Positions 1 through 50,251 of a stretch of 50,251 bases of DNA are shown here, piece after piece. How positions within the stretch are numbered: the stretch's first letter is position 1; every line of letters begins with the position of its first letter. The stretch is taken from positions 1 through 50,251 of the forward strand of contig MPNL01000022.1 of assembly GCA_002239005.1 (NCBI GenBank). The letters are read 5' to 3'. Below the pieces are notes generated by a model, which did no database searches, was not told the origin of the DNA, and saw nothing but the letters and a program-made list of their open reading frames with translations. The position numbers and the translations under genes are program-made. This DNA is from Truepera sp. bin119 (lineage in GTDB: Bacteria; Deinococcota; Deinococci; Deinococcales; Trueperaceae).

Positions 1-365
1 TAAGACTGTTGCCGTTAGCCTGGTCTTCTCCTTAAGTGGCGGAGCATCCCGAGAGGGAGCAGTTTCTGTGCGCTGATAAGGCCTATGATGCGGCGGACTT
101 CAGGGACTAGCTGGTCCTGGAAGGATAGACACCGCAGATCAAAAGCAATCCCAGGGGGAGTAAGAATCCAGAGACCGGTCAGTTGGGACCTGGTGAGAGC
201 GGGCACGGGCAACCAGCGAGGCGTTGGGGGGTGGAGCGAACCCTGTCGTGGCTAGCGAAGCACCGCAGCATTCGAACTAGGTGGGGCAAGAGAGCTGGGA
301 ACTGGTTGGCGTTTGTTCAACTCGCCTGCAGCCACATTCTATTCGACTTGGTGGTTTCCGGATAG
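1..365 (+). pseudogene. IS5-family transposase remnant (C-terminal part)
   Basis: The plus strand reads as the last third of an IS5-type DDE transposase. It has an ADKAYDAADFRD stretch near bases 75-110, then RRWGVERTLSWLAKHRSIR and NWLAFVQLACSHI before the stop at 363-365. The ERT-x-SWL-x(4)-R core carries the last catalytic glutamate of the DDE triad in this family. Two in-frame stops (after FRD and after LVLEG) break the frame, and the 5' part lies outside the window. It is therefore a dead remnant. No terminal inverted repeat can be identified at the right edge. Confidence 0.75.
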
Positions 366-746
366 GCTCTTAGATATTAGCTAGGCTTCACTGCGTAAGC
401 CCATTATATTGCTACCCGATCGATTTGCTTCCGACCACCATTGACTTCCCCATGTTTGACCGCTTCGCTGTCAACAACACCTGTACCGATATTAGGCTCC
501 TTGATCAGGAGTCGGATACAGTCTAGTGTTCCTGGCATCTTTCCCGGAGCCCCTAAGATCGACTTGGCGAGGCGACCTTGGGGTAAGCCGCTCAAAATGG
601 GCAAACCTCTAAAACAAGGTCGGGGCTCTGAGAGTCTGTTCCATAAGTCTCGAGCGGTCCTGTTCCGAGACATGTGGCCCCCCCTGGCAGGTGAAGCCAC
701 TTGGAATACCAGATCTTGGGCGACCACTCGATAATAGAGCAGACTC
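366..746. other. Intergenic stretch without a supportable gene
   Basis: Overlapping open frames exist on both strands, but neither has a ribosome-binding site or a recognisable protein pattern. One minus-strand frame contains VDSEAVKHGEVNGG, faintly like the DSQ-x-VK motif of IS5-type transposases, so this may be more transposon debris. It lies between an IS remnant and the 3' end of the lipoprotein gene. Confidence 0.4.
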
Positions 747-1814
747 TTAGCGCAGCGCTCTAGCAACCCCCACTAGCGCCTCTGTCCTGGGATCGCGGAA
801 CCAGGCGACATTGATGCCACCGCGAAGCACCCGGATCATCAGCCAGGGGCTGGTTATGGTCGTGGTCTCCACACTCCCTTCGCCAGGTGTGACCTCGAGG
901 AAATCGATGAACAGGTCGTTGCCCTCGATGTCTACCCGCTCAATCTCGATACCGTAGCCGCTGGTCGGTCGCTCCCCGAGGAAGATCGCGACCACCGCCT
1001 CCCGATCAAAATCGACTTCGGGTACCGGCGGCGCAAACGACTCCGAGCCGTGGCCCCGTGTCCACAGCCCGATGAGGTCTACCCGGTCCAAAGTTAGGAA
1101 ATAGCTCGTCTCCGCTATCCCGACCGCCCCCTCACCCGCAGCAAGCACCTCCCACTGCACTGTCCTGGGAGCGGGTTTGAAGGCCTCTGAATCGACAACC
1201 AGCTCTTCGTCGACATAGAGTCCGGTCAAGAGGTGCTCTTCCAGTCCGTCAACAGCTCTTCGGATCAGGCTGTCCTCGGGAAGGACGTAGAGGGCGAACG
1301 GTCGGTCTCTGGCCTCGAGACCGGAGGCGATGGCGTCAGCCTCCTCGCGGGTAAGCTGCCCGATACCGCGCATCCTCCCGATCCGCGGTACCGGAATCAC
1401 GCGCGCGGAGAGACCCACCGGCGGCCGCTCCACCAGCGTGAGCCAGCTGTCCCCATCGTAGTAGATGACCTCATCGACCGGGCCAACTACACTGACCAGC
1501 AGGTCGGTGGTAAGGGGGATCCGCTTCACCTGAGCGGGCGCCTCGATCCCTTCGAGATCCTCCCGAAGATAGGGCTCGCCGTCCACCAGGGCGGCGGTGA
1601 GAACCCCCAGAGGATCCTCACTCCGCCCCTCGGCAAGACTGACCTCACGCCCGCCGATCATCAGCGTAGTCGGAGCCCCGTAAGCATAGGTGAGGCGCAT
1701 GTCCTGCGCCCCGAACAGCTGCACCTCGTGCAACGAGGGTGCCGTAGTGGCACGGCATCCCACCAAGACCAGTGTCCCAAGGATGAGCGCCGTGAAGAGA
1801 TAGACTTGGCGCAT
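747..1814 (-). CDS. Lipoprotein with PrcB-like C-terminal domain
   Basis: A 355-residue exported lipoprotein. Residues 1-20 form a lipoprotein signal with lipobox LVGC (Cys20), so the mature protein is probably anchored to a membrane surface. Residues about 265-335 match the PrcB C-terminal pattern: a strand ending FLGERPTSGYGIEIERV, then PGEGSVETTTITSPWLMIRV. In better-known proteins this domain accompanies a protease complex, but no protease gene is adjacent here. The middle (about 40-250) is not recognised. The ATG has a strong Shine-Dalgarno site and a -10 box. The gene is divergent from the FAD oxidoreductase. Exact function is unknown; the call rests on the lipobox and the C-terminal motif. 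Confidence 0.75.
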   Translation of the reverse strand: MRQVYLFTALILGTLVLVGCRATTAPSLHEVQLFGAQDMRLTYAYGAPTTLMIGGREVSLAEGRSEDPLGVLTAALVDGEPYLREDLEGIEAPAQVKRIPLTTDLLVSVVGPVDEVIYYDGDSWLTLVERPPVGLSARVIPVPRIGRMRGIGQLTREEADAIASGLEARDRPFALYVLPEDSLIRRAVDGLEEHLLTGLYVDEELVVDSEAFKPAPRTVQWEVLAAGEGAVGIAETSYFLTLDRVDLIGLWTRGHGSESFAPPVPEVDFDREAVVAIFLGERPTSGYGIEIERVDIEGNDLFIDFLEVTPGEGSVETTTITSPWLMIRVLRGGINVAWFRDPRTEALVGVARALR

Positions 1815-1817
1815 AAG

Positions 1818-1843
1818 ACCTCCTTACAGCCGGGGTCATGCTA
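1818..1843 (-). promoter_or_regulatory. Promoter and Shine-Dalgarno site of the PrcB-like lipoprotein gene
   Basis: Read on the minus strand, TAGCAT (1838-1843) lies about 23 bases before the start codon, and TAAGGAGGT (1818-1826) lies 3 bases before the ATG at 1814. It is one of the few strong SD sites in the core part of the window, where many genes appear leaderless. Confidence 0.6.
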
Positions 1844-1903
1844 TCACCCGGTGCCTGAGGTGGCAATGAGTCCACTCACAATCTCCCCGGGCAGAGCTTC
1901 TGT

Positions 1904-1915
1904 TACACTTGGCGG
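1904..1915 (+). promoter_or_regulatory. Leaderless -10 box of the FAD oxidoreductase gene
   Basis: TACACT at 1904-1909 is followed after 6 bases by the GTG at 1916. No SD site is present. The spacing predicts a transcript starting at or near the start codon and supports that GTG over later starts. Confidence 0.5.
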
Positions 1916-3778
1916 GTGCCCCCCGACCACTTAGGCACAGCTCAGCCACCCCTGGGCGCTGCACCGGGCCGCTCCGGAACCCCGAGGCCGCCCCGCGGTC
2001 CCCGAAATCTGGGATCGTCCGCGCCGAGACTTACTCTGATCGGCCTGCTACTCACCCTGCTTAGCTGCACCTTTGCCCAGAGCTACGACTACGAGGTCAT
2101 CGTCGTAGGGAGTGAGCCAGAGGCGATCAGCGCAGCCATCGCAGCTGCGGAGTCGGGGGCGAAAACCCTCCTGGTAAGCGAGGACAGGCGACTCGGGGGA
2201 CTGTTCGTCGAGGCCATGCTCAACGTCCTCGATCTCAGGACCCGGCCCTTCGTCTACCAGCGGGGGATCTTTGAACGGTGGTGGCAGCGGGTCGGCCGAG
2301 GCATGTCGTTCGATGTGAGGGAGGCCGAGGAGGCCTTCGCCGCTATGCTCGCCACCGCTGGGGTAGAGGTGAGACTGGCCAGCCCGACCATCCGGCTCGA
2401 ACTCGTAGAGGAAGGCCGGGTCGGCGGCGTGCGGGTGGGGACGGTCTACCACAGCGCAGCGCAGGTGATCGACGGTACCGGCGAGATGAGTGCTGCTGCC
2501 GAGGCCGGTGCCGGCTTCTCGGTCGGCTTCGGCTCCTTCGGCGTCGATGTCCGCATGGTCGATACCCTGGTATTCCGGATCGCCGGCGTCGACTGGAGCG
2601 CTCTCCGTAAGGGGATCGCTGAGCGGGGTCCGGGCTACGCCCACGCCGACGAAAGTGTCGCCTGGGGGCATTTCGGCGGCTACCCGGTAGCCTACGAAGC
2701 GAGTGACCCCGATCTCCGGCTCAGGGGGCTCAATCTCGGCAGACAGCGGGACGGAACGGTCCTGGTCAACGCCCTGCTCATCTACGGGCTCGACCCGTTC
2801 GATCCCTCTAGCCTAGCCGACGGGCGCTCCCGGGCGGCACGCGAGGCAGAGTTGATCACCGCCTACCTGGCCCAGGAGATCCCGGGATTCGAAGCTGCCA
2901 GGCTCGCCGGATTCGCCGATCGGCTCTACCTGCGCGAGACGCGGCACCTCGAGGCCGTCTGCACCCTCGAGGTAGACGATCTGCTCGACAATCGGGTGAC
3001 CGACCTCGACGTCGCTGCCGGAGGCTACCCGCTTGATGTCCAGCCGCTGACCCCCTTCGACTCAGGCTTCGTCTTCGGTGCGCCCGACATCTACGGGGTC
3101 CGGCTCTGCGTAGCTGTCCCGGCAGATCTGGACGGGGTCTGGGTGGTCGGCAAGGCCGCCGGTTTCGATCCCCTCGCCGCAGCTAGTGCCCGGGTCGTCC
3201 CTTTCGGCATGGCCGTCGCCGAGGCTGTAGGGGTGGCGGCGGCCAAGGGAGCGCTCGAGGGCCGCGACCCCCGGTCGCTGGTCGCCGACATTGAGGCCCA
3301 ACAGGAGATCCGGGCCACGCTGACCCGCCGCGGGGCCCTGCTGCCACCCCTCGAGGCCCGAGCCCCGACCGGTCCGTACCAGCACCCCCACTACGACGCC
3401 TATCGACTCCTGCTCAGCCGCGGGCTCGCGACCGGAGGCTACAACAACGATCCCAAGCTCGACGCCCCCATGACGGCCCTCAACTACCTCTACCTGCTAA
3501 GCAATGTCGGCACCCGGTTCCTTGGCGACGACAGCCTCGGCCCCGCCCTGCTCGAGGCCTACGGCTCCTCCCTCGGCCCGCTGACACCGGAGCTCGCGCT
3601 GGAATTTACCGAGGCCGCCACCTGTCTCGTGAGCGGCTGCCCGCTACCGCCCACCAGGGAGAGGCTCCATGAACTCGGCGTAGTCCCCCCAGGACTGCAG
3701 CTCTCCAATCCCCTCACCCGGGGGCAGATGTACCGACTTGCGGCGGGGGTTGCGCGTCTGGCCCCGGACCCGCCCTAG
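1916..3778 (+). CDS. Exported FAD-dependent oxidoreductase (FAD_oxidored family)
   Basis: A 620-residue protein. A long basic N-terminus (about 37 residues) precedes the hydrophobic stretch LTLIGLLLTLLSCTFAQS, which looks like a signal peptide, so it probably works outside the cytoplasm. The following beta-alpha-beta unit, YDYEVIVVGSEPEAISAAIAAAESG, is a Rossmann dinucleotide-binding fold, with ER/D-like VSEDRRLGGLF after it, as in the FAD-dependent oxidoreductases of the FAD_oxidored family. The usual GxGxxG is reduced to GSEPEA. The last 30 residues (NPLTRGQMYRLAAGVARL) recall an S-layer-homology half-repeat, which is only a suggestion. The substrate is unknown. The GTG start is chosen because a -10 box lies 6 bases upstream. 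Confidence 0.75.
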   Translation: MPPDHLGTAQPPLGAAPGRSGTPRPPRGPRNLGSSAPRLTLIGLLLTLLSCTFAQSYDYEVIVVGSEPEAISAAIAAAESGAKTLLVSEDRRLGGLFVEAMLNVLDLRTRPFVYQRGIFERWWQRVGRGMSFDVREAEEAFAAMLATAGVEVRLASPTIRLELVEEGRVGGVRVGTVYHSAAQVIDGTGEMSAAAEAGAGFSVGFGSFGVDVRMVDTLVFRIAGVDWSALRKGIAERGPGYAHADESVAWGHFGGYPVAYEASDPDLRLRGLNLGRQRDGTVLVNALLIYGLDPFDPSSLADGRSRAAREAELITAYLAQEIPGFEAARLAGFADRLYLRETRHLEAVCTLEVDDLLDNRVTDLDVAAGGYPLDVQPLTPFDSGFVFGAPDIYGVRLCVAVPADLDGVWVVGKAAGFDPLAAASARVVPFGMAVAEAVGVAAAKGALEGRDPRSLVADIEAQQEIRATLTRRGALLPPLEARAPTGPYQHPHYDAYRLLLSRGLATGGYNNDPKLDAPMTALNYLYLLSNVGTRFLGDDSLGPALLEAYGSSLGPLTPELALEFTEAATCLVSGCPLPPTRERLHELGVVPPGLQLSNPLTRGQMYRLAAGVARLAPDPP

Positions 3779-3808
3779 CGCCGCTGCGCTAGAGTCTAGG
3801 GAGCGGCG
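3779..3808. terminator. Hairpin between convergent genes
   Basis: CGCCGCT (3779-3785) pairs with AGCGGCG (3802-3808), and the loop contains the small palindrome TAGAGTCTA. It lies just after the stop of the FAD oxidoreductase and over the stop of the convergent ATPase gene, so it could end transcription from both sides. There is no T tract, so an intrinsic terminator of the classical kind is uncertain. Confidence 0.4.
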
Positions 3809-5007
3809 ACCGGCAGGCCGGCCCTGAGGCTATCGATGAACTGGCGAGCGGTGCGGCCCGAGTAGCCGTTGCCCCAGGCGGCGTAGCGGACGGCCCGCAA
3901 CGAAAGGTCGGCGACCTCGACACCCTCGCGAACGGCGAGCCCCTCGACGATGCGCAGGTAGGTACGCTGGGTCGCATTCGGGAAGGTGATGGTGAGGCCG
4001 AAGCGGTCGGCCAAGGCCAGGTTCTCATGGTGAGAGTCCCAGGCATGCACGTCGTCGTCGAGCGGGTCGGGCCGATCCGAGAAGCTCTGGCGGACGAGGT
4101 GTCTGCGGTTGCTGGTGGCATAGAGCCTAGCGTTGTCCGGGCGGCTCTCGACGCTCCCCTCCAACAGGCTGCGCAGCCCCCTATAGCCCACCTCCCCCCG
4201 GTCGAAGCTGAGATCGTCTACGAAGATGGCGAATTTCAGCGGCTGCCCCGCCACCGTCTGGAGGATGCGCTGCAGCTCGCCGAGATCGTCCCGCTCGACC
4301 TCGATGAGCCGCAGACCCTGCTCGCCATACCGACTTAGCAGGCTCCGAACGGCGGTCGACTTCCCGCTCCCCCGAGGTCCGTAGAGGAGGACATCATGGG
4401 CCGGCAGACCTGAGAGGAGCGCCTCGGTATTCTGAAAGAGTTTGCCGAGCTGATCTTCGACATCGATCAGGCCCCCGCCCTCCACGGAGTCGGGGTCGGC
4501 TACCGGGACCGCGCCGTCACGCCAGCGGAAGGCCAGGTAGCGGGCGTAGGACCCCGTCCCGGAGCGCCGGTAGGTCGCTAGCAACAGGGCGGCTATCTCC
4601 TCCTCCACCCCCTCCCGGAGTCGGCCGGCCAACTCGGCAACCACGGGCCTAGCCCCGTTCGCAAGTCCCGCCAGGGGGGGGAGGGAGTGGCCGACGAGCG
4701 CCTCGACCCCACCCTGCCACGGCCCCCGAAGTCCGGCTAGGAGCCTGGCAAGATCGAGCCGCAGCGCCTGCTGCAGGGCGTCGGGCAGTTCGGAGCCCGA
4801 CCGGAGGGTTCGGGTGAGCAGCGAGTCGCACCAGAGCAGGTCCTCGGCGGCCGCCTCGAAGAGATCGGCACTACCCCTCGTAACGAGGGTACGGAACAGA
4901 TCGCGGTAGGCCTGCAGGGCCCGCTCAGCTTCACCCCGCCGAAGGGCCGTAGCGACCGTATCCAGGGAGCGCCACCACGGCCCGACCTCCAGCAGGTACA
5001 GGATCAT
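3796..5007 (-). CDS. DUF815-type AAA ATPase
   Basis: A 403-residue P-loop ATPase. The N-terminal 170 residues are helical and unrecognised. From about 185 the DUF815 core follows: QLGKLFQNTEALLSGLPAHD, Walker A GPRGSGKST (210-218), Walker B FVDDLSF (about 260), a sensor-like LYATSNRRHLV, then DRFGLTITFPN and RTARQFIDSL near the end. The length is typical of the family. Its cellular task is not established. Its start overlaps the stop of the patatin gene by 4 bases (ATGA), so the two are probably co-transcribed. Confidence 0.85.
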   Translation of the reverse strand: MILYLLEVGPWWRSLDTVATALRRGEAERALQAYRDLFRTLVTRGSADLFEAAAEDLLWCDSLLTRTLRSGSELPDALQQALRLDLARLLAGLRGPWQGGVEALVGHSLPPLAGLANGARPVVAELAGRLREGVEEEIAALLLATYRRSGTGSYARYLAFRWRDGAVPVADPDSVEGGGLIDVEDQLGKLFQNTEALLSGLPAHDVLLYGPRGSGKSTAVRSLLSRYGEQGLRLIEVERDDLGELQRILQTVAGQPLKFAIFVDDLSFDRGEVGYRGLRSLLEGSVESRPDNARLYATSNRRHLVRQSFSDRPDPLDDDVHAWDSHHENLALADRFGLTITFPNATQRTYLRIVEGLAVREGVEVADLSLRAVRYAAWGNGYSGRTARQFIDSLRAGLPVAAP

Positions 5008-5879
5008 GTTCTGGGGCGAACCCGACCGAAAGGAATCTGGTCGAGGGCCTCCTCCATCGCCACCTCACCCGCCGCGATCGCAACGGGGGAGCGGTGGAAA
5101 TCCCACCAGGCGATACTCGGCGCAGCGCGGACCAGGAGGGCCCCGGGAGGGGCCTCTACCCGGTGCTCATACGAGTAGGCCGTGACCGAACAGCCGCGCA
5201 GCAGCTGGCCGAGCGGCCAGCTCAGCGGGACGGCCCGGGCCAGCCGGTGGAAGGCGCGGCCGAAGGGGGTGCGGCCGAGCCAGCGAACGCCCTGAATGAG
5301 GCGCGACCGATCGGCTTCGATCCCGGTATGAATCCCCACCATCAGGTCGGGCTTAAGCGCCTTAAGGGTCTGAAAGGGGACGGGCTCTACGAAGCCACCG
5401 TCGATCAGGAACCGACCCTGCCAGCGGACCGGGGCAAAGTAGAGGGGCAGGGCACAGCTCGCCTGGACCGCAACGGCGATCGACCCCTCGGAGATCACCA
5501 CCAGCTCGCCCGTACCGAGATCGGCGCAGCCGATGGCGAGAGGGATCTCGGCATCCTCAAAGGTAGCACCGAAGAAGAACTTCCGGTCCAGCCACTGGGC
5601 TAATTTGCGCCCATGGATGAGGGCCAGACGGTGGAGGCCAAAGTCGACGCCTTGGGCCCAGATCTCCAGGTTGTTCTGCTGGCGGAGCAGGTGATCGAGG
5701 GCCACTCCGTGCATCCCGAGGGCGTAGAGGGCGGCTATGATGGCTCCGTAACTCGTCCCTGCAATCATGTCGGGGGGGGAACCGTGGGCCTCGAGCACTT
5801 TGAGAGCCCCGACATGCGCCAGGCCCCTTGCCGTCCCGCCCCCCAAGGCGACACCGAGCCTGGGTCGGGTAGAATTCAT
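5004..5879 (-). CDS. Patatin-like phospholipase, RssA/NTE type
   Basis: A 291-residue serine acyl hydrolase. The oxyanion motif GGGTARGLAHVGAL starts at residue 13, the nucleophile elbow is GTSYG with Ser43, and the catalytic Asp is in LIDGGFVEPVPF. This Ser-Asp dyad is diagnostic of patatins; bacterial members hydrolyse acyl esters or phospholipids, and the true substrate here is unknown. The open frame runs much further upstream but there it lies antisense to dnaX. The ATG at 5879 is preferred because TAAGAT lies 7 bases before it and the family motif begins soon after. It is divergent from dnaX and overlaps the ATPase gene by 4 bases. Confidence 0.85.
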   Translation of the reverse strand: MNSTRPRLGVALGGGTARGLAHVGALKVLEAHGSPPDMIAGTSYGAIIAALYALGMHGVALDHLLRQQNNLEIWAQGVDFGLHRLALIHGRKLAQWLDRKFFFGATFEDAEIPLAIGCADLGTGELVVISEGSIAVAVQASCALPLYFAPVRWQGRFLIDGGFVEPVPFQTLKALKPDLMVGIHTGIEADRSRLIQGVRWLGRTPFGRAFHRLARAVPLSWPLGQLLRGCSVTAYSYEHRVEAPPGALLVRAAPSIAWWDFHRSPVAIAAGEVAMEEALDQIPFGRVRPRT

Positions 5880-5886
5880 GAGCGTC

Positions 5887-5892
5887 ATCTTA
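5887..5892 (-). promoter_or_regulatory. Leaderless -10 box of the patatin gene
   Basis: On the minus strand TAAGAT is followed after 7 bases by the ATG at 5879, with no SD site. It faces the dnaX -10 box about 30 bases away, giving back-to-back divergent promoters. Confidence 0.5.
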
Positions 5893-5920
5893 ACAGAGCC
5901 CCCGGTCACAACTGCGGTGA

Positions 5921-5926
5921 TAGCAT
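5921..5926 (+). promoter_or_regulatory. Leaderless -10 box of dnaX
   Basis: TAGCAT is followed after 7 bases by the ATG at 5934. A second ATG at 5925 lies inside the -10 box and cannot be the start of a transcript made from it. Confidence 0.5.
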
Positions 5927-5933
5927 GGCAGGG

Positions 5934-7385
5934 ATGGCCGCCCTCTATCAGAGCGCCAGGCCGATCGTGTTCGAGCAGATCGTCGGCCAAGAGCACGTCA
6001 GGGAGGTGCTTGCCGCCGCTATCACCAGGGCCAGGTTGGCCCACGCCTACCTCTTCTCGGGGCCGAGGGGGGTGGGCAAGACGACTATCGCGAGGCTACT
6101 GGCGATGGCGGTTAACTGCCCGGAGGTGGAGGGGCGTAACGGCCCGTGCGGCAACTGCCAATCCTGCCAGGAAGTTCAGCGGGGCAGCCACCCGGATGTA
6201 GTGGAACTCGATGCGGCCAGCAACAACTCGGTAGAGGATGTCCGCGACCTTCGCGAGAAGGCCGGGTTGGCCGCGCTCCGCGGGGGGACCCGGGTCTGGA
6301 TCCTGGATGAGGCCCACATGCTAAGCCGGGCAGCCGCGAACGCCCTCTTAAAGACTCTCGAGGAGCCGCCCCCGGGGCTGATGTTCATCCTCGCCACCAC
6401 CGAACCCGAAAAGCTCCCCCCCACGATCCTCTCCCGCTGCCAGCACTTCCGGTTCCGGAGACTCTCGGAGTCCGAGATCGCCTCGAAGCTGACCCGACTC
6501 TGCGCCGACGCAGGTGTCGAGGCCGCACCCGAGGCGATCGAACTCGTCGCCCGGACCTCGGACGGGGCCATGCGGGATGCGGAATCGCTGCTCGAGCGCC
6601 TGCTGACCCTGGGACTGACGACGGGGTCGCCGATCACCCTGGCCGCCGCCGAAGAGGCCCTCGGCCTCCCCCCTCACAAACGCCTGCAGCACTTAGCCTC
6701 GGCACTGGTTGCTGGGGACCTCGCCGAGGTGCTCGCCACAGCCGAGGCCCTCTACCGGGAGGGGTTCGCGCCGCGCACGATCGCCTCCGGCCTGGGGGCC
6801 ACGCTGCGCGAGGCGGTGCGGAGCGCCTGGGGCGGGGAGGGCTTCGAACTCGAAGCGGATCCGAACGACCTGCTGAGGCTCCTCCACGCCCTCGACGACG
6901 AGAAGGACCGGTTCGTCCGTAGCGAGGATCTCTACGCGCTCGAGCTCGCCCTCATCAAAAGCTCGAACGCCCTGTCGGGCAATCTTCCCTCCGCCCCATC
7001 CCCCGCGACCGGGGGCCCTGCGATCGAGGCCCCTGCCCCGGCGGGGGAGGCCGGCTCGCCGCAAGGACGGACTCTTCGGGTCCAGGTCCACGAACCGACC
7101 CCGCAGACCACCACCCCCGAGGAGCCCCAGCCCGCCCCGAGCAGACCGTTCAGCTGGCAGCAGGTCAGAGCCCGCGCCGGGGCGCAGCTCAAGGCCTTCC
7201 TGATGCCCGCCCGCGAGACCATCGAAGCGACCGAGATCACCCTCCACTATGGGCCCACCCACCGGTTTCACTACGACCGGCTGCAGGAGCGGCTCTCCGA
7301 ACTTCAAGACCTCGTGGCGGAGGTTGCCGGTCCGGACTACCGGGTCACCCTCTCCGGTCCGGACGGTAGCAAAAAAAAACTCTAA
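5934..7385 (+). CDS. dnaX: DNA polymerase III gamma/tau subunit, short product
   Basis: The clamp-loader motor ATPase of the replicase. The 483-residue frame shows Walker A GPRGVGKT (43-50), the zinc module with cysteines 62, 72, 75 and 78, Walker B WILDEAH (about 123-128) and the SRC sensor in TILSRCQHFRF. Domain III ends near residue 340, followed by a Pro/Ala-rich linker and a further folded stretch (SWQQVRARAGAQLKAF onward). The zero frame ends as S-KKK-L-stop, where KKK is encoded by nine A (7371-7379). Slippage there would open the -1 frame and add a 130-residue tail (612 residues in all). It is followed by ybaB and recR, a classic bacterial arrangement. Confidence 0.95.
   Translation: MAALYQSARPIVFEQIVGQEHVREVLAAAITRARLAHAYLFSGPRGVGKTTIARLLAMAVNCPEVEGRNGPCGNCQSCQEVQRGSHPDVVELDAASNNSVEDVRDLREKAGLAALRGGTRVWILDEAHMLSRAAANALLKTLEEPPPGLMFILATTEPEKLPPTILSRCQHFRFRRLSESEIASKLTRLCADAGVEAAPEAIELVARTSDGAMRDAESLLERLLTLGLTTGSPITLAAAEEALGLPPHKRLQHLASALVAGDLAEVLATAEALYREGFAPRTIASGLGATLREAVRSAWGGEGFELEADPNDLLRLLHALDDEKDRFVRSEDLYALELALIKSSNALSGNLPSAPSPATGGPAIEAPAPAGEAGSPQGRTLRVQVHEPTPQTTTPEEPQPAPSRPFSWQQVRARAGAQLKAFLMPARETIEATEITLHYGPTHRFHYDRLQERLSELQDLVAEVAGPDYRVTLSGPDGSKKKL
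7371..7379 (+). promoter_or_regulatory. A9 slippage site in dnaX
   Basis: Nine consecutive A form three AAA lysine codons, two codons before the zero-frame stop. Addition of one A in the transcript, or a -1 ribosomal shift, leads without a stop into the frame that codes for the tail at 7380-7771. Thermus thermophilus dnaX uses a run of A at the corresponding place for transcriptional slippage to make tau and gamma. Here the polarity is reversed: the unslipped message gives the short protein. Confidence 0.7.
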
Positions 7386-7771
7386 CGGCGGCAGGGGTGC
7401 AGCAGGAGACCGCCTCCCCCGGCGAAGCCTCCCTGCCGGACCCCGCCGAACCGCCGGATCCCCGTCCGGATCAGCAGCTCGACCCGGTCGCCGAGACCGC
7501 AGGGGAGCCGCCCGCCGAACTCTCCCGGCCTGAGGTCTACCCGGAAGAGGAACTCCCCCCCGACTTCTGGGGCCCCTCCGACCCCGACCCGGCAGCCGCG
7601 ACGCCAGCGACCGAGCCCCCCTCGGCAGAGACGGCCAGAGCCGTAGCCCGCCTCCAAGCCCTCTTCCCCGGCAGGATGGTGCGCTTCGTTCCGACCCCGC
7701 CAGCCGACGCCAAGGGAGAGACGGGCCCTGGGCGGGCCGCTGACGCCCCAGACGAGAGCGACCAAGAGTAG
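7380..7771 (+). CDS. dnaX: C-terminal tail of the long DnaX (tau-like) product, reached by frameshift
   Basis: From the A run the -1 frame reads TLTAAGVQQE and continues for 130 residues to a stop at 7769-7771. The first half is acidic and Pro-rich (low complexity). The end, ARLQALFPGRMVRFVPTPP, looks folded and resembles the LLGGRVLW stretch that I recall near the end of Thermus tau, where the subunit contacts the polymerase. A GTG at 7397 could start a separate small protein, but there is no SD site and the codon use continues that of dnaX. A fusion to DnaX is therefore the better reading. Confidence 0.65.
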
Positions 7772-7803
7772 TGGCCGGTGCCAGCGGCGGCTGCGAGGCG
7801 GGG

Positions 7804-7809
7804 TAGAAT
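7804..7809 (+). promoter_or_regulatory. -10 box before ybaB
   Basis: TAGAAT lies 15 bases before the ATG at 7825. A weak SD-like GGTGA lies between them, so ybaB may have its own promoter as well as read-through from dnaX. Confidence 0.4.
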
Positions 7810-7824
7810 GGCCCCGGTGAAGCG

Positions 7825-8136
7825 ATGAACATACAGAAACTCATGAAGGAAGCGCAGAAGGCGCAGCGGAAGATGGCCGAAGCTCAAGAGCGCCTAACCG
7901 AACTCTCGATCGAGGCGAGTGTCGGGGGGGGTATGGTCCGTATCCAGGCGAGCGGCGACGGCACGGTCACCGGGGTGAAGATCGAACCCAGCGCGATCGA
8001 CCCGGACGACCCCGAGTTGCTGGAGGACCTCCTGACAGCCGCCATCGGCGAGGTGCAGCGGAAGGCCAAAGAGCTGCAGGAGCGGGAGCTCGGCTCGGCC
8101 ATGGGGGGGCTCAGCGGGCTTCCGGGCCTGTTCTGA
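7825..8136 (+). CDS. ybaB: YbaB/EbfC nucleoid-associated protein
   Basis: A 103-residue protein of the usual length. It has the N-terminal helix MNIQKLMKEAQKAQRKMAEAQ, the central GGGMVRIQASGDGTVTGVKI strand pair, and the C-terminal helix with LEDLLTAAIGEVQRKAKEL, all typical of YbaB/EbfC. These proteins form tweezer-like dimers that bind DNA and coat the nucleoid; they are nearly always encoded between dnaX and recR, as here. It ends 15 bases before recR and is likely co-transcribed with it. Confidence 0.93.
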   Translation: MNIQKLMKEAQKAQRKMAEAQERLTELSIEASVGGGMVRIQASGDGTVTGVKIEPSAIDPDDPELLEDLLTAAIGEVQRKAKELQERELGSAMGGLSGLPGLF

Positions 8137-8151
8137 CCGGCAAGTCCGACC

Positions 8152-8748
8152 ATGAAGTATCCGTCCGCCCTGGTCAACCTCATCCGAGAGCTCGGACGCC
8201 TCCCCGGGATCGGGCCCAAGAGCGCCCAGCGACTCGCCTTCCACCTGTTCAATCAGCCCCAGGAAGAGGTGCTGCGGCTGGCCCGCTCTATCGAGGAGGC
8301 CGTTAGCGGCCTGAGCAGGTGCCTCAACTGCTTCAACGTCATGTCCAGCGACCAGGGGGTCTGCTCGGTCTGCGACGACACCGGCCGGGACCGCAAGACC
8401 TTATGCGTAATCGAGCAGCCCGCCGATCTCCTCGCCATCGAGCGGAGTGGCGAGTACCGGGGCCTCTACCATGTGCTGCACGGATCCTTAAGCCCGATGA
8501 ACGGCGTAGGACCCGACCAACTCACCATCGAGTCGCTGCTGGAGCGCCTCTCCGGGATCGGCGAGGTCATCCTGGCCACCTCGACCACCGTAGAGGGGGA
8601 GGCCACCGCCATGTACCTGGGCAAGCTCCTCGCCGAGCGGGGGGTCTCCGCCTCGAGGATCGCCTACGGCCTGCCGGTAGGGGGCGACTTGGAGTATGCC
8701 GACGAGGTCACCCTGGGTCGGGCGATCAGCCACCGACGTCCCCTGTAG
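8152..8748 (+). CDS. recR: Recombination mediator RecR
   Basis: A 198-residue protein of the usual RecR length. The helix-hairpin-helix LPGIGPKSAQRLAFHL (residues 17-32) binds DNA, cysteines 57, 60, 71 and 74 form the zinc finger (CLNC...CSVC), and the Toprim domain follows (LCVIEQPADLLAIERSGEY, then HGSLSPMNGVGPDQL). With RecO, RecR loads RecA onto SSB-coated gaps. recO is encoded 3.3 kb downstream in this same block, so two of the three RecFOR proteins lie close together. Confidence 0.95.
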   Translation: MKYPSALVNLIRELGRLPGIGPKSAQRLAFHLFNQPQEEVLRLARSIEEAVSGLSRCLNCFNVMSSDQGVCSVCDDTGRDRKTLCVIEQPADLLAIERSGEYRGLYHVLHGSLSPMNGVGPDQLTIESLLERLSGIGEVILATSTTVEGEATAMYLGKLLAERGVSASRIAYGLPVGGDLEYADEVTLGRAISHRRPL

Positions 8749-8787
8749 CCCCCGGCGAGCGCTGCGGAGACCGCGGGACCGAACCGG

Positions 8788-8816
8788 TTGACAAGGGCGG
8801 TTCCGGCGCCTACTAT
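8788..8816 (+). promoter_or_regulatory. Sigma-70-type promoter of topA
   Basis: TTGACA (8788-8793), a 17-base spacer and TACTAT (8811-8816) form a good housekeeping promoter 38 bases before the topA start. Unlike many neighbours, topA thus has a short 5' leader. Confidence 0.65.
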
Positions 8817-8853
8817 TTTGACGGTAAGTTTGCAAGCGAGAGGGTAAAACCTG

Positions 8854-11703
8854 GTGCCAGAACAGAGCAAGCGGAGTCTTGTAATCGTGGAGTCGCCCAC
8901 CAAGGCCCGGACCGTTCGGAGATTTCTGCCGCAGCGGTTCCGGGTAGAGGCGAGCATGGGCCACCTCCGTGACCTCCCCGCTTCGGCGGCGGAGATCCCC
9001 GCCGAATTCAAGGATCAGCAGTGGGCCCGGCTCGGCGTCCAGGTCGACCAGGACTTCAAGCCCCTCTACGTGATCAGTAGCGGCAAGAAGCGGGTGGTCA
9101 CCAGCCTGAAGTCTGCCCTCAGGCAGGCGGATGAACTCTTCATCGCGACCGACGAGGATCGGGAGGGAGAGTCGATCGGCTGGCACCTCGTGGAACTGCT
9201 GAAGCCGAGTGTGCCGGTCCGGAGGATGGTATTCCACGAGATCACCGAGAGCGCCATCGTGCAGGCGCTAGCCGAGACGCGCGAGATCGACCAGAACCTG
9301 GTCGACGCCCAGGAGACGCGCCGCATCCTCGACCGCTTAGTCGGCTACACCATCTCCCCCCTGCTCTGGAAGAAGATCGCGCCCAGACTGAGCGCCGGCA
9401 GGGTCCAGAGCGTCGCCGTGAGGCTCCTGGTGCTGCGCGAGAAGGAGCGCCTGAAATTCGTCCCCGCCCAGTACCGGAGTCTCAAGGCGACGCTGGCCAA
9501 GGGGGGCAGCCCGTTCGAGGCCACCATGACCCATCTGGGCGGGGTCCGCCTGGCCACGGGACGGGACTTCGATCCCGACACGGGCCGGCTCAAGGAGGGG
9601 TTGGTAGCGGGCCGGGAGGTGATGCTCCTGACCGAGGCCAGGGCCAGGGGGGTCGCCGACGGGGCGCTCACCGGCAGCTGGCGGGTCAAGGAGCTAGAGG
9701 AGCGGGAGAACTCACGCTCACCGGCGCCGCCGTTCACCACCTCGACCCTCCAGCAGGAGGCGAGTCGCAAGCTCCGGCTGTCGGCTCGCGAAACAATGCG
9801 TATCGCTCAGCGTCTCTACGAGAACGGCCACATAACCTACATGCGAACCGACTCCACCCACCTCGCCCAGGAGGCCCTCGCAGCCAGCCGCAGAGCCGTC
9901 GAACAGCGTTACGGTCGGGCCTTCCTCAGCCCGCGACCGCGGCAGTTTAGGGGCCGGGCCCGCAACGCCCAGGAGGCCCACGAGGCGATCCGGCCGGCCG
10001 GAGCCGAGATGAGGACCAGGACCGAGTTGGGGCTCTCAAGGGTGGAGGGGGCCCTCTACGACCTCATCTGGAAACGGACGGTCGCCACCCAGATGGCCAA
10101 CGCCAGGCTGAAGTTCGTCACCGCCAGAATCGAGGCGAGCGGTGGGGACGAGCTCGCCCTCTTTCGCGCCACCGGGCGCACGACCCTGTTCCCGGGGTTC
10201 TTCCGGGCCTACCTAGAGGGCACCGACGATCCGGACGCTGTCTTAGAGGACCGCGATCAGCCCCTCCCGGAACTCGCCGAGGGCGACCAGCTCGACTGCA
10301 ACGAACTCGCCGTCGTCGGCCACGAGACCAAAGCTCCCGCCCGCTACACCGAGGCCTCGCTGGTGAAGCTGCTCGAGCAGGAGGGTATCGGTCGGCCGAG
10401 CACCTATGCCAGCATCATCGATACCGTAATCCGCCGCGGCTACGTGCGAAAGAGCGGCAACCAACTGGTCCCGAGCTTCACCGCCTTCGCAACCAACAAC
10501 CTGCTCGAGCACCAGTTCGCCAGGCTGGTCGATACCGAGTTCACCGCAACGATGGAGGCTGCACTCGACGACATCGCCTCCGGCACGCTCGAACCCACCC
10601 CCTATCTGCGCGACTTCTTCCTCGGTGAGGACGGTCTCGAGGCGAAGGTCGGTGACGGCCTCGAGGCGATCGATGCCCGGAGCATCTCCACCCTGGAGTC
10701 GCCCAAGTGGGACCCCTACCGGGTCCGGGTGGGCCGGTTCGGTCCCTTCGTCGAGGGGGAGGTCGGCGGAGAGCTGCGGAGCGCCTCGCTGCCAGACGAT
10801 CTGGCCCCGGCGGAACTTAGCCGCGAACGGATCGAGGAGTTGCTCAGCGAGGGCAAGGCTGGCGACACGGTGGTGGGGAGCGATCCGGAGACGGGGAAAG
10901 AGCTCGTGCTCAGGACCGGCACCTACGGACCCTACCTCCAGCTCGGAGGTGGTGAGGAGAGCGGCAGGCCCAAACGGGTCTCCCTCCCCCCCGGGCTGGC
11001 CCCGCACGACATCACCGAGCGGATCGCCTTAGAGCTCCTGGCCCTACCCAAGACCCTGGGCGCGCACCCGGAGTCGGGCAAACCCATCCTGGTCGGTATC
11101 GGACGCTACGGTCCCTACGTCCGGCACGAGCAGATCTACGCCTCCCTCCCCAAGGGGCAGAGTCTGTTCGAGGTAGACCTCGGTCAAGCCGCAGAGCTCA
11201 TCGCGGCCAAGGAGCAGCGGAACCGACCCTTAAGGAGCCTCGGCGACCACCCCGAGTCGGGCAAGCCCGTCTCGGTGCTTAAGGGCCGCTACGGGCCCTA
11301 CGTCAAGCATGGCAGGACCAACGCAACGCTGCCCAGGAACCTGACCCCGGAGGGTATCACCCTTGAGCAGGCCCTCGAACTCCTCGCAACCAAGGAGGCC
11401 AAAAAGCCCGGGCGGAAGCGAAGGAGCAAGGCGGCTGAGCGGAGCCCGGGAAGGGCCCGGAAGGCGAAGGCCAGGCCGAAGGCGACGACCGCCGAACTCG
11501 CTCGGCACCTCGAGGTGCTCGAGCCGGAGGTCGCCGACGTAGTGGCGCGGCTCGAGGGGCTGAACGGCAACTCCGCCACCGACGCCGAGACGGTGGCGAA
11601 GCTGCTCGGGCGGAGTGAGCGAGAGGTCGCCGCCATGTACAAGCGCGGCATGTTCAAGCTCCGAATGGCCTACGGGAAGGCCCGCCGCGAGGCAGGTCCG
11701 TGA
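8854..11703 (+). CDS. topA: DNA topoisomerase I with zinc-less C-terminal repeats
   Basis: A 949-residue type IA topoisomerase that relaxes negative supercoils. The Toprim domain begins SLVIVESPTKARTVRRFL (residue 8); the catalytic tyrosine is Tyr329 in NGHITYMRTDST. Instead of C4 zinc fingers, the C-terminal part (about 620-840) carries repeated blocks built on HPESGKP...GRYGPYVKHG, the non-zinc repeats seen in actinobacteria and Deinococcota. A Lys/Arg-rich linker (KKPGRKRRSKAAERSPGRAR) then leads to a 70-residue helical end (TTAELARHLEVLEPEVADVV, then GRSEREVAAMYKRGMFKL) that looks like a separate DNA-binding module. The GTG start lies 38 bases after a good promoter. The next gene overlaps by 4 bases. 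Confidence 0.95.
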   Translation: MPEQSKRSLVIVESPTKARTVRRFLPQRFRVEASMGHLRDLPASAAEIPAEFKDQQWARLGVQVDQDFKPLYVISSGKKRVVTSLKSALRQADELFIATDEDREGESIGWHLVELLKPSVPVRRMVFHEITESAIVQALAETREIDQNLVDAQETRRILDRLVGYTISPLLWKKIAPRLSAGRVQSVAVRLLVLREKERLKFVPAQYRSLKATLAKGGSPFEATMTHLGGVRLATGRDFDPDTGRLKEGLVAGREVMLLTEARARGVADGALTGSWRVKELEERENSRSPAPPFTTSTLQQEASRKLRLSARETMRIAQRLYENGHITYMRTDSTHLAQEALAASRRAVEQRYGRAFLSPRPRQFRGRARNAQEAHEAIRPAGAEMRTRTELGLSRVEGALYDLIWKRTVATQMANARLKFVTARIEASGGDELALFRATGRTTLFPGFFRAYLEGTDDPDAVLEDRDQPLPELAEGDQLDCNELAVVGHETKAPARYTEASLVKLLEQEGIGRPSTYASIIDTVIRRGYVRKSGNQLVPSFTAFATNNLLEHQFARLVDTEFTATMEAALDDIASGTLEPTPYLRDFFLGEDGLEAKVGDGLEAIDARSISTLESPKWDPYRVRVGRFGPFVEGEVGGELRSASLPDDLAPAELSRERIEELLSEGKAGDTVVGSDPETGKELVLRTGTYGPYLQLGGGEESGRPKRVSLPPGLAPHDITERIALELLALPKTLGAHPESGKPILVGIGRYGPYVRHEQIYASLPKGQSLFEVDLGQAAELIAAKEQRNRPLRSLGDHPESGKPVSVLKGRYGPYVKHGRTNATLPRNLTPEGITLEQALELLATKEAKKPGRKRRSKAAERSPGRARKAKARPKATTAELARHLEVLEPEVADVVARLEGLNGNSATDAETVAKLLGRSEREVAAMYKRGMFKLRMAYGKARREAGP

Positions 11704-11993
11704 CCGAGGTCGGTCAGCCCCTGAACCTCCCCGGGCTGGCCGGCACCGGTGAGGGCAAGCCGGTCGAGGTACCCGGTGCACCCCTGGCGGTCCAGTCCGT
11801 TACCGAGCCGTGTGCCCTGGAGACCGATCGCCCCCAGTGGCTCCTCATCCTGGAGGGGGAGCTGATCATCGATCTCCCCCACGGCGACTTCCGCATCCTC
11901 AGGGTCGGAGACGCCCTCCGGCTCGGAGCGGGGATCCCGGTGCGACTCCAACCCCTCGACCCCGTCGTGCTGGTGCGATCTACCATCCCCTGA
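11700..11993 (+). CDS. Small cupin-fold protein
   Basis: A 97-residue protein. QWLLILEGELIIDLPHGDFRILRVGDALRLGAGIPVRLQPL is a single cupin-2 barrel with the usual LEGEL and GDA-x-RL-x-AG-x-P turns. Metal-binding histidines are few (only one in the first motif), so metal binding is doubtful. The GTG start overlaps the topA stop (GTGA), which implies translational coupling. Its function is unknown. Confidence 0.7.
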   Translation: MTEVGQPLNLPGLAGTGEGKPVEVPGAPLAVQSVTEPCALETDRPQWLLILEGELIIDLPHGDFRILRVGDALRLGAGIPVRLQPLDPVVLVRSTIP

Positions 11994-12008
11994 CACCGGA
12001 GCAGGGCG

Positions 12009-12014
12009 TACAAT
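12009..12014 (+). promoter_or_regulatory. Leaderless -10 box of recO
   Basis: TACAAT is followed after 6 bases by the GTG at 12021. It overlaps the end of the topA-cupin unit and gives recO-plsY its own start. Confidence 0.55.
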
Positions 12015-12020
12015 AGAGGT

Positions 12021-12764
12021 GTGTTCCGCAGGTATCAGGTGAGCGAGGGTATCGTCATCCGCCGCCGATCGCTGCCCAGCGGAGATGTGGTGGCGACGAT
12101 CCTGAGCCAAGGTGGCAAGTGGCGGGGGGTGGCCCGCAAAGGGACGATCCCCGGCGGCAACCTGGGCCGCCTGAGCCTCTTCCACGACGTGACGGTCCAG
12201 AGTTACCGCCGCCATGAGCAGGATCTCGCCGTCCTCACCCAGGTCCAGCTCAACGGGGCCCTGCCGAACCTGAGCCGTCCCGAGATCTACCCCCTAGCCA
12301 ACCTCTTAGCCGAACTCGCCGACGCCCTCACGGTGGATGTGCACCTCGGCGAGCGGATCTACCAATACCTGGCGAGCGGCCTCCGCGGCCTCAACCGAAG
12401 CAGCGACCCCGAACGGGTCGCAATCGTCTTCTGCTGGCGCCTCTTGCAGGTCGCAGGGTTCGCCCCCCGGGTGAGGCGCTGCCTTCACTGCGGCGCCGGT
12501 CCACCCCTCCCCCACTTCGATATCGTCGGTGGTGGGCTCAGCTGCGACGCCTGCCGGGCAGGCCTGCCCATCCCCGCCGAAACCGGTGACGACCTGCGCA
12601 TCCTGCTCTCGGAGCCGGTACGAATCGGTCTCGACCGGCCCCTCAGCGAGCGGGCCATCCACCTCAACCTCCTCCGGCGCTACTGCGGCTATCACGTGGC
12701 CGAACTCCGGTCGCTACCTGCCTCGGCGCTAGCCCCCGGCGGAGCGAGAGCCGCCGATGTTTGA
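12021..12764 (+). CDS. recO: DNA repair protein RecO
   Basis: A 247-residue protein with the RecO layout. An N-terminal OB fold begins YQVSEGIVIRRRSLPSGDVVATILSQGG and continues to GKWRGVARKG. A helical region includes LANLLAELADALTV and LRGLNRSSDPERVAIVFCWRLLQVAGFAPRV. A zinc-binding module has two CxxC pairs (CLHC and CDAC). RecO anneals single strands and works with RecR to displace SSB for RecA. The GTG start is supported by the -10 box 6 bases upstream. The last 8 bases overlap plsY. Confidence 0.93.
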   Translation: MFRRYQVSEGIVIRRRSLPSGDVVATILSQGGKWRGVARKGTIPGGNLGRLSLFHDVTVQSYRRHEQDLAVLTQVQLNGALPNLSRPEIYPLANLLAELADALTVDVHLGERIYQYLASGLRGLNRSSDPERVAIVFCWRLLQVAGFAPRVRRCLHCGAGPPLPHFDIVGGGLSCDACRAGLPIPAETGDDLRILLSEPVRIGLDRPLSERAIHLNLLRRYCGYHVAELRSLPASALAPGGARAADV

Positions 12765-13374
12765 GAGCCTGGTAGCTGTCGCCCTCGGCTACCTGCTAGG
12801 GTCGATCCCCAGCGCCGCCCTGATAGCCCGGCTGCGGGGCCGATCGATCTTTGAGATCGGCTCCGGAAATATGGGGGCCATGAACACCGCCCGGAACCTG
12901 GGATTTCTCTTTGGCATCGTCGTCTTAGGGATGGATATCGGCAAGGGGGCCCTGGCCACCTTCCTCGGCCAGCAGCTGGCCTCGATCTCGGGGCTTGGCG
13001 GAACCGGCGCCCTGGTCCCTCCCCTCGCGGCGGGCTTGGCCGCCGTGCTCGGCCACGGCTGGTCGGTCTACATCCGGTTCAGAGGGGGGAAGGGGCTCGC
13101 CACCACCCTCGGAGTCGGTCTCCCCCTCTACCCCATCCCCGCGCTCTTCGGCCTGGTCACCCTGATCGGCATGGTCCTGATACTACGCAAGGCCAACCTG
13201 GCCTCCGCCATCACGGTCGGCATCTACCCGGTTATCGTGCTATTCGCGTTGCGCAGTCGGGGCGAGCCGCAGGAGGTCGCCTTCACGATCTTCAGCGGGG
13301 TCCTCCTGCTCGGCCTGATCGGTGTGATCAAGCACCTTCCGGGCCTGAGGAGGCGGGAGCGACCGTTCTTCTGA
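12757..13374 (+). CDS. plsY: Acyl-phosphate glycerol-3-phosphate acyltransferase PlsY
   Basis: A 205-residue integral membrane enzyme with about five hydrophobic segments. It transfers the acyl group of acyl-phosphate to glycerol-3-phosphate, the first step of phospholipid synthesis. The three PlsY motifs are visible: GSIPSA near residue 16, GSGNMGAMNTARNLG at about 36-50, and FRGGKGLATTLG at about 109-120. The charged C-terminus (LRRRERPFF) is on the cytoplasmic side. It overlaps recO by 8 bases, so the two are co-expressed. Confidence 0.94.
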   Translation: MFESLVAVALGYLLGSIPSAALIARLRGRSIFEIGSGNMGAMNTARNLGFLFGIVVLGMDIGKGALATFLGQQLASISGLGGTGALVPPLAAGLAAVLGHGWSVYIRFRGGKGLATTLGVGLPLYPIPALFGLVTLIGMVLILRKANLASAITVGIYPVIVLFALRSRGEPQEVAFTIFSGVLLLGLIGVIKHLPGLRRRERPFF

Positions 13375-13776
13375 GGTGGACGCCAGGACTACATGTCTAC
13401 AAGTCGCCGCCCAAGGTGAGGTACTCCAAGCGGTTCCACGCCGGATCTGGAGAGCCACATGGCTTGGAACAGGTCCACTCGCGACCTATGGAACAGACAA
13501 GGAGCCCCGACGGTTCGGAGCGGATTTACTCGCAACGAAGACAACTCGTCGCGCAGCCGGCCGACCAGGGGACTTCACTGACGGACTTCTCGGGTGCGGG
13601 CGAGTGGACAGATGGCTAGATCTGTAGCCCCGGAGATATAATCCTGAAGACGGGAAGATCCGTAGCCCCGAACTGGAGCTAGTTGGTTCGAACTGGAGGT
13701 CATGTATGTCTGTCTTGTGCGAGACCCAAATCTGGGCGCGGGTCGGGGAGTACCGATCAACACGGTTGCGGACTAG
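13375..13776. other. Degenerate intergenic stretch with a short direct repeat
   Basis: No reading frame here has an SD site or a recognisable protein. A 16-base sequence, GATCTGTAGCCCCGGA at 13619-13634, recurs with two changes at 13657-13672. Composition and frame breaks suggest decayed sequence at the joint between the native plsY end and the penicillin acylase segment. Confidence 0.4.
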
Positions 13777-13935
13777 GTTGCCGACCCTCATGTGGCCGCG
13801 CGGAACATGATCGTCCGAGCGGTCGACAAGGTCGCGGACAGGGTGCGGAAGGCCGGGAACCCGACCGAACTCCCCGCTTACCAGGGCCCATCCGGGCGCC
13901 TGCCGACGCCCGACCTGGACGGGCCGGGGGAGTGA
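13777..13935 (+). pseudogene. 3' fragment of an unknown gene coupled to the acylase gene
   Basis: A frame preceded directly by TAG encodes about 52 residues (VADPHVAARNMIVRAVDKVADRV ... TPDLDGPGE) and ends with TGA at 13933-13935, overlapping the GTG of the next gene as GTGA. The fluent, low-bias amino acid use and the 4-base overlap suggest the true end of an upstream operon partner whose 5' part has been lost. The family is not recognised. The ATG at 13807 could still give a 42-residue peptide. Confidence 0.4.
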
Positions 13936-16364
13936 CCGGCGTGGAGGGCGACGGGAGCAGCAAGCGGCGGGGCTTTCGGCTCTGGTGGCTCGGTGCCGGG
14001 TTCGGCAGCCTCCTGGTGCTCGCGATTCTGGTTACCGCCGGTGCCTATCTCTATCTCCGGCTCTCGCTGCCCTCCTATAACGGGTCCGTGACCGTCACCG
14101 GGCTGGACGCCCCGGTCGAGATCGTCCGTGATGCCCACGCGATTCCGCACGTCTATGCCCGGTCGCTGCGGGATGGTGCCTTCGCGATGGGCTTCGCGCA
14201 CGCGCAGGATCGGCTCTGGCAGATGGAGATGCAGCGGAGGATCGGCGCGGCAAGGATCTCGGAGATGTTTGGCGACCGCGGCCTGGAAACGGACCGGTTC
14301 CTCCGGACACTCGGCGTCTACCGCGTCGCCGAGCGCAATTTCGCGGCGCTCTCGCCCAGGGTACAGGCGATCTACGAGGCTTATGCCGCCGGCGTCAACG
14401 CCTATCTGGAGAGCCGGTCCGGGCCGCTTCCGCCGGAGTTCGTGCTGCTCGGCCACGAGCCCGAGCCGTGGCGGCCGGCCGACAGCTTGGTCTGGCTCAA
14501 AATGATGGCGTGGGATCTCGGCGACAATTTCCAAGACGAGATCCTCCGCGCCAGGCTCGCCAAGCGGCTCGACCCGGCGCAGCTCCAGGACCTCTGGCCC
14601 CCCTATCCGGGGGAGGTACCACCACCGGCCATGGCCGGCCGCTGGCCACCCTTCGACCCCGTCGATATCGATTTCGAGGCGCTCGCCGCATCCCTCCCAA
14701 AACAGCCAGCGACCGGGCTCGGCTCAAACAACTGGGTCCTCTCCGGCGCCCATACCGAATCCGGCAAGCCGCTGCTCGCCAACGACCCGCACCTCGATCT
14801 CGCCATCCCGAGCCTCTGGTACCTCGCCCACATCAGCACGCCGGATTTCGAGATCGTGGGTGCCACCCTGCCGGGACTGCCTTTCCCGGTGCTCGGCCGA
14901 ACTCGCGATTTCGCCTGGGGCTCCACCAACACCGGGCCCGATGTCCAGGATCTTTTCATCGAGCGCATCGACCCGGACGATCCCGGGCGCTACCTGACCC
15001 CGGAAGGCAGTCTTCCCTTCGAGGTCCGCACCGAGACGATCCATGTCAGCGGGGGCGACGCGGTCGAACTCACGGTGCGCGAGACGCGCCACGGGCCGGT
15101 CGTCTCCGATCTGATTGAGGCGAGCGAGTCGTTCCTTGAGGCCGGTCACGTTCTGGCCTTCGCCTGGGTCGCCCTCGATGAGGACGACCGAACCGCCGAG
15201 GCGCTAGTAGGCATCGCTACCGCCAAGGATTGGAGCAGCTTCATCATGGCACAGCGCAACATGGCCGCCCCGCAGCTGAACACCGTCTTCGCGGACCGGT
15301 TCGGGAATATCGGCTATATCGCGCCCGGGCGGATTCCGATCCGCGCATCCGGCCTCGGGCACCTGCCGTCGCCGGGCTGGACCGGAACCCACGACTGGGT
15401 CGACAGGATCCCGTTCGCGGCGTTGCCGCGCTCATACAACCCTGCGGGGGGCCGGATCGTCACCGCGAACAACAAGGTGGTCGGACCGTACTATCCCTTC
15501 TTCCTGACCGACGATTGGACGCCGCCTTACCGTGCCTGGCGGATCGAAACCCTGCTCGACGCCGAGCCAGCGCACAGCGTGGAAAGCTTTACCGCCATGC
15601 AGCAGGACCTGGTCAGCCTCGCCGCGGAACGGCTTCTGCCGGTGCTCCTAGAGGTGACTGCGCCGGGCGGCGACGCCGCGCGCCGGGCCCTTGGCCTGCT
15701 CGAGCGATGGGATCACCGCATGGATCGCGATCGCACCGAGCCGCTGATTTACGTCGCCTGGCTGAGGGCGCTAATGCGCGGGCTCTTGGCCGACGAGCTC
15801 GGCCCCGCCTTCGAGGACTATTGGATGATTCGCACCGAGGTTCTGCATCGCGTCCTGACCGAGCGGACCGCCTGGTGCGACGTGGTGACGACCGCCGAGC
15901 CGGAGAGCTGCGCCATGGTCGCGGGCGCGGCGCTTGAGGTCGCACTCCAGGATCTCACCGCCCGCTACGGCGAGGAGATGGCCGATTGGCGCTGGGGTGA
16001 GGCCCATGTCGCCTGGATGAAGCACCCCGTCCTCGGGGCGATCCCCGTTATCGGCACCTGGTTCGAGGTCAAGCTGCCGAGCGGCGGCGGGAGAGAGACG
16101 GTGAAGGCCGGCGGGTTCACGGTGAGCGACCCCGATCATCCCTTCGCGCAAAACCACGGTGCGGGTTACCGGGCCGTTTACGACCTTGCCGAGCCGGAGC
16201 GCTCGGTCTTCATCCAGAGTAGCGGTCAATCCGGGAACCCGTTTTCGCCCCACTATCGGGACTTTGCCGAAGCCTGGCGCGACGGACGGTATCTGCCGAT
16301 ACTGACCGAGCGCACCCAGATTGACCAAGGCGCTCTCGGAACCCTCACCTTACGCCCCCGCTGA
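13932..16364 (+). CDS. Penicillin acylase family Ntn-hydrolase
   Basis: An 810-residue member of the penicillin/acyl-homoserine-lactone acylase family (peptidase S45). A single transmembrane or signal segment (about 17-40) follows a basic N-terminus. The alpha part holds VEIVRDAHAIPHVYA and the FAMGFAHAQDRLWQM motif; autoproteolysis would free Ser265 (GLGSNNWVLSG) as the N-terminal nucleophile of the beta part, which has ANDPHL, the YNPAGGRIVTANNKVV oxyanion region and the C-terminal GQSGNPFSPHYRDFA. It hydrolyses amide bonds of acylated small molecules; the substrate is unknown. GTG 13932 or 13941 could start it. Codon choice differs from its neighbours, and decayed sequence lies just upstream, so it was probably acquired. 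Confidence 0.88.
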   Translation: MTGVEGDGSSKRRGFRLWWLGAGFGSLLVLAILVTAGAYLYLRLSLPSYNGSVTVTGLDAPVEIVRDAHAIPHVYARSLRDGAFAMGFAHAQDRLWQMEMQRRIGAARISEMFGDRGLETDRFLRTLGVYRVAERNFAALSPRVQAIYEAYAAGVNAYLESRSGPLPPEFVLLGHEPEPWRPADSLVWLKMMAWDLGDNFQDEILRARLAKRLDPAQLQDLWPPYPGEVPPPAMAGRWPPFDPVDIDFEALAASLPKQPATGLGSNNWVLSGAHTESGKPLLANDPHLDLAIPSLWYLAHISTPDFEIVGATLPGLPFPVLGRTRDFAWGSTNTGPDVQDLFIERIDPDDPGRYLTPEGSLPFEVRTETIHVSGGDAVELTVRETRHGPVVSDLIEASESFLEAGHVLAFAWVALDEDDRTAEALVGIATAKDWSSFIMAQRNMAAPQLNTVFADRFGNIGYIAPGRIPIRASGLGHLPSPGWTGTHDWVDRIPFAALPRSYNPAGGRIVTANNKVVGPYYPFFLTDDWTPPYRAWRIETLLDAEPAHSVESFTAMQQDLVSLAAERLLPVLLEVTAPGGDAARRALGLLERWDHRMDRDRTEPLIYVAWLRALMRGLLADELGPAFEDYWMIRTEVLHRVLTERTAWCDVVTTAEPESCAMVAGAALEVALQDLTARYGEEMADWRWGEAHVAWMKHPVLGAIPVIGTWFEVKLPSGGGRETVKAGGFTVSDPDHPFAQNHGAGYRAVYDLAEPERSVFIQSSGQSGNPFSPHYRDFAEAWRDGRYLPILTERTQIDQGALGTLTLRPR

Positions 16365-16465
16365 CCGGAACTCGCTTTCGACCAGCGTCGCCCACCAACT
16401 CGTGCCGGAGAGACCTGTCGATCCTAGGAATGATGATTTGTTCAAACTCCAAGGGAGGAGCAGAG

Positions 16466-17725
16466 CTAGCCAGCTGACAGGGCACCGCCCGGAACCAGAA
16501 CCGAACGGAGAGCCCCCACGAGATAGAGGCTGCCCGCCACCACCACGCTGCCCCCTGACGGCGTCAACTCGGTCGCCGCAGCCAGCGCCCGAACGGGATC
16601 GGCAACCACCTCCGCAGCTGGCCATAGCTCCGCCAAGGTCTCCGGCTCCACGCCGCGCGAACCCGAGGTGGCCCGCGTGAACACGACCTTCCGGGCAGCC
16701 CCGGCCAAGGGGCCTATTACGCCGCCCGCATCTTTGCCAGCGGTAAGGCCGAGCACCAGGGTGAAGCCGGAGGGCAGGAGCCTAGCGAGGACCCGGGCGA
16801 CCGTGCAGGCAGCGGCAGGGTTGTGGGCCCCGTCGAGGATCACCTGCCGGCCCCGGTAGCAGAAGCGCTCGAGCCGCCCGGGCCAGCGGCTTAAGCGGAG
16901 ACCAGCGACGATCGCCCGATCCGGGAGATCCAGGGCCCAGGCCGAGGCTACGGCGAGCGCCTGATTCCTCACCTGATGGAGCCCGACGGCCGGGGTCCGG
17001 ACGACGATCTGCCGACCCCACCCCTCGAGCTCGAGTTCGAGCCCCTCCCAGCCGAGATCGCGCACCGCCGAGCGGACCCCCTCGAGGTCGCTAAGCGGAG
17101 TCCCGAGGGTGGCAGCGACCTCGCGGATGGTGGTCAGGGCCTCGGCGCGGGCAGAGGTGACCGCCTGAACACCGCCCCTCAGGATACCGGCCTTCTCCCG
17201 GGCGATCGCGGCCACGGTCGAACCCAGGGTCCGGGTATGGTCGAGGGAGATCTCGGTAATCAGGCTGAGGATTGGATCGAGGACGTTGGTCGCGTCGAGC
17301 CGACCACCCAGACCGACCTCGACCACGGCGCACTCCACCCCGGCGTCGGCGAACAGCTTCATGGCCACCGCCGCCGTTATCTCAAAGAAGCTGGCCTCGA
17401 GGCGGTCCGCCTCCGCCTGCAGCCCGAGAAGGGTGCTGGCAAGCCGGTCGAAGGGGAGCTCCTCCCCATCGACGACGAAGCGCTCGGTGACCCGCTCGAG
17501 GTGGGGGCTGGTGAAGCGGCCCGTCCGGCGCCCCGCTGCGGTGAGACACGAGGCGAGCGCGGCAGCAGTACTCCCCTTGCCATTGGTCCCAGCGACCAGG
17601 ATCGCATCGAAGCTGCGTTCGGGATTCCCCAGGTGATCGAGCAGTGCCCGGACCCGCGCCAGCCCCGGGCGCATCCCCACCCGCTGACGCTCGAAGAGCC
17701 AGTCGAGGAGCCCCTCAGATCCCAT
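16466..17725 (-). CDS. folC: Folylpolyglutamate/dihydrofolate synthase
   Basis: A 419-residue Mur-ligase-like enzyme that adds glutamate to folates. The P-loop is AILVAGTNGKGST (46-53 core), followed by FTSPHLERVTERF, VVEVGLGGRLDATN (Mg/folate site), the ISLDHTRTLG motif and the C-terminal ILDGAHNPAA. Length is normal. The frame extends to 17752, but the ATG at 17725 sits inside the end of the HD gene (11-base overlap) and gives the standard N-terminus, so it is preferred. It probably forms an operon with the HD gene. Confidence 0.93.
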   Translation of the reverse strand: MGSEGLLDWLFERQRVGMRPGLARVRALLDHLGNPERSFDAILVAGTNGKGSTAAALASCLTAAGRRTGRFTSPHLERVTERFVVDGEELPFDRLASTLLGLQAEADRLEASFFEITAAVAMKLFADAGVECAVVEVGLGGRLDATNVLDPILSLITEISLDHTRTLGSTVAAIAREKAGILRGGVQAVTSARAEALTTIREVAATLGTPLSDLEGVRSAVRDLGWEGLELELEGWGRQIVVRTPAVGLHQVRNQALAVASAWALDLPDRAIVAGLRLSRWPGRLERFCYRGRQVILDGAHNPAAACTVARVLARLLPSGFTLVLGLTAGKDAGGVIGPLAGAARKVVFTRATSGSRGVEPETLAELWPAAEVVADPVRALAAATELTPSGGSVVVAGSLYLVGALRSVLVPGGALSAG

Positions 17726-18212
17726 CGTCCACCAGCCTGAGCCACTCCGCATCCGGGTCGCCAGCCGGGTCGTGATGACGCTCGACGAGGCTGGCGACCC
17801 TCCCGCACCCCCCGGCGGCCAGGATCATCTGGGCACCGTAGGTCGGGTGATGGACCTTCGCCTGAACCTCTCCCCAGAAACCGGGGTAGCGCGGCTCGGG
17901 AGGTACGCTCTGGGGGGCGTAGAGGTGGACCAGGATCCGCTGCCAGACCCGGTAGGGGCGGCAGGACTTCCCGACATCGTGCAGGAGGGCCGCCCGGACG
18001 AGGAGGGGGGGTGCGTCCGGCCGCCGGCGCAGGAGGGCTCGCGCCACCGCGCAGCCGTGGTACCGTTCCCGCCGGTCCATCGCCAGAAACAGCCGGTACT
18101 CCTCGGCGCTGAGCCGCCGCTCTGCGAAGGGGTCATCCGGCACTGCCAGGAGGGGCAGGAGCCCGAGGAGTGTCCGCTTAACAGCACTCAGGAGCCGACG
18201 GAGAAGTCGCAC
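17715..18212 (-). CDS. Small HD-domain hydrolase
   Basis: A 165-residue protein with the HD phosphohydrolase pattern: RYHGCAVARAL (first His), LLHDVGK (His-Asp), VHHPTYGAQMIL (His) and LVERHHDP. HD proteins of this size act on nucleotides or phosphoesters with bound metal; the substrate cannot be deduced. The hydrophobic basic start (MRLLRRLLSAVKRTLLGLLPLLAV) may contact the membrane. The GTG start lies 5 bases after TAGAAT, a leaderless arrangement. Overlap with folC implies coupled translation. Confidence 0.8.
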   Translation of the reverse strand: MRLLRRLLSAVKRTLLGLLPLLAVPDDPFAERRLSAEEYRLFLAMDRRERYHGCAVARALLRRRPDAPPLLVRAALLHDVGKSCRPYRVWQRILVHLYAPQSVPPEPRYPGFWGEVQAKVHHPTYGAQMILAAGGCGRVASLVERHHDPAGDPDAEWLRLVDDGI

Positions 18213-18217
18213 GACCT

Positions 18218-18223
18218 ATTCTA
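18218..18223 (-). promoter_or_regulatory. Leaderless -10 box of the HD-folC operon
   Basis: On the minus strand TAGAAT is followed after 5 bases by the GTG at 18212. It is divergent from the next -10 box at 18261. Confidence 0.5.
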
Positions 18224-18260
18224 GGCGATAGCTGCCGCCCCCGGCGCTCCGGGTTCCGGG

Positions 18261-18266
18261 TATGCT
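18261..18266 (+). promoter_or_regulatory. Leaderless -10 box of the SpoIIM-like gene
   Basis: TATGCT is followed after 7 bases by the GTG at 18274. The upstream ATG at 18262 lies inside this box, which argues against that ATG as the start. Confidence 0.5.
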
Positions 18267-18273
18267 TGGGGCC

Positions 18274-19380
18274 GTGAACAGCAAGGCGACCACTACCCTC
18301 CGGATCCTAGTCTCGCTCTACCTAAGCGCTCTAGTGGGCCTGGCATTCGGTCAACTCGCTAGCGGCACCGACCCGACCACGGTCGCCGACGAGACGGTGG
18401 AGGCCTGGCTGAGGCAGGAACCGGTGACCGTAGAAAGATTTCAACACCTGTCTGCGGCCGAGGTCTGTCTGGCGCTCCCGGCACTGATTCAGAATCCACC
18501 ACCGAGAGCGGGGACCGAGGTCAACCTCACCGACCGCCGCAGCCTCGATACCGGCGACCCCAACCGGCTCCAGTTCACCTACAGCGCCACACTCCCACGG
18601 GAGCGGCTAGAGGTGGTGCAGGTGATCCTGGTGCGTGGGCGGGATGGCGAGACCTGGCAGGCGACGGAGGTCGGGTACTGGGTGGACAGACCGACCGGGC
18701 GCCCCTGGCTTCAGGGGAGGGTGGCCACCGTCCTGTTCATCATCTTCAGCCTCATGGTGCTCTACCTCGTCCTGACCCGGTCGTTCTTCCGGGCCTGGCT
18801 GATTCGTGGCCTCGAGGTGGCAAGGGGGCACCGACGCCTCGTGGTCGGTACCCTGATTGGGCTCTACAGCCTCTTTGCACTAGGGGCCCTGATCGGCTCA
18901 CAGCTACCGGATGAGTGCAGCGACGCGGTTCTGGCCCTGGTCAACACCGCAATAAGCGCCGTAGGTGCCACCGACGCTTACGGGAGCGGCAATGTGGCCA
19001 CGGCCGCAACCGTCACCTTCTACCAGAATTTCGTCGTGGTCACGGTCTTTATCACCGGCACCCTAGCCCTGCTGTTCGGCATCCCCGCTTACCTGCTGAG
19101 CGCCGTTTCGTTCTTCTTCCAGGCGATCCCCTTCGGCCTCCTCGGTGCCTTCTCGGGTCCAAATTTCCCGTTCTTCCTGGTCCTGATCCTCCTCGAGCTG
19201 ACCGCCTACTTCCTCGTGGTTGCTGGCGGGGGCATCCTCCTCGTAACCCTGATCAGGAAGGGGTTCGGCTCCCGGTCCGAGGCCATACGAAACCTCTTTC
19301 TGATGTTTCCACTCGCCATGCTTCTGCTCCTTGCGGGAGCCTGGTACGAGGCGCTGATCCTGATCCAGTTCGGCATCTAG
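18274..19380 (+). CDS. Polytopic membrane protein with SpoIIM-like C-terminal region
   Basis: A 368-residue protein. A signal-like segment (ILVSLYLSALVGLAFG) precedes an extracytoplasmic part of about 120 residues. About five membrane helices follow. The last two hold ELTAYFLVVAGGGILLV and LLLAGAWYEALILIQF, which match the E-x(2)-A...G and EA-x-I positions of the SpoIIM/DUF95 family. Sporulation is not implied: these proteins are found in many non-sporulating bacteria and their role is unclear. Start chosen by the -10 box. Confidence 0.65.
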   Translation: MNSKATTTLRILVSLYLSALVGLAFGQLASGTDPTTVADETVEAWLRQEPVTVERFQHLSAAEVCLALPALIQNPPPRAGTEVNLTDRRSLDTGDPNRLQFTYSATLPRERLEVVQVILVRGRDGETWQATEVGYWVDRPTGRPWLQGRVATVLFIIFSLMVLYLVLTRSFFRAWLIRGLEVARGHRRLVVGTLIGLYSLFALGALIGSQLPDECSDAVLALVNTAISAVGATDAYGSGNVATAATVTFYQNFVVVTVFITGTLALLFGIPAYLLSAVSFFFQAIPFGLLGAFSGPNFPFFLVLILLELTAYFLVVAGGGILLVTLIRKGFGSRSEAIRNLFLMFPLAMLLLLAGAWYEALILIQFGI

Positions 19381-19649
19381 CTTAAGAGAAGATCCGGCGC
19401 CAAAGAGGGGCTGGGACTGGGCCACGAATCCACTCTGGAGTTGACTACGCTCGAGCTAAAGATGGGGGATTATATCCCAAGATTGATTAGACGTTCCCCA
19501 ATCCATACGGAACGGAGCTGAAAGCGCGAATTCTCCTCCCAGCAATCGCATCCGCCTTTTGAGATGGTTTCTAAGGGTGAGACAGTTGTGGCAACATTCC
19601 AAGCATCGACATCTTCTCTTCCAGTTTTGGGGCAGGTCTTGGTTTGGGA
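19381..19649. other. Non-coding stretch before the phage-gene remnant
   Basis: No supportable gene. It contains a palindrome GGGATTATATCCC near 19467-19479 and one copy of the 12-base sequence GGCGCCAAAGAG. On the minus strand several short open pieces follow the end of the Rad52-like remnant, but none can be named. Confidence 0.4.
19396..19407 (+). repeat. 12-base direct repeat, left copy
   Basis: GGCGCCAAAGAG here recurs exactly at 20653-20664. The two copies bracket the phage remnant, the inverted-repeat element and the mini-array. Confidence 0.5.
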
Positions 19650-20449
19650 CTAACTCGCCACCTTGCTGCGCCTGACCCGAAACCCTGGCAGATTGGGGAA
19701 TGAAGCGCCCCCTTCGATCTTCCGAATATCGGACGGATCAATCAGGATTTTCTTCTGGCTATCATACTTGCACCAAAGATTGTCAGGAGGGTTGTAGAAA
19801 TACCGCCCTAGCCCGAACTTGGGGTAGTGATGTGAGATTATCTCACCCCCCTACCAGATCCAGCGAATCCGTCCTTGGAGATGCGTACCAGACATTAGCA
19901 GAGCCCGTGGTATTGGAATTGGTGCCGGTAGGGGGGTGATAATAAGGAGTGAAGGGGCGGTTCTCAAACAGATTCCACCGAGTTGTACCCATATCAGGGG
20001 AAGGAAGAATAATCGAGAAATCACCTTCCAGACGGGGATAACTTCATTTTGGAGGATGGCTTGAAGGGGGGGTGAGATAATCTCGCCCTATGACCACCTG
20101 GCACAAGCCCGCTTAAACGCTTGGGCTTCGGCTACGGTTCCGAAGTTGTATTTGCCCCTTGGATCGTCCAGGTAGTCGGTCTCCTGGTTCGGGGCATATT
20201 CCCCGATGGATTGCCATTCAACCCCCCGGATCAGCACCGCCGCGATCAGGCGGTTGTTGCCCCAAGGGGCAAGCCGGGATTCCCATTCGCCTGGACATAC
20301 CGCGTTAAGCCGATCACAGTAGGTTCGCAGTTCGGCATAGGCAAGCGCCCTTGCCCGCGTTCTGTCCCTGTTGGAGCCCCCACCCGCCACAAAACATCCT
20401 TCGGATCAAAGGGGACGGATGGTGCATTCCGAGCCCTTGGGCAAATCCA
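19650..20449 (-). pseudogene. Rad52-like single-strand annealing protein gene (phage type), broken
   Basis: Read right to left, three pieces join into one protein of the phage Rad52/Rad22-like annealing family. Piece one (around 20373-20432) reads APSVPFDPKDVLWRVG. After a frameshift near 20370, piece two reads RARALAYAELRTYCDRLNA...GEWESRL and TVAEAQAFKRACARW (to 20094). After a 276-base interruption, piece three resumes at 19817 with FGLGRYFYNPPDNLWCKYD and ends at 19650 with RRSKVAS. The joined AFKRACA-RW-GLGRY motif is highly characteristic of this family. The gene is inactive through a frameshift and an insertion. It shows that phage DNA once lay next to the CRISPR locus. Confidence 0.75.
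19832..20086. mobile_element. MITE-like inverted-repeat element inserted in the Rad52-like gene
   Basis: The ends are imperfect inverted repeats: 19832-19851 (GTGAGATTATCTCACCCCCC) and 20067-20086 (its complement with one change, 19 of 20). The outer 15 bases of each end are themselves a palindrome. A shorter inverted copy, with a two-base gap, lies inside at 19928-19944. The interior codes for nothing recognisable. The element sits exactly in the break of the Rad52-like gene. A clean target-site duplication is not visible, so its exact edges are uncertain by some bases. Confidence 0.6.
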
Positions 20450-20452
20450 AAC

Positions 20453-20560
20453 TTTTCAATGGGGCCACTGCCTGTCAGCAGTGGAAACGAGGGGGGCGAG
20501 CTGGGGGACACAGGCCAACCTCAAGCTGCAATGGGGCCACTGCCTGTCAGCAGTGGAAAC
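20453..20560 (-). CRISPR. Two-repeat mini-array upstream of csb1 (candidate CreR-type guide RNA gene)
   Basis: Two 36-base repeats (20525-20560 and 20453-20488) flank one 36-base spacer (20489-20524). They face opposite to the main array and to the cas operon. Both share a loop variant (CTGTCAG in place of CTTTCAG on the plus strand). The leader-side repeat also has one change in its last 8 bases (ATTGCAGC against ATTGAAGC); the distal repeat differs in its last two bases. The palindromic stem is intact, so processing by the Cas6-like part of Csb2 is plausible. In crRNA direction the spacer begins TTGAGGTTGGCCTGTGT, which matches the csb1 leader at 16 of 17 positions. This points to self-regulation rather than immunity. 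Confidence 0.85.
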
Positions 20561-20585
20561 TCACGGACACAATCTAACACAGGGA

Positions 20586-20591
20586 ATTATA
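20586..20591 (-). promoter_or_regulatory. Likely -10 box of the mini-array
   Basis: On the minus strand a perfect TATAAT lies 25 bases before the first mini-array repeat. No good -35 is visible at 16-18 bases. A transcript would begin around 20579 and enter the repeat after about 19 bases. Confidence 0.45.
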
Positions 20592-20622
20592 TACCCGTTT
20601 ACCCAAACAGATCGGGCGAGAC

Positions 20623-20651
20623 TTGACACGAGCCGCCAGGGAGAATATGCT
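20623..20651 (+). promoter_or_regulatory. Promoter of the type I-G cas operon
   Basis: A perfect -35 TTGACA (20623-20628), a 17-base spacer and TATGCT (20646-20651) form the strongest promoter in the region. The transcript would start near 20658, giving a leader of about 50 bases with AAGGAAAGG as SD site before the ATG at 20710. It faces away from the mini-array promoter. Confidence 0.7.
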
Positions 20652-20652
20652 A

Positions 20653-20664
20653 GGCGCCAAAGAG
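20653..20664 (+). repeat. 12-base direct repeat, right copy
   Basis: Exact second copy of GGCGCCAAAGAG (first at 19396). It coincides with the expected transcription start of the cas operon. Confidence 0.5.
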
Positions 20665-20675
20665 TCTTGAGAGTT

Positions 20676-20692
20676 ACACAGGCCAAGCTCAA
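20676..20692 (-). promoter_or_regulatory. Predicted binding site of the mini-array guide in the cas leader
   Basis: The plus strand here (ACACAGGCCAAGCTCAA) equals spacer bases 20508-20524 except for one base. In crRNA numbering the match covers positions 1-17 with a mismatch only at position 6; position 18 and most later bases differ. The protospacer strand is preceded by 5'-TTA (20693-20695 complemented), which fits a TTN PAM. The site lies about 20-35 bases after the predicted start of transcription and just before the SD site, where a bound effector would block the operon. Confidence 0.8.
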
Positions 20693-20709
20693 TAAGGAAA
20701 GGATGAATT

Positions 20710-21912
20710 ATGATCTTAGAGCTAAACCACATCAAAGAAGCCCTAGCAGGCAACGCGGCAGCTTTTCGTTGCGTTACCGAGTTCCAGCCAGCCGGCGGCC
20801 CCGGAGACAAGATTTTCCCGCCCACCTACCAGGGCAGCCAGGGCAGCACTTACGCCACTGAGGCACGACACATCAACGGGGAAAATGTCGACTGTGTGCT
20901 TCTGGACTCAGTGCAGTCCCAGGCAAACCGCATGGAGTTGGCGTTGCTGGAGGAATGGGAGTCCGGGAGGGCACCGCTGCCGGTCATCACCGTGGACTTT
21001 ACCGGAATCGACCTACCCCAACCCTTCAAGGTTACTAGCCTGGAAGCGCCCCACCGCATCGCGGACGCCCTCCTCCGCGACAGCGAACTGGACGGAATGA
21101 CGTTCCGCCAGTCGGAAACTGGCAAGAAGCTGGATACTCTCAGCCTCAGCAATGCCACCGCCTTGTTCGAGTTATGCCCCACCGCCCTGGTTTTCGGTCT
21201 TTGGGACTCAACCGGGCCCCGTGGTGGCCTCGGGGTCAAATTCCAGCGAGCTCTAGTGTCGGAGATTGTGGGCTATCATGCCCAACAAGGCAAAAAGACG
21301 CAGGGCCGGATTGATCCAGCGCGGATTCGAAAAGACGCTGGACCAGTGTACCGTACTAGAGATGGCGGTTGGACTCTGGAACAGTCCGAGGCCGGAGAAC
21401 GGAACAGCAAAGGAGTACGGCCCTCCGAAGTAAATCATGGCAATATTGTCCCGTCGATTGCCGACGGTGGATTCACCATCAGCAAGGCCGTGCAGACCAC
21501 CGTGCTTTCCCTGCCTGCTTTGCGTCGGCTGCGTTTTCCCATCGGTGAGGGTGGCCCGGTTTCTCAGGTAGATTTGGCAGCCCGCACCGCTCTGGCGGCT
21601 CAGGCCCTCTTTGCCGCCACCCTGGTGCGGGAGCAGGGGGCCGACCTCCGCTCCCGCTGCTTGTTGTTTGCCACCACTCCCGTGGCCTGGGAGTTGCTAG
21701 ACCGCCCCGGAGACGAACCCCGGAAGTTTGACTTCCCCGTAGAGCAAGCCCTCAAGGTCTATCGACAGTCGGTGGACGAGGCCAGGAAGGCCGGGCTCCC
21801 ATGGCTGGAACAGGAACTAGTCCTGAAACCGTCGCACCAATTGCAGAAGCTGGTCCGGCTAAGTCAAAAGCTAGACCTCGATGTAAAGCCTGATGCCGAG
21901 GAGGAGCAATGA
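20710..21912 (+). CDS. csb1: Type I-G Cas7 backbone protein Csb1
   Basis: A 400-residue protein of the Csb1/GSU0053 family, the Cas7-type subunit that coats the crRNA in type I-G effectors. Recognisable parts are FQPAGGPGDKIFPPTYQG near residue 25, the YATEARHINGENVDCVLLDSVQSQANRME block (about 47-75), AHRIADALLRD-like APHRIADALLRDS, and LVFGLWDSTGPRGGLGVKFQRALVSEIVGY (about 160-190). The C-terminus is charged. It is the first gene of the operon, 59 bases after a strong promoter, with SD AAGGAAAGG. Its last 4 bases overlap csb2 (ATGA). Confidence 0.92.
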   Translation: MILELNHIKEALAGNAAAFRCVTEFQPAGGPGDKIFPPTYQGSQGSTYATEARHINGENVDCVLLDSVQSQANRMELALLEEWESGRAPLPVITVDFTGIDLPQPFKVTSLEAPHRIADALLRDSELDGMTFRQSETGKKLDTLSLSNATALFELCPTALVFGLWDSTGPRGGLGVKFQRALVSEIVGYHAQQGKKTQGRIDPARIRKDAGPVYRTRDGGWTLEQSEAGERNSKGVRPSEVNHGNIVPSIADGGFTISKAVQTTVLSLPALRRLRFPIGEGGPVSQVDLAARTALAAQALFAATLVREQGADLRSRCLLFATTPVAWELLDRPGDEPRKFDFPVEQALKVYRQSVDEARKAGLPWLEQELVLKPSHQLQKLVRLSQKLDLDVKPDAEEEQ

Positions 21913-23480
21913 TTGCTATCGGCATACGCTACCTAAACGGTTGGTCAATGGCCACCAATACCGCCGACCGGGAGCGCCCCGAGTGGCCACCCCATCCCGA
22001 CCGGGTCTTCATGGCCTTGGTCGCTGCCCATTACGAGACAGACGGGAGTGACGGCGAGTCGAAAGCATTGCTCTGGCTGGAGCATCAAGAGCCTCCGAAT
22101 ATGTGGGCTAGCGACTTTTCACAACGAAAAGCCATAACCAGTTACGTTCCGGTCAACGACGAGACTACCTGGCAGAATCTAGATCGGCCCGGATCTAAAC
22201 CCAGGATGATCCCCTCGGCAGCGGGATTGATCAAGGCTAAGGGCGTCAGCGAAAAGCTAAAAAAACTAAAGGGTTCCGGCTTGGGTGTGCTGCCAGAACA
22301 CCGCTCCCGCCAACCCCGTCCATTTCCAGTAGCCATTCCTCACGACCCCCACGTACACTTCATCTGGCCGGAGCCCCCCTCGCCAGAGGTGCGGGTGGGG
22401 TTGGAATCCCTCTGCAGCAAGGTGGTCAGGATCGGGCATTCGGCCTCGTTGGTCCAAGCTTGGGTCGATGACGCCCCTCCTGAGCCCAACCTGATACCGA
22501 TGTCGGCGGACGACCAGCATTCGTTGAGGGTGTCCGCTGATCGAGTGGTTGACATCAACACGGGTGAAATCCTCCCTCAACGAATGTTGAGGGTATCCGC
22601 CCCAGGTCGGCTAGAACACCTGAAGACCCAATACGGAAGCGGGCTTAGACCTGAACGCTCACGGTGGGTTGCCTACTCCCGGCCGCAACCGGAGAGCCAA
22701 CCGGCAGCGCCGGGCGGTGTCTTCCGTGACCGGCTGCTGGTGCTGCGCAGGGTGGACGGCAGGCTGATGGGACTGGAAAGCACCCTCACACTCACCAACA
22801 AACTTCGCAATGCGGTGCTCAAAAACTGCCCTGAGCCGGTCCCAGAATGGATCGGCGGACACGCTCGTGATGGCCGACCATCGCAGAAACCGCACGCTGC
22901 CTTTCTGCCCCTTCCCTTTGTCAATCACAAACATGCTGACGGACACCTGCTCGGCCTCGCCCTGGCTATACCGAAGTACATTGAGCAGGCGGAAGTGGGC
23001 CGGCGCCTCAACCTCATCATGGGTTTCGAAGAGGATGGCTCCCCGCGTCGGGTACACCTTTACAACGGAGCCGATTTTGACTGGTTTTTGGAAATAGAAG
23101 CCAGGGTGTCGCCTCCGGTTGCTTTGCAGTCTGAAGTCTGGACCCGTCCTGCCCGGCACTGGGCAACGGTAACTCCTATCGTCTTTGATCGTCATGCCAA
23201 AGGGCGCGACAAGGAGCGTCAGGAGAAACGCATGGTGGAGAAAGCCTGCGAAAGGATTGGATTGCCCCGCCCCGTAGAGGTAGCCCTCAGTCAGGTAAGC
23301 CTGCACACCGGTGTTCCTCACAGCCGGTCATTTCCTTCCATACGGCGCAAGTCTGATGGTGGGCAGTTACGGCACCTTCATGCAGCCATCACATTCGAGA
23401 GAGAAGTCAGAGGCCCGGTCATTCTAGGTGCTGGCCGTTACCGAGGGTATGGTCTGTTCCGCCCGGTCCAGAGGGGGTGA
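21909..23480 (+). CDS. csb2: Type I-G Cas5-Cas6 fusion protein Csb2
   Basis: A 523-residue Csb2/GSU0054 protein. The N-terminus (IAIGIRYLNGWSMATNTADRERPEWPPHPDRVFMALVAA) has the Cas5-like start with the typical EWPP-x-P-x-R. The C-terminal third ends LRHLHAAITFE...RGPVILGAGRYRGYGLFRPV, a RAMP glycine-rich loop like that of Cas6. In type I-G this one protein both cuts the repeat RNA and holds the crRNA 5' end. Histidines in the last 50 residues (HLHA, and SLHTGVPHSRS) are candidates for the ribonuclease site. It is coupled to csb1 by a 4-base overlap and ends 6 bases before cas3. Confidence 0.9.
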   Translation: MIAIGIRYLNGWSMATNTADRERPEWPPHPDRVFMALVAAHYETDGSDGESKALLWLEHQEPPNMWASDFSQRKAITSYVPVNDETTWQNLDRPGSKPRMIPSAAGLIKAKGVSEKLKKLKGSGLGVLPEHRSRQPRPFPVAIPHDPHVHFIWPEPPSPEVRVGLESLCSKVVRIGHSASLVQAWVDDAPPEPNLIPMSADDQHSLRVSADRVVDINTGEILPQRMLRVSAPGRLEHLKTQYGSGLRPERSRWVAYSRPQPESQPAAPGGVFRDRLLVLRRVDGRLMGLESTLTLTNKLRNAVLKNCPEPVPEWIGGHARDGRPSQKPHAAFLPLPFVNHKHADGHLLGLALAIPKYIEQAEVGRRLNLIMGFEEDGSPRRVHLYNGADFDWFLEIEARVSPPVALQSEVWTRPARHWATVTPIVFDRHAKGRDKERQEKRMVEKACERIGLPRPVEVALSQVSLHTGVPHSRSFPSIRRKSDGGQLRHLHAAITFEREVRGPVILGAGRYRGYGLFRPVQRG

Positions 23481-23486
23481 TTTGAA

Positions 23487-26435
23487 ATGAACGCGGCACA
23501 ATTTGACGAGTTCTTTAAATCCCTCTATGGCTATGGCCCGTTCCCGTGGCAGGCTGAACTGGCCCGCCAAGTTGTAGAGGCCCGACCGGATGATGCCTGC
23601 TGGCCAAAAGCGCTGGCCCTGCCGACTGCGGCTGGTAAGACTGCCTGCATCGATATGGCAATCTTCGCCCTGGCCTGCCAAGCAGACCGTACACCCGGGG
23701 AGCGTACTGCTCCCCGGCGCATATTCTTCATAGTGGACCGTCGGGTAATTGTAGACGAGACATTCGGGCGAGCACGGAGGCTGGCCGAAGCCTTGCACAA
23801 GACTACAAGCGGCATCCTGAAGGATGTAGCAGACAGATTACGCCTCCTCGCGCAGGAGGACGACCCGCTAGCTTGTTTTCAACTCCGCGGTGGGATGTAT
23901 CGTGATGACGCGTGGGCTCGGTCGCCGCTTCAGCCCACCGTGGTTGTCACCACAGTCGACCAGTTCGGCTCCCGGCTCTTATTCCGGGGGTACGGGTCCG
24001 GCGCGGGCATGCGGCCCGTTCACGCCGGGCTGGCCGCCAATGATTGCCTGTTAATCCTTGACGAAGCCCACTGTGCTAACCCCTTCCGCCAGACGGTTGC
24101 TTCAGTGCAACGCTATCGGACGTGGGCTTCGCAGTCCGGCTACATTGGTTCCGCCCCTTTCCACCTGACTCTGATTTCAGCCACACCCCCTCACGACATC
24201 ACGCGCGAGGACCGCTTCGCTGACAAAGACAAGGACCGAGCGCACCCGGTGTTCGGCAGACGCATCAATGCATCTAAACCTGCCAGCCTGAAGATTGCTA
24301 AGGAGGCGCAAAAGAAAAATGCCCTGAAAAAGTTGGCCCAGCATGCAGCCGCCGAGGCAGTCAAGCTGGTGAGTGACGGTGACGCGCGCAAAGCGATCGG
24401 AGTAATAGTCAACCGGGTTGCTACAGCGCGGCTAGTGTATGAACACTTGGTCAAGGAAGGCAAGGATGTCGTTCTGCTGACCGGGCGGATGAGGGCCATC
24501 GACCGGGATGAAGTTCTCCGTGACCTGGAATCACTGAAGACCGGTGCCGATAGAGAGGAACGGACGCGCTTCATTGTCGCTACGCAAACCCTGGAGGTGG
24601 GTGCAGACCTGGACTTCGATGGGCTGGTAACTGAGTGCGCTAGTCTCGACGCCCTGAGACAGCGTTTCGGACGCCTGAACCGGGATGGGCGTTCCATTGA
24701 TTCCAGGGCAGTTATTGTCATCCGGGCCGACCAGACCGAAGCCAATAGTAAAGCAGCAAACGATCCGGTCTATGGCGAGGCCCTCACCAAAACCTGGCAG
24801 TGGCTTGGTGAGAAGGCCGGTGATGACGGCATAGACTTCGGCTACACGGCTATGCACAACCTTCTTCCTGACTCCCCGGAAGAGTTGGCGAAACTGTGCC
24901 AGCAGGCACCGAATGCTCCAGTGATGCTGCCCGCTCATCTGGACGCCTGGGTACAAACTTCGCCTATTCCTCATCCCGATCCAGACGTGTCTCCGTTTCT
25001 GCATGGCCCCAACCGTGGCGCGCCAGAGGTTCAGGTCTGCTGGCGAGCCGACCTGCACGACATGTCGCTAGAACAGCAGGTTGAGATTGTGAGCCTGTGC
25101 CCTCCAGTATCGTCAGAATGTATCTCGGTCCCCATTCACAGCTTCCGTCGCTGGCTCGAGGGAACGGGTAGCAACGTCGACCATGAAGACAGTGACGTAG
25201 AAGGGACCCTTTCTCCTGATAAAGACTTTGGAAAGCACAGCAACATTCAACACAACGTCATCTGCTGGCGCGGGCCGGAGGAGAGCGGGCCGGAGAAGAG
25301 TCGTCTGCTCACCGAACATTCAGACCTCGCAGACCTGCGCCCCGGCGATACAGTGGTTATCCAGGAGGAACTGCGGGGATGGGAGACCTTCGGGCACATA
25401 CCTGAAGGTCCCGACGGAAAGCGAATTATAGACTTAGGAGACCGGGCACATCTTCAGTCTCGAGCGAAAGCCGTACTGCGTGCCAATACCAAAGTGGTGG
25501 AATCATGGCCCGATTTGGCAAAGGACTGTTTGAAGGGAATCTCCAACCGATCTGAGGATTCCGAGGGTGATGGGGGCGATGACGAAATCCAGCAGTCTCT
25601 TGAAGCTCTAGCGGAGCTAGAGATGCCACCTGAATGGGAATGGCTGAAAGACGCCGCATCGGCACTAGCCCGAGACACACGCCGGAAGAGGCTAACGCAT
25701 CCCGGAGGCGGCTTCGTGCTGCAAGGCTCCCGCCGGGTACAGAAATATATGAGATCGGCTTCAACCCCTACTAGTGAGGATCATTCCTCTTCGGCCACAG
25801 TGCGAGTTACACTAGCCGACCATCTAGAGGGGGTAAAACGATGGGCCAGGCGCTTCGGTGAGGGAGTTAGCCTGCCGAGTAAGCTGGTAAATGACCTGAC
25901 CCTGGCAGGCCGATCCCACGACGTGGGCAAAGCTGATCCTCGATTCCAGGCGATACTGCACGGTGGTCATCCATGGGCCGCCCTGGTTGGCGGGCCACTT
26001 CTTGCTAAGTCGGGCAACCTCCCTTCCGGCTTGGTGGAATACCGGCGCGCTTGCCGAGAGAGCGGATACCCTCGAGGCTCCCGCCACGAACTGCTTTCGG
26101 TGCGTCTGATTGAGAGCGTGCCCGGACTACTGGAATCTGCTCATGATGAGAACCTGGTATTGCACCTAGTTGCCAGCCACCACGGCCGTTGCCGACCCTT
26201 GGCCCCGGTGGTGGCCGATGATGAGTCGGTCAAGGTGGAGATCCTCGGCATGTCAGCCACCAGCGCCACCGGTCTGGAGCGGCTAGACAGCGGCGTGCCG
26301 GAACGCTTCTGGCGGCTGGTGCGGCGCTACGGGTGGTGGGGCCTAGCCTGGTTGGAAGCCCTGATGCGCCTGGCCGACCACCGCTCTAGCGAGGCTGAGC
26401 AGAAAGCTCACGATGACGCCGATAGTCAGGGCTGA
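23487..26435 (+). CDS. cas3: Type I-G Cas3 helicase-nuclease with C-terminal HD domain
   Basis: A 982-residue protein with the reversed domain order of type I-G/I-U Cas3. The superfamily 2 helicase comes first: Walker A ALPTAAGKT (Lys51), motif II DEAH (192-195), motif III region LISATPP, and motif VI around RQRFGRLNRDGR. The HD nuclease comes last: RSHDVGKADPRF (His811, Asp812) and HLVASHHGRCRPLAP. It unwinds and degrades target DNA recruited by the effector. All motifs look intact, so the system should be active. SD GGGGTGATTTGAA is modest. Confidence 0.93.
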   Translation: MNAAQFDEFFKSLYGYGPFPWQAELARQVVEARPDDACWPKALALPTAAGKTACIDMAIFALACQADRTPGERTAPRRIFFIVDRRVIVDETFGRARRLAEALHKTTSGILKDVADRLRLLAQEDDPLACFQLRGGMYRDDAWARSPLQPTVVVTTVDQFGSRLLFRGYGSGAGMRPVHAGLAANDCLLILDEAHCANPFRQTVASVQRYRTWASQSGYIGSAPFHLTLISATPPHDITREDRFADKDKDRAHPVFGRRINASKPASLKIAKEAQKKNALKKLAQHAAAEAVKLVSDGDARKAIGVIVNRVATARLVYEHLVKEGKDVVLLTGRMRAIDRDEVLRDLESLKTGADREERTRFIVATQTLEVGADLDFDGLVTECASLDALRQRFGRLNRDGRSIDSRAVIVIRADQTEANSKAANDPVYGEALTKTWQWLGEKAGDDGIDFGYTAMHNLLPDSPEELAKLCQQAPNAPVMLPAHLDAWVQTSPIPHPDPDVSPFLHGPNRGAPEVQVCWRADLHDMSLEQQVEIVSLCPPVSSECISVPIHSFRRWLEGTGSNVDHEDSDVEGTLSPDKDFGKHSNIQHNVICWRGPEESGPEKSRLLTEHSDLADLRPGDTVVIQEELRGWETFGHIPEGPDGKRIIDLGDRAHLQSRAKAVLRANTKVVESWPDLAKDCLKGISNRSEDSEGDGGDDEIQQSLEALAELEMPPEWEWLKDAASALARDTRRKRLTHPGGGFVLQGSRRVQKYMRSASTPTSEDHSSSATVRVTLADHLEGVKRWARRFGEGVSLPSKLVNDLTLAGRSHDVGKADPRFQAILHGGHPWAALVGGPLLAKSGNLPSGLVEYRRACRESGYPRGSRHELLSVRLIESVPGLLESAHDENLVLHLVASHHGRCRPLAPVVADDESVKVEILGMSATSATGLERLDSGVPERFWRLVRRYGWWGLAWLEALMRLADHRSSEAEQKAHDDADSQG

Positions 26436-26446
26436 GGAGAAGTAAG

Positions 26447-27406
26447 ATGACCGAACAGAAACAGAAGGGCCTAGTCCTTACTGGTTTGGACGGCACCAAC
26501 CCGCTGGCGTTCCTGGCGGCCCTGGGAACGTTGCGGGGTCTCACCCTAGCCTGGCCGGAGCGTCAGGTCTGCCTCTCCTGGACGCTGCTCGATTCCTGGC
26601 GTCCCACCCTCCATGTAGACGAAGGCACACCCAGTGAAGACGAGGCACTGAACGGGGTGGAGCGTTTTACGGAAATGCGACCAGGACATGAGGCTTTGAG
26701 AATCGCAGATAGTCTCACTATTCATGTGGACGAATTCCGCACCCATGCCCTTGATGCAGCTTTAGCTGCTGATCCTTCCCTCGAAGGGCGGTCAGCAGCG
26801 GACTTCATAGCTGCATTTGGCTGCGACGCCATTAAGCCTGCCGACCAGGAAGGACGGATTCAGGATACCGCATTGCGTACTATGAGCGGCACTGGACATC
26901 AGCATTTCCTAAAGACCATGCGCGAACTCACCGAGAAAGTCAATCGAGACAAGATTTGGCAGAGTTTGTTTCATCGCTGGGAAAGGAAAGATCCCCAACT
27001 GTCCCTGCGCTGGGACCCGGAAGAGGACCGCCGGTACGCATTACGGTGGAAAAACCCTAGTGATGATAAGGTCAGAGTCAAAGGCAAAAGTGGCGCGCCA
27101 ACCGAATGGGGCGCTAACCGCCTAGCCTTTGAAGCCTTGCCACTCTTCCCTGTCATGCCGGTAGGCCAGGGAATTCAAACCACCGGGTTCTCAGGAAACC
27201 GGAGCCACGATACATTTTGGACATGGCCTATCTGGGACGTTCCTGCCGACCTAGATACCGTGCGTTCCTTGCTCGCATTACAGGATCTCCAAAGAAACTA
27301 CATCGACCGCACGGCACTGGCCGCTATGGGTATCCGTCAAGTCTTCAAGTCCCAACGAATAACCTTCGGGAAATATCGCAGCTTTGCCCCGGCCATCCCG
27401 GTATAG
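26447..27406 (+). CDS. Type I-G large-subunit-like protein (Cas8g/Csb3 position), short
   Basis: A 319-residue protein placed where type I-G operons encode the large subunit (Csx17/Cas8g or Csb3). It starts LVLTGLDGTNPLAFLAALGTLRGL, the N-terminal pattern of these proteins (a short strand, then NPL-x-FLAALG-x-L). Further on are HQHFLKTMRELTEKV and an aromatic basic end with FKSQRITFGKYRSFAP. Its role would be PAM recognition and Cas3 recruitment. At 319 residues it is much shorter than Csx17-type subunits (as recalled, often 600 or more), so it is a compact variant. An SD site (GGAG) lies in the 11-base gap after cas3. Confidence 0.65.
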   Translation: MTEQKQKGLVLTGLDGTNPLAFLAALGTLRGLTLAWPERQVCLSWTLLDSWRPTLHVDEGTPSEDEALNGVERFTEMRPGHEALRIADSLTIHVDEFRTHALDAALAADPSLEGRSAADFIAAFGCDAIKPADQEGRIQDTALRTMSGTGHQHFLKTMRELTEKVNRDKIWQSLFHRWERKDPQLSLRWDPEEDRRYALRWKNPSDDKVRVKGKSGAPTEWGANRLAFEALPLFPVMPVGQGIQTTGFSGNRSHDTFWTWPIWDVPADLDTVRSLLALQDLQRNYIDRTALAAMGIRQVFKSQRITFGKYRSFAPAIPV

Positions 27407-27441
27407 CCCGCAGCAACCAATCAGGGAGAGTGAGGCTGGCG

Positions 27442-29196
27442 ATGACCATAGATGCCCCGGAAACCGTGTCAACCCCCGCCAGCCCTGATTCCGAAACATC
27501 CATAAGCAAGCTCCCGGAGTTGGTCCCCGCGCGAATGCTCAACGAGTATGCCTACTGCGCCCGTCTGGCCTACCTGGAATGGGTGCAGGGCGAGTTCGCC
27601 GACAACGTTGACACCGTCGAGGGCCGCTTCCAGCACCGCCGGGTGGACCGCCCATCAGGAAACCTGCCCTGGCCTCCTGACAAAGATGGTGTTGATCCGG
27701 TAGAAGAAGGCGGTCTTGGACCGGAGACCATCCACGCCCGCTCCGTTCTGGTATCCGACGAGTCCCTGGGAGCAATCGCCCGTATTGACCTAATAGAAGG
27801 TCAGGGCGACTCAGTTACCCCAGTGGACTATAAGCACGGCAAAGTCCCCGACCTGCCGGAGGGAGCGTGGGAGCCGGAACGGATCCAAACCTGCATCCAG
27901 GGACTGCTGCTACGCGCCAACGGGTATACCTGCAACGAGGGAGTGCTCTACTTCGTGGAGTCCCGCCAGCGAGTGACGGTCCCTTTTGACGATGCCCTCG
28001 TCTCCCGGGCGCTGGAGTTGTTATCGGGGATCAGAAACATGGCAACATCGGGGCAAATTCCCGAACCACTGAAGGACAGCCCCAAATGCCCAAGATGCTC
28101 CCTGGTAGGCATTTGCCTTCCAGACGAAGTGAACTTCATTTCCGCGAAGGGACAGACCGTTAGGCCCGAGGATGTTCGGCGGATGACCCCGGCCAGGGAC
28201 GATGCGATTCCTGTATACGTACATTCCCAGGGGGCTGTTGTTGGCAAGTCGGGAGACCAGTTGGAGGTAAAAAAACAAGGACAAACGCTGCAAAAGATTC
28301 GTCTGATGGAAGTCTCACACCTGTCCGTTTTTGGCAACGTCCAGATCACCACCCAGGCGCTCCGAGAGTTGTGCAATCGGAACATCCCCATCTGCTACTT
28401 CACTTACGGCGGGTGGTTCAGTGGCATCACCACCGGAATGAGCCACAAGAACGTGGAACTGCGTTGCCGGCAATACCTGGTAGCAATGACGCCCGAAACC
28501 GCGTTGCCTATCGCCCGCCGGATGGTCTTCGGAAAGATAAAAAACTGCCGCACTCTGATGCGCCGAAATCACTGGGAGCCGCCTGTTGCCACCCTGGCGG
28601 AGTTAGGCCGGCTGGCGGATCAGTCACAGAAGGCCCTATCACTCGATACTCTGCTGGGCATTGAGGGGGCTGCGGCCCGCACCTACTTCTCGGAGTTCCA
28701 GGGCATGATCAAGACCGAGTCCCTGAGTTTCGACTTCCACGGGCGGAACCGGCGTCCGCCTCGGGACCCGGTGAACGCTGTTCTCTCATTTCTCTATGCC
28801 ATGCTAATCAAGCAAGCGATGGTTACAGCTTTCACAGTGGGCTTTGATCCTTACCTGGGGTTCTACCACCAGCCCAAGTACGGCAAACCCTCCCTCGCCC
28901 TAGACCTGGTGGAGGAATTCCGTCCTCTGATTGCGGACTCGGCATGCCTGACCCTCATCAACAACGGAGAACTGGGACCGAAGCACTTCATTGTCAGGGG
29001 AAACGCGACGGCCCTCACCCAGAACGGTCGCCGCAAGGTCATAGAAGCCTTCGAGCGGCGGATGGACACTCTGGCTACACACCCCCTTTTCGGATATGCC
29101 GCCAGCTACCGCCGCATCCTGGAAATACAGACCCGACTGCTGTCCAGGCATCTTCTGGGTGAACTGCCAGTCTATCCAGTATTCAGAACGAGGTAG
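27442..29196 (+). CDS. cas4-cas1: Cas4-Cas1 fusion adaptation protein
   Basis: A 584-residue fusion typical of type I-G. The Cas4 part (about 25-230) has Cys39 in YCARLAYLE, the VDYKHGKV nuclease motif and the cluster Cys216, Cys219, Cys225 (CPRCSLVGIC), which together bind an Fe-S cluster. The Cas1 part (about 250-584) has Glu408 (LLGIEGAAA), His476 (GFYHQPKYGKPSL) and Asp488/Glu491-Glu492 (LDLVEEFRP), the metal-binding integrase residues. Cas4 trims prespacers and selects the PAM; in the Geobacter type I-G system the fusion gives TTN. GTG 27430 is an alternative start. It lies 2 bases before cas2. Confidence 0.95.
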   Translation: MTIDAPETVSTPASPDSETSISKLPELVPARMLNEYAYCARLAYLEWVQGEFADNVDTVEGRFQHRRVDRPSGNLPWPPDKDGVDPVEEGGLGPETIHARSVLVSDESLGAIARIDLIEGQGDSVTPVDYKHGKVPDLPEGAWEPERIQTCIQGLLLRANGYTCNEGVLYFVESRQRVTVPFDDALVSRALELLSGIRNMATSGQIPEPLKDSPKCPRCSLVGICLPDEVNFISAKGQTVRPEDVRRMTPARDDAIPVYVHSQGAVVGKSGDQLEVKKQGQTLQKIRLMEVSHLSVFGNVQITTQALRELCNRNIPICYFTYGGWFSGITTGMSHKNVELRCRQYLVAMTPETALPIARRMVFGKIKNCRTLMRRNHWEPPVATLAELGRLADQSQKALSLDTLLGIEGAAARTYFSEFQGMIKTESLSFDFHGRNRRPPRDPVNAVLSFLYAMLIKQAMVTAFTVGFDPYLGFYHQPKYGKPSLALDLVEEFRPLIADSACLTLINNGELGPKHFIVRGNATALTQNGRRKVIEAFERRMDTLATHPLFGYAASYRRILEIQTRLLSRHLLGELPVYPVFRTR

Positions 29197-29198
29197 CT

Positions 29199-29489
29199 AT
29201 GCGTAACCGGTTTCTCGTGTGCTACGATGTCACCGACCCCAAGCGGCTGGCCCGGACTTACAAGAAGATGAACGGGTTTGGCGAACCGGCACAATACTCG
29301 GTGTTCATCTGCGATTTATCGCACAAGGAAAGGGTACTACTGGAGGCGGCCTTGACGGAAGTCCTGAACTTGAAGGAGGATCGGGCCTTGATTGTGGATA
29401 TGGGTCCTTCGGAAGGACGGGGAAGCGAGAATTATACCGTCTTGGGAAACGCCCGGGAGTTGCCACGCAGAGCGGTGGTGATAGTGTGA
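29199..29489 (+). CDS. cas2: Cas2 adaptation protein
   Basis: A 96-residue Cas2 of normal length. The first strand and catalytic-site Asp are in RFLVCYDVTDPKRLARTYKKM (Asp10 region); the ferredoxin fold continues with AQYSVFICDLSHKERVLLEAAL and DRALIVDMGPSEGRGS, ending LPRRAVVIV. It forms the Cas1-Cas2 integrase with the upstream fusion. It is the last cas gene; the CRISPR leader begins straight after it. Confidence 0.95.
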   Translation: MRNRFLVCYDVTDPKRLARTYKKMNGFGEPAQYSVFICDLSHKERVLLEAALTEVLNLKEDRALIVDMGPSEGRGSENYTVLGNARELPRRAVVIV

Positions 29490-29692
29490 TAGGCAGACAA
29501 CGCCGCTTCGTATTGCGAGAGGTCCAGTAGTGAAGACCTCCCGTTGCACCCCTCGCAACTATTTGGCCATAAAACTGATCATTGTGCGTGTTGAGCCGAT
29601 ATGAATGGGTTACGAATTGCAGAAATAAGAAATATTTACGGCGAAAGCTGCACTACCTCATGGCTGACGTCCGAGTTGGGTCACAAATAGCT
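29490..29692 (+). promoter_or_regulatory. Leader of the type I-G array
   Basis: A 203-base non-coding stretch between cas2 and the first repeat, AT-rich in the middle (29570-29645, with GAAATAAGAAATATTT). Its place beside cas2 and the decay of the far end of the array make this the leader side, where new spacers enter and array transcription starts. No single promoter stands out. Confidence 0.65.
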
Positions 29693-32192
29693 GTTTCCAC
29701 TGCTGAAAGGCAGTGGCCCCATTGAAGCAACTTGACGCCGGCAGCGCCCCCGGGACCGACCAGGGTTTCCACTGCTGAAAGGCAGTGGCCCCATTGAAGC
29801 GATTTCGACCACTCCTTGCTCCAGTCGATGTGGGGAAGTTTCCACTGCTGAAAGGCAGTGGCCCCATTGAAGCCACACTCCACGATTTCAGGCCAGGCCA
29901 GGAGAACGAGTTTCCACTGCTGAAAGGCAGTGGCCCCATTGAAGCGAGTGACGCTGCACACGGCGAGGGGCGCATTCCCGAAGTTTCCACTGCTGAAAGG
30001 CAGTGGCCCCATTGAAGCTGGATCATGGTGCCGGCTGGCCTGCTCGGGCTGGCGTGTTTCCACTGCTGAAAGGCAGTGGCCCCATTGAAGCGTCACCGAG
30101 TCGGTCATGCCTCGAGTCGAGCGGGCGGGTTTCCACTGCTGAAAGGCAGTGGCCCCATTGAAGCGGTATCGCCAGCCTCCTGTCCGGGTTGTAGCTCCCA
30201 GTTTCCACTGCTGAAAGGCAGTGGCCCCATTGAAGCCTATTGGTGGCCACCAGGTCCATGAGGCAGTCAACCAGTTTCCACTGCTGAAAGGCAGTGGCCC
30301 CATTGAAGCGAGTACGAGTTCTCGATGTGCCGGCGGTGGCGGAACAGTTTCCACTGCTGAAAGGCAGTGGCCCCATTGAAGCCTACTGATGGCGAGACTC
30401 TATAACATCACCCTGCAGGTTTCCACTGCTGAAAGGCAGTGGCCCCATTGAAGCCGTGGCGGGTCCGGATTCCACCGACCGGAAGTGCCAGTTTCCACTG
30501 CTGAAAGGCAGTGGCCCCATTGAAGCGACGCGGCCCAGACCAAGGAGCTGACCGTGGCCCTGGTTTCCACTGCTGAAAGGCAGTGGCCCCATTGAAGCCC
30601 AGGTGGTGTCTGTTCAGCCGGTCCACTCTCCGAGGTTTCCACTGCTGAAAGGCAGTGGCCCCATTGAAGCTTCTTCGAGTTTGTGCTCGCTTTTCAGCAG
30701 GCCTTGGTTTCCACTGCTGAAAGGCAGTGGCCCCATTGAAGCATGGCCTCCTGAATCAAGCTGATGCCCTCGGGCACAGTTTCCACTGCTGAAAGGCAGT
30801 GGCCCCATTGAAGCGTCTAGCCTCAGCCTGTGCGGTGTCGGCGGTTTGCTGGTTTCCACTGCTGAAAGGCAGTGGCCCCATTGAAGCGGTGGTTGCAGCG
30901 ATCACGACTGCTCTACAATCGCTGTTTCCACTGCTGAAAGGCAGTGGCCCCATTGAAGCCTGCTAGCCGTGCCGCTGGTGGTGGTCGACAAGATCGTTTC
31001 CACTGCTGAAAGGCAGTGGCCCCATTGAAGCTTGATCATCCCGTCCCACTTTTTGGCTGCGTCGCCCAGTTTCCACTGCTGAAAGGCAGTGGCCCCATTG
31101 AAGCTGCGCCGTGCCGCCGATACTGACCGTGCCAGTCAAGTTTCCACTGCTGAAAGGCAGTGGCCCCATTGAAGCATTAACGGCCGCTTTGAAGAGCTCG
31201 ACGCGCTCGCTGTTTCCACTGCTGAAAGGCAGTGGCCCCATTGAAGCCGGATCGAGGGCAGCACCTTTTCCATCCACGCTGCCTGGTTTCCACTGCTGAA
31301 AGGCAGTGGCCCCATTGAAGCACGCTCGACGACAATGAGGATGTCGCTTTTCAAAAGTTTCCACTGCTGAAAGGCAGTGGCCCCATTGAAGCCTGTGTAC
31401 GGAGTATGGGAAGTGTTACCAGACAATAGTTTCCACTGCTGAAAGGCAGTGGCCCCATTGAAGCCCCGTTCTGCGAGGACAAGTCGGTAAAGGTCGACCT
31501 GTTTCCACTGCTGAAAGGCAGTGGCCCCATTGAAGCATCCGGACTCGAGCCTCGCCACCACCGCAGTAGACCCAGTTTCCACTGCTGAAAGGCAGTGGCC
31601 CCATTGAAGCATCGGACAAATCAAAGCGATACTACACGCAGAGGCTAGTTTCCACTGCTGAAAGGCAGTGGCCCCATTGAAGCCTTCTAACCCTGCTGAC
31701 CCCCCTCGCCGCGGCCCAGGTTTCCACTGCTGAAAGGCAGTGGCCCCATTGAAGCCCCGTTCTGCGAGGACAAGTCGGTAAAGGTCGACCTGTTTCCACT
31801 GCTGAAAGGCAGTGGCCCCATTGAAGCGGCTATAATCTCCCCTATGTCCCCGCCTCCACCGTCCGGTTTCCACTGCTGAAAGGCAGTGGCCCCATTGAAG
31901 CTCCTCAGCGCAGGTGACGACCAGGCCGCGGAAGGCTAGTTTCCACTGCTGAAAGGCAGTGGCCCCATTGAAGCGAGGATCGGATTATCAAGCTCACCGC
32001 CGACGAGTCCGGTTTCCACTGCTGAAAGGCAGTGGCCCCATTGAAGCATCTGCCCGAGGAGCGTCTTCTGACTCTGGGTGACAGTTTCCACTGCTGAAAG
32101 GCAGTGGCCCCATTGAAGCTGGCCGTAGCCGATGGTGGGATAACCGGCTAAGTCGTGTTTCCACTGCTGAAAGGCAGTGGCCCCATTGAAGG
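29693..32192 (+). CRISPR. Type I-G CRISPR array, 35 repeats and 34 enclosed spacers
   Basis: Thirty-five copies of a 36-base repeat start at 29693, 29765, 29838 and so on to 32157. The repeat begins GTTTCCACTGCTGAAAG, has a 7-base stem CCACTGC/GCAGTGG, and ends CCCCATTGAAGC. The final ATTGAAGC resembles the 8-base 5' handle of many crRNAs, so the plus strand is the guide strand. Spacers are 35-38 bases, mostly 36-37. All repeats are identical except the last, which differs in its final base (32192). The spacer at 31465-31500 is repeated exactly at 31756-31791. Uniform repeats and full cas genes suggest a live array. Confidence 0.97.
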
Positions 32193-32228
32193 GCAGGGCA
32201 GCCGGTCGGCAAGCAGCTGTTCAAGCTG

Positions 32229-32236
32229 GTTTCCAC
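32229..32236 (+). repeat. Vestige of a 36th repeat
   Basis: GTTTCCAC begins exactly 36 bases after the last full repeat, the normal spacer length, then the match is lost. It is the decayed or cut trailer end of the array, fused to the cas1e remnant. Confidence 0.6.
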
Positions 32237-32346
32237 CATTTCAGCCTCTAGAGCTAGCCTATGAAGAGGACCCATACGAGAGCGACAGCGCCCTGCCTGG
32301 GTCGCTCTGGTCGCCAAACGGAAGCGCTCCAGGAGGGATTCAACAT
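32237..32346 (+). pseudogene. 3' end of a type I-E cas1 (cas1e), truncated
   Basis: The frame reads LELAYEEDPYESDSALPGSLW followed by SPNGSAPGGIQHA, which matches the acidic end and terminal LPG-x-LW...PGG motif of type I-E Cas1 proteins. Only about 36 residues remain; everything upstream is replaced by the end of the I-G array. The frame overlaps the start of the following cas2e, as in intact I-E operons. Confidence 0.65.
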
Positions 32347-32675
32347 GCTCGTGATGATCCTCAGGAAGACACCGAAGAGCCTGCACGGTGAACTCAGCAA
32401 GTGGCTGCTCGAGATCACGCCCGGTGTTTTTGCAGGAAAGACCAGTGCTTTGGTACGCGACCTTCATATTGGCCCATAGGAGAACTGGTCGTTGCTACCA
32501 ACTATTCCCCGCACAGAACGAGCAGGGATTTGAAATCCGCTCGTCTCACCCCGAGCTTCGGGGGCCCGTTCACATAGACGGGCTCGACCTGATCGCCACC
32601 AAGACCGCCTCGTGGAGAAATAAGGGGCATGAGTCTGGCGCAGGAAGGCAGGGACATAAAGCCAGGAAAAGCTAA
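32345..32675 (+). pseudogene. Type I-E cas2 (cas2e), frameshifted
   Basis: The ATG at 32345 opens MLVMILRKTPKSLHGELSK and WLLEITPGVFAGKTSALVRD, the N-terminal half of Cas2 of type I-E (pattern L-x-WLLE-x-PGVF-x(3)-S-x-x-VRD). A frameshift near 32460-32475 moves the rest to another frame, which reads TGRCYQLFPAQNEQGFEIRS, then IDGLDLIATKTASW, to a stop at 32673-32675. NEQGFE-x-R and the D-G-L-x-L-I end are diagnostic for Cas2e. The gene is dead but only one frame change from intact, so its loss is fairly recent. Confidence 0.8.
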
Positions 32676-32696
32676 GAATCGGCGTCCTGGTCATGT

Positions 32697-32787
32697 GTGT
32701 TCCCCACGCACGTGGGGATGAACCGCTTCACGGCCTCTCGGGCGACCTCCCGTGCAGCGCTGGGAAGATCACCCGCAGGATGAACCG
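32697..32787 (+). CRISPR. Relic type I-E CRISPR: one intact and one decayed repeat
   Basis: A 29-base sequence at 32697-32725 (starts GTGTTCCCCACGCACG, ends GGGGATGAACCG) is a textbook type I-E repeat with a hairpin. Starting 62 bases on, 32759-32787 keeps the last 10 bases (GGATGAACCG). The spacing is that of a 29-base repeat with a 33-base spacer. It lies 21 bases after the cas2e remnant, the expected place for an I-E array. Confidence 0.75.
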
Positions 32788-33385
32788 CCTCTCTCGATTC
32801 GCTCATCCACCCAGTCTACAAGGGTCTCCCGTACTCCGGCCCTCGCTCAACTGCCGGATTTAGGGTCATACGTTCGAGGCCTGCTCAGCGTTCACTCGCA
32901 TTGCATTGCGGCGCTGAGCCTCTCAAGGCGGCCCTTCTGTCGGAGTGCTTCAGGCCATGTCGTTACCTCCACCACCCGCTCCGATTGCTACCGACCGGAA
33001 CGACGGTCTCCGGGCGGGATTCGCACCAGCTAGGGAATGGCACCTTTCCACGGTGCACCCCCACGCCGCATCGGCTGCGGAGCACCGCGAAGCCGGAGAT
33101 GGAATGGTCGAGGGTTTCGAACGTCTTGCCGGTGGCGCGGGCGTAGCCGCGCGTCGTGCGGCGTTCTTGGCGCCTCTCGGGCTGCGGGCAACCGACTCGG
33201 CGAAGAGACCGCCGCGGGTCCGGCGGCGCCAAGCCGGTGACTCGCACCGTGGCGGGCATGTCGGAACCTGTGCGAGGGTCTCCGGAATCGGGATTCCCGC
33301 GGCGATCAACACACGCCGTCGGGGCCCGGATCATGACCAAATCCCGGCCCTGGAGTACAATCCGGCGGGGGGCACAGAGGATCGT
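32788..33385. other. Gene-free stretch before the SulP gene
   Basis: Long open frames occur on both strands, but they have skewed Arg/Pro-rich composition and no SD sites and look like shadows of GC-rich sequence. From about 32940 the base composition changes to that of the following SulP gene, so the joint of an imported segment probably lies here. Some hairpins are visible (for example at 33062-33090), without a class I can name. Confidence 0.4.
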
Positions 33386-35044
33386 ATGCGAATGAACTAC
33401 GATTTCGATGCGCTGCGCCGGGATATCCTCGGCGGCGTTACCGCCATGGTGGTGGCGCTGCCACTTTCGCTGGCCTATGGCGTCGTGTCGGGCATGGGCG
33501 CGGCGGCAGGCCTCTACGGCGCGATAGCGGTGGGTTTTTTCGCCGCACTCTTCGGTGGCACGGCGACCCAGATATCCGGCCCGACGGCGCCGATGGCCAT
33601 TGTCATGGCGGTCATCGTCACCAGCTATACGAACAGCCTCTCCGAGGCCTTGACCGTGGTCCTCTTGGGCGGACTGCTGCAGGCGCTGCTGGGTGTGCTG
33701 AAGCTCGGTCGCTTCGTGGCCTATACCCCTCATGTGGTCGTCTCAGGCTTCCTGTCCGCCATCGGCTTCCTCGTCATGGCTATACATGTCCTGCCCCTGC
33801 TGGGTTCGGCACCCGCGCCCGGCGGCGCCGTAGGCATGATCCTGGCGCTGCCGACGGCGTTGCACGATGTCAACCTCAGCGCCTTGACAATCGGCTTCGC
33901 TGCGCTTGCCGTTTCGGTCCTCTGGCCGCGCCGCTTCACGGTATTCCTGCCCAGCCCTCTTGCCGGGCTGATTTCGGGCACGCTGCTGGGCGCGTTGTGG
34001 CTGACCGATGCGCCGATCATCGGGCAGATGCCGACCGGCCTTCCGGCGTTACAGCTGGAGCTGCCGTCCCTGGCATTTCTGGCGCGCGCCGTAGGGCCCG
34101 CGCTCACGCTCGCGCTGATCGGCTCTGTGGTGAGCCTTCTCACTTCTCTCGTGGCCGACTCGATGACCCGTACGAGTCATGATCCGGAGCGCGAGCTGAT
34201 CGGCCAGGGTGTAGGTAACATTGCCGCCGGCCTGATCGGCGGACTGCCCGGGGCCGGAACCCCGGTCTACACCGTGCCCAACATCCGGGCCGGGGGGCGG
34301 ACGAGAGTCGCAGGTGTGGTATTCGCGTTGCTCCTGCTGGCGCTCCTTCTGGGTCTCGGCCACCATGTCGAGTCGATACCGCTCGCCGCGCTTGCCGGCG
34401 TCCTGATGAAGGTGGGCTGGGATCTGGTCGACTGGCCTCTTCTCACCCGGCTTCACCGTTTGCGGCGCGAACATGTCGCCGTCATACTGGCGACTCTTGT
34501 CATTGCCGTGTTCGTCGACCTGATCGGCGCCGTGGCGGTCGGGCTGATCATCTCAGGTCTCGCCCGTGCGGCGCAGGTCGAGAGGCTGGAACTCGACAGC
34601 GTGATCTCGGTCCCGCTGCTCGACCGGATGTTCCTGTCTGAAGACGAAGAGGCTGCCGGGGCGGATCCATTTGCCGCACGGGTCGGTATGGTGGCCCTGA
34701 AGGGCAGCCTTACTGTCGCGTCGTCTAAGAAACTCGTCAGGACGATTAGCATAGACATCAAGGATCACGACGTAGTTATTTTCGACTTCTCGAAAGCCGC
34801 CTACATTGACGATAGCGCCGCTGTAGTTGTCAGGCAACTCATCGAGCTCGCGAAGGAAGAGCAGACTCAGACAATCGCGATGGGACTTTTCGGCGATGTC
34901 GCCTACACGCTCAACGCCTTCGACGTCTTGCGGGAGGTGCCGCCCGAGCAGATTGCCAAAGACGTCGACGAGGCGCGCCAAATCGCGAAACGGCTACTCC
35001 ACCTCGACCCATCTTCCACCCCGGTGACAGATGACAGGACGTGA
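33386..35044 (+). CDS. SulP/SLC26 family anion transporter with STAS domain
   Basis: A 552-residue membrane transporter. The first 400 residues are hydrophobic with the SulP signature PLSLAYGVVSGMGAAAGLYGA near residue 27, FGGTATQISGPTAPM, and GNIAAGLIGGLPGAG with TPVYTVPNIRAGG-like sequence in the middle. A STAS domain closes the protein (about 455-552), with VIFDFSKAAYIDDSAA at its core. Family members carry sulfate, bicarbonate or other anions; the ion is not deducible. The upstream frame continues but lacks hydrophobic or conserved sequence; ATG 33386 with SD AGAGGA is preferred. Codon use resembles alphaproteobacterial genes more than the core genes here, suggesting transfer. Confidence 0.9.
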   Translation: MRMNYDFDALRRDILGGVTAMVVALPLSLAYGVVSGMGAAAGLYGAIAVGFFAALFGGTATQISGPTAPMAIVMAVIVTSYTNSLSEALTVVLLGGLLQALLGVLKLGRFVAYTPHVVVSGFLSAIGFLVMAIHVLPLLGSAPAPGGAVGMILALPTALHDVNLSALTIGFAALAVSVLWPRRFTVFLPSPLAGLISGTLLGALWLTDAPIIGQMPTGLPALQLELPSLAFLARAVGPALTLALIGSVVSLLTSLVADSMTRTSHDPERELIGQGVGNIAAGLIGGLPGAGTPVYTVPNIRAGGRTRVAGVVFALLLLALLLGLGHHVESIPLAALAGVLMKVGWDLVDWPLLTRLHRLRREHVAVILATLVIAVFVDLIGAVAVGLIISGLARAAQVERLELDSVISVPLLDRMFLSEDEEAAGADPFAARVGMVALKGSLTVASSKKLVRTISIDIKDHDVVIFDFSKAAYIDDSAAVVVRQLIELAKEEQTQTIAMGLFGDVAYTLNAFDVLREVPPEQIAKDVDEARQIAKRLLHLDPSSTPVTDDRT

Positions 35045-35321
35045 GATTGGGCGTTTGACGACAGCTATCGACCGCGCCGCTGAGCACCGACAGGCTCTCC
35101 TCGGGTGTCGTCCGTCAGGTGCGCGCCATCATGGAGGAGTTCGACCCAGAATACGAAGCCCCGAATGGTCTGGGATGGTCCCTGTGCGAAGGCCTTAGCC
35201 CCTACAGGCCAAAGCGGTTTTCCATCGCCTCTCGGACTTGATCTCCCGCTAGGGTCGGCTTCATCCGTCGCTTACCATGCCGGAGCACCGTGCGAGTTGA
35301 TTGCCCGCGTATCAGCGCCCG
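35045..35321. other. Gene-free stretch with possible gene debris
   Basis: One frame reads SSGVVRQVRAIMEEFDPEYEAPNGLGWSLCEG (about 35100-35195) with plausible protein composition before stops intervene. It cannot be assigned to a family. Confidence 0.3.
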
Positions 35322-35523
35322 ATGGAGGTGAACGATGCTGACGCCGAGGAAATTCTGCTCCTGGTGCTGGCTGACGAGACCGGAAAGCTAAACACCAAGC
35401 TGCTGGTTCACTCTTTGCGCAACGCCGTTAGTGGCGCTCTCGTTAATGGATCTCGCCTTCGACAACCGCATTGACACTGACCTGCACCGGCTCACCGTTA
35501 TCGATTGGGACTTACATACTTAG
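35322..35523 (+). pseudogene. GPP34 (GOLPH3-like) domain gene, fragment with frameshift
   Basis: The ATG at 35322 starts MEVNDADAEEILLLVLADE then TGKLNTKLLVHSLRNAVSGAL; after a frame change near 35445 the sequence continues LMDLAFDNRIDTDLHRL and TVIDWDLHT to a stop at 35521-35523. Joined, this is the N-terminal third of a GPP34 protein (LLL-x-L-DE-x-G ... AGALL-x-LA ... R). It is truncated and broken. Such proteins bind phosphoinositides in eukaryotes; bacterial roles are unclear. Confidence 0.6.
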
Positions 35524-35605
35524 CACAACCAAATATTAGGGAAACGCATTGCAGACCCCATTATGGTGCTAGTGGCACCTTCGGCCAATCGCGTTTCCAG
35601 GGTGC

Positions 35606-36241
35606 TCACCGGGCTTCTCCGGTTGACGCGATGCGAAAGTTCCACCACACGATCAGTGGCGTCAGCACGATGGTGGGCAAGATCCAGGCAAGCCAGACGG
35701 GATTGGTGTGCACATTGACCACAAGCACCGCAGTTATGGTGGCGATCGTACCTCCCAGCATGTTGGTGAGGTGGCGCATGATGCGCTTCGTGGCGGGTTT
35801 GGCTGGCGCCAGGTGGAACTGAAAATCAGCAACGCCGAGCCCTAATGCGATAGCGCCGAACAGGGCGGTCGTCACCCATTGAGCGTCGCCAGCGGCAGCG
35901 GCGACGACGGCGTAGCCTCCCATCGCTAGGGCGGTCAAACCGAGGATGGAAACCGCCGTCCAATCTATCCAATGCGGATTCCCACTAGCGTTCCTGGCAA
36001 ACCGCCAACCGGTGAACACCAGATAGAAACTGAACGTGGCAATGATCAGAAGGAACAGATTGGATACGATAATCGCCAGCGGGACTGCGGTAACGAACAC
36101 CACCGTCATCGCCAGCGCGTATATGCGCCCCGCCAACCTGTGTTTACTGCCACCTTTGAATGTAAACAGGGCAGCCATTGCGGCAGCCAACGCCACCACG
36201 CCAGCCGCGATGTGACAGATCAAGAGCAAAGTGGCAATCAC
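35606..36241 (-). CDS. Predicted multi-pass membrane protein (DUF2306-like)
   Basis: A 211-residue protein with about six hydrophobic helices. It opens LLLICHIAAGVVALAAAMAAL, followed by KGGSKHRLAGRIYALAMTVVF, a pattern of small DUF2306-type membrane proteins (H-x-x-AG...KG-x(2)-H-x-x-GR). It ends with a hydrophobic helix and a short basic tail. The GTG start at 36241 is the furthest plausible one; the SD site is weak. Function unknown. Lower G/C bias at third positions than core genes fits an imported gene. Confidence 0.6.
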   Translation of the reverse strand: MIATLLLICHIAAGVVALAAAMAALFTFKGGSKHRLAGRIYALAMTVVFVTAVPLAIIVSNLFLLIIATFSFYLVFTGWRFARNASGNPHWIDWTAVSILGLTALAMGGYAVVAAAAGDAQWVTTALFGAIALGLGVADFQFHLAPAKPATKRIMRHLTNMLGGTIATITAVLVVNVHTNPVWLAWILPTIVLTPLIVWWNFRIASTGEAR

Positions 36242-36415
36242 AGCTCAGCCACCCTACCACCGGAGTTGTCGGCTCAAGTCTGGTGGGCCTGATCTTTCCC
36301 CCCAATTAGGATCACACAAGACTGGGATTGTCCGGTTTATGAACTGCAGGGAGCGTCGACGATTGAGCCAGTTTAGAGCTCGGCGCCGCCGCGGCGATTG
36401 CCAGCGGTACCGACA

Positions 36416-37909
36416 TCAGTCCCTGCTCGTGCTATACCCCTCGATCGGCACCACCGATCCGGGGGCGTCCTGAACGATCAGTCCCGCGTCGGGGTTTGCG
36501 GAGATGTCGCCGGGGTAGGGGTAGCGCCTCCAGTCCAGGTCCGCTGCGCCCTCCTCGAGCGCAGCCGACTCCCCCCGCTCCCGCAGAAACGACAGCAACC
36601 CGCCCTTCAGCTCGCCCCGGATCTGTTCGGTGAACGGCGCGCCCGCCCGGTTCCGCGTCTCGAGCGGATCGTTGACCCGGTCGAACAGGAACTCGGCATC
36701 GTCCGGCGCCGAGTAGAAGTACTTGTAGTCCCTCCTCGCAATCATGTAGCTGCCCTTGGGCCCGGAACCGCACTGCGCGAACACCTCCTGGCGGTCGCTG
36801 GCACCCGAGGCGAGATCGCTCAGGTCGACCCCGTCGACTTCGAACTCCCCGGCATCGATCCCGGCCGCCGACACCAGGGTCGGGAGCAAATCGATCAGGC
36901 TCGCCGGCACGCCGCAGCGGGCACCGGCCGCGAACCGCTTCGGGTAGCGCACGATCAGCGGCACCCGCGCCGAGGCGTCGTGCATGCTCCGCTTCCCGAA
37001 GCATTCGTAATCCCCCAGGTACTCCCCATGATCCGAGGTGAACACGATCAGGGTGTCATCAAGCCTCCCGGAGCGCTCGAGCGAGGCGAGGATGCGACCG
37101 ATCTGGTAGTCGACAAACGAGATGGTGGCGTAGTAGAACGCCTTGATATTGCGCATCAGGTTCAGGTCGATGCCCTGGTCCCGGTACTTGTAGCGGTTCT
37201 GCCGCCGGTTGATATAGGTCTGGAGCGACTCAAGCTGCTGGGGGAGATTAGGCAGCGGCATCTCGGGAGCGCGGTAGAGCTTGTGCCACGGCTTCGGCGG
37301 GGAGAAGGGGGGATGGGGATGGATGAAGCTGCTGAATAGACACCACGGGTCTCCCCCTCCGTGCTCCTCGATGAAGGCGATGCTCCGGTCACCTATCCAC
37401 TGGGTGGGATGGGCCTCGGTCGGCAGGGTCGACACCTGGGGGATGTAGTACATCTCGCTGCGGAAGCCGTGCGGCTCCAGGTGATCGTAACCGTTGTCGC
37501 GAAGGTAGCGGATATAGTCGTCGCTGGCCGGGTCGCTCCGGTTCTCCTCCTGAGACTCCCTTGCCTGGAAGCCGCGCAGCGCCTGCGGGTCGGGTGCGAA
37601 GTGGGTCTTGCCGATGCCGTGGGTGCGGTAGCCGTTGCGACCGAGGATGGCCGGGTAGGAGGCGTCGTTATCCTCCATCCACGAGCCGTTCTCATAGACA
37701 CCTGTGCTCTGAGGGTAGAGCCCGTAGTGCAGGCAGCAGCGGGCGGGAACGCAGACCGGCGAGGGGGAGAAGGCGTTGGTGAACGAGGTCCCCTCGGCAA
37801 CCAGGCGATCGAGGTTGGGCGTTCGGATCACAGGGTTGCCGAGGGCGTGAACGGTATCCGCCCGCTGCATATCGGTAAGCAGGATCAGCAGGTTCGGTCT
37901 CGCTGGCAT
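36416..37909 (-). CDS. Sulfatase, formylglycine type
   Basis: A 497-residue member of the alkaline phosphatase/sulfatase superfamily. Metal ligands are in LLILLTDMQRADTV (Asp13), the formylglycine signature is SPVCVPAR (Cys53, Arg57), which needs an activating enzyme to convert the cysteine, and GIGKTHFA and IVFTSDHGEYLGDY carry further active-site residues (Lys, His, Asp-His). No signal peptide is present, so it acts in the cytoplasm unless exported otherwise. The substrate is a sulfate ester or possibly a phosphonate, not deducible. ATG at 37909 with SD GAGGA. No maturase gene is adjacent. Confidence 0.9.
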   Translation of the reverse strand: MPARPNLLILLTDMQRADTVHALGNPVIRTPNLDRLVAEGTSFTNAFSPSPVCVPARCCLHYGLYPQSTGVYENGSWMEDNDASYPAILGRNGYRTHGIGKTHFAPDPQALRGFQARESQEENRSDPASDDYIRYLRDNGYDHLEPHGFRSEMYYIPQVSTLPTEAHPTQWIGDRSIAFIEEHGGGDPWCLFSSFIHPHPPFSPPKPWHKLYRAPEMPLPNLPQQLESLQTYINRRQNRYKYRDQGIDLNLMRNIKAFYYATISFVDYQIGRILASLERSGRLDDTLIVFTSDHGEYLGDYECFGKRSMHDASARVPLIVRYPKRFAAGARCGVPASLIDLLPTLVSAAGIDAGEFEVDGVDLSDLASGASDRQEVFAQCGSGPKGSYMIARRDYKYFYSAPDDAEFLFDRVNDPLETRNRAGAPFTEQIRGELKGGLLSFLRERGESAALEEGAADLDWRRYPYPGDISANPDAGLIVQDAPGSVVPIEGYSTSRD

Positions 37910-38125
37910 GATTCCTCATCTCCCCCGACACGGTGGTGGGCTGGGCGCGATGCCGGTACCCGGAGCGAAGAGAGCCCGCCACCGTGCGGAGAGTTGGCGT
38001 GTGTTCAGCTTACCCGGCACAGGCGACCGTCACCAGAGCCGCGCGGCCTCCTGCTAAGAGACTCGGCACCGCCGCCCCAAACGGGGTCCGAGCCTGGCGT
38101 CCGCGTCGGCGACCCCTCTACCAGC

Positions 38126-39271
38126 TCATTCCAAACCTTCGGGAGCCAACTCCCCGATGGAATCCTCTAGCGCATCCGGTCTGCCCGCTCTGACCCTCTT
38201 CGCAGTCGGCGGCAGCGGCGTGTCGAACTGGTAGCTCGGATCGGTCTGCTGCCGGCGCCAGGTCTCACGCATCTCCCGCCAGGCGCCCAGCAGGCTACGC
38301 GGCTCCGGCATCTCGTCGGCTACCTCTCGGTAGAGCCTCTTGAGGTTGTAGCAGGGGACACCGGCGTACATATGGTGCTCGGTATGCCAGTTCATCCGCC
38401 AATAGAGGAACTCCGCGAGCGGATTAAGCCTTATCGAGCGGACGGACAAGCGAAAATCATCGGTGTGTTCGCGGAGACCGCAGTGCTGGGTCATACCGAT
38501 GAAGTAGGATGCCCAATTCCCGATGAATGCGGAGCAGGTGATGATAAGCGGCAGGATCCATTGGCCGGTGACGAGGGCGACCGCTAGCACCGATCCGTGG
38601 AAGAGGAGCAGCGTCCGTGACCACCACATCGACCTGCGGGCCTGGTCCGGCTGGTCGCTGCGCAGAGCAGCTAACCATTCACTGATCGGGGCCCTACCGG
38701 GGCCGACGATGCCAAACGCCGACTGGAAGGTGACGAAGATCGTGGAAAGGAGCCCGCCCTTGCCGAAGGTGCGGCCCTGCTGGGTGAGCAGGTTGATGGT
38801 AAACAGCTGCAGCATGAAGGGGGAGGCTACCGACGGCTCGAGCGGCAACAGGTTCTCACGATCCCCTTCGGGGTGCAGCGTGTAGCGGTGGTGATAGGTA
38901 TGGCTGCTGGCGTAGTCGAAGGGGTCCCACCAGCTTAAGAGGCTGAACAGGTACATGAAGAATCGGTTCAACCACTTGGTGCGGAAGACGGTGCCGTGAC
39001 CGAGTTCGTGGGGGGCGATACCCGTAAAGAAGCTCGCGACTGTCCCGTGGAGGAATAGTGCTACGGCGAACCCGAGCCAGAGCTGTTGCGACCAGAGGAG
39101 GTAGACCGAGACCCCAGTCAGAGCGAACAGGGCGAGGTGTCCTCCGGCCTGAAACCACCCCTGCAGGTCGCTCCGCCTCGAGAGCTCGAGCAGCTTGGCC
39201 CGTTCGATGGGGACTCGGTACCACCTGACCCGGAGCGTCTTGCGCACTTCAGCAAGCGGTCGGTAGCTCAC
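38126..39271 (-). CDS. Membrane fatty acid desaturase
   Basis: A 381-residue integral membrane di-iron enzyme. Four long hydrophobic helices and three histidine clusters are present: APHELGHGTVF, SHTYHHRYTLHPEGD and NWHTEHHMYAGVP. These bind the iron pair that inserts a double bond in an acyl chain or lipid. The N-terminus is cytoplasmic. The GTG start at 39271 follows GAGAGGGG. No electron-transfer partner gene is nearby. Regiospecificity cannot be deduced. Confidence 0.88.
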   Translation of the reverse strand: MSYRPLAEVRKTLRVRWYRVPIERAKLLELSRRSDLQGWFQAGGHLALFALTGVSVYLLWSQQLWLGFAVALFLHGTVASFFTGIAPHELGHGTVFRTKWLNRFFMYLFSLLSWWDPFDYASSHTYHHRYTLHPEGDRENLLPLEPSVASPFMLQLFTINLLTQQGRTFGKGGLLSTIFVTFQSAFGIVGPGRAPISEWLAALRSDQPDQARRSMWWSRTLLLFHGSVLAVALVTGQWILPLIITCSAFIGNWASYFIGMTQHCGLREHTDDFRLSVRSIRLNPLAEFLYWRMNWHTEHHMYAGVPCYNLKRLYREVADEMPEPRSLLGAWREMRETWRRQQTDPSYQFDTPLPPTAKRVRAGRPDALEDSIGELAPEGLE

Positions 39272-39761
39272 TTGCCCACCCCTCTCTGGTAGCTACACAG
39301 TCCATCATAAGAGAAAATGGTGAGGCTCAGGACCTGCTTGGGCGGAGGCTGAAAGCGACCAACTTCGTGACGAATTTCGTTTCCGCACTTTGGCCGTTCC
39401 AGTGGGGGATTTCAGGCTTTCCGGGGACATGACAGGGTCGCATTGGTCACCGGCTTCGGATTCCTCCCAAATCGTCCTGGTTGACAGCTTCACTATCAGG
39501 CACGCAAAGGGACTACTGTCGGGGCAGGGCGTGCTTTGTCGAAGGTAGGTTTTCGTCCAGTCACAACTGCAGCGCCTGAGCGTTGTGGAGCAGCAACTGT
39601 CCGAGTTACTAATTGTACCGTTACTTACAACTTGCCCATCGGGTTAAACAGCGTTCCCTTTCGGACGTGGTTCTGGGAATAGTGTCCCAGACACCCCTGC
39701 TCCGGTGCAAGAAACGCTGCCGTGGATTGCTGGCGGGATGGAGACTCGTTAGATATGGCTG
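39272..39761. other. Intergenic region without a supportable gene
   Basis: No frame with an SD site or known motif. It contains a hairpin at 39672-39691 and otherwise nothing I can name. Confidence 0.5.
39672..39691 (-). terminator. Hairpin downstream of the GH3 gene
   Basis: TCTGGGA (39672-39678) pairs with TCCCAGA (39685-39691) around a 6-base loop, about 70 bases past the GH3 stop codon. There is no T run, so its role as terminator is only possible. Confidence 0.35.
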
Positions 39762-40886
39762 TTATTGGATATCGTACTGCTGTTTCAGGGTCAGGATGCG
39801 TTGGGCGGAATCCCGGATGCGCTGTTCCGGCATTTCGCCGTCGGCCACGGCCTGCATTATCGCGTCCCTCACCAGGCGCACGTTTTGGAGGTCGTATTCG
39901 CTATGCTGGTTGGTGAGCAGAATGATGTCCACTCCGGCGTGAACGGCGGCGACGGCGGCATCGGCCAAGCTGTACTGGGAAACTATGGCGCCCATCTGCA
40001 TATCGTCGGAGAGTATCACGCCGTCAAAGCCGAGCTCATCGCGGAGCAGGCCGGTGATTATGTCGTACGAGAGGGTGGCCGGACGGCCGCTGGAGTCAAG
40101 GTCGCGGTTGATGACATGGGCGGTCATAATCGCGCCATCGTAGCCGTCAGCGATCAACTGACGATAGGGGGCCAGTTCGGTTTCACGCTGGTAGGTGTCC
40201 GTGATGTCGGTGACGCCCAGGTGGGTATCGCCGGCGGCGCTGCCGTGCCCGGGGAAGTGTTTCAGCGTGGACACCATTCCCTGCTGGCAATGGGCTTCGA
40301 TGAAAGCTTCGGCGTGGGCGGCAACCGCCTCCGGGTCGTCGCTAAAGGCGCGTTCCCTCTTGCCGATTGCCGGGCTGGCCGGGTCGATGTTCACGTCCAC
40401 CACCGGGGCCAGATTCCAGTTGATGCCCATATCCTGCAACTGCCTAGCTAGCGAGCCGGCCACCTGCGCGGTGTTGGACACAGGCTGCGCGCCCAAGGTC
40501 TGGGCCGACGGCACGACAACGGTGAAACCGTACTCCTCTTTCAGCCGGTTGACATAGCCGCCCTCGGCGTCCACGGCTATGAAGTAAGGGATGCTCGCGG
40601 TTTCCTGCAGGGATGTCGTCAGGGCGCGCAGTTGCTCCGGCGAGGTTATGTTGCGCGGCATTTCCCCCTTGCTGGGGCCGTCGCGGTCAAAGAGCAGAAC
40701 GCCGCCAGGCTGAATTTCGCGCAGCACGGTGGCAGTGCTGTCGTCCAGAGCAGTGCCGCGAAAGCCGATTAGCAACATCTGCCCCACGGCCTGCTCCAAG
40801 GTGAGGTCATCGGATGAGCTCCCGGAATCGTCTGCCGAGCCGCAGGCCAAGCCAGCCAGTGCCAGCAACAACACGAATATCGCCAT
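39762..40886 (-). CDS. Glycoside hydrolase family 3 lipoprotein (NagZ-like)
   Basis: A 374-residue exported enzyme. The lipobox LAC (Cys15) is followed by a Ser/Asp linker. The GH3 barrel begins LEQAVGQMLLIGFRG; substrate-side motifs are VDAEGGYVNRL and KHFPGHGSAAGDTHLGV, the latter carrying the Asp-His dyad loop of NagZ-type beta-N-acetylglucosaminidases, and the nucleophile Asp is in GVILSDDMQMGAI. It probably removes N-acetylglucosamine from cell-wall fragments outside the membrane. The frame extends to 40997, but ATG 40886 has SD GAGAGGG and gives the signal peptide directly. Codon use differs from the core genes, so transfer is likely. Confidence 0.87.
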   Translation of the reverse strand: MAIFVLLLALAGLACGSADDSGSSSDDLTLEQAVGQMLLIGFRGTALDDSTATVLREIQPGGVLLFDRDGPSKGEMPRNITSPEQLRALTTSLQETASIPYFIAVDAEGGYVNRLKEEYGFTVVVPSAQTLGAQPVSNTAQVAGSLARQLQDMGINWNLAPVVDVNIDPASPAIGKRERAFSDDPEAVAAHAEAFIEAHCQQGMVSTLKHFPGHGSAAGDTHLGVTDITDTYQRETELAPYRQLIADGYDGAIMTAHVINRDLDSSGRPATLSYDIITGLLRDELGFDGVILSDDMQMGAIVSQYSLADAAVAAVHAGVDIILLTNQHSEYDLQNVRLVRDAIMQAVADGEMPEQRIRDSAQRILTLKQQYDIQ

Positions 40887-40909
40887 AATGCCCTCTCTTT
40901 TCCTTGTTA

Positions 40910-40933
40910 CCCCGCTTGCGGGGCGGACGCCCC
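40910..40933. other. Two overlapping, mutually exclusive GC hairpins before the GH3 gene
   Basis: CCCCGCTTGCGGGG (40910-40923) and GGGGCGGACGCCCC (40920-40933) share their central GGGG, so only one stem can form at a time. They lie 24-47 bases upstream of the GH3 start codon. This may be a simple attenuator or a terminator of upstream transcription. Confidence 0.35.
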
Positions 40934-40997
40934 AGGTGGCTTCGGGGTCAGCAGGCACGCCGCAGTCGGGATTTCCGTAGAGAGTGGTTGTTTCCAT

Positions 40998-42130
40998 GAC
41001 TCCCCATCCCTGCTACCAGCATAAGCCAGAAGAGCTGTTCCTCACAGCATTCGTCATCTACTACCAAGGACGAACGAGGGCGCTTCGTTGGACCCGTAGA
41101 CCCGTGGAGTCCGTTTTGGGCCATTTTCGCTACGGGTCAGCAACCTGCCCAACAAGCGAGCTACAGCGAACTTCTAATGCAGCGGTAGCCGAGATCCTCG
41201 CTCAACCCAAGATCGGATTCGCTGGCTATGAGAGTAGCTGCTACTGGATCGTCAACCAGGAGTGAACTGTAAGGACGGCGGGGTCCCCCCTTGGGGGGTA
41301 CAAGATCGGCTTCGTTGGGCCCGTAGAGCCCGTTTTCGCTCCGGGTCCCCAAGCTGCCCCACTACACCCGCTACCACCCGATCTTGCCCACTGCCGAGAG
41401 GCTACTGGCTGAACCTACCCTCTCGGTGCTGACAGCTAACCGGGTTAATCTGACAGATAGCGAACCACTACCGGTGGCGAACCCGAAGAGGCCGTACCCC
41501 CAGCGGGGGACCCCCGCCTTGGGTAAACGCTCCTGCTGGTCGAAGTTCCCTGAGGCCATGGCTAATACCATGGGGCTGGTATTCGGCTTCAAACTGCACG
41601 CCTTACCTGGCCTCGAGGGACTGTTCGAGAGTGGGGTCTTGGCAGCGGCGAATCATACCGATCTGACCCGGACCCAACGAGTCCGCTTGTGAGTCCGTAC
41701 CCCCAGACCAGAAGCTCCAACGAAGCCGCCCTCGTCCGTCCTTGGAACTGGTTTCTGGAAGCTAAGGCTTATATCGGCACAGGCGTACTGACACCAAAGC
41801 GATCAACCATGACCCGGAGAGTCCGTACCCCCAGAGGGGGACCCCAGCCTTGGGGGAGTAATGGTGTGTGGTCTGAGTCCCTTGCTCGGACCCGAAGCTC
41901 CAGTCCGAAGAACCCGTCCTTCGAAGCCGTTCTTATCCGTCCTTAGCGAACCCGTACCTGAGCTTCAGCACTCTGGTGAGGTCACTAACCCTTCAGGTGG
42001 CTCAGGTAAAGACGTTGCCGTCGCTCAGGAGGTGGGTGAACCTCAAGATTGCAGCCTTCAATCTGCTCCATTCGGGGGTGTCGTTCGGGCGGCATAACGG
42101 GGTAATCACCTATCCCCGAAGCGGCGGGAG
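40998..42130. repeat. 1.1-kb gene-free region with dispersed GC-rich palindromic repeats
   Basis: No gene is recognisable. A motif built on CCGTACCCCCAG...GGGGACCCC...GCCTTGGG occurs at 41491-41525 and 41821-41854, a half copy at 41695-41709, and a shortened inverse copy at 41278-41300 (GGGTCCCCCCTTGGGGGGTA). A second motif (GTTGGACCCGTAGACCCG, with CCGTTTTGGGCC or CCGTTTTCGCT after it) recurs near 41091 and 41314. They look like decayed copies of a small non-autonomous element. Confidence 0.45.
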
Positions 42131-44125
42131 TTAGCCCCCTGCGGCCTCAGGCAGCGGTCCCACCGCCGAGGACCGAGCCACGATGGTGTCCCTCAGGTGA
42201 GCGATGAATGCCCCCACGGGGACAGCATTCCTGTCGGGTCCCTTCCGGCTCCGGAAGCTCACAGTCTCCCCTTCCACCTCCCGGTCGCCCACGATCGCGA
42301 TGTAGGGCACCTTGTAGAGTTCGGCGTCGCGGATCTTGGCGTTCATCCGCTCAGCCCTGGCATCGACCTCGGCGCGAACGCCCGCCTTCACCAGCCGGCT
42401 CTGCAGCGACTCGGCGAAGGGGGTGTGGCGGTCCGCAATGGGGACCACCCGGACCTGCTCGGGAGCGAGCCACAGGGGGAAGTCCCCGGCATAGTGTTCG
42501 AGGAGGAAGCCGACGAGCCGCTCGTGGGTGCTCAGCGGGGCCCTGTGGATGCAGAGCGGCGTCTGCCTCTGGTTGTTCTCGTCGATATAGCTTAGGCCGA
42601 AGCGGCCGGGTTGGGCGAAATCGACCTGGTTCGTGGCCAGGGTGAACTCGCGGCCGATGGCGCTCTGGATCTGCACATCGATCTTCGGCCCGTAGAAGGC
42701 GGCCTCATCCTCGATCTCAACGAAGTTGATCCCGCCGGCCGCCATCGCTTGGCGGACCATCGCCTCGGTTTTGCGCCAGAGCTCGGGACTGTTCACATAC
42801 TTCTTGCCGAGGCCCTCCTCGGCGTGGAGGGAGAGCCGCATCACATAGTCGTCGATCGAGAAGAGATCGAAGTAGTGGAAGTAGAGTTCGATGACCCGCA
42901 TGAACTCGGCCTCGAACTGCTCCTCGGTGCAGTAGATGTGGGCATCATTCATCTGGAGGCTGCGGACCCGCAGCAGACCCATCAGCGCTCCGGAATCCTC
43001 GTAGCGGTAGCAGGTGCCGTACTCCGCGAGCCGGAGGGGGAGGTCCCGGTAGCTGCGGGGGCGGGCGGCGTAGATCTTGTGATGGAAGGGGCAATTCATC
43101 GGCTTCATGAAGTAGCGGACGTTCTCGAGCTCCATCGGGGGATACATGTCCTCCCGGTAGTAGGGCAGGTGACCGCTCTTAAGCAGCAGCTGCTCCTTCG
43201 AGAGGTGGGGACTCCGGACCCGCCGGTAGCCGGCAGCCTCCTCTACCTCCTTGGCGAGCCGCTCGAGCTCCTCGATGATGATCGCGCCGCGGGGCAGCCA
43301 GAGCGGCAGACCGGGCCCTACATCCTCGTCGAGCACAAAGATGTCGAGCTCCGCCCCAAGCCTGCGGTGATCGCGCTTCCTCGCCTCCTCAAGCTGCCAG
43401 AGGTGCTGCTCGAGGGCCTCCGCTGTCAGGAAGGCGACCCCGTAGATCCGCTGCAGCATAGGTCGAGCCTCGTCGCCCCGCCAGTAGGCGCCGGCGACAC
43501 TCATCAGCTTGAAGTGCGGCGCGATCCGGCCGGTCGACGGCAGGTGGGGGCCGCGGCAGAGGTCGGTGAATCCCCCCTCCCCCCCCTGGCGGTAGAAGGT
43601 GATCGCCACCCCCTCCGGGAGCTCCTCGATCAGCTCCATCTTGTACGGGTCGCCGCTACCTCGGTAGCGCCCTAGCGCCTCCTCCCGAGGCAGTGGGAAC
43701 CGCTCCAGCGGCAGGTCGGCGGCGACGATGGCGCGCATCCGTCCCTCGATCTCCTCGAGGTCCTCCGGGGTCAGGGGCCGGGGCAGGTCGAAGTCGTAGT
43801 AGAAGCCGTTCTCGATGACGGGCCCGATACCGAGTCGGATAGCGGTCGGCAGAGCACCCTGAGCCACGAAGTACTCGGTGACGGCCTGCGCCATCACGTG
43901 CGCGAGGGTGTGCCGCATCAGCGCCACAACCTCCCCATCGCGCTCCGTCAGGATCTCCACCGATGCGCCGCCAGGGACCTCGCTGAGGAGGTCCCCCAAG
44001 CTCCCGTCGATCCGAATCCCCAGTGCAGCCTTTGCCAGCCCGGGGCCGATGGCGCGGGCCACATCTGCGCCGGTCGCAGCTTCGGGAACGTCTAGTCGGT
44101 TGCCGTCAGGGAGGGTGACGTGCAT
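42131..44125 (-). CDS. thrS: Threonyl-tRNA synthetase
   Basis: A 664-residue class II synthetase with the full bacterial layout: N-terminal TGS domain (VTLPDGNRLDVPEAATGADV), editing domain with MRHTLAHVMAQAV and the CRGPHLPSTG strand, catalytic core with motif 2 YGTCYRYEDSGALMGLLRVR and motif 3 PLCIHRAPLSTHERL, zinc ligands Cys in MNCPFHH and two His, and C-terminal anticodon-binding domain (EQVRVVPIADRHTPFAESL). It charges tRNA-Thr. SD GAGGTGA precedes the ATG. There is no sign of a T-box leader. Confidence 0.97.
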   Translation of the reverse strand: MHVTLPDGNRLDVPEAATGADVARAIGPGLAKAALGIRIDGSLGDLLSEVPGGASVEILTERDGEVVALMRHTLAHVMAQAVTEYFVAQGALPTAIRLGIGPVIENGFYYDFDLPRPLTPEDLEEIEGRMRAIVAADLPLERFPLPREEALGRYRGSGDPYKMELIEELPEGVAITFYRQGGEGGFTDLCRGPHLPSTGRIAPHFKLMSVAGAYWRGDEARPMLQRIYGVAFLTAEALEQHLWQLEEARKRDHRRLGAELDIFVLDEDVGPGLPLWLPRGAIIIEELERLAKEVEEAAGYRRVRSPHLSKEQLLLKSGHLPYYREDMYPPMELENVRYFMKPMNCPFHHKIYAARPRSYRDLPLRLAEYGTCYRYEDSGALMGLLRVRSLQMNDAHIYCTEEQFEAEFMRVIELYFHYFDLFSIDDYVMRLSLHAEEGLGKKYVNSPELWRKTEAMVRQAMAAGGINFVEIEDEAAFYGPKIDVQIQSAIGREFTLATNQVDFAQPGRFGLSYIDENNQRQTPLCIHRAPLSTHERLVGFLLEHYAGDFPLWLAPEQVRVVPIADRHTPFAESLQSRLVKAGVRAEVDARAERMNAKIRDAELYKVPYIAIVGDREVEGETVSFRSRKGPDRNAVPVGAFIAHLRDTIVARSSAVGPLPEAAGG

Positions 44126-44238
44126 AGTTCACCTCGTCGTCTAGGTTGGCGGGGGCTGGTGAGGCCTCAGAGAGGGGGGTGGGGCGTTCGAAAGTCCGCC
44201 CGAATCGACCCCTGGAACCGGTCTCGCCTCACAGCTCC

Positions 44239-44244
44239 AATGTA
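44239..44244 (-). promoter_or_regulatory. Extended -10 promoter of thrS
   Basis: On the minus strand TGCTACATT gives an extended -10 (TGn plus TACATT). The predicted leader before the thrS ATG at 44125 is about 105 bases, long for this window, and contains the palindrome TGAGGCCTCA. Confidence 0.4.
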
Positions 44245-44294
44245 GCACAGTTCCGACCCCGCGCCCCCGGGACCGGACCCACCCCACATCACGG

Positions 44295-44300
44295 TATACT
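44295..44300 (+). promoter_or_regulatory. Leaderless -10 box of the AroE-like gene
   Basis: TATACT is followed after 5 bases by the ATG at 44306; no SD site. Confidence 0.55.
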
Positions 44301-44305
44301 GCCCC

Positions 44306-45088
44306 ATGCACCTGGTCGCGATCGTGGGTCCAGAACCGAATCTCGAAAGGGTGTTGCAGGAACACCAGGACGCAAAACGGCGCTTCCACTTTCACCCCGT
44401 ACCCGCGGGACCGATCAAGCGGATCCTCGACAGCCTCTTCACCCTGAAATTCGCAGGGGCGCTCCTCTTCGACGAATCGCTGCAGCAGAGCGCCTATCCC
44501 CATATCGACCGGAACAACCTCGACGCCCGGGAGGCCGAGGCGGTCGACACTGTCACCGTAACCCAAGGGGGGACGATCGGCGAATACAACCAGGGTCGGG
44601 CGCTTGGCGCGGCCCTCCGAGCGGAGGGATGGGACGGGAAAGAGGCCAAGGCCGTGATCGTCGGCGCCACCCCTTTGGCTCGCGCCGCCGCCAGGGACCT
44701 CTCCAGCATCGGGATCGGCCACCTCACCGTGCTGGCCGAGAACCGGCCCAAGGCGGAGGCGATCCTCGAAGGTCTCGCGGCCAGCACCATAACCACCGCG
44801 CGGGCGGCGAACGACCCCTTGATCCGCAGCCTCCTCGAACAGTCTGACCTCCTGGTCCGAGTCGACCCGGCCTTCGAAGTGCCCGACGATATCCTCGGTC
44901 CTCACCTCACCGTCGTCGACTTCAGCCCCGAGGCGGTCTCCCCCCTACGGCGCAGGGCCCTCCGCCTCGGCTCGATGACCCTCAATCTCCGCGATATCCA
45001 GGGGCACCACATCGCCTCGGCCCTGCACTATATCCTCGGAGACAAGATCCACCCTGGACCCTTCCTCGAAACGCTCCACAAGCTCTGA
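44306..45088 (+). CDS. Shikimate dehydrogenase-like protein lacking catalytic residues
   Basis: A 260-residue protein with the AroE fold: an N-terminal substrate-like domain, the AEAVDTVTVTQGGTIGEYNQGRALGAAL segment aligned with the EL-x-GA-x-NT...GYNTDG region, and a Rossmann domain (KAVIVGATPLARAAARDL). The lysine of the VTIPHK motif is replaced (the site reads ALLFDESLQ), and the aspartate of NTDG is replaced by glutamine (NQGR). It is therefore unlikely to reduce dehydroshikimate and may bind another ligand or serve as a scaffold. It is leaderless and divergent from thrS. Confidence 0.7.
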   Translation: MHLVAIVGPEPNLERVLQEHQDAKRRFHFHPVPAGPIKRILDSLFTLKFAGALLFDESLQQSAYPHIDRNNLDAREAEAVDTVTVTQGGTIGEYNQGRALGAALRAEGWDGKEAKAVIVGATPLARAAARDLSSIGIGHLTVLAENRPKAEAILEGLAASTITTARAANDPLIRSLLEQSDLLVRVDPAFEVPDDILGPHLTVVDFSPEAVSPLRRRALRLGSMTLNLRDIQGHHIASALHYILGDKIHPGPFLETLHKL

Positions 45089-45158
45089 TCCGCGTCCGCA
45101 CTACCGAGGGGCGAGCCGGGGCTGGAGCCGAGCCCTGGGGCTACTCGCAGTCGCCCTG

Positions 45159-46649
45159 TTGGCCTCGTGGGGTCGGGTCCAGGAGCTCCACCGGCTTCCC
45201 GACGGGGTCGCCAGGGTCGAGGGTGAAGCGATAATCCTTATGGTCGGCGAGCGCAGAGCGGCCTACCTGCCGGGTGTCGGCTGGCTCTCCGGCGCAGCCC
45301 TGCCGGCCCCGCAGCTGCTTAACGGGGAGGTCTACCTCGAGCGCGCGGCGCTCGGCCCACTCGGTATCGACCTTCCCTGGCTGCGGGAGGTCCGTTCCGG
45401 CGCAACCGAGGAGGCCGTGCGGGTGGTCCTGGAGTTCGAGGGCCTAAGCCGCGAGAGCCTCGCACCGCTCACAACCGACACGCTCTCCCAGACCGGAGGG
45501 AGGCTCCAACTCGCCCTGCCCGAGATCCTCACCCTCACCCCTGCGGGAGCCTCAGGCTCCCACCTCGGCTTTCAGTGGAGTATCGAGGAGCGGGGTCAGC
45601 GCCCCTACTTCGAACTAACCGGGCCCTCCACCCACTTCCGGATCTTCGACCTCGCCGAGCCGACGCGGCTCGTTATCGACATCTTCCTGCAACCTCCCGA
45701 ACCGTTCCGCCAGACGACGGAGGAGCTCCGCCAAGGGATCCGCTACCGCACCTTCCCAGCGGAGAGCGGCCGCGGCCCGAGCAGAGTGCATCTGCTCGAG
45801 GTCGCACCCGGAGCGGGCAACTTCCTGGTGGTCGGGGAGAGCGGAGTCCCCAGGACGCTGAGCGAGTTGGCCGTCGGGGCGTTCGCCGCCATCAACGGAG
45901 GCTACTTCGATCCGGGTAGCTTCGATGTCATCGGGCAGCTGCGGGTCGACTACGGCCTGATCTCGTCGCCCTCGGCCAACCGGGCAGCGGTAGCCTTCGG
46001 CGAAGAGGGGCCCCTGATCGCGCGGGTCGGGGCCCTAGCCGACATCCGCATCGATGGGAGGCTCCACCGCGCCGAACGGTCGCCCCCCCTCTGGTCGGTC
46101 GCCATCGTGCCGGGGCAACTCGCCGGCTCCCCACGCCTGGGGGTGATCACGGTGAAGGCGGGTCGGGTCACAGCCAACCGGGTCGGTCCGCTGCCGGTGC
46201 CCGAGAACGGGTTCGCGGTGGTCTACGCACCGGAGGTTCGGGAGCTGGCGCTGGTAGACGCCGGGGCCCGGGCGGGCCTCGAGTTCCGCTTCGACCCCCC
46301 CTCATTCGGCAGGGTCCGCTACGCTCTGGAGGCGGGGCCGCTCCTCCTCAAGACAGGGCTGCCGGCGTTCGCGCCCGAAGAGGAGGGGTTCAGGCGGGGG
46401 ACGAGGATCTTAGACGGCCTCACCCAGCAGTCGGGAATCGGCTACCGGGCCGACGGCACCATCCTGCTGGTCGTAGCGGAGGCGATGCGGGCCGAGGATC
46501 TCGTTTCGCTCTTCACAGAGCTCGGCGCCGAGGCCGCCATGCGACTCGACAGCGGGAGCAGCGCGACCCTGCTGATCGACGGTCGGGTGGTCAACCGCGA
46601 CCGCGAACGGAAGATCGCCAGCGCGATCGTACTGGTCGTCCCCGACTAG
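45159..46649 (+). CDS. Exported phosphodiester glycosidase (NAGPA-like) domain protein
   Basis: A protein of about 496 residues. The first half has two AMIN-like strand sets (VRVVLEFEGLSRESL and PTRLVIDIFLQPP), often found in cell-envelope targeting. The second half is the phosphodiester glycosidase domain: VGAFAAINGGYFDP, SANRAAVAFGEE, YALEAGPLLLKTG, and the C-terminal AAMRLDSGSSATLLIDGRVVN. Related domains cleave sugar phosphodiesters. The listed TTG start cuts into the signal peptide, which in frame continues upstream as SRALGLLAVALLAS; the real start is probably CTG 45135 or further up, since no ATG or GTG is in frame after the AroE-like gene. Confidence 0.8.
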   Translation: MASWGRVQELHRLPDGVARVEGEAIILMVGERRAAYLPGVGWLSGAALPAPQLLNGEVYLERAALGPLGIDLPWLREVRSGATEEAVRVVLEFEGLSRESLAPLTTDTLSQTGGRLQLALPEILTLTPAGASGSHLGFQWSIEERGQRPYFELTGPSTHFRIFDLAEPTRLVIDIFLQPPEPFRQTTEELRQGIRYRTFPAESGRGPSRVHLLEVAPGAGNFLVVGESGVPRTLSELAVGAFAAINGGYFDPGSFDVIGQLRVDYGLISSPSANRAAVAFGEEGPLIARVGALADIRIDGRLHRAERSPPLWSVAIVPGQLAGSPRLGVITVKAGRVTANRVGPLPVPENGFAVVYAPEVRELALVDAGARAGLEFRFDPPSFGRVRYALEAGPLLLKTGLPAFAPEEEGFRRGTRILDGLTQQSGIGYRADGTILLVVAEAMRAEDLVSLFTELGAEAAMRLDSGSSATLLIDGRVVNRDRERKIASAIVLVVPD

Positions 46650-46697
46650 AGCCGCCGGGGGGTGAGCCAGAGCTCTCAGGCGCAGCCGGGGGCCCAG

Positions 46698-46703
46698 TAT
46701 ACT
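46698..46703 (+). promoter_or_regulatory. -10 box of the envelope gene run
   Basis: TATACT is followed after 9 bases by the ATG at 46713. No SD site. It supports that ATG over the upstream in-frame GTG. Confidence 0.45.
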
Positions 46704-46712
46704 TACGAGCGT

Positions 46713-48134
46713 ATGGCCCTCCGCGCAGCGGCGCTCCTAGTGACAGCTCTCCTCCTGGCCCAAGCCCTGGCGCAGCCCCCCTCGGTCCGCTTCGAACTCG
46801 GGCACAGGGGGGAGTTTGTCACCGAGCGGTGGAACCCCCTCAGGGTGACCCTGCGCGACATAGGCTCCGTAAGGCTGGAGATCCGGGTCGACCAGGGGTC
46901 GCTGCGCGAGGGGGAGAAGCCGATGATCTACCGGACGTTGCTGCCCGGCGGCACCGGGATCTCGGTCTTCGAAGACGACCTCTACCTCCCTGGCTGGAGG
47001 CGCTTCAGTTGGTCGGCGCGGACGGAAGGCTCCACGATCGCCAGCGGATCGTTCGACCCCAAGGAGAAGTCGGTGCAGCCCCTCGACCTGCTCATCTCGA
47101 GCCGGCCAGGCAGGTGGCGCGGGCAGTTTGAGGCGGAGGCCCGCACCCTCGAGGTCGCTGCGGGCGACCTGCCCGAGAGGGTGGCGGCCTACGACGGGGT
47201 GCGCACCCTGCTGATCGATGGCAGCGCCGCCTCACCCAGGCTCGAGGCGGTGGCGGCCGCGGCGGCGGCCGGAGTGCGGGTGGTCCTGCTCGACCCGCTT
47301 CCGATCGGACACCGGGACCTGGATGTTCTCGCCCCAGACCCCGTGCAGCGCCTCGGAACCGGCTGGCTCCTCCGCGGCACCGATCCGGAGGCGACGCTCG
47401 CCGCCGCCCTGGCCCTGAAGCGGGAGCTGCCAACTGGCGCCCTCCAGGAGCTTCGCCACGAACTCGACATCTCAGGCCCGGAGCCGCTTCCGCTACTCAC
47501 CCTGCTCATCGTCGCCGCAGGCTACGGGATCCTCACCCTGCTGCTGATCAGCTTCGGCGGGCTCCCCGGGACCCTGGCCAGCCTCTCGCTGGCACTCCTC
47601 GCCAGCCTGATCGCCTGGGGCTACCTCCGACCGGAGAGGGCCCAGATCGAGCGGGAGTTGACGATCAGCGTCGGGGCGGGTGACCTGGCCATCAGATATC
47701 AGGTCCACACCCTGTTCACCCTCCCTGCAGGGAGAATCAGGAGCGAGATCATCGCCTATCCGCTAGGGGGAATACCCTACCTGGTCACCCCCTCCGGTAC
47801 CCGGTTCGATCTCGACCGCTGGACCACCTCGACCCTGCTGGCGAAGCCCGGCCTCGACCGGGCCCTGCTCACCTGGGAGGGCGGAGCGCTCGCGAACCGC
47901 AGCGACTCCCCGCTGACCGACCTCTACGTGGTGGGCCTCGGACACCAGGGCGAACTCGGTGCCGGCGAGCGGCTGGTGCCACGCCCCGCCGAGAACCTGC
48001 CCCTGTCCAGCCTCTACGCCCGACTGCTCGACCTGGAACTGCCAAGCGGCACCGGCCTGGCCCGCTCCCGCCAGGGACTCGTTATCGCCCTGCCCGACCC
48101 CCGGCCGGAGCTGTTGGCGGGGAGGGCGCCATGA
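46713..48134 (+). CDS. Exported membrane-anchored protein of unknown function
   Basis: A 473-residue protein. A signal peptide (LRAAALLVTALLLAQALAQ) precedes an extracytoplasmic region rich in beta strands (SVRFELGHRGEFVTERWNPLRVTLRD and following). Residues about 165-230 (GVRTLLIDGSAA ... AAAAGVRVVLLD) look like a small alpha/beta domain, as in glutamine-amidotransferase-like envelope proteins. Two membrane helices follow at about 262-310, then a further soluble domain. It overlaps the next membrane gene by 4 bases. No family name can be given. Confidence 0.65.
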   Translation: MALRAAALLVTALLLAQALAQPPSVRFELGHRGEFVTERWNPLRVTLRDIGSVRLEIRVDQGSLREGEKPMIYRTLLPGGTGISVFEDDLYLPGWRRFSWSARTEGSTIASGSFDPKEKSVQPLDLLISSRPGRWRGQFEAEARTLEVAAGDLPERVAAYDGVRTLLIDGSAASPRLEAVAAAAAAGVRVVLLDPLPIGHRDLDVLAPDPVQRLGTGWLLRGTDPEATLAAALALKRELPTGALQELRHELDISGPEPLPLLTLLIVAAGYGILTLLLISFGGLPGTLASLSLALLASLIAWGYLRPERAQIERELTISVGAGDLAIRYQVHTLFTLPAGRIRSEIIAYPLGGIPYLVTPSGTRFDLDRWTTSTLLAKPGLDRALLTWEGGALANRSDSPLTDLYVVGLGHQGELGAGERLVPRPAENLPLSSLYARLLDLELPSGTGLARSRQGLVIALPDPRPELLAGRAP

Positions 48135-48739
48135 GCTTCCTCGAACAGTTCGAGCGGCGCCTCGGCCGGAGCGACATGATCCAACTCCTCACCCTGTTCC
48201 TGGTGGTGCTCGCCCTCGTGACCCTGGCCCGGTGGGCAAACCCGCTGAGCCGAGTGAACGAGGCCTGGTTCTCGGTCTCGCAGACCCGGGTGATCCTCCT
48301 CGCTCTGATCGCCCTCGGCTACGGCGGGGTCTACGCGCTGAGGCCGCGGTCGGTGCAGCGCTCGACCGGGCTGGCGGTGCTTATGTTCGCCCTGGTCTCC
48401 ACCCCCTTCGAGGTAGCGGCCTACGCCGCCAGCTATCCGAGCGTCCCCCTCAGCTGGGCGCTCCTCCTCCCCCTGGTCGACACCGTCGCCTTCTACGGTA
48501 TCGGCCTCGGGCTCGGCTGGTTCCTCGGCAGGGTCCGGAGCCGGAGCCTCCTCCCGCTGGCCATACCCGGCCTGCTGATCGGGATGATCGCCCTCGACAT
48601 CCGCCTGGGGGTAAATCTCCTCAACCCGATGACGGCGAGTGTGAACCCCGCCTGGCAGCACGCCGGGATCATGGTCGCCATCGCCTCCCTCACCACAGTC
48701 CTGCTGGCCCTCGGCCCTGAGAGCGGAGCGAGCCGATAA
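48131..48739 (+). CDS. Integral membrane protein of unknown function
   Basis: A 202-residue protein with about six hydrophobic helices (LLTLFLVVLALVTLARW, VILLALIALGYGGVYAL, and others to the C-terminus) and short basic loops. It overlaps the preceding gene by 4 bases (ATGA) and is likely made with it. Not recognised. Confidence 0.65.
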   Translation: MSFLEQFERRLGRSDMIQLLTLFLVVLALVTLARWANPLSRVNEAWFSVSQTRVILLALIALGYGGVYALRPRSVQRSTGLAVLMFALVSTPFEVAAYAASYPSVPLSWALLLPLVDTVAFYGIGLGLGWFLGRVRSRSLLPLAIPGLLIGMIALDIRLGVNLLNPMTASVNPAWQHAGIMVAIASLTTVLLALGPESGASR

Positions 48740-48810
48740 TCAGACAGAGCAGGCGCCAGCAGTCCCCTCAGAGCGGCAGGGCGACGCCCGACCTCGGGCT
48801 CCACACCAGG

Positions 48811-50040
48811 ATGGCGGCCAGGCGCCGCCTGCACCTCCGGATGACAGTCTGCAGCGCCGGGGCTCTGCTCAGCTCTGCCGTCGCCTGGCTCGCCGGACTC
48901 AGCCTCCTCGCCCACGCCCTCCTCACGACCGCAGGCTTCGCAGCGGGCTTCCTCTACCCCCTCCGCCGCCTGCCCGAGTGGGCGCTCGGCTGGCTCTCCA
49001 ACCGGATCGGCCTCAGCTATGAGACGGCCCTGGAGCTCGAGCGTCGAGACGACCCTTACGGCCTCGCCGAGGCGGTCGTCGACCGCACGACCCGACTGGT
49101 ACGCAACCTCTCCCCCCCCCGCAACCCCGCCTGGTGGCTGCCCATACTCGCCCTGGCGCTCGGCCTGCTGCTCCTCCCGGCGATCAGCCTGGGCCGGCTC
49201 GGAGGGTCGCTCCTCCCGGGCCTCTCCACGACCGGGCCGACCGACGAACTCGGGTCGGCAGCGGAGAGGCCAGAGGATCCCCAGCTGCTCGGTGAGGAGG
49301 GGGTGAACACCGGGTTCGACGAGAACGACCCGCCAAGGGGCGAGGAGAGCGATCCGGGGAGGGGTGCCGAAGGCGACGGAAGCGCAGAGGGCGGAGAGGG
49401 AATCTCGGACGCTATGAGCGACGAGGAGGCCCTGTCGCAATTCCTCGAGAACCTGCGCCGACGCGACCGACCCGCCGAACCCCCGGAGGAGAATCAACCC
49501 GACCTCCAGCGGAGGCCGGCCCAGGGGAGCCCTGAGGAGACCAGGGAGCAGGGGGAGGGCGATCAGGCCGGCGAGCAGGGCCCGGAGGAGGAGCGCCGGG
49601 GAGAGGGGAGCGAAGCCGGCGAGAACTCCGGTGAGCAGCAGGGGGATTCGGAGGCCGCGAATCCAGAGGGACTGAACGGCGATTCCCAGCAGCAGGGGGC
49701 CCAGGAGGGCGCAGCGCCGCAGCAGCCAGCGGGGGCTGAGTTCGGCGAGGGCCAGGGGCCGCTGGGGGGGGCGAGCGAGGGGGTGGGCGACGGCGCCTCG
49801 CTCGAGCGGCCCAGCACCGGCCTCGACCGGGGGGAGGCTGGGGAGCAGGACTTCCTCGAGGGGATCCTCGGCCCCGGGCTGGAGAACCGGGCGGGGACCA
49901 TCCAGCTGCCGGGCTCAGATGCGGTCGATCTCCCCGGCGGCAGATCGGCGGGGGACTACGCCCGGGCCGTCGAGCGAGCCATCACCGAGGGAAGTATTCC
50001 GGTCGACTATCAGGAGATTATTCGTAACTACTTCCGCTGA
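48811..50040 (+). CDS. Membrane protein with long acidic Gly/Glu/Gln-rich region
   Basis: A 409-residue protein. Three hydrophobic helices (about 15-30, 34-52 and 107-128) sit in the first 130 residues, with the cytoplasmic stretch EWALGWLSNRIGLSYETALELE between them. Residues about 145-335 are low complexity, very rich in Glu, Gly, Gln and Pro and strongly acidic, and probably disordered. The end is ordered again (SDAVDLPGGRSAGDYARAV, then VDYQEIIRNYFR), a tail seen in some von-Willebrand/BatB-type operon proteins, though that link is only tentative. It follows the membrane protein by 71 bases and its end overlaps the convergent gene by 23 bases. Confidence 0.65.
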   Translation: MAARRRLHLRMTVCSAGALLSSAVAWLAGLSLLAHALLTTAGFAAGFLYPLRRLPEWALGWLSNRIGLSYETALELERRDDPYGLAEAVVDRTTRLVRNLSPPRNPAWWLPILALALGLLLLPAISLGRLGGSLLPGLSTTGPTDELGSAAERPEDPQLLGEEGVNTGFDENDPPRGEESDPGRGAEGDGSAEGGEGISDAMSDEEALSQFLENLRRRDRPAEPPEENQPDLQRRPAQGSPEETREQGEGDQAGEQGPEEERRGEGSEAGENSGEQQGDSEAANPEGLNGDSQQQGAQEGAAPQQPAGAEFGEGQGPLGGASEGVGDGASLERPSTGLDRGEAGEQDFLEGILGPGLENRAGTIQLPGSDAVDLPGGRSAGDYARAVERAITEGSIPVDYQEIIRNYFR

Positions 50041-50251
50041 GGTAGCCCTCGAGCAGGCCGACGAGGATCTCCGCCAGTTCGTCGACCGCCCGCCCCCTAA
50101 GCTCTAGCAGGGCGGGATCCCGCTCGAAGGGAACGATCGGATCGTCGGGATCTTCGAGCCGGACCCCGTCAAAGAGGCTGCCCTGAAGCTGGTGCAGGAT
50201 CTCGCCGGAGGAGACCTCGATCAGGGTGCCGCGGAGTTCGACCCGCACCCT
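50018..50251 (-). CDS. Partial gene, possibly CsgG/LpoB-like envelope protein (C-terminal end)
   Basis: The frame is open to the right edge of the window, so the 5' part is missing. The visible 77 residues read VRVELRGTLIEVSSGEILHQ, then LQGSLFDGVRLEDPDDPIVPF, and end with an amphipathic helix (AVDELAEILVGLLEGYL). The strand pair ending in SSGEIL resembles the V-x-V-x-x-RL-x-D-x-x-TGEI strand of CsgG/LpoB-like lipoproteins. The assignment is weak. Confidence 0.5.
   Translation of the reverse strand, partial: RVRVELRGTLIEVSSGEILHQLQGSLFDGVRLEDPDDPIVPFERDPALLELRGRAVDELAEILVGLLEGYLSGSSYE

Follow-up and report, generated by a model that had tools for sequence, protein, structure and literature searches.

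The dnaX gene of Truepera sp. bin119 raises the question of how the long product of the gene, tau, is obtained when the frame written in the DNA ends one codon past a run of nine A and encodes a short, gamma-like protein, and of whether the ribosome or RNA polymerase would be the machine that slips there. The gene lies in a stretch of 50,251 nucleotides, the whole of which is here called the window.

Reading frames at the dnaX locus

The protein encoded in the window is DnaX, as it matches NCBIfam PRK14963 with 646.6 bits against a cut-off of 601, and its best matches among solved structures are E. coli gamma/tau. In the phase of dnaX the site reads AGC AAA AAA AAA CTC TAA, and the -1 frame joined at 7379 runs to a stop at 7769-7771, giving 482 + 130 = 612 aa. 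The features of the locus are the following:

5934-7385, + strand: dnaX zero frame, 483 aa, the short gamma-like product, ending in KKKL and the stop; matches PRK14963
7371-7379, + strand: run of nine A (A9), in phase with dnaX
7373-7379, + strand: -1 slippery heptamer A_AAA_AAA within the A9, in the same phase as the heptamers of 28 relatives
7383-7385, + strand: zero-frame stop TAA, one codon past the heptamer, its position the same in 31 of 31 family sites
7379-7771, + strand: -1 frame tail, 130 codons plus stop, the tau-specific C-terminal part of the 612-aa product
7553-7570, + strand: LPPDFW motif in the -1 tail (family consensus LPxDFW)
7661-7675, + strand: LFPGR motif in the -1 tail, its F and G invariant across 18 aligned tails
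7825-8136, + strand: ybaB/ebfC-like gene 3' of the -1 tail, also near the tail end in relatives
7386-7456, + strand: position in the window of the relatives' conserved hairpin; CGGCGG (7386-7391) could pair, weakly, with CCGCCG (7451-7456)

The lengths given in a preliminary description of the sequence, 483 aa for the unshifted product and 612 aa by way of a -1 frame open for 130 codons, were reproduced, and the distance from the A9 to the stop, given there as two codons, is in fact one (CTC). This run is the only A9 on either strand of the bin119 assembly (3.2 Mb), a draft genome of 91 contigs in which A7 or longer occurs at 26 places. The genes after the dnaX tail look like ybaB, followed by recR.

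Elsewhere, positions 20710-29196 of the window hold the type I-G (I-U) CRISPR-Cas genes cas7g/csb1, cas5-6g/csb2, cas3g, cas8g and a Cas4-Cas1 fusion, with CRISPR arrays of about 72-nt spacing at 29680-32200 and 20457-20560. The larger array has about 35 repeat copies, and a repeat-spacer block in it appears duplicated, because 31429-31536 is identical to 31720-31827.

Conservation of the site and of the -1 tail in Trueperaceae

By named loci and by GTDB kinship the window falls in Trueperaceae. Counting the window, 33 Trueperaceae dnaX loci are readable across the site, and 31 of them have a zero-frame stop one codon past the site together with a -1 frame open for 76-288 codons. They share the layout NNA AAA AAR NNN stop, in some cases varied, and CGG usually comes next. 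The heptamer is A_AAA_AAA at 17 of the 31 sites (window counted) and A_AAA_AAG at 12; at L054 it is G_GGA_AAA (CCG GGA AAA GCC TGA CGG), where the A run is replaced and the stop and hairpin are retained, and at L018 the site is A_AAA_ATA, a poor heptamer and the sole one that is not valid (30 of 31 are). The two exceptions to the layout are L007, which has one long frame and lacks the A run, and L014, in which an A9 is found and tau is in the zero frame. L014 looks like a switch back from the family cassette, since both of its side frames close near the run (the double-stop signature) and in the DnaX tree it is grouped, with strong support, as the sister of L009 and L012, both A6G species. The reversed polarity proposed for the window is borne out by the 30 other family members that keep the layout; the same relatives agree in frame and register, and the length of the run, the other feature for which conservation was to be checked, is not kept, as most family sites have only six or seven A.

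Relative to an A7 heptamer site, the A9 of the window has two extra A at its upstream end with the register unchanged, and since it stands in the family register, an assembly error and a recent frameshift are both ruled out. In the sister lineage L003 the site has A7 with a hairpin of 6 bp, for which reason the A9 probably arose within the lineage of the window, where the loss of the hairpin may be offset by the longer run.

The -1 tails of the family are of low complexity and share LPxDFW and LFPGR, and at measurable loci they end anywhere from 4 nt inside ybaB to 140 nt before it. Searched with a profile of these tails, L007 (E 1.9e-12), L014 (9.4e-9) and the Deinococcaceae-like L114 (2e-6) match in their zero-frame C-terminus, and Meiothermus does so weakly. 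By eye, the LFPGR region corresponds to the C-terminal LFGGR/LFPHR tau segment of Thermaceae and Deinococcaceae. Codon position 3 of the -1 frame is the one most often substituted in 11 of 11 pairs, broadly as in the zero frame upstream. Searches with the tail alone against Pfam, NCBIfam and PDB profiles found nothing; what supports the tail is the comparison of relatives within the class. To this extent the longer form in the preliminary description is borne out: its tail is real tau sequence, conserved across relatives.

These observations bear on two other explanations of the locus. A homopolymer in a draft of this kind might be suspected of having been misread or misassembled, or else a dnaX otherwise in a single frame might have suffered a recent frameshift, and tau does lie in one frame in Deinococcaceae, in most Thermaceae and in L007 and L014. 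However, the same register, stop and -1 tail recur in 30 other family members, and with 8 or 10 A the site would disagree with all of them, which makes such an accident hardly credible; the relatives already refute it, barring a family-wide coincidence. Uninterrupted single frames in relatives, to which the preliminary description had pointed as the mark of an error, occur at only 2 of the 33 readable loci (L007 and L014), and an error or recent frameshift is ruled out. Alternatively, the cell might make the short form only, the -1 frame being a non-functional remnant or being translated separately from an internal GTG or TTG, and both the low-complexity, Pro/Ala-rich nature of the tail and an internal GTG open reading frame from 7397 would suit this idea. 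It is nonetheless very unlikely in view of the retention of LPxDFW and LFPGR over deep divergence, the match of the tail profile to the single-frame tau of L007 and L014, and the conservation of the frame junction along with heptamer and hairpin.

The slipping machine

Over the 30 family sites other than the window, the mean folding z is -2.85 for 32-nt segments starting 6 nt past the heptamer, -1.91 for those starting at 0 nt, and about zero elsewhere. A stem-loop about 5-9 nt 3' of the heptamer is thus found at the level of the family, its stem usually opening directly behind the zero-frame stop, 6 nt past the heptamer. In the 29-nt hairpin class, which was picked by hairpin length, somewhat favouring pairing, and consists of related sequences, 92.9% of cells pair, against 46-56% when the partner is displaced by one, two or three columns; double changes are seen in 12 cells, a number that 0 of 500 shuffles reach. 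In the window, the 45 nt examined show no simple hairpin above shuffles (z +0.62), and a longer fold at 7386-7460 has z -2.08 with 6 of 200 shuffles as good, a borderline value; several lengths were tried. Upstream, a Shine-Dalgarno-like element lies within the best 8% of local background at 17 of the 31 family sites, an enrichment that is suggestive only because a conserved GPxG peptide is encoded there, and the upstream scan of the window gave no convincing stimulator of this type.

Trueperaceae dnaX very probably works by programmed -1 ribosomal frameshifting with its polarity reversed, on a cassette of heptamer and hairpin, with the ribosome, the polymerase or both acting in the window. 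Ribosomes that stay in frame would stop one codon past the slippery site and release the gamma-like short form, and those that slip -1 on A_AAA_AAA or A_AAA_AAG, delayed by the hairpin 6 nt downstream, would bypass the stop and produce tau with its C-terminal tail. In the species of the window, where the run would have lengthened to nine A with loss of the simple hairpin, tau would arise through a ribosomal -1 slip on A_AAA_AAA inside the run, through addition of an A by the polymerase, or through both. The sequences show the frames, the register, the conservation of site and tail and the covariation of the hairpin; that frameshifting occurs, how efficient it is and which machine is responsible in this species are what we infer from them.

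RNA polymerase slips poorly on A6G, on A7 and most of all on GGGAAAA, sites that suit tandem slippage of tRNAs well, and in -1 frameshifting it is the ribosome on which a positioned hairpin acts. There is accordingly a family-wide pattern to consider: classic heptamers on short runs, followed by a compensated hairpin, indicate a ribosomal cassette and not mainly polymerase slippage, and the G_GGA_AAA of L054, a valid tandem-slippage heptamer that offers RNA polymerase no long homopolymer, likewise favours the ribosome. For Trueperaceae as a family this makes a good case for slippage by the ribosome. The slippage of RNA polymerase that had been put forward as the mechanism is unsupported as stated, with most relatives having A6G or A7, one having G_GGA_AAA, and most carrying a positioned hairpin. 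Against the ribosomal view stand the poor heptamer of L018 and, in the window, the missing simple hairpin and Shine-Dalgarno-like stimulator. Moreover, most Trueperaceae seem, by pattern searches, to have tRNA-Lys(CUU) besides tRNA-Lys(UUU), and a review suggests that in Thermus the presence of two lysine tRNAs makes a ribosomal shift on AAG less favourable (PMC5009743). When AAG and AAA heptamers are set against tRNA-Lys content, most genomes have both tRNAs, in searches that miss divergent genes and that found no tRNA-Lys(UUU) in the draft genome of the window.

A further sign comes from the third frame. It is under no constraint in the cassettes of Trueperaceae, where the +1 frame has a median of 54 codons, whereas at the A8-A10 sites of Thermaceae, Deinococcaceae and relatives the second-longest frame has a median of 4 codons (Mann-Whitney p = 2e-8, relatedness ignored). 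Early closure of both side frames at these A8-A10 sites is as expected if the polymerase delivers all three frames, and the stopping of both non-tau frames near the run was taken here, from Thermaceae and Deinococcaceae, as the signature of slippage. The window does not show it: its zero frame closes after 1 codon and its +1 frame stays open for 50 codons, which groups it with the family cassettes.

It is possible, at distinctly less than an even chance, that in the species of the window RNA polymerase slips on the A9, alone or beside ribosomal shifting, with ten-A messages giving tau and nine-A messages gamma. RNA polymerase has been shown to slip on nine A, and in many genomes selection against runs prone to slippage can be seen at this length (PMC1088944); a run of nine or more A is present in the window and absent from the reversed-layout relatives (A6-A7). 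The uniqueness of the A9 in the bin119 assembly and the lack of a simple hairpin in the window also suit the polymerase, as does the class to which it belongs, since Thermaceae carry A9, in one case A10, at the homologous dnaX site and Thermus thermophilus dnaX is reported to use transcriptional slippage (PMC5009743). On the other hand, in register and architecture the window agrees with the family's A6G/A7 cassettes with hairpin, its sister L003 has A7 with a hairpin, and its +1 frame is open for 50 codons, where slippage-type sites usually close both side frames within a few codons. On balance the ribosome appears somewhat ahead of the polymerase in this species.

Deinococcaceae and most Thermaceae have tau in the single, templated frame. 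In the Thermaceae L058, L061, L068 and L073, the position of the A9 or A10 puts tau in the -1 or the +1 frame instead of the templated one, which suggests that polarity drifts freely where all three frames get produced. Among the Deinococcaceae-like or f3 relatives, L114 and L117 have tau in the zero frame and an A8 or A9 followed by a segment that folds better than shuffles, and L113, whose zero and +1 frames are both long, has a similar run and segment (z -3.1 to -3.7 for the three); an E. coli-type cassette is possible in these loci.

Known dnaX systems and the history of the site

Reversed-polarity dnaX, a rare kind of gene, is already known (PMC3711429, PMC5009743), and the Trueperaceae add a new case with a fuller comparative record. 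For a GeneTack cluster, Antonov et al. (2013) described 17 such genes in 12 genera and ascribed to transcriptional slippage the 12 genes that carry poly-A runs, mostly A10 and also A9, A8 and A7 (PMC3711429), and a 2016 review names a reversed-polarity candidate with E. coli-like stimulators in Chlorobium phaeobacteroides (PMC5009743). A literature search that covered few subscription journals found no paper on reversed dnaX in Truepera. As in the cluster genes so described, tau needs recoding in Trueperaceae, the zero frame ends just past the poly-A and the shift is -1 (PMC3711429, PMC5009743); unlike those genes, mostly A10 in that account, Trueperaceae have A6G or A7, a covarying hairpin, family-wide occurrence and the G_GGA_AAA variant. 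The A_AAA_AAG heptamer, the 3' stem-loop a few nt away and, in part, the upstream Shine-Dalgarno-like element are shared with E. coli dnaX, whose cassette is matched in kind by heptamer and hairpin spacing. In E. coli, however, the shift leads to gamma and the zero frame to tau, and Trueperaceae are reversed in this respect, with the stop sitting in the spacer between heptamer and hairpin. With Thermus thermophilus, of the same class, the window shares an A9 at the homologous place, but there tau is templated and both other frames stop nearby, whereas the window templates the short form and its third frame is open.

Tentatively, and with a probability not far short of even, the dnaX recoding site was kept through the class Deinococci while the slipping machine and the polarity changed, the window being a dual-mode intermediate in which polymerase and ribosome would both slip on its one run. 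Under such a history, a polymerase-type A8/A9, as in Thermaceae and Deinococcaceae, would have become a reversed ribosomal cassette in the ancestor of Trueperaceae, and a few lineages would have moved back towards A9, namely the window, with decay of the hairpin, and G007, with the polarity flipped back.

The family offers a natural series, A6G, A7, GGGAAAA, A9 and loss, in which to study the way ribosomal recoding gives place to transcriptional recoding, or the reverse, at a single site. An annotation pipeline that goes no further than the zero frame would leave out the tail of tau throughout the family. Slippage efficiency would set the ratio of tau to gamma in an essential replication gene, and, as slipping here yields the subunit with the tau tail, low efficiency would starve the cell of tau and not of gamma.
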